A stretch of DNA of 20,013 nt from a virus. Within the stretch, counting starts at the first letter, position 1; every line of letters starts with the position of its first letter. Both the position numbers and the translations under genes were made by a program. The notes beneath the pieces are model-generated. The model had not been told where the DNA came from, did not search any database, and saw nothing but the letters and a program-made list of their open reading frames with translations. Of this stretch, positions 1-20,013 are shown piece after piece. The stretch covers positions 1 to 20,013 of the IMG/VR virus record IMGVR_UViG_3300042521_000961. One strand, 5' to 3'.

Positions 1-90
1 ATGAAGGCCGGCAACGTCAACAACATGAAGGTCGGCATCCCGCTGGTGGAAATCCTCGAAACAGCAGCAGCCCAACACAAGCCCGAGTGA
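1..90 (+). CDS. 3' end of an upstream gene, or a 29-residue ORF
   Basis: An open frame runs from the first base to a TGA at 88-90, four bases before the next start. It begins with ATG at base 1, but the window edge makes it impossible to tell whether this is a true start or an internal Met. The 29 residues (ending AAAQHKPE) match no family I recognise. Given tight packing with the next genes it is most likely the C-terminal end of a structural or lysis-related phage gene. Function unknown. Confidence 0.4.
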   Translation: MKAGNVNNMKVGIPLVEILETAAAQHKPE

Positions 91-94
91 AACC

Positions 95-301
95 ATGCCA
101 CCCGTTGACACCCACGAGCTGGAAGTCCGAATCGTGCGCCTCGAAACCACCATCGGTGACAAGGACTCCGGCCTCGTCTCCGACATCCACGGAATCAAAG
201 CCTGTGTCGAGGGGCTGAAACAGTTTCAATTCAAGCTGTTCGGCGGCCTCGCCGTCATCATCGTCATCGCTCAAATGTTCGTCCGAATCATCCTAAAATG
301 A
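95..301 (+). CDS. Small membrane protein with C-terminal TM segment (holin-associated type)
   Basis: The 68-residue product has a charged, probably helical N-terminal half (about residues 6-45, with alternating Glu, Arg, Asp, Lys) and one hydrophobic segment near the C-terminus (about residues 48-66, LFGGLAVIIVIAQMFVRIIL). This is the layout of XhlA-like or coiled-coil plus TM proteins found beside phage holins. Its stop overlaps the start of the holin-like gene (ATGA at 298-301), so the two are probably translationally coupled. A role in lysis or in anchoring at the inner membrane is inferred from layout and neighbours; no catalytic motif is present. Confidence 0.65.
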   Translation: MPPVDTHELEVRIVRLETTIGDKDSGLVSDIHGIKACVEGLKQFQFKLFGGLAVIIVIAQMFVRIILK

Positions 302-468
302 ACCCCAACATCGCCTCCCTCATCCGCCACGCCCTCACCGCCGCCGGCGGCTTCCTCGTCGCCAAGGGCGTCGCCTCCACCGAGCAGGTGACCGAGATCG
401 TCGGCGCCCTCCTGTCGCTTGCCAGCGTTGGCTGGTCGATCAAGAGCAACTCCAAGAAGCCCGAATGA
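298..468 (+). CDS. Small holin-like protein
   Basis: A 56-residue product starting at the ATG that overlaps the previous stop. It has two short hydrophobic stretches (about residues 10-24, HALTAAGGFLVAKGV, and residues 30-48, EIVGALLSLASVGWS) separated by a polar turn, then a basic tail SNSKKPE. Short two-helix proteins with a LIRH..TAAGGFLV core and a basic C-terminus are common in phage lysis cassettes and are usually called holins, which form inner-membrane lesions. The product is too short for the ORF cut-off often used, but its position between two coupled genes supports it. The next gene also starts in an ATGA overlap. Confidence 0.6.
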   Translation: MNPNIASLIRHALTAAGGFLVAKGVASTEQVTEIVGALLSLASVGWSIKSNSKKPE

Positions 469-644
469 ACCCCGGCTGGATCTATCAGATCCTCCGAGCC
501 ATTCTCGACTTCTTTCGCGCAACCCCACCCACCGATGTCCAGCACGGCAAAGCTCCGCAGGATCTACGCGACGACCTTGCTCGCCGTGTTGCCGATCTTC
601 CCGGGCTGCCAGAACACAAAGGTGGTCCTGGTACCCCACGGTGA
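465..644 (+). CDS. Small protein overlapping the lipoprotein gene
   Basis: A 59-residue frame starts at ATG 465, overlapping the holin-like stop (ATGA), and ends at TGA 642-644. The N-terminus (WIYQILRAILDFF) is amphipathic to hydrophobic and could lie on or in the membrane; the rest is polar and Pro/Gly-rich. The next gene starts inside it at 535 in another frame, so 110 bases are read twice. Nested or overlapping small genes next to a lipoprotein recall Rz/Rz1 spanin pairs, but this protein lacks an obvious long coiled coil, so an inner-membrane spanin role is only a possibility. The coupled start is the main evidence that it is translated. Confidence 0.5.
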   Translation: MNPGWIYQILRAILDFFRATPPTDVQHGKAPQDLRDDLARRVADLPGLPEHKGGPGTPR

Positions 645-762
645 CCCCGTGATGCTGGCCAAACCCACCAAGGCTAGCGTCTACGGATTCGATTCAAACA
701 AGAAGCTGGTGGGGCCGTCCACGGTGACGCTGCCTGCCGGGTGGTACGCTCTGCCCAAATGA
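535..762 (+). CDS. Predicted lipoprotein, outer-membrane spanin-like
   Basis: The 75-residue product begins with a basic n-region (KLRR), a hydrophobic stretch (TLLAVLPIF) and a lipobox-type cysteine at residue 25 (IFPGC), so it should be exported and lipidated. The mature part is about 50 residues and ends in a conserved-looking PAGWYALPK. Location directly after holin-like genes and the out-of-frame overlap with the preceding gene fit an Rz1-like outer-membrane spanin, which helps disrupt the outer membrane in the last step of lysis. The mature part is less proline-rich than classical Rz1, so the spanin call is inference; the lipoprotein call is firmer. It overlaps the next gene by ATGA. 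Confidence 0.65.
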   Translation: MSSTAKLRRIYATTLLAVLPIFPGCQNTKVVLVPHGDPVMLAKPTKASVYGFDSNKKLVGPSTVTLPAGWYALPK

Positions 763-1112
763 CCAACATCACCCAGGAGATTCCGCGTGGGGACCGGTGG
801 ATCGTCCCGGTGTCGGTCACCATTCCTGATGACTCCACGTTCGACTGGACGGGCATCCAAGCCAAGTGCGAGGTCCGAGACGCAGCGGACAACACGATCT
901 TCCAGACGCTGACCCCGGCCGCCAATCTGTCGGTTGCAGGCACGGCTACCTTCACGCTCGAGCTTACCGGTGCCCAGACCATCACCCGGGACATCGGCGA
1001 CAAGCTGGTTGCCGATCTGGTCATCTGGAGGACGTCGCCAACCTTTGGCCCGCACACCTTGGTCGTCTTCCAACTCAACATCACCCGACGGATCACGACG
1101 ACCACGGCATGA
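759..1112 (+). CDS. Beta-rich phage appendage protein (BppU N-terminal-like)
   Basis: I choose the ATG at 759, which overlaps the lipoprotein stop (ATGA), over an in-frame GTG at 741. The 117-residue product is rich in alternating beta-type segments (WIVPVSVTIPDD, ATFTLELTGAQT, KLVADLVIW, HTLVVFQLNITRRIT) and begins ITQEIPRGDRW, resembling small N-terminal baseplate-attachment domains (BppU/DUF2479-like) that describe a material property ('tested against' style repeats). It precedes two fibre genes with coupled starts, so a role as a connector or base for a fibre is plausible. The family assignment is by pattern only. Confidence 0.5.
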   Translation: MTNITQEIPRGDRWIVPVSVTIPDDSTFDWTGIQAKCEVRDAADNTIFQTLTPAANLSVAGTATFTLELTGAQTITRDIGDKLVADLVIWRTSPTFGPHTLVVFQLNITRRITTTTA

Positions 1113-1867
1113 GCGACATTGCCATCCAGATCAAGGAGCAGGTTTTTCAAATCCAGTTCCAGCGGTTCGTGGCTGGGACAACCGGCGCTGGAAACGTGGC
1201 TTGGAATGATGTCACCGGGAAGCCGGCGACCTTTCCGCCTTCTGCCCATACCCACCCGATCTCCGAGGTCATCGGGCTCCAGACCAGGCTGGATGAAGCA
1301 GACGGAACCGCGCTGAATCAAGCGGTCATCAAGCAGGTCCGCAAATCGACCGCCGGCACGATCACCAAGGGCCAAGTCGTCTACATCGTCGGAAGCTCTG
1401 GATCCCATCTGACGGTCGAGCTTGCCGATGCCGATTCTGAGGCCACGGCCGCCACGGCCATCGGTGTTGCGTTGGAGACCATCACCAACACGACCGAAGG
1501 TTTCATTATCACCCAGGGCTTTATCGACGGGTTGAGCAACCTGCCGACGGCTACATTTACCGACGGGCAAGCACTCTGGCTTTCTTCCACGGCTGGCGGG
1601 TGGAGCAACACGCGGCCGACCCAACCGGCGCACGGTGTCTTCCTTGGATGGGTGGTCTCGGCCAGCAACGGGGCCTCGGGTCGAGCCTACATCAAGGTCA
1701 TCAACGGGCAGGAACTCGAGGAGCTGCACGACGTGCTCATCACCAGCCCGACCGACAATCAGGTTCTCACCTACGAAGCATCCTCTGGTCTCTGGAAGAA
1801 CAAGGCCGCATCCGGTGGCGGAATCACAAACGGCCAGTCCATCGTCAACGCTCTCATTTTCGGCTGA
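1109..1867 (+). CDS. Tail fibre-like / virion appendage protein
   Basis: The start at ATG 1109 overlaps the previous stop; the frame is open further upstream but that part is antisense-like shadow. The 252-residue product carries near residues 31-62 the motif AWNDVTGKPATFPPSAHTHP followed by ISEVIGLQTRLDEA, which is a well-known recurring element of phage fibres (WxDVxGKPxxFPPxxHxHxxxxIxGL, with metal-coordinating HxH). The rest is Gly/Thr/Ser-rich beta sequence ending in a Gly-rich segment and GLWKNKAASGG. It likely forms a trimeric fibre or fibre joint. Whether it sits on the tail or the head cannot be decided; its neighbours to the right are head-tail genes. Confidence 0.7.
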   Translation: MSDIAIQIKEQVFQIQFQRFVAGTTGAGNVAWNDVTGKPATFPPSAHTHPISEVIGLQTRLDEADGTALNQAVIKQVRKSTAGTITKGQVVYIVGSSGSHLTVELADADSEATAATAIGVALETITNTTEGFIITQGFIDGLSNLPTATFTDGQALWLSSTAGGWSNTRPTQPAHGVFLGWVVSASNGASGRAYIKVINGQELEELHDVLITSPTDNQVLTYEASSGLWKNKAASGGGITNGQSIVNALIFG

Positions 1868-1870
1868 TCC

Positions 1871-3736
1871 ATGAAGCAATTCATCGCCCCTTCCTACACG
1901 TTCACGCCCGGAGCGTCTGGCGTCGGCACCGTGAACCTGTCGGGCATCTCCGGGTTCAACATCAAGTACTTGGTCGCGGTCATCAACCAGACCCGCGGCG
2001 TCGTCATCTACAGCACCGGAGACGCTGCGACCCGATACACCAATCTTTCGGGCACGACGTTGACGCTCAACGTGGACACATCCACGCACAACAGCGGCGA
2101 CGTGCTGCAGGTCATCTACGAGGTGACTTCGACGGATCCGTTGACCGACAGCCAACTCAGGGCCACAGCGGTCCCTGTGAGCGGCACCGTCACGGCCAAC
2201 ACTGGCCTGACTCAACCTCTGACCGACAGCCAGCTTCGGGCATCGGCGGTTCCTGTCAGCGGCACGTTCTTCCAGGCCACGCAGCCAGTATCCGCCGCAT
2301 CGCTTCCACTGCCATCCGGTGCTGCCACGTCTGCCAATCAAGCACCGCTGACGACCACCCACCCGCTTCCAAATGCGAGCGGTGCGGTTGTCCGCCAAGC
2401 ACCATCAGAAATCTGGTCGGTAGGATTTGCTGCTGTTGGGTCTTCGTTGCTGGCTCCTGAACTCACCCAGCGACGACTCGGCACTGGTGTCGGTGTTTCC
2501 CAAAGCGCATCCAACCTGGTCGTCACCAGCGGCACGACCGCAAACTCCGAGTATCTTGCCCGCAGCGTCCAATCGTTTCGGGGCGCGCTGACGGCCAGAT
2601 GCAAAACGATTCTTTCCCAACGCATCGCCAACAACAACTTCGCGGTCATGTTGGCCGACAAGGTTGGCGAAGGGCTGTCATGCACCATCAACAGCGCAAC
2701 GAGCATAACCGTCACGCTGACCGCTCACGGCTTCACGTCTGAGAACGTCGGCCAGTTCATGATGGTGGGCGCGATCAACGGCGCGAATGGCGTCCCCGGA
2801 CGCTATGCCATCGCTTCGATCCCCAGCGTTGACACGATCAACTTCACGGTCTCTGGTTGGCCCGCTTCCGGTTCCTGCACGGTGGATCTTTTCGGCTGGA
2901 ACTACCTGTGGACGCAGTACACGGGCACGACCGCAACAAACGCTGGCGTTGATGCTCAACGCAGGGGTTGGAACAGCGGCAACACGACTGCCACGATCAA
3001 CACCACGGCCTCTCCAGGCCATGTCATGCAGACCTATGCAGACGGTCGCAACGTCAACTGGGCTGACTCGCTGGTCGCTAGTTCCACGACACCAACGGTC
3101 ACCACTCGCGGAAGCCGCATCGAAAACATCCCCGACGACGACACGGAGCTTTACCTCTATCTGTGGCTCTGGAACGGCACCACGAATCCGGCCAGCACGA
3201 CGACATGGACAATTGGCTTCCTGAGCGTCGAGGACAACGCCAACGTGCCGACCTACATAGCCGGTGTGCGGCCCAACGGCGCGCAAGCCGCACTCTCCGT
3301 CGGCGTCGTCGGCACCGTCACAACGAGCTTTACCCAACCTGCTCTTGTCGCCGGTACTGCCGCCATCGGTGATGTTGGCCAACAATACCGCGCCAATGCC
3401 ACCGGTGCCGCATCTGGCACCCATCTGGTTTCCGCTGCGACTACAAACGCCACCGTGGTCAAGGCTTCTGCCGGCCGCGTCCTTGGTTGGTTCTTCATCA
3501 ACACCAACGCCGCCATCCGGTACGTCAAGCTGCACAACCAGACCACGACGCCAACGGCCGGCACCGGCGTCGTCCGCACCATCGGGATTCCTGCCAACGG
3601 CGTGGCCAGTTTCACGCTTGAAGGCGGCATCGCATTTTCCACCGGCATCGCGCTGACGACGGTTACCGGAGCCGCCGACGCGGACAACACCGCTGTCGGT
3701 CTCAACGACATCATTGGCGACATTTTCTTCGCATGA
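1871..3736 (+). CDS. Large beta-rich fibre / appendage protein with internal repeat
   Basis: A 621-residue product starting three bases after the previous stop. It is very rich in Thr, Ser, Ala and Gly with few charges, as in phage fibres. Residues 90-106 and 116-132 are a near-exact repeat (PLTDSQLRATAVPVSGT and PLTDSQLRASAVPVSGT), a motif I know from phage structural proteins. The central part (about 190-450) contains aromatic beta-rich stretches that could be a carbohydrate-binding or receptor domain; the C-terminal 120 residues look like a separate beta domain (KASAGRVLGWFFINTNAA). Likely a host-contact or capsid-decorating fibre. The exact attachment site is unknown. Confidence 0.65.
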   Translation: MKQFIAPSYTFTPGASGVGTVNLSGISGFNIKYLVAVINQTRGVVIYSTGDAATRYTNLSGTTLTLNVDTSTHNSGDVLQVIYEVTSTDPLTDSQLRATAVPVSGTVTANTGLTQPLTDSQLRASAVPVSGTFFQATQPVSAASLPLPSGAATSANQAPLTTTHPLPNASGAVVRQAPSEIWSVGFAAVGSSLLAPELTQRRLGTGVGVSQSASNLVVTSGTTANSEYLARSVQSFRGALTARCKTILSQRIANNNFAVMLADKVGEGLSCTINSATSITVTLTAHGFTSENVGQFMMVGAINGANGVPGRYAIASIPSVDTINFTVSGWPASGSCTVDLFGWNYLWTQYTGTTATNAGVDAQRRGWNSGNTTATINTTASPGHVMQTYADGRNVNWADSLVASSTTPTVTTRGSRIENIPDDDTELYLYLWLWNGTTNPASTTTWTIGFLSVEDNANVPTYIAGVRPNGAQAALSVGVVGTVTTSFTQPALVAGTAAIGDVGQQYRANATGAASGTHLVSAATTNATVVKASAGRVLGWFFINTNAAIRYVKLHNQTTTPTAGTGVVRTIGIPANGVASFTLEGGIAFSTGIALTTVTGAADADNTAVGLNDIIGDIFFA

Positions 3737-3909
3737 AGATCAAGGCCCTGTTCACCATCTACATCGACGGGAAAATGGTGCTGGCCGGTCAATCGGCCAT
3801 CGTCGATGACGTGACCGGAAGCAACCTGATCGCCGAAGGGATGGCGGTCCTGCTTTCGGAGGACGAACGTGGCGGGTTTGCCGTTCCAATGGAAACCGAC
3901 CCGGAATGA
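3733..3909 (+). CDS. Small head-proximal protein (DUF7210/DUF7302-like)
   Basis: A 58-residue product whose ATG overlaps the fibre stop (ATGA at 3733) and whose stop overlaps the next start (ATGA at 3906). The pattern KIKALFTIYIDGKMVLAGQS.IVDDVTGSNLIAEGMAVLL followed by an acidic tail matches small proteins commonly encoded just upstream of head-tail connectors in siphophages (KxxxxxxxDGKxxxxGxxxxxxxxxxxxLIxxGxAxxL). They are unnamed DUFs, sometimes placed with head accessory proteins. Function unknown; position says head-tail region. Confidence 0.6.
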   Translation: MKIKALFTIYIDGKMVLAGQSAIVDDVTGSNLIAEGMAVLLSEDERGGFAVPMETDPE

Positions 3910-4283
3910 CCACCATCGGCACCAGTCTGCAACAGGGCATGGATGCGCTCTCCCGCGTTCTGGGTGGTCCTACGTTCATCTGGCGCGGCACAACGGTCTC
4001 CTGCATCCCTGCGACCATCTCAGACGCCAACAGCGTCATCCCCGGCGGGTTTCAGCCCGACATCCAGACGCGCATCTTGGTCAAGATCCAAGACTGGGCC
4101 GCCGCCGACTCATCCATCATCATCGTCGATGACACGCCGTTCACGGTCGAGGAGTCCGAGACGCCGAAGCCGATCATCGGGCGCACGCTGACCTATCTCG
4201 GAAAGCCCTACCGCATAGTTTCGGCCAAGACCGACCCGAGCGGTGCATTCTACCGTGTCGATCTGGCCAGCCCAAGGAAATGA
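3906..4283 (+). CDS. Head-tail joining protein-like
   Basis: The 125-residue product has the length, beta content and position of the gpFII/HK97 gp7-type head-tail joining or stopper proteins: a short N-terminal helical part (LQQGMDALSRVLG), then beta segments FIWRGTTVSCIP, TRILVKIQDW, PFTVEESETPKPIIGRTLTYLGKPYRIVSAKTDPSGAFYRVDL. The last part, with a measured property and a ...Y.I......G....V.L rhythm, is typical of this family. It is followed by tail completion and tail terminator candidates, as expected. It acts in joining the DNA-filled head to the tail. The start is set by the ATGA overlap. Confidence 0.6.
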   Translation: MTTIGTSLQQGMDALSRVLGGPTFIWRGTTVSCIPATISDANSVIPGGFQPDIQTRILVKIQDWAAADSSIIIVDDTPFTVEESETPKPIIGRTLTYLGKPYRIVSAKTDPSGAFYRVDLASPRK

Positions 4284-5077
4284 GGCCAGTCGTCAACATG
4301 ACGGTCGATTCCAGCCGCTTCGATGCTGCTATGAAGCAGTATCTATTGAGCACGTCCCGAGACTTGCACAAGGCGATCAATAGCCGGTTCTTTTACCTGA
4401 TGGTTCGACTGTTCGTTTTGGTGCCACCCAAGAGCCCTGGACAAGAGCGGCGCCGGATTGCCGACTATCTTGGGACGCCGCTGGGGGACATTAACCGGCA
4501 AAGCAAAAAGACCGGCAAACGCATTGGCAAGTCCCGCCTACTTCGCCGCGTGCATCTGATCGCTCAATCCCGAGAAGCTAAAGGCGGTCGCCGCGGCCTC
4601 TACGGCCAAGAGATGAAGGCAGCAGCCTCGGCCCTGATGCGAAAAGCTATCGGATCCGTCGGATACCTGCGCTCCGGTGTGGTGAAGATCATCCGGATCT
4701 ACAACCGAGGTTTTACCCAGTTCCAAAGCCCAAAGTGGAAACCCCTGTCAAAGCCCGCAGGTTACAAGGCGCCCAAGAAGACCAACGCGGCCCTTGTCGC
4801 ATTGGCCAACCAGTACGGCCTGCCTGAGGAGAATGTGGCCGTGCATAAAGGCACCAAAGCCAGAGGTATTCAGGCTGTGCCGGGATTCAACCCGACAGCC
4901 TCAGTGGTAATGACTGCCGGTATTGCTGACAGCCAATACAACCGGGTGGCGCAAATCTACAACCAAGCAATGCAAAAAGCCTTCGACGATGAAACAACGG
5001 AAATGGTCAACCACATGACCGAGGCCATGCTTGCAAACGGCAAGGTTTTGGTGGATAACGGCATCGACATCAAATGA
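4280..5077 (+). CDS. Tail completion / HK97 gp10-like protein (tentative)
   Basis: A 265-residue basic, helix-rich product located between the head-tail joining and tail terminator candidates, where HK97 gp10-like (neck or tail completion) proteins usually lie. It is longer than the usual 110-160 residues of that family and has a Lys/Arg-rich middle (about residues 65-115 and 150-195), so it may carry an insertion or belong to another minor tail family. The N-terminus starts MRPVVNMTVDSSRFDAAMKQY, fitting the helical start of such proteins. Starts in an ATGA overlap; stop overlaps the next start. The role is inferred mainly from gene order. Confidence 0.45.
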   Translation: MRPVVNMTVDSSRFDAAMKQYLLSTSRDLHKAINSRFFYLMVRLFVLVPPKSPGQERRRIADYLGTPLGDINRQSKKTGKRIGKSRLLRRVHLIAQSREAKGGRRGLYGQEMKAAASALMRKAIGSVGYLRSGVVKIIRIYNRGFTQFQSPKWKPLSKPAGYKAPKKTNAALVALANQYGLPEENVAVHKGTKARGIQAVPGFNPTASVVMTAGIADSQYNRVAQIYNQAMQKAFDDETTEMVNHMTEAMLANGKVLVDNGIDIK

Positions 5078-5625
5078 ACGGGGTCGCCCTCAGAGCCGAG
5101 CTTGCGCTTGCCGAATATCTTTCGGCTGCGTCGTGGCCTGATGACGGCGAGACGCTCCTCGAGGACGGACACCTGCTCCTGCTCGAGGATTCCGGGTCGA
5201 TTATCATGTCCCGGGGCCTCGGCACGCCCGACGTGCTGCCGTCGTTTGCTCGAGGCGAGTTCGAGGACGAGGAAGACCAGGACACGATGCCGGCCTTCCC
5301 GCGCATCGTTGTCTCCGCTCAGTCTGCAATGCCGATGCAGAGGGACGACCTGACGTGCGAGGTCCAGATCCAGATCGAATTGCAGGTGTCCGCCGATGAT
5401 TCGACCCGCCTCGACATTCGCGAGACCACGGGGCGCCTCGACGGTCTGATCTTTCCGCTGTTCGGCCAATCTGGATCGGCCGTGCTCAACGCTGGAGTCG
5501 ACTCCGAGTGGGGCCCGTTCTCTTCTCAGTTCGCCGTCCCGTCGGACTTCGGGCAGTCGTCCATGTCCAATCGTTCGCGAACCTTCCAGCGCACGTTCAG
5601 CCTTTTTTGTTCTGCAACCACCTAA
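5074..5625 (+). CDS. Tail terminator-like protein
   Basis: The 183-residue product starts at an ATGA overlap and immediately precedes the tail tube candidate, the standard slot for the tail terminator (lambda gpU-like). The second half fits the family: PRIVVSAQSAMP, CEVQIQIELQVSADDSTRL, RLDGLIFPLF and a final RTFQRTFSLFC beta strand, resembling the alpha/beta terminator fold that caps tail polymerisation. The N-terminal third has an unusual acidic internal repetition (ETLLEDGHLLLLEDSGSII), and residues 60-70 are a run of acidic residues. Function by gene order and pattern, not by a diagnostic motif. Confidence 0.5.
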   Translation: MNGVALRAELALAEYLSAASWPDDGETLLEDGHLLLLEDSGSIIMSRGLGTPDVLPSFARGEFEDEEDQDTMPAFPRIVVSAQSAMPMQRDDLTCEVQIQIELQVSADDSTRLDIRETTGRLDGLIFPLFGQSGSAVLNAGVDSEWGPFSSQFAVPSDFGQSSMSNRSRTFQRTFSLFCSATT

Positions 5626-5640
5626 CCCGCACCACCCACC

Positions 5641-6117
5641 ATGGCTAATTCACAAGGACGCGTTTATCGTTTCGGTTCACCGGCCACCCTCGCCCTCTAC
5701 GACTCGAACAACAATCTGGTCGTCACCGGATATGTCTCACCGGACATGGAGTCTTACGACCTGACTCACGAGGCTGACACCGAGGAGGTTCGCAACAGCT
5801 CTGGCGAGGTCGTCGGGCACATCACCTACAACAACCGCCTGACCCTGACGGTCAACTTCATCCCGGCCGGCACGACCAGCGCGGAAGCGCTCAAGGCCAT
5901 GTCTCTGCCTGATGCCAATGGCACCTGCATCCTTACCGGAGCGCCGGCTGTCCAATGCGGTGGCTACGCTGACGCGCTGAACGCCGCAACCGGCAACCGC
6001 TGGATCTATTCCGGCGGCGGATCGCTGAAGTTCACGCAGACCGGCAAGGTGACCGGGACGATCACGCTCAAGCGCTACACCAATCTGAGCGCGTCTGGCG
6101 CTGCCACCAGCCTGTGA
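5641..6117 (+). CDS. Major tail tube protein
   Basis: A 158-residue beta-rich product: VYRFGSPATLALYDSNNNLVVTGYVSPDMESYDL, a hairpin with EVVGHITYNNRLTLTVNFIPAG, and a C-terminal VTGTITLKRYTNL strand. The sequence D..EV.NSSGEVVGHI.YN.R.TLTV is characteristic of siphophage tail tube or tail tube-like proteins, which polymerise into the hollow tail. Its place between the terminator and the chaperone plus tape measure genes supports the call. It lies 15 bases after the preceding stop with no visible Shine-Dalgarno sequence (CACCCACC precedes the ATG), unlike the overlapping starts around it, suggesting independent and possibly strong initiation. Confidence 0.7.
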   Translation: MANSQGRVYRFGSPATLALYDSNNNLVVTGYVSPDMESYDLTHEADTEEVRNSSGEVVGHITYNNRLTLTVNFIPAGTTSAEALKAMSLPDANGTCILTGAPAVQCGGYADALNAATGNRWIYSGGGSLKFTQTGKVTGTITLKRYTNLSASGAATSL

Positions 6118-6674
6118 GCAGCCTGGCCGACATCCTAAACGCTACGGCGCCGCCCTGTCCTGTCGTGATGGGGCTGCGCCTGGTGCCGTATTCCGTCGGC
6201 CATTCGCTCGTGCTGCACCGGATGGAATCGCCGCTGGTCGTCGGCGGTGCTGTCAGCCGCGCCGACCTGATGCAGGCCGTCCTGGTCTGCTCGCAGCCCG
6301 TGGCGGAATCCATCAAGGCTATGCGGTCACCGCTCCGGGGGCTGGTCATTCGGCTCTGGGCCCGGCGCACCCGCGGCCTGTCGTTCGAGGTGGAGTTCGA
6401 GAAATGGTCCAACTGGATGGCGGGCCAGTCGACCGCCCCGGAAATCCTGATGAAGCCCGGCAAGGCCCGGGAGCTGTCGATGCCGTGGCCGGAACGCATG
6501 CTTGCCTGCTGCATGGACATCGGCCTGCGGGAGGATACCGTCTTGGCCATGCCCATCGGGGACGCCGAGCGCCTTGTCTTGGCCAAGGCAGAGACCCATG
6601 GCGACGTCGAGCTGTGGAGCCCGAAGGACGAGGCCTTGTGGCGCTGGGCGCAACAGCAGCAGGCAAAGAACTGA
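6114..6674 (+). CDS. Tail assembly chaperone-like protein
   Basis: A 186-residue product starting at a GTG that overlaps the tube stop (GTGA at 6114). It sits between the tail tube and the tape measure gene, where chaperones that coat the tape measure protein (gpG-like) are encoded. It is mostly helical, with Trp-rich segments (EKWSNWMAGQ, LWSPKDEALWRWAQQQQ) and a C-terminal acidic to polar tail. I see no clear slippery heptamer near its end and only three bases separate it from the tape measure gene, so no frameshifted longer form is evident. Function from gene order. Confidence 0.5.
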   Translation: MSSLADILNATAPPCPVVMGLRLVPYSVGHSLVLHRMESPLVVGGAVSRADLMQAVLVCSQPVAESIKAMRSPLRGLVIRLWARRTRGLSFEVEFEKWSNWMAGQSTAPEILMKPGKARELSMPWPERMLACCMDIGLREDTVLAMPIGDAERLVLAKAETHGDVELWSPKDEALWRWAQQQQAKN

Positions 6675-6677
6675 CCC

Positions 6678-7781
6678 ATGGCGATCTTCTCCCTACTTGC
6701 CAAGCTGGGACTCGATGGCACCGCCTTCGAGACCGGCCTCAAGCGGTCGCAATCGTTGGCCAAAGGCATCGGTCGGGAAATCTCCGGAACGCTGGCCAGC
6801 GTGTTCACCGTCAACAAGCTGGCTCAGTTCGGCATGGAGGCGGTCAACACCGCCGGCAAGCTCCAGGATCTTTCCACGCAACTCGGAGTTTCCGCCCAGT
6901 TCCTGCAGGAGATGAAGTTCGCCGCTGATATGGGCGGCTCGAGCTTGGAGGATGTTTCGGGTGCGCTCCAGAAGATCACAATCGCCCGAGGCAAGGCGCT
7001 AGGTGGAGATCAAGGCCTGCTGGATGCCTTCGCCCGATTCGGCATCACCGCCAAAGAGATCAAGTCGGCCAAAATCGAGGACATCTTCCTCAAGATCGGC
7101 AAGGCGTTCGAGGGCGATTCCAACCCGCAGAATCTGCTCCCAGCATTCCGCGAGCTGGCAGGCAAAGGCGCCGGATCCTTGATCCCGGCAATGGCTCAAG
7201 GCCTCGGAGATGCAGCCGACCAGGCACAGCGGCTCGGCATGGTCATGTCGGACGACGTGATCGAATCGCTGGACGAGGCCAACGACCGCATCGAGCTGCT
7301 GGAAAAGACAGCAGTCTCCGGGATGGGCACCTTGATTTCGCAAGGCTTGGTGCCGCTGATGAACCTCTTCGACAAGCTCGGGGCGGCAATTTCGACTTTC
7401 GAGCAGAGATGGATGAACGTCCGGCTCACCTTTTTGACCGGCGGCGTCTCAAAGGGCATGGAAAGCCTGCGCTTCTCCCTGGATCAAGCCCGGCAGGCCT
7501 ACATCAGCGCCGGAGAGGAGCAGGACGCGGAATTGGCCGCCCGAAGGCAAGCTCGGGAAAAGAGGGCGGCAACACGTCGGAAGGTGATGATCGAGCCAGA
7601 GGGGCCGACCAAAACCATCGCCATCTCCGCAGCCACCGGCGACCAGCTTGCCAAAACCGGCGGATTCACAGCCTTCCAGACCAACATGGACCGCTACTTC
7701 GGGGCCGTGAAGACGCAGGCGCAGGACATCCGGGACATCGCCCGCAACACCCAGAGGACGGCCGATGCCGTCGAGGAATAA
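6678..7781 (+). CDS. Tail tape measure protein (short)
   Basis: The 367-residue product has the start MAIFSLLAKLGLDGTAFETGLKRS.., which is the hallmark N-terminus of tape measure proteins (a LDGsxFxxGLxxA pattern), followed by long helical segments with Ala/Gln/Lys (LQDLSTQLGVSAQFLQEMKFAADMGGSS) typical of PhageMin_Tail-type proteins. A hydrophobic stretch lies at about residues 213-242. Tape measure length sets tail length at about 0.15 nm per residue, so this one would predict a tail near 55 nm, which is short for a siphovirus. The C-terminal part is Arg/Lys-rich (AARRQAREKRAATRRK). It ends one base before the next start. Confidence 0.8.
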   Translation: MAIFSLLAKLGLDGTAFETGLKRSQSLAKGIGREISGTLASVFTVNKLAQFGMEAVNTAGKLQDLSTQLGVSAQFLQEMKFAADMGGSSLEDVSGALQKITIARGKALGGDQGLLDAFARFGITAKEIKSAKIEDIFLKIGKAFEGDSNPQNLLPAFRELAGKGAGSLIPAMAQGLGDAADQAQRLGMVMSDDVIESLDEANDRIELLEKTAVSGMGTLISQGLVPLMNLFDKLGAAISTFEQRWMNVRLTFLTGGVSKGMESLRFSLDQARQAYISAGEEQDAELAARRQAREKRAATRRKVMIEPEGPTKTIAISAATGDQLAKTGGFTAFQTNMDRYFGAVKTQAQDIRDIARNTQRTADAVEE

Positions 7782-7782
7782 A

Positions 7783-8598
7783 ATGGCCACGATCCAAGGC
7801 AGCCCAAACCCGACGGCACTCGAGTACATCGAGGTCAGCCGAGGATACGAGAACAGCGGCAACGGTCGGGTGGTGACGTTGGTTTTCCGCGGATCCAAGG
7901 ACGCGCTCCGGATCGCCTCGGCGCAATGGGTCGCTCTGGGCGCTAGATACCAGATCCGAGAGGACGGCCCCTATTCGGAAGCCACGGTCACCATCGGCGG
8001 AAATAACTTTGATCCCGGAACGCCCATCTCGGAGCAGTCGGCGCCGTTGCCCAACGAGATCGCCCCGGACATCCGCTTCGAGTTCCGCACCGATTACGTC
8101 GACGTTTCGGTATTTGCGTTGCCGGCGGTTGCCCGGGACGCTACCGCCAGCGGCAATCCGGCCGCCTATCGGTACACGCTTGAAACGGCCGTCAAAAACG
8201 GCGACTCGCTACCGGCCGGGGCCAGTTCCATGCAACAGAAGGTTTGGCAGAAACTTTCCCGCGGCGAAGAGTCATTCCCTGTAGCCCGAATTAGCCTGAC
8301 GCGCATCGCCAGTTTTCCAGGTAACCTTGGCCTGCCTCAGATCCCCAACGGCATCCCGCCCGTCTACCGTCCGCTTCAGTTCATCGCGGTCTGGAACCTG
8401 CCGTTTTCCGTCCAGCAAATGCTGCCGCCGATTCCTGTCGACCCGATAACGGGCCAAGTTCAGGCCCCGTCAGGAACCGAATGGGGATGGAAGCAGACCA
8501 ACTATTCCACCAACCTCATCACCAAGACCAACCAGGTCGAGCAGGTCATCTCCTGGACGTTTGCACCTTACGACTTGGACATTTACCCGTTCTTCTAA
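7783..8598 (+). CDS. Tail protein downstream of the tape measure (distal tail candidate)
   Basis: I start at ATG 7783, one base after the tape measure stop; an in-frame ATG at 7765 would overlap that gene by 17 bases. The 271-residue product is beta-rich with many aromatic residues and no domain I can name with confidence. It contains ASSMQQKVWQKLSRGEESF and a Pro-rich segment (IPNGIPPVYRPLQF; MLPPIPVDPITG) and ends in DLDIYPFF. By gene order it takes the place of the distal tail protein or of the first tip protein. Function is inferred only from position. Confidence 0.45.
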   Translation: MATIQGSPNPTALEYIEVSRGYENSGNGRVVTLVFRGSKDALRIASAQWVALGARYQIREDGPYSEATVTIGGNNFDPGTPISEQSAPLPNEIAPDIRFEFRTDYVDVSVFALPAVARDATASGNPAAYRYTLETAVKNGDSLPAGASSMQQKVWQKLSRGEESFPVARISLTRIASFPGNLGLPQIPNGIPPVYRPLQFIAVWNLPFSVQQMLPPIPVDPITGQVQAPSGTEWGWKQTNYSTNLITKTNQVEQVISWTFAPYDLDIYPFF

Positions 8599-8622
8599 CA
8601 ACCAACCCAACACCCACATCTC

Positions 8623-8997
8623 ATGGCAGACGAAATCCAAATGACGGCCCGGCTTTACGCATCGAAGAACGGTGCCTACCTGCCGTCGGTCACCTACACC
8701 AAGACCGCCACCATGGTCGGAACCGACATGGGTTCGCAGACGCAATCCATCGGCACCGGCGCGTCCGAAATCCTCGACGTGCCCGTGGACGTGACCAGCC
8801 CCTACAAGGTGCTCATCACCAACTTGGACAACTCGAATTACGTCGAGCTGTCTTTCACTTCGGGTTTCGCCGCTGGCGCCGGCACGATGCGTCTTCCTCC
8901 CGGCGAGACCATGCTGATCCCGTACATCAACACGAACCTGTACCTGATCGCCAACACGTCGGCCTGTACGATCCAGGCCACCTTCTGCGAGATCTAA
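8623..8997 (+). CDS. Small tail-associated beta protein, paralogue A
   Basis: A 124-residue product of tandem repeats with the next gene. Shared features are an N-terminal MADEIQMTARLYASKNGA (next: MANEIEMAARLYAAKGGA), a central DVPVDVTSPYKVLITNLDNSNYVEL (next: DTPTDLALPYKLLLVNLDQ) and a closing Q.TFCEI versus Q.YCEI. Both look like all-beta domains. There is no Shine-Dalgarno sequence in the 24-base gap (CAACCAACCCAACACCCACATCTC). It is between the tail-tip candidate and the large 923-residue protein, so a role as a tail-tip accessory or tail decoration is likely. Family not recognised. Confidence 0.6.
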   Translation: MADEIQMTARLYASKNGAYLPSVTYTKTATMVGTDMGSQTQSIGTGASEILDVPVDVTSPYKVLITNLDNSNYVELSFTSGFAAGAGTMRLPPGETMLIPYINTNLYLIANTSACTIQATFCEI

Positions 8998-9009
8998 GGA
9001 CCACCCGCC

Positions 9010-9393
9010 ATGGCAAACGAAATCGAAATGGCCGCCCGCCTGTACGCTGCCAAGGGCGGGGCCTCCATCAACTCGCAGACGTGGACGGCCGTCGCCAACA
9101 TGACCGGCCGCGACATGGGGCAACAGACCCAGGACGTGGGCAATAGCTGGGAGACGCTCGACACGCCGACCGACCTTGCGCTGCCGTACAAGCTGCTGCT
9201 CGTCAACCTCGACCAACTGAACGGGGTCCAGATGCGATTTCGGGACGCCACCACGTTCCCGAATTACGCTACGCCGCTTCAGATTCCGCCGGGTCAGTTC
9301 GTCTTCCTGCCGCAGATTATCAGCGGCGTCGAGGTGCAGCTCATCTCGACCAGCGGCACGGTCAAGGTGATGACGCAGTACTGCGAGATCTGA
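9010..9393 (+). CDS. Small tail-associated beta protein, paralogue B
   Basis: A 127-residue product, homologous along its length to the preceding gene (see N-terminal MANEIEMAARLYA and PYKLLLVNLD), separated from it by 12 bases holding AAGGA upstream of the ATG. The two differ mainly in the loops after residue 20 and in the last third (here PPGQFVFLPQIISGVEVQLISTS). A tandem duplication followed by divergence is the simplest explanation. As with its partner it is likely a virion component. Function unknown. Confidence 0.6.
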   Translation: MANEIEMAARLYAAKGGASINSQTWTAVANMTGRDMGQQTQDVGNSWETLDTPTDLALPYKLLLVNLDQLNGVQMRFRDATTFPNYATPLQIPPGQFVFLPQIISGVEVQLISTSGTVKVMTQYCEI

Positions 9394-9397
9394 TTCC

Positions 9398-9607
9398 ATG
9401 CCGATCCAGCTTCCATCGAAGGTGTCCGAGCGTGGCCTAAAGTCTGACCATGCTCGGGCCATCAACCAACTGATTGAGGCCGTCCGCCGGGTGCAACTGG
9501 TCGCTGGCCCGGGTCAACGGGTGGAGCAGAACGCCAACGGCACCACGCTGAAGATCCAGCCAGGCCTGTCGATCACCCAGACCGCCGAGGAATCTTGGTT
9601 CTACTGA
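9398..9607 (+). CDS. Small tail-region protein of unknown function
   Basis: A 69-residue product between the paralogues and the 923-residue protein. A helical middle (HARAINQLIEAVRRVQLVAGPG) is followed by a beta-type motif (RVEQNANGTTLKIQPG) and a C-terminal EESWFY. The NGTTLKI pattern resembles short beta-hairpins in fibre attachment domains, so it may link a tip component, but I do not recognise a family. Five-base gap from the previous stop (ATTCC). The stop (TGA 9605-9607) lies six bases before the next ATG. Confidence 0.5.
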   Translation: MPIQLPSKVSERGLKSDHARAINQLIEAVRRVQLVAGPGQRVEQNANGTTLKIQPGLSITQTAEESWFY

Positions 9608-9613
9608 CGTCCC

Positions 9614-12385
9614 ATGCCATTCGCCATCGACCGCCGGGAGAAAATGTTCACGGCGGCGAACTTGAACAACCTGTACTCACGGTTCGACGCAAAATCCGAC
9701 CGGGTGCTGGCCGGGAAGTCTCCGCTGTTCGCTTCCTCGAGACACGGGACGTGGCAGGGCAAATACCCTTACGGGGTGTGGTACGTCTACCGGAACGATC
9801 CCGACACCTGCAAACGCCTTCGAGACGACGGCGTGGTGCCGGCGGCGTCGATCCCAGGCATCGGAAGTCTGTGGCAGGCTGACCACACTGAGGTTGCTGC
9901 GCAGATCGCGCTCTCGCAGCTTGAGGCCAAGCACCTGGATCCGGTCGGCCGGCAGGTCTACCTCGACCATTGGTCGGTCACGGGCGACCCATTCGAGGCA
10001 GACATCGCCGCCGCCCACTTCTCATTCGAGCTTCACACCCGGGACGTCAACGGCGAGCCGTGGGACGTTCATCTTGGGTGGGATCCACCGGCAACCTCCG
10101 GGTTGACATCCTACGTTCGCGGCAGCCTCGGGCCATTTACGCCAACGCTGCCGCCCGGGCGGATCCACAAGCACAGGCTTGCCATCGCCGAGATCGCGCT
10201 CGAGGGCATCGGGCAGTTCCGCATCCTCAGAACCTACCAGCGCTTTGACTGCTGGCGTGTCCACAACTGCGGGTCGGAGACCGCTGAGGTGCTGCTTCAA
10301 CTGCCCGACGGCAGCGCAGATCGGCAGTACGTCGGCCCGGGAGACTGTCGAGCATTCCGCAGGCGCCCGGACGGCACCTGGGCGACGACGTGGCCGGGCA
10401 CTAACACCTTCTGCCGCTATTTCTTCCCGTACTTCACCGGCGACATTCCGTTCTTCGCAGAGGGTCCGCCATCGTGGGGTGTCAACGGGCTGACTGGTTC
10501 ACCGTTCCTCGCCCTCGAGCGCAGCGCCCAAGCCAACAACGTGGCCAACCCGTGGGTGCTTCTGGAATGGATGAACGAGATGGAGGCCGTCCCCGACCCG
10601 TTCAACCCATACGACATCCGCCAAGTCTACTCCGGTGTCTATGCTGATCCCGCCAACGCCAACACGCTGATCGGCGACGCCGTGTTCACTTGGGGGAGGG
10701 CCAAGGTGGTGACACCATCGGCCTCGGGGGATCTGGTCACCTTTCGCACGTTCTCGGCCACCAACACGCTCGTTCAGCAGCTTCAAGCCCTAGGAATCCA
10801 GGTTACGGTCAACGCAACGAGCCTGACCCTATCGTCGCCGGTTGCCCGCATCATCTACCCGGTTGACGCAAACATCTTCACGACGGCCAACACTCCCTAT
10901 TGGGAAATCACATCGACGCCGACGAACTTCTCGACGGTCTACCCGTCGCGGTACACCACCGAGACCGCTGGTGGATCATCGACTTGGACCGCCGGCAACG
11001 AGCCAACGATCTTCGACTCGATGCGGACCCTGCGCCGCAAGATCGCCGTCGAGGTCGGCTTCCTGAACAACTGGGACGACGTGCCAGATATCGTCGAGGA
11101 GAAGGTGTCAATCGTGACACTGACTCCGACCGGGTTGGTCTGCCGCGCTGCAACTGCCTACGGTGTCGGTGGTTCGACGCTCATCAATTTTGAGTCGACG
11201 GCAACCACCAGCACGCTCTGGATTGCTGACCGCCCGGTCAACTTCGGCGTCGGAAGCTGGCAGAACTTCCGCCACACCACGGGCACACTGTTCTTTCATC
11301 TCCAAGTCCCGCGTCTGGGCGCACAACCCCCATGGGACAACGTGTTCCCGGCTCGCCGCGGGGCCGACGCCGCGATTGCCGACTCACAGGCCATCAATAC
11401 CGCGTTCGTTCCCCCTGGAGGGCCGTGGGGCTTCTCAAGCTCTGTCTACGATCTGGAGACGGCACGGGTCTACGAGATCAACCCAATTACCAGCACGTCC
11501 GACGTGCCGTGGGGCGCTGATTTCTGGCAGAACAAGTGGGGCGGCCGCGATGGCATCGACGCATCGGTGAGAATCCCGGGAAGCCCGAATCGCACGCAGC
11601 AATACGCCTACGTTCCCGATCCCAACAACGGGTCGTTTGTGGAACTGGTGGGGGCCGGTGTCGATGATATCTTCAAGGACCGGGACCAAGCCGCAATGGC
11701 ATCGACCGTTCCACTGCCCGGTGTTGCGGCACCTGCGGCGTTCGACGGCCTTACCGAAATCCGGTGGACCGGTTACACCGAGGCCAACAACTTCTCTCTC
11801 CAGTACAGCCCCGTGGAGAACTGGACGCTGCCAGGCGGTGGCCCATTCTTCCACAAGATCCCCAAGACCGCGTGGCTCTGGAATCTCCTCGAGGCCGCCG
11901 TCCGCGGGTGGACACGCGCCGTGCCGCTCTGCCTTGGTCAGGACGTCTGCCCGATGCTGAGCGCCGACAGCGCATCGACGATCTTGGTCTCCACCATCCT
12001 GGGATCCACCGGCAACGAGACCGTGGCGGCAGCAACCGGCCCCGCCTATTACCTCGACGAATCGGAATACGAGATTTGCTTGGCCAACGGTATCGTTGCC
12101 TACGCCGCGCAGGATGCCCTCGGCAACGACATCTGGTTTGTCCCAGCCGTCAATCTGGCCGCCTACTGCGACAGCCAAGGATTTACATTCTGGAACTTTG
12201 ACACGCAAAACGGCCGCCCATCCGAAAACCCTCCGGTGGCCGCCACAGCCATCCGAGCCCTCCGCAACTACGGCCCGGGCGAGCGCATCCAGTCCGCAAC
12301 CTACTTCGACGCAACCGTGAACGAGTACAAGTACCAGTTCCTGCGCTACGCCGATCTTCGCCTGCCCAACGAACTCGCGTCTTGA
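9614..12385 (+). CDS. Large tail-associated protein (tip, baseplate or receptor-binding candidate), 923 residues
   Basis: The largest gene in the window. The product has no signal peptide and no clear TM segment. The N-terminal 110 residues are relatively charged with aromatic patches (YPYGVWYVYRNDPDTCKRLRDDG). The middle and C-terminal thirds are Trp/Tyr/Gly/Thr-rich beta sequence with many loops and repeated GG(x)GPW, PPW, WxxG type turns. I do not recognise a catalytic motif. Placement after the tail-tip and paralogue genes, and length, fit the tip or host-recognition protein that ends many siphophage tail operons. It is followed by a small hairpin and a new operon. What else: a large virion-associated enzyme cannot be excluded. 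Confidence 0.6.
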   Translation: MPFAIDRREKMFTAANLNNLYSRFDAKSDRVLAGKSPLFASSRHGTWQGKYPYGVWYVYRNDPDTCKRLRDDGVVPAASIPGIGSLWQADHTEVAAQIALSQLEAKHLDPVGRQVYLDHWSVTGDPFEADIAAAHFSFELHTRDVNGEPWDVHLGWDPPATSGLTSYVRGSLGPFTPTLPPGRIHKHRLAIAEIALEGIGQFRILRTYQRFDCWRVHNCGSETAEVLLQLPDGSADRQYVGPGDCRAFRRRPDGTWATTWPGTNTFCRYFFPYFTGDIPFFAEGPPSWGVNGLTGSPFLALERSAQANNVANPWVLLEWMNEMEAVPDPFNPYDIRQVYSGVYADPANANTLIGDAVFTWGRAKVVTPSASGDLVTFRTFSATNTLVQQLQALGIQVTVNATSLTLSSPVARIIYPVDANIFTTANTPYWEITSTPTNFSTVYPSRYTTETAGGSSTWTAGNEPTIFDSMRTLRRKIAVEVGFLNNWDDVPDIVEEKVSIVTLTPTGLVCRAATAYGVGGSTLINFESTATTSTLWIADRPVNFGVGSWQNFRHTTGTLFFHLQVPRLGAQPPWDNVFPARRGADAAIADSQAINTAFVPPGGPWGFSSSVYDLETARVYEINPITSTSDVPWGADFWQNKWGGRDGIDASVRIPGSPNRTQQYAYVPDPNNGSFVELVGAGVDDIFKDRDQAAMASTVPLPGVAAPAAFDGLTEIRWTGYTEANNFSLQYSPVENWTLPGGGPFFHKIPKTAWLWNLLEAAVRGWTRAVPLCLGQDVCPMLSADSASTILVSTILGSTGNETVAAATGPAYYLDESEYEICLANGIVAYAAQDALGNDIWFVPAVNLAAYCDSQGFTFWNFDTQNGRPSENPPVAATAIRALRNYGPGERIQSATYFDATVNEYKYQFLRYADLRLPNELAS

Positions 12386-12388
12386 CCG

Positions 12389-12406
12389 AAACCCAGCGTT
12401 GGGTTT
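12389..12406 (+). terminator. Hairpin between the tail and DNA-metabolism blocks, weak intrinsic terminator candidate
   Basis: AAACCCA at 12389-12395 pairs with TGGGTTT at 12400-12406 across a four-base GCGT loop, a perfect 7-bp stem. It lies three bases after the stop of the 923-residue gene and 14 bases before the next start. The 3' side offers GGGTTTAAGT rather than a clean U-run, so termination may be partial. Because the stem is A/T-rich at its ends and symmetrical it would work on either strand. Confidence 0.45.
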
Positions 12407-12419
12407 AAGTGGGGGCCGC

Positions 12420-12563
12420 GTGAAGTGCCCCGCCTGCAATTCCATCTTTGCCGTAAGCCTGGCCGAAATCGGCCGGGAGATGGGGCGCATCACGTCGCAA
12501 AAAAAGGCCGCCGCCGCACGCCGCAACGGCAAAAAAGGCGGACGGCCGAGGAAGGAAAAATGA
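12420..12563 (+). CDS. Small basic CPxC and AT-hook-like protein
   Basis: A 47-residue frame starts at GTG 12420 (upstream GGGGG at 12411-12415) and ends in a TGA that overlaps the next ATG (ATGA at 12560-12563), supporting translation. The N-terminus carries CPAC, a half zinc ribbon, and the C-terminus is strongly basic (RRNGKKGGRPRKEK) with the GRP core of AT-hooks, which bind the DNA minor groove. With a single CxxC pair a complete zinc site would need a partner. It may be a nucleic-acid-binding accessory of the recombination operon. Too short for standard gene callers. Confidence 0.5.
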   Translation: MKCPACNSIFAVSLAEIGREMGRITSQKKAAAARRNGKKGGRPRKEK

Positions 12564-13639
12564 CTGAGAGCAATGAAGTGCAACCCATGGAGGTCGTCGG
12601 AAACGACGCCTTGCTGGCCATCGAACGGGCGCAGATCGACACGCAGATTGCAACCGCCAAGCGGTATCCACGGAACATCGCCAGCGTGAAGACCGCGATG
12701 CTCACCATCGCCACGCTGGACGAAGAAACGGCGTCGTCATGCTTCTACACCCTCCCGAGGGGTGGGAAGACGGTGCAGGGTCCGTCGGTCCGCATGGCCG
12801 AGATCGCGTTGTCATGCTACGGCAACGTGAAGGCCGGCACTCGCATCCTGTCGGTCCATACCGGGGACAACCCGCACGCGGTCGTCCAGGCTGTCGTTCA
12901 CGACCTGGAGAAGAACGTCGCCTACTCGGTCGAGAAGCGCCGCCGCATCGTCGGCAAAAAGTCCAAGGGCGGCGTGCCCGACGAAGACGACATCAATCTG
13001 GCGGTCAACGCGGGCTCGGCCATCGCCTTCCGCGACGCCGTGTTCAAGGTAGTGCCGGGCGCACTCACCAAGTCGGTCACCGATGCCGCGATGAAGGTGG
13101 CGGTCGGTGACGTCAAGAGTCTGGCCAAGAAACGCGATCAAGTTCTCGGTCGCCTGAAGCAGATGGGCGCGACCGAGGCCCGGATCCTGTCTGCCTTGGG
13201 GCTGGCAAAGGTCGAGGAGATCGACGCCGACAAGCTCGGGGAACTCATCGGCATCGGAACCGCGCTCAAGGACGGGTCCATTACCATCGAAGAAGCGTTC
13301 CCGAACATCGCCACGGCCGATGCCAAGCCGATCTTCAAGGAACCAGTTCAGGCCACCGTCACCGTGACACCAACCGCACCCGCGGCCGAAACTGCGATCC
13401 AGGTCGATGCGTCCGAGCCTGCGACCAAAGCCGAGGAAGCCGGCACGCCCCAAGAGCGCCTCGCTGCGCTTGTCATCCGCGCTGGGTTCACGCTCGAGGA
13501 TTTCAACGCCTTCGCCATCGGCATCGGCTTCTACCCGACCCCGGTCTCCGACTGGCCCGAGGTTCCGGTTGAGACCGCCAACCGCATCCTTCGCTCGCCG
13601 AAGGGTCTGATCACCCAACTCAAGGGAGGTGCCAAGTGA
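12560..13639 (+). CDS. Candidate single-strand annealing / ssDNA-binding recombination protein
   Basis: I choose the ATG at 12560, which overlaps the small gene's stop; the frame is open upstream from 12425 but that part is read in the other frame by the small gene. The 359-residue product contains a conserved-looking core (residues about 28-180): TQIATAKRYPRNI, LDEETASSCFYTLPRGGK, GPSVRMAEIALSCYGN, and NAGSAIAFRDAVFKVVPGAL. I know this pattern from phage proteins encoded with DUF2800-type nucleases, most often unnamed or called recombinase-like. After a Pro/Ala-rich linker (about residues 251-298) comes a helical C-terminal domain. It presumably binds or anneals ssDNA for phage recombination; this role is inferred from context. 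The stop overlaps the next start (GTGA). Confidence 0.6.
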   Translation: MTESNEVQPMEVVGNDALLAIERAQIDTQIATAKRYPRNIASVKTAMLTIATLDEETASSCFYTLPRGGKTVQGPSVRMAEIALSCYGNVKAGTRILSVHTGDNPHAVVQAVVHDLEKNVAYSVEKRRRIVGKKSKGGVPDEDDINLAVNAGSAIAFRDAVFKVVPGALTKSVTDAAMKVAVGDVKSLAKKRDQVLGRLKQMGATEARILSALGLAKVEEIDADKLGELIGIGTALKDGSITIEEAFPNIATADAKPIFKEPVQATVTVTPTAPAAETAIQVDASEPATKAEEAGTPQERLAALVIRAGFTLEDFNAFAIGIGFYPTPVSDWPEVPVETANRILRSPKGLITQLKGGAK

Positions 13640-13932
13640 GCGACCGCATCGCAGAACTGGCCGCGCTGATCGCCGGCCGAATTCCTGGGCTCATTGAGGA
13701 GGCCCGGGACCAGATCAACGAGGCAATCAACGCCGCGATGGAGGACGCCCAAGAGAAAGAAAACGGCAAGGCCGTGTTGTCGCTGGCAATCACCGCCAAG
13801 TGGGACCTCGACGGCAACGCGGTCGTCATCTCGATGCCGGTGGCCGTCCGACGGAAGTTTGAGGTGATCGCCGCGTTGGACGATCCGAACCAGCAGAGCC
13901 TGCCCATCGACGAGGAAGGGGGTGCACTGTGA
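13636..13932 (+). CDS. Small conserved-type phage protein in recombination operon
   Basis: The 98-residue product starts with GTG in a GTGA overlap and ends in a GTGA overlap with the nuclease gene. The first half is a helix (RIAELAALIAGRIPGLIEEARDQINEAINAAM), the second a beta unit, KAVLSLAITAKWDLDGNAVVISMPVAVRRKFEVI, followed by LDDPNQQSLPI. I know this second unit as a recurring partner of annealing-protein genes in phages (the LxVKWDLDGxxVxVxMPVxVxxxxExxxxLDDPNQ pattern), with no assigned biochemical role. Coupling to both neighbours suggests a partner of the recombinase or nuclease. Confidence 0.6.
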   Translation: MSDRIAELAALIAGRIPGLIEEARDQINEAINAAMEDAQEKENGKAVLSLAITAKWDLDGNAVVISMPVAVRRKFEVIAALDDPNQQSLPIDEEGGAL

Positions 13933-15044
13933 GCGACGAACGCGCAGCACTACCGAGCGCATCCTCGGCGCACCGATACGCTTCCTGCCCGGGATCTTTC
14001 CTCCTGGAGCAACAGGTCACCGAGCCCGAAACGTCATCGGCCGACGCCACCACGGGAAACCGGATCCACGCTGTTCTGGCCGGAGAGAACGTCCATAAGT
14101 ACCCGGCCGATCAAATCGTCCTGACCTCCGAGGAATCGGAGATCGTGGACCTCTGCACGCAACAAGAGGCGCAGCTTGTCCAGGCCGTGTTCCGCGGATC
14201 CAAGCCTACCAAGACAGTCCGGGAGCGCCGATTCTGGTCTTTTGACCTTGGATGGCGGAATCTCTGGTCAGGCAAGCCTGATGTCGTCCACCTGCTCGGC
14301 GACCGCGTGTTGGTCATCGACTACAAGACCGGCCGCGGCGAGGTCGAACACGCCACCGGCAACCTGCAACTGCGGGCGCTGGCGGTGTTGCTCTCCGAGC
14401 ATTGGGAGGGCACCAACGAAATCACCGTCGCCATCATCCAGCCCCACGCCGGTGAGCCATCGACGTGCACCTACGCAGGGGAGGACATCTACCAGGCCCG
14501 CGTCCAGATCTACGAGCTGATGGACCGCGTGAAGCGCCAAGGGCAACCGAGGGTGCCGTCGACCGAGGCCTGCAAATACTGCAAAGCGAAGCCGATCTGC
14601 CCGGAGGCCCAAGCCGTCGTCGAGACGCTCGCGGCCACCGTGCCGAAAGAGTCCGGCGAGATCGTCATGAGCGCGGAACAGGTCGCCGCGTTCCTGGAGA
14701 AGATCCCGCTGGCCGAGGCTGTGATCGAATCCGTCCGCGGCAAGGCCCGCAGGATCCTCGAGGCCGGGGGCGCCATCCCAGGGTGGAAGCTCAAGCCCGG
14801 GGCCGTCCGCGAGTCCATCACCAAGCCCGAGGTCGTCTTCGGGCGGTTCGTCCAGGCCGGTGGCACGCAAGCCGACTTCGCCAAAATCATCACCGTCACC
14901 AAGACAAAGCTCCGCGACTCGGTAAAGGCCGTGACCGGGACCAAAGGCAAGGAACTGGACGCTCAGGTCGAGGCAATGCTCGACGGATGCACCGAGGCCA
15001 AACAGACCGCGGCCTTGCTGGTCCAAGACAAGGAGGTCGCATGA
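13929..15044 (+). CDS. DUF2800-type PD-(D/E)XK nuclease, Cas4/RecB-like
   Basis: The 371-residue product starts at GTG (GTGA overlap). It has the PD-(D/E)XK nuclease plan with Fe-S ligands: Cys20 in RYASCPGS, His47 in GNRIHAVL, Asp118 in GKPD, Asp131-Tyr-Lys133 in VIDYKTG, Gln147 in NLQLR, and a C-terminal cluster Cys215, Cys218, Cys224 (CKYC...C). These are the RecB-family motifs I, II, III and QxxxY-like region with the four-cysteine cluster known from Cas4/AddB. DUF2800 proteins of phages are the best fit. It likely acts as a 5'-3' exonuclease to generate ssDNA for the annealing protein. A long helical C-terminal part (after 240) is of unknown use. Confidence 0.8.
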   Translation: MSDERAALPSASSAHRYASCPGSFLLEQQVTEPETSSADATTGNRIHAVLAGENVHKYPADQIVLTSEESEIVDLCTQQEAQLVQAVFRGSKPTKTVRERRFWSFDLGWRNLWSGKPDVVHLLGDRVLVIDYKTGRGEVEHATGNLQLRALAVLLSEHWEGTNEITVAIIQPHAGEPSTCTYAGEDIYQARVQIYELMDRVKRQGQPRVPSTEACKYCKAKPICPEAQAVVETLAATVPKESGEIVMSAEQVAAFLEKIPLAEAVIESVRGKARRILEAGGAIPGWKLKPGAVRESITKPEVVFGRFVQAGGTQADFAKIITVTKTKLRDSVKAVTGTKGKELDAQVEAMLDGCTEAKQTAALLVQDKEVA

Positions 15045-15466
15045 AGCACCAAATGGACCTTGTCCAAGAGTTCCACCAGGTGATGCAGGTGCACACCCCG
15101 AATCGTCCCACTATGCCGCCGCCCGAGGTGCACAACCTGCGCTTCCGACTGATCGACGAGGAAGCCCAAGAGCTTGTCGACTCAATCAACCTGATTCAGT
15201 ACCTCGACGCGATTGGGGACCTTCTCTACGTCGTCAACGGCGCCGCACTTGCCGCCGGGTTCACGCCCGCCCAAGTCGACGCAGCGTTTGCCAAGATCCA
15301 CCGAAGCAACATGAGCAAGCTTTGGAGCGCGGACGAGATCGACTGCATCCCGGCCGACTGTCGCGCTGTGGACGTCGGGGACGGGCGCTACATCGTTCGC
15401 CGGAACGACGGCAAGATCATCAAGAGCCCGTCCTACACGCCCGCCGACCTCAGGGACATCGTATGA
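15041..15466 (+). CDS. MazG/HisE-like NTP pyrophosphohydrolase
   Basis: Start at ATG 15041 (ATGA overlap; TGA 15042-15044 ends the nuclease). The 141-residue product shows the family signature of all-alpha NTP pyrophosphohydrolases: RLIDEEAQELVDSI (Glu40, Glu41, Glu44) and YLDAIGDLLYVVNGAALAAGF (Asp56, Asp60) followed by KIHRSNMSKL. The last motif and a C-terminal (Y/D)G(R/K)..V.R..GK(I/V).KSP.Y.P.DL are typical of phage-encoded PRA-PH/MazG-like enzymes. It should hydrolyse nucleoside triphosphates to monophosphates plus PPi using Mg2+, affecting nucleotide pools or modified nucleotides. Inserted in the recombination operon, coupled to both neighbours. Confidence 0.8.
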   Translation: MKHQMDLVQEFHQVMQVHTPNRPTMPPPEVHNLRFRLIDEEAQELVDSINLIQYLDAIGDLLYVVNGAALAAGFTPAQVDAAFAKIHRSNMSKLWSADEIDCIPADCRAVDVGDGRYIVRRNDGKIIKSPSYTPADLRDIV

Positions 15467-15795
15467 GGTCGCTTCACGCTCACGGCTTCGGCCGCATTCA
15501 TTCCTCGGCAGAGATCCAGACCAACAACGACGGCAACCAGTTTCTCCTGATGGCCGTCGAGTTTGAGGACCGGATCCTGACCAAGACCTCAAAGCTCTAT
15601 TCCCAACGAGTGACGTTCAGGTCCTTCGACACGCTCGACATGGACCGAGTCGCTGACCTCACGGCCGGCAGATGGGTCGTCATCGACGGCACCTGTGACG
15701 CAGTCGCCGAGAAATCGGAGAACGGCTGGTGGTACGCCAACCCCCGGGTGACTGGCCGCGTCCATCAAATCGTCAACGTCGACCCGCATGTCTGA
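15463..15795 (+). CDS. Candidate OB-fold ssDNA-binding protein
   Basis: Start at ATG 15463 (ATGA). The 110-residue product looks like a compact OB-fold: GFGRIHSSAEIQ, GNQFLLMAVEFED, QRVTFRSFD, LTAGRWVVIDGTCDAVAEKSENGWWYANPRVTGRVHQI. The pattern (start of strand 1 with GRI, aromatic residues on strands 2 and 3, GRWVVIDGTCD, then NPRVTGRV) is the one seen in SSB-like and PriB-like proteins, though it lacks the acidic SSB tail. Its position between a nuclease/annealing operon and RusA supports ssDNA handling. Role is inferred; no exact family identified. Confidence 0.5.
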   Translation: MRSLHAHGFGRIHSSAEIQTNNDGNQFLLMAVEFEDRILTKTSKLYSQRVTFRSFDTLDMDRVADLTAGRWVVIDGTCDAVAEKSENGWWYANPRVTGRVHQIVNVDPHV

Positions 15796-16258
15796 CGTGC
15801 TGCACTTCTGGGTCTCGGGTATCCCGAAGCCACAACCACGGGTCAAGGCGTGCCGCAGGGGCAACCATGCGAGCGTCTACGATCCGGGCACCGCCGACGG
15901 CTGGAAGCTGTTGGTGACCAATGGAGTCAACACGCATTGGAACCGAGTCCAGTTCACCGGCCCATTGCGGCTGGTGCTGGCCTTCGTCATGCCGCGCCCT
16001 CGGGCGCATTACAACCGCCACGGCGACGTCAAGCACAACGCACCGGCATGGTTCGAAAAGAGGCCAGACATCGACAATCTGGCCAAGGCCGTGATGGACG
16101 CCATGACCCAGACGCAAGTCTGGCGCGACGACTCGCAGGTCGTCCAACTGGAGATCGGCAAGGGCTACGGATCGCGCTCGGGATGCTTCGTCGTCTTGGG
16201 CAGTGCGTCGTCGACCGACCCGCTGCTGAAGTTGGATTTCCGGCGGTTTCTGGCCTGA
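15788..16258 (+). CDS. rusA: RusA-family Holliday junction resolvase
   Basis: The 156-residue product starts at ATG 15788, inside the end of the previous gene. It carries the RusA catalytic signature KRPDIDNLAKAVMDAM and VWRDDSQV, with Asp94, Asp96 and Asp115 spaced 2 and 19 residues apart, exactly as Asp70, Asp72 and Asp91 of E. coli RusA. Other family features: GIPKPQPRVK near residues 11-20 and FVMPRPRAH at 67-74. It should cleave Holliday junctions symmetrically in phage DNA during recombination or before packaging. It closes the recombination operon; a 132-base gap follows. Confidence 0.9.
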   Translation: MSDVLHFWVSGIPKPQPRVKACRRGNHASVYDPGTADGWKLLVTNGVNTHWNRVQFTGPLRLVLAFVMPRPRAHYNRHGDVKHNAPAWFEKRPDIDNLAKAVMDAMTQTQVWRDDSQVVQLEIGKGYGSRSGCFVVLGSASSTDPLLKLDFRRFLA

Positions 16259-16312
16259 AAACACGGGGGCCGCGCATCCGAAACACGCGGGACAAAAAAA
16301 TAAAAAAATTGT

Positions 16313-16340
16313 TTGCAAGCCGCTGCGGGCGGTGTAGGTT
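16313..16340 (+). promoter_or_regulatory. Possible sigma70-like promoter
   Basis: After RusA comes an AT-rich tract (ACAAAAAAATAAAAAAATT, 16292-16310) that could act as an UP element or curved DNA, then TTGCAA at 16313-16318, a 16-base spacer and TAGGTT at 16335-16340, with TG directly before it. The match to consensus is partial (TTGACA/TATAAT). It is the only candidate I see in the gap, and the genes downstream are no longer tightly coupled to the operon, so an own promoter is expected here. Confidence 0.4.
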
Positions 16341-16348
16341 GTCCACGT

Positions 16349-16368
16349 CGGAGGCAATCACGCCTCCG
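16349..16368 (+). promoter_or_regulatory. Hairpin in the 5' leader of the 16391 gene
   Basis: CGGAGGC at 16349-16355 pairs perfectly with GCCTCCG at 16362-16368 across a six-base AATCAC loop. It lies just downstream of the possible promoter and 22 bases before the ATG at 16391. The purine-rich arm GGAGG would be a Shine-Dalgarno look-alike but is locked in the stem and too far from the start. No U-run follows, so it is not an intrinsic terminator. It may stabilise or regulate the mRNA. Confidence 0.5.
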
Positions 16369-16390
16369 AGAAACGGAACGAATCAAAAAT

Positions 16391-16615
16391 ATGAAATTCA
16401 CCCTCCGCGACACCTTTAACGGCCGCAACATTTCCAACCATCGCACCCTTAGAGCTGCACTTGAAACCGAGAGCAAGTTTCTGAAATCGGTTCGCAAATC
16501 CAACGGATCCAACTCTTACATCCCAACCGAGATCCTCTGCAATGGAGAGCCGCTGAACGAAGCCATGATGAATGAGGCAATCGAAATCGGGATCCAAATG
16601 ATGACCAGCCGCTGA
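16391..16615 (+). CDS. Small protein of unknown function
   Basis: A 74-residue product from ATG 16391; the frame is open upstream to 16313 but that region holds the promoter and hairpin. Sequence MKFTLRDTFNGRNISNHRTLRAALETESKFLKSVRKSNGSNSY suggests a short beta start followed by a helix; it is basic in the middle and acidic at the C-terminus (EAMMNEAIEIGIQMM). I do not recognise the family. No Shine-Dalgarno sequence is visible upstream (AATCAAAAAT). It stands alone, 48 bases before the next gene, behind its own candidate promoter, so it could be a first gene of an early or regulatory unit. Confidence 0.55.
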   Translation: MKFTLRDTFNGRNISNHRTLRAALETESKFLKSVRKSNGSNSYIPTEILCNGEPLNEAMMNEAIEIGIQMMTSR

Positions 16616-16626
16616 TTTACAAACCT

Positions 16627-16663
16627 GGGGCGCGACCGGCCAACGCGCACAACTTTCCAAGCC
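16627..16663 (+). promoter_or_regulatory. Leader hairpin before the lysozyme-like gene
   Basis: GCGCG at 16630-16634 pairs with CGCGC at 16644-16648 across a nine-base loop (ACCGGCCAA). It is followed by ACAACTTTCCAAGCC and the ATG at 16664. The element ACTTTC lies six bases before the ATG, the same distance as in the leader of the gene at 18047 (ACTTTCACCAAA then ATG), and both follow directly on a GC-rich hairpin. No Shine-Dalgarno sequence is present. It looks like a weaker relative of the gene-proximal hairpins described further right. Confidence 0.4.
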
Positions 16664-16993
16664 ATGACCATTTCAAACCTTATCACCGCCCTCATCATCG
16701 TCGAGTCCTCGGGCAACGATCAGGCCATCGGCGACAACGGACGCGCCCTAGGCCCCCTGCAGATCCACCGCGGGGTGGTTCTGGATGTGAACCGGATCAC
16801 CGGCAGCAACTACCAGTGGCAGCAGATGACCAACAGGGCGCAGGCTAGGGCGGTGTGTGAGGCTTACTTGAAGCACTACGGACGCGGCAAGACTACCGAG
16901 GAGCAGGCCCGCATTTGGAATGGGGGCCCGACCGGAGACCGCAAGGCTTCCACGGTGGCCTACTGGGCCAAGGTGAAGAAGGCGATCAAATGA
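16664..16993 (+). CDS. Lysozyme / lytic transglycosylase-like muramidase
   Basis: The 109-residue product has the lysozyme-fold signature: LIIVESSGNDQAIGDNGRALGPLQIH with candidate catalytic Glu14, the G-PLQI motif at 30-34, and WNGG at 85-88 (the place of the family's AYN/WNGG motif), with a helix between. Length matches minimal SLT-type domains. There is no signal peptide, so export would depend on a holin or it could be a virion enzyme. It should cleave peptidoglycan. It sits far from the lysis-like cluster at 95-762. Alternative: a virion-associated or lysis-timing muramidase. Confidence 0.75.
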   Translation: MTISNLITALIIVESSGNDQAIGDNGRALGPLQIHRGVVLDVNRITGSNYQWQQMTNRAQARAVCEAYLKHYGRGKTTEEQARIWNGGPTGDRKASTVAYWAKVKKAIK

Positions 16994-17000
16994 TTTTCCT

Positions 17001-17060
17001 AGGCGCGGCAGGGCTCGGTTAGGCCTGGCAAGGCACGGCGCGGCTCGGCGCGGCAAGGCA
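17001..17060 (+). repeat. Pentamer run A (NGGCN), 12 units
   Basis: Twelve consecutive pentamers of form NGGCN, 11 of them exact (one is CGGTT). The flanking positions vary freely (A, C, G, T before; A, C, G, T after) while GGC is fixed every five bases. The period is not a multiple of three, so it is not coding. It runs directly into hairpin H1. It begins seven bases after the lysozyme-like gene. Confidence 0.85.
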
Positions 17061-17102
17061 ACACGTTCCCCAGTACGGCAACTGGGACAATTTTTCGGGG
17101 AT
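17061..17102 (+). repeat. Hairpin element H1 (42 bp, type 1)
   Basis: CCCAGT (17069-17074), loop ACGGCA, ACTGGG (17081-17086), followed by ACAATTTTTC and GGGGAT. It has the same length as element H3 (42 bp), with 32 of 42 positions equal, and stem differences largely compensate. A GC-rich stem followed by five Ts resembles an intrinsic terminator or attenuator. The next pentamer run starts right after GGGGAT. Confidence 0.8.
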
Positions 17103-17177
17103 CGGCCTGGCTGGGCAGGGCGAGGCTCGGCACGGCTAGGCACGGCCTGGCGCGGTGTGGCACGGCGCGGCACGGCT
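17103..17177 (+). repeat. Pentamer run B (NGGCN), 15 units
   Basis: Fifteen pentamers, 14 of them exact NGGCN (one CGGTG). Bases 17143-17166 (24 bp) are identical to 17870-17893 in run C. It leads into hairpin H2. Confidence 0.85.
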
Positions 17178-17220
17178 AAACGCCTGCCGGTGGGCGGTAT
17201 CACCGGACATTTTTCGGTCA
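17178..17220 (+). repeat. Hairpin element H2 (type 2, gene-proximal)
   Basis: CCGGTGG (17187-17193) pairs with TCACCGG (17200-17206), with one G-T wobble at the loop end, across loop GCGGTA. Then ACATTTTTCGGTC. The start codon of the next gene (17242) is 35 bases downstream and lacks a clear Shine-Dalgarno sequence (only AAGG). The loop is the same as in H3 and H4. Confidence 0.8.
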
Positions 17221-17241
17221 AACAACTAACCAAGGCAAAAT

Positions 17242-17826
17242 ATGAAGCAGATCAAAGTCAAACTCACCGGGCTCAGGCCCCTCATCATGCACAATGGTCT
17301 GATGGCAGATCCGACCAACCCTTACACGGTGGCGATCAAGAAGATCACCGCCAAGGGCTCCAAGAAGATGACAATACACGACCATCAGGAGCGCGACCGC
17401 CTTGAATGGGAGGCCGGACTTTACTGGTCCGATCTTGAGGGAGGCATGGTCATGCCCTCCGACAATATCGAGCGCTGCATTCAGGAGGGCGCTAAAAAGA
17501 GCCGGCTGGGAAAGGATTTCGCAGCCGCGGTCTTCGTTTCTGAGCCCGAAGTGGTTGTCCACCATCGGAAGATTGGCCAAACCAAGGAGCAAATCTACGC
17601 GGACCCGGCCTACACTATCCGCAAAGGCGTCAAAGTGCAGCTTGCCCGGATCATTCGGATCCGCCCCTTGGTGCCAACCGGCTGGTGGCTGGCTTGCACC
17701 ATTGAGTTCGACGAATCCATCGTCAACCAAGCTCAGGTCATCGACTCCACACGGGAGGCCGGCGCCATCATCGGCCTGGGCGACTGGCGACCGAAGTTCG
17801 GCCGGTTCACCGTCGAGGTGGTTTGA
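17242..17826 (+). CDS. Phage protein of unknown function behind composite leader
   Basis: A 194-residue product. The N-terminus KVKLTGLRPLIMHNGLMADPTNPYT is one I know from uncharacterised phage proteins (pattern V.L.G..PLLMH.....DP.NP.T), followed by a basic helix KKITAKGSKKM.., WEAGLYWSD, and DNIERCIQEGAKKSRLGKDFAAAVFV. The C-terminal part (LARIIRIRPLVPTGWWLACTIEFDESIVNQAQV, then GLGDWRPKFGRFTVEV) has alternating beta and a G.GDWRP..GRF motif. The start strand and Gly-rich end are loosely reminiscent of RAMP/Cas7-like folds, but I do not claim that; a structure prediction would decide. It precedes another module with the same leader design. Confidence 0.6.
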   Translation: MKQIKVKLTGLRPLIMHNGLMADPTNPYTVAIKKITAKGSKKMTIHDHQERDRLEWEAGLYWSDLEGGMVMPSDNIERCIQEGAKKSRLGKDFAAAVFVSEPEVVVHHRKIGQTKEQIYADPAYTIRKGVKVQLARIIRIRPLVPTGWWLACTIEFDESIVNQAQVIDSTREAGAIIGLGDWRPKFGRFTVEVV

Positions 17827-17834
17827 TTTTCTCA

Positions 17835-17894
17835 CGGCGCGGCGCGGCTCGGCGCGGTAAGGCATGGCGCGGCCTGGCGCGGTGTGGCACGGCA
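17835..17894 (+). repeat. Pentamer run C, 12 units, mosaic of runs A and B
   Basis: Twelve pentamers, ten exact NGGCN and two CGGTN, starting eight bases after the gene stop. Bases 17840-17864 match 17036-17060 of run A at 24 of 25 positions, and 17870-17893 equal 17143-17166 of run B exactly, so this run combines parts of both. Confidence 0.85.
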
Positions 17895-17936
17895 ACACGC
17901 GACCCGGCGCGGTATCCGGGACAATTTTTCAGGGAT
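17895..17936 (+). repeat. Hairpin element H3 (42 bp, type 1)
   Basis: CCCGG (17903-17907) pairs with CCGGG (17916-17920) around an eight-base loop holding GCGGTA, followed by ACAATTTTTC and AGGGAT. Length equals H1. One stem pair is A-T in H1 and G-C here (position 12 with 23), a compensatory change; the pair next to the loop is lost here (C opposite T). Confidence 0.8.
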
Positions 17937-18001
17937 TGGTAAGGATTGGCATGTTTGGGACCGGCGCGATAGGGCGCGGCTGGGCAAGGCGGTGCGTGGC
18001 A
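17937..18001 (+). repeat. Pentamer run D, 13 degenerate units
   Basis: Thirteen pentamers kept in phase, of which about seven are exact NGGCN; others are TGGTA, AGGAT, TGTTT, GGGAC, CGATA, GTGCG. This is the most decayed of the four runs. It ends at hairpin H4. Confidence 0.7.
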
Positions 18002-18046
18002 ACAACGCTTTCCGGTGTGCGGTAACACCGGGCAACTTTCACCAAA
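18002..18046 (+). repeat. Hairpin element H4 (type 2, gene-proximal)
   Basis: CCGGTGT (18012-18018) pairs perfectly with ACACCGG (18025-18031) around loop GCGGTA; a T-G pair can extend it. Then GCAACTTTCACCAAA and the ATG at 18047, only 15 bases from the stem. Compared with H2 the loop-closing pair changes from G-T to T-A on both sides. There is no Shine-Dalgarno sequence between the stem and the start. Confidence 0.8.
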
Positions 18047-18526
18047 ATGAACACAGAACAAATCGAATCACAACCAGACATCCGGACCCTTCCTCTGTGG
18101 AAGGACTGGATCGACCGCAACGAACACCGCATCGCCTACGGGTTCACCGTGACGATGAAGGAAATGGAAGATGCGCTCGGGCGCAAAAATGGCACCGTCG
18201 CCTTCAACATCGACGTTTTCAAGATCCGCGAGGCCCTGCGTCACCGAGGAATGAACTTCTCGGAGCGCGGACTCCGAGGATCCGGGTTCCACGTCATGCC
18301 GGCCAACTCCAACGCCGACACCATGGAAGGCATGGCACGGGCCGCAGTCAACGCGCTTACCGCGGCCGTCGTGCTCGGATCCACGACCGACCAGAGCCAA
18401 CTCACCGACCAAGAGCGCCAGCGGCACGAAGCAGCCACACAGAAGGCCGCGGCTAGGCTGGCCCTGCTGTCGCGCAAGGCGCCCAACGCAGTCAGCGCCG
18501 CAGCCAAACAACTGCAGGCCGCTTGA
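18047..18526 (+). CDS. Phage protein of unknown function, DNA-binding-like pattern
   Basis: A 159-residue product. It begins with an acidic, polar segment (TEQIESQPDIRTLPLWKDWIDRNEHRIAYGFTVTMKEMEDALG), which may be a helix-turn-helix-like region (TMKEMEDALGRKNGTVAFNIDVFKIREALRHRGMNF), then SERGLRGSGFHVMP and a long Ala/Gln/Arg-rich helical tail (DQERQRHEAATQKAAARLALLSRKAPNAVSAA). The middle motif (IREALRHRGMNFSERGLRGSGFHV) resembles a recurrent unnamed phage protein. A regulatory or replication role is possible. It is the second gene carrying the composite leader. Family function unknown to me. Confidence 0.55.
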   Translation: MNTEQIESQPDIRTLPLWKDWIDRNEHRIAYGFTVTMKEMEDALGRKNGTVAFNIDVFKIREALRHRGMNFSERGLRGSGFHVMPANSNADTMEGMARAAVNALTAAVVLGSTTDQSQLTDQERQRHEAATQKAAARLALLSRKAPNAVSAAAKQLQAA

Positions 18527-18542
18527 AAACATTCGTGATTTT

Positions 18543-18554
18543 CATGCCGGCATG
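18543..18554. promoter_or_regulatory. Perfect 12-bp palindrome, possible operator
   Basis: CATGCCGGCATG is fully self-complementary and lies 17 bases after the stop of the 18047 gene, ending just at the start of the GGAGGAG Shine-Dalgarno sequence of the next gene. As a dyad it could bind a dimeric repressor or form a small hairpin masking the ribosome site. A 12-bp palindrome is not rare enough to be decisive. Confidence 0.35.
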
Positions 18555-18566
18555 GAGGAGAAGAAA

Positions 18567-18773
18567 ATGAACCGTTTCATCGCCGGCTTCGCCTGCGGCT
18601 GCCTCGTCGGATCGCTTGTCTCGACCGCGATCGAGATGGCCGAATACCGCGCCCGGGTCCGGCAGCTCGTCCAGGAGCGGATGGAAGTCGAGGCGGTCAT
18701 GACCGGCCACGCTGAATGGCTCGAAGGCAAGGACGGCAAGCCGATGTTCTCATGGAGGGAGAAATGCAGATGA
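18567..18773 (+). CDS. Small membrane protein
   Basis: I prefer the ATG at 18567, with GGAGGAG at 18554-18560 as the ribosome site; an in-frame ATG at 18552 would lie within that site. The 68-residue product has an N-terminal TM segment (FIAGFACGCLVGSLVSTAIEM) and a charged helical C-terminal domain (EYRARVRQLVQERMEVEAV..). Layout is that of a small inner-membrane phage protein with a cytoplasmic coil. Function unknown. Its end overlaps the next gene. Confidence 0.6.
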   Translation: MNRFIAGFACGCLVGSLVSTAIEMAEYRARVRQLVQERMEVEAVMTGHAEWLEGKDGKPMFSWREKCR

Positions 18774-18907
18774 AAACGACCCTAGCGTTTCTGGTCGGAG
18801 TTCTGGTCGGTGCCTATGCAGCCGGCCAAGTATGGCAGGAGGAAGCAATCAAACGTGGTTTTGCAGTAGTAGACAACAATCAATTCAAATGGAAAAAGTG
18901 CAAATGA
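18764..18907 (+). CDS. Small protein with N-terminal hydrophobic segment
   Basis: A 47-residue product from ATG 18764, with GGAGGG at 18754-18759 five bases upstream; ATG 18770, which overlaps the previous stop as ATGA, is an alternative. A hydrophobic segment TLAFLVGVLVGAYAAGQV gives a TM or signal helix, followed by a short polar tail KWKKCK. It resembles the preceding small membrane protein in layout. Function unknown. Confidence 0.5.
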   Translation: MQMKTTLAFLVGVLVGAYAAGQVWQEEAIKRGFAVVDNNQFKWKKCK

Positions 18908-19125
18908 GCATCAAGATCTCAGAATTCATTAACGACCCGTGGCAAGCCATTGCGATTGATGCGATGCGCCGTGGTTTGGAAATCACCGCCAAGACCGGGA
19001 AGAGACTAGATAGCAATGGGACAATGATTATCGGGCTTTGCGACGTGATCCTAGAGATGCAACAACGCATTGAGAAGATGGAGGGAAACAGGCTCCCGTG
19101 TGGGGTCGTGGAGGAGGCGAAATGA
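18904..19125 (+). CDS. Small early-region protein
   Basis: A 73-residue product starting at ATGA overlap (18904); the frame is open further upstream but that overlaps the small membrane gene. Sequence MSIKISEFINDPWQAIAIDAMRRGLEITAKTGKRLDSNGTM then IIGLCDVILEMQQRIEKME, predicted to be largely helical, with a C-terminal GGAGG-rich coding end (VVEEAK) that also serves as the next gene's ribosome site. Family not recognised. Confidence 0.55.
   Translation: MSIKISEFINDPWQAIAIDAMRRGLEITAKTGKRLDSNGTMIIGLCDVILEMQQRIEKMEGNRLPCGVVEEAK
19113..19125 (+). promoter_or_regulatory. Start box 1: ribosome site in the previous gene's end
   Basis: GGAGGCGAAATGA. The Shine-Dalgarno GGAGG, the overlapping stop TGA and the ATG at 19122 form one unit. 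The same 13 bases recur at 19274-19286 and 20000-20012. Confidence 0.7.
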
Positions 19126-19286
19126 ACGAAGAACTAATGACCAAACTATTGGAATACATTGACGCGGCAATCGACGTGCAATTTGCAAAAAGAGATTACC
19201 TTGACGGAGGATTGTCTGAATCGCGTGTAAAATATCGTGTAAGAGACGAGCTGTTTGAGCTGCTTGATAAGGAGGAGGCGAAATGA
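19122..19286 (+). CDS. Small acidic early-region protein
   Basis: A 54-residue product, MNEELMTKLLEYIDAAIDVQ then FAKRDYLDGGLSESRVKYRVRDELFELLDKEEAK, largely helical and acidic. Start in the 13-base start box, stop in the next one. More AT-rich than the structural genes. It matches no family I know. A small phage protein expressed early is the most likely description. Confidence 0.55.
   Translation: MNEELMTKLLEYIDAAIDVQFAKRDYLDGGLSESRVKYRVRDELFELLDKEEAK
19274..19286 (+). promoter_or_regulatory. Start box 2
   Basis: The same GGAGGCGAAATGA unit, here with the ATG at 19283 and the stop TGA at 19284-19286 overlapping it. Confidence 0.7.
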
Positions 19287-19579
19287 ATCCAGAACAACAA
19301 CGCATTGCTATCGCGGAAGCGTGTGGAAAGTGGCATTCCGGCTGGCCCCATGAATACATGAACCAAGCCGACCGGCTTAGACACATTCCCGACTACCTCA
19401 ACGACCTCAACGCCATGCATGAGGCGGAGAAGCTTTTGGTAAGATTGCAGTGGGTTTCTTACTTAAGAAGACTTCAAACGCTTTGCGACGAATCAGTCAC
19501 TTGGCCTATTCATGCCACCGCCGCCCAACGCGCCGAGGCTTTCCTTCGCACGATTGGCAAATGGGAGGAATCGAAATGA
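19283..19579 (+). CDS. Phage protein with DYLNDLNAMHEAE motif
   Basis: A 98-residue product with the recurrent phage pattern IAEACGKW, IPDYLNDLNAMHEAEKLL, then HATAAQRAEAFLRTIGKWEE. I know this combination from many phage early proteins that are annotated as hypothetical. No enzymatic motif is obvious; it looks like a mostly helical small domain with several Trp residues. Its function remains unassigned to my knowledge. The end (GGAGGAATCGAAATG) holds the ribosome site for the next gene. Confidence 0.7.
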   Translation: MNPEQQRIAIAEACGKWHSGWPHEYMNQADRLRHIPDYLNDLNAMHEAEKLLVRLQWVSYLRRLQTLCDESVTWPIHATAAQRAEAFLRTIGKWEESK

Positions 19580-19800
19580 CAACCATCACCAAAATCAATT
19601 ACAAATGCCCGTTCTGCCGCGTGGGATTTATGCTTACCACGCCGGAACCTGTTCCTCCTAGTACCGCATCAACCATCAATATGACCATCACGTTCAATCA
19701 ACTACCAGGCTACAGACACAGATGCAGTAGTTGCGACAAGTCGATGCAACTCGACACGCCGTATCCAATCACAACAGAAACATCAATCTCACAGTTATGA
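19576..19800 (+). CDS. Small zinc-ribbon-like protein
   Basis: A 74-residue product with the start at ATG 19576 (GGAGGAATCGAA upstream). Two CxxC pairs, KCPFC near the N-terminus and RCSSC near residue 52, give a probable four-cysteine zinc ribbon with a beta segment between (TINMTITFNQLPGY). Zinc ribbons of this size in phages usually mediate protein or nucleic-acid contacts. Its 5' part reads across the previous gene's end in overlap. The stop overlaps the next ATG (ATGA). Confidence 0.6.
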   Translation: MTTITKINYKCPFCRVGFMLTTPEPVPPSTASTINMTITFNQLPGYRHRCSSCDKSMQLDTPYPITTETSISQL

Positions 19801-20012
19801 ACCAACAAATCAACGACGGAGGACCGGCGTTTCCGGGGCTGCACCCGTCAAAAGACTGCCGCTATCAAGATGCAGGAATGACCCTGCGCGACTACTTCGC
19901 GGCGGCGGCGTTGCCTCAAGTCGATCAGAGAAGCCATGGAACTCCAGATGACATAGCACTGGAATGCTATCAACTAGCCGACGCAATGCTCAAAGCGAGG
20001 GAGGCGAAATGA
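19797..20012 (+). CDS. Phage protein with GGPAFP and GMTLRDYFAA motifs
   Basis: A 71-residue product starting at ATGA overlap 19797: MNQQINDGGPAFPGLHP.., DAGMTLRDYFAAAALPQV, and a C-terminal helix CYQLADAMLKAREAK. GGPAFP followed by GMTLRDYFAA is a common signature of short phage proteins near the early region, without a known biochemical role. Two such unnamed families in a row (with the gene at 19283) support an early-region phage operon. Confidence 0.75.
   Translation: MNQQINDGGPAFPGLHPSKDCRYQDAGMTLRDYFAAAALPQVDQRSHGTPDDIALECYQLADAMLKAREAK
20000..20012 (+). promoter_or_regulatory. Start box 3, opening the next gene
   Basis: GGAGGCGAAATGA again, with ATG at 20009 and stop TGA at 20010-20012. 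It shows that the operon continues past the window. Confidence 0.65.
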
Positions 20013-20013
20013 G
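20009..20013 (+). CDS. Start of the next gene (cut off by the window edge)
   Basis: An ATG at 20009 in the same overlap arrangement as the preceding starts, with GGAGG seven bases upstream in the start box. Only five bases are visible, so nothing can be said of the product. Confidence 0.4.

What the first reader, a model, noticed from the sequence alone, without database searches (positions are those of the whole stretch)
17001..18046. Duplicated composite leader: pentamer run, hairpin, pentamer run, hairpin, then start codon
Two successive genes (17242 and 18047) are each preceded by the same architecture: NGGCN run, type 1 hairpin with ACAATTTTTC, second run, and type 2 hairpin with loop GCGGTA close to the ATG. 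Total lengths differ by under 30 bases. Repetition of the whole four-part order, not just of one part, argues that the layout is functional or mobile as a unit. Possible roles: a riboregulator with terminator-like and start-proximal hairpins; a recombination boundary allowing genes to be exchanged as cassettes; a multi-site protein-binding array. The nearest described analogue I recall is the start-associated and extended start-associated sequences of cluster K mycobacteriophages, which lack the pentamer runs.
Basis: partly seen in the sequence, partly recalled or inferred. Interest (0 to 1): 0.88.

Follow-up and report, generated by a model that had tools for sequence, protein, structure and literature searches.

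The report
Phage VIPR locus with four guides
The repeated "leaders" are four guide-RNA genes of a VIPR system, a recently described CRISPR-like weapon that phages use against rival phages, so the find is a new member of a published family rather than a new kind of leader.

Summary
Each "pentamer run + hairpin" is one module, present four times (17002-17096, 17099-17215, 17836-17930, 17933-18040). The gene at 17242 encodes a RAMP/Cas7-fold protein (model pLDDT 96.7; best structural matches Csm3, Z 11) homologous to the solved SUSP1 Vipr protein (E 7e-27). The gene at 18047 belongs weakly to the family of the gene next to SUSP1 vipr (vap1). This matches VIPR systems (bioRxiv 2026, PMC13142463): vrRNAs of GGY/NN repeats plus a constant structured tail, which guide Vipr to DNA. 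I reached the association independently: degenerate GGYNN arrays are common in viral contigs, and 76 of 99 such loci hold a Vipr gene (median 18 bp away, 75 of 76 on the same strand; controls 0 of 46 and 0 of 114). Between phages whose vipr is 84-91% identical, the window's NN letters match at chance level while GGY and tails stay fixed; tail stems covary. No target of the window's own guides was found. A sibling guide matches, over 8 consecutive units read with one skipped base, the clade's 14-nt genome-end (cos-like) site: a lead only. Verdict: type II-like VIPR locus, new member of a known kind.

The parts
17002..17061 (+). vrRNA1 guide: 12 GGYNN units (NN = GC AG TC TA CT AA AC GC TC GC AA AA)
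17057..17096 (+). vrRNA1 tail (type 1): AACACG + 6-bp hairpin 17069-17086 + ACAATTTTTC; overlaps the last guide unit
   Evidence: covariance model 65.3 bits, E 1.3e-12 (this sequence was in the model); stem covaries in relatives
17099..17178 (+). vrRNA2 guide: GGA-TC followed by 15 GGYNN units (17104-17178)
   Evidence: the 17099 unit by reading
17174..17215 (+). vrRNA2 tail (type 2): 7-bp hairpin 17187-17206 (loop GCGGTA) + ACATTTTTC
17242..17826 (+). vipr: RAMP-fold RNA-binding protein, 194 aa, phrog_4652
   Evidence: PDB 36pp_D SUSP1 Vipr E 6.8e-27, profile E 3.9e-38; AlphaFold pLDDT 96.7; Csm3/Cas7 fold
17836..17895 (+). vrRNA3 guide: 12 GGYNN units (GC GC TC GC AA AT GC CT GC GT AC AA)
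17891..17930 (+). vrRNA3 tail (type 1), hairpin 17903-17920
   Evidence: 61.1 bits, E 1.3e-11 (this sequence was in the model)
17933..18002 (+). vrRNA4 guide: 14 units in one phase, 6 of them without GGY (GGA x3, GTT, GAT, TGC); best-kept stretch 17973-18000
   Evidence: full phase by reading
17998..18040 (+). vrRNA4 tail (type 2), 7-bp hairpin 18012-18031, loop GCGGTA
18047..18526 (+). vap (accessory gene, vap1-like): 159 aa, predicted winged-helix-like N-terminal part, phrog_5926
   Evidence: phrog_5926 E 2.6e-4, the family of SUSP1 ALH47068 (E 1e-75); model pLDDT 79.6; weak winged-helix matches

Best explanation
This is a type II-like VIPR (Viral Interference Programmable Repeat) locus: vrRNA1-vrRNA2-vipr-vrRNA3-vrRNA4-vap. 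Each run of GGYNN pentamers is the variable part of a guide RNA and each hairpin is its constant 3' tail. The Vipr protein, a small Cas7-like RAMP, is expected to polymerise along the RNA holding the GGY of each repeat (inferred from homology), leaving each NN to pair with target DNA while one target base is skipped between NN pairs (shown for SUSP1 in the paper, not here). The bound complex would silence or block DNA of competing phages or satellites; the vap protein, probably DNA-binding, would help. The NN letters turn over quickly because guides follow rivals; tails and GGY are fixed because Vipr holds them.
For: Homology of gene 17242 to the solved SUSP1 Vipr, and the same sequence recovered from SUSP1 next to its GGTNN arrays. 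Confident RAMP fold. GGY/NN composition: triplet G 97%, G 98%, Y 98%, against NN entropy 3.91 of 4 bits over 71 distinct guides of the clade. NN identity of the window's guides to same-tail guides of phages with 84-91% identical vipr is at chance (mostly 0.1-0.5; one irregular 0.7). Constant tail with covarying stem: 97.9% paired, 9 double-change cells, 0 of 500 shuffles as high. Vipr gene in 76 of 99 independent degenerate-array loci, median 18 bp away, 75 of 76 co-directional, 0 of 46 and 0 of 114 controls. Guide plus tail is about 95-120 nt, regular guides have 12-15 units, as in the paper (about 100 nt, 9-16 units). Neighbour gene in the vap1 family. Guides of different phages tile one shared NN word in staggered registers, as expected if NN encodes a target.
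Against: No RNA data exist for this phage. No target was found for the window's guides. vap homology is weak (E 2.6e-4; hhalign with SUSP1 vap1 covers 67 columns, E 0.005, probability 7%). vrRNA4 is partly decayed. 23 of 99 array loci showed no Vipr nearby; about 10 are cut near the array, others are not.
Confidence: 0.96

Rival explanations
1. TRAP-like attenuation: a ring protein binds about 11 GGCNN repeats in the mRNA leader and the following hairpin acts as terminator or start-site blocker, regulating the downstream gene in cis.
For: Regular triplet-NN repeats, about 11 per run, followed by terminator-like hairpins (three of the four scored terminator-like); almost always sense to the genes.
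Against: The triplet is GGY, not GAG/UAG; the partner protein is a RAMP, not TRAP. Arrays of up to 9 modules and arrays downstream of vipr (47 of 76 loci downstream only) do not suit a leader. Hypervariable NN and guides shared in staggered registers are not expected of a leader.
Confidence: 0.02
2. Recombination boundaries or mobile cassettes: hairpins are exchange points and pentamer runs are hypervariable DNA without an RNA function.
For: Single runs are shared between contigs with different neighbouring runs, e.g. the same guide in L089, L090 and L093.
Against: Does not explain GGY conservation, strand bias, covarying stems or the constant company of vipr. Exchange of guides is expected in a VIPR array anyway.
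Confidence: 0.01
3. Start-associated or riboregulatory elements comparable to SAS/ESAS of cluster K mycobacteriophages.
For: The type 2 hairpin lies about 15 and 35 nt before the two ATGs.
Against: Modules also occur in tandem, away from start codons, and only around vipr and vap; none elsewhere in the genomes searched with the model.
Confidence: 0.01

Closest known systems
VIPR of Escherichia phage SUSP1 (type II; KT454805: vipr ALH47069, vap1 ALH47068; PMC13142463; PDB 36pp)
   Same: RAMP-fold Vipr (E 7e-27), GGY/NN guides followed by a structured constant tail, a small neighbouring gene of the same PHROG, phage-borne, guides on the coding strand.
   Different: Order: two vrRNAs before vipr and two between vipr and vap here; SUSP1 has one before vipr and three after vap. 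Triplet mostly GGC here, GGT in SUSP1. Tail sequence unrelated (a model of the clade's tail finds nothing in SUSP1); a pseudoknot was not examined here.
Class 1 CRISPR Cas7/Csm3 (RAMP backbone)
   Same: Fold of the backbone protein (Z about 11); variable RNA segment capped by a constant structured segment.
   Different: No spacers of free sequence: 3 of every 5 bases are fixed. No cas genes among the window ORFs searched.
TRAP and its GAG/UAG-NN RNA sites
   Same: A regular triplet-NN repeat read by an oligomeric RNA-binding protein.
   Different: Other protein fold, other triplet, trans-acting guide instead of cis leader.

Membership tests
VIPR system | Vipr protein: RAMP homolog with RRM core, about 20 kDa | tested here: met
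   phmmer to PDB 36pp_D SUSP1 Vipr E 6.8e-27; fold matches to Csm3/Cas7; 194 aa
VIPR system | vrRNA with 9-16 tandem YNNGG repeats, GGY conserved, NN hypervariable | tested here: met
   12, 15 and 12 units, the fourth 14 units but with 6 triplets off consensus; clade statistics; DNA level only
VIPR system | Invariable structured 3' tail after the repeats | tested here: met
   Tails near invariant in 27 loci; covariation; model matches only in arrays
VIPR system | vipr flanked by intergenic vrRNAs and a vap gene | tested here: met
   Layout read directly; vap family phrog_5926 at weak E 2.6e-4
VIPR system | vrRNAs are expressed and co-purify with Vipr | not testable with these tools
   Needs RNA sequencing and pull-down
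VIPR system | Targets read by the 1-nt skip rule, in competing mobile elements | tested here: inconclusive
   Window guides: no target. Clade guides versus clade genomes: 25 exact matches of 7 or more units with skip 1; 0, 0 and 4 with skips 0, 2, 3 (the 4 look like the arrays themselves); shuffled guides 0-6; a mismatch-tolerant version gives only a modest excess over shuffles
VIPR type II | Vipr phylogeny, vrRNA architecture and vap1 as in SUSP1 and P. fulva | tested here: inconclusive
   vap family and tailed vrRNAs agree; no type phylogeny was built and the paper's type data are not held
CRISPR-Cas class 1 | cas genes and an array of identical repeats with free spacers | tested here: not met
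   No such genes among the window ORFs searched; intervening sequence is GGYNN, not free
TRAP-regulated leader | GAG/UAG triplets and a TRAP-fold protein | tested here: not met
   Triplet GGY; the neighbouring protein has the RAMP fold
Cluster K SAS/ESAS | Conserved SAS/ESAS sequence directly at start codons | not tested
   Recalled only; no cluster K sequence was compared

The most novel reading that the evidence does not exclude
In sibling phages of this clade a vrRNA (vap-proximal guide in L109, L087, L093, L096, L023, L086) is aimed at the cohesive-end (packaging) site of related phages or of cos-sharing satellites: 8 consecutive NN units (AT AC GG GA CG GA AC CC), read with one skipped base, cover the invariant 14-nt GGTGAACGCGAGAC at which a dozen or more contigs of the clade end. 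VIPR would then interfere with packaging of rivals' DNA as well as with transcription.
Probability: 0.15. Interest if true: 0.75.

Novelty: new member of a known kind. Interest (0 to 1): 0.5.

Why it matters
VIPR was reported only in April 2026, as a possible ancestor of CRISPR. This locus and its relatives give an uncultured phage clade with many closely related copies (92 vrRNAs, 71 distinct guides in 27 loci), which lets guide turnover, exchange between phages, tail evolution and natural targets be followed. The independent survey (76 of 99 degenerate arrays beside a Vipr gene) supports the published association from a different starting point, the repeats rather than the protein.

Tried and rejected
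Rfam: no family above chance in 16000-19000. DNA similarity to known phages: none. Pfam: no family for Vipr. Literature search for "GGCNN" and for pentanucleotide repeats before the Vipr hit: nothing relevant. Targets of window guides: 9-unit seed of vrRNA1, 0 hits in IMG/VR; 8-unit seeds of vrRNA2 and vrRNA3, 7 and 15 hits, none extending, so chance. Composite target shared by guides of L062, L064, L068, L080 and L096: 0 hits in IMG/VR; one 3-mismatch hit in 384 bacterial genomes, no extension, so chance. 465 guides against 3.1 Mb of held DNA: no excess at skip 1 over skip 0. vrRNA3 of the window matches 7 consecutive units in L023 at 6247, within what shuffles give. Host: one class, that of a Chthoniobacterales MAG, was searched for vipr, 1 weak relative in 384 genomes; host unknown. 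Bacterial-genome hits of the GGC pattern are nearly all simple tandem repeats.

Full report
What is there. The window is a whole 20,013-base IMG/VR virus record. Period-5 GGC runs occur only in the region named, on the + strand, and not in shuffled sequence. Each run is followed by a hairpin of one family: stem, loop [A/G]CGG[T/C]A, then ACAA and a T-rich stretch. The unit is run + hairpin, four times: two before the gene at 17242 and two before the gene at 18047.

Relatives. Patterns and the protein of 17242 brought in some 25 close contigs and about ten more distant ones with the same architecture around the same two genes. Distant ones carry 3 to 9 modules in tandem with different hairpins of the same placement. 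In closely related contigs the tails are nearly identical while the two bases between GGC triplets differ: window guides compared with phages whose vipr gene is 84-91% identical match mostly at 0.1-0.5, i.e. chance. Over 71 distinct guides the triplet is G 97%, G 98%, C or T 98%, and the NN dinucleotide has 3.91 of 4 bits. The tail stem covaries (97.9% paired; three pairs with changes on both sides; covariation score 0.565 against 0.229 in shuffles, 0 of 500 as high; eight rows, so modest in number). A covariance model of the tail finds 23 matches in 746 kb, in this clade's contigs only, at array positions (the sequences used to build it match by construction).

Unbiased survey. Viral hits mostly have degenerate NN (entropy 2.5-3.8 bits); bacterial hits are nearly all simple tandem repeats. 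In 99 viral loci with degenerate arrays, 76 hold a homolog of the 17242 protein, at a median distance of 18 bp, 75 of 76 on the same strand as the array; 0 of 46 array-less pattern hits and 0 of 114 low-entropy genome hits hold one. The homologs go down to about 15-20% identity to the window's. Some contigs in the set are near duplicates, and the survey was not corrected for this.

Identity. The 17242 protein matches PDB 36pp_D, "SUSP1 Vipr protein" (E 6.8e-27; profile E 3.9e-38). Its model (pLDDT 96.7) matches Csm3/Cas7 RAMP proteins (Foldseek E about 1e-5; Z about 11, 135-157 residues, rmsd about 3.5-4). The paper behind the name (PMC13142463) describes VIPR: Vipr plus vrRNAs of 9-16 YNNGG repeats and a constant structured tail, NN pairing with DNA with one skipped base, aimed at competing phages and satellites, with an accessory vap gene. 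SUSP1 itself, fetched here, has GGTNN arrays beside vipr, and its next gene belongs to phrog_5926, as does the window's 18047 gene, weakly (profile comparison weak). The 18047 model is of medium confidence with weak winged-helix matches, in line with the paper's "predicted DNA-binding" vap of type II.

Mechanism. Shown here: the repeat logic, tail structure by covariation, association with Vipr, fold. Taken from the paper for SUSP1 and inferred for this phage: expression of vrRNAs, binding by Vipr, noncontiguous pairing with dsDNA, repression. Additional support for NN as target code: guides in different phages, on different tail types and at different places of the locus, share one word of NN units in staggered registers (GG CC TG TT TA GC AC RT AR CC CC TG AA GT GG GA).

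Targets. None was found for the window's guides. Within the clade, exact matches of 7 or more units occur 25 times at skip 1, and 0, 0 and 4 times at skips 0, 2 and 3 (the 4 appear to be unmasked arrays); shuffled guides give 0-6. The 25 are few independent events, and a mismatch-tolerant scan gives 7 guides at or above score 14 against 3.0 for shuffles, so this is suggestive only. The strongest match lies on GGTGAACGCGAGAC, an invariant 14-mer at which more than a dozen clade contigs begin or end, most simply the cohesive ends of linear 28-30 kb genomes (inferred). The guide's other half does not match these phages. I rate this as a lead.

Verdict. A VIPR locus, type II-like, in an uncultured phage; new member of a known kind.

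Noticed in passing
L362:712-804 region; ends of L023, L038, L082, L372, L368, L360, L370, L373, L071, L079, L361, L369, L374, L371: Contigs of this clade end or begin exactly at an invariant 14-nt GGTGAACGCGAGAC, most likely the cohesive ends; some are apparently complete linear genomes of 28-30 kb. The 39.9-kb relative G001 lacks it.
   Followed up: partly
L105:4590-6400; L108:4586-5870: More distant phages carry two tandem vrRNA arrays, one before the vap-like gene and one (9 and 5 modules) after it; in L105 the gene after the second array looks nuclease-like (VRR-NUC by eye).
   Followed up: no
L112, L171, L186, L228: Degenerate GGYNN arrays with more than 1 kb of flank and no recognisable Vipr gene: a diverged Vipr, an orphan array or a chance run.
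   Followed up: partly
L121, L146, L135, L190, L218, L222: Arrays without hairpin tails, blocks of GGYNN units separated by short phase breaks (such as TCAG, CGCA), resembling the 'staggered arrays' of the VIPR paper; 42 of 83 loci were classed as short-gap.
   Followed up: partly
window 13929-15044, 15788-16258, 16664-16993, 6678-7781: Ordinary phage genes: DUF2800 exonuclease, RusA resolvase, SLT-type lysozyme (below cutoff), tape measure protein.
   Followed up: yes
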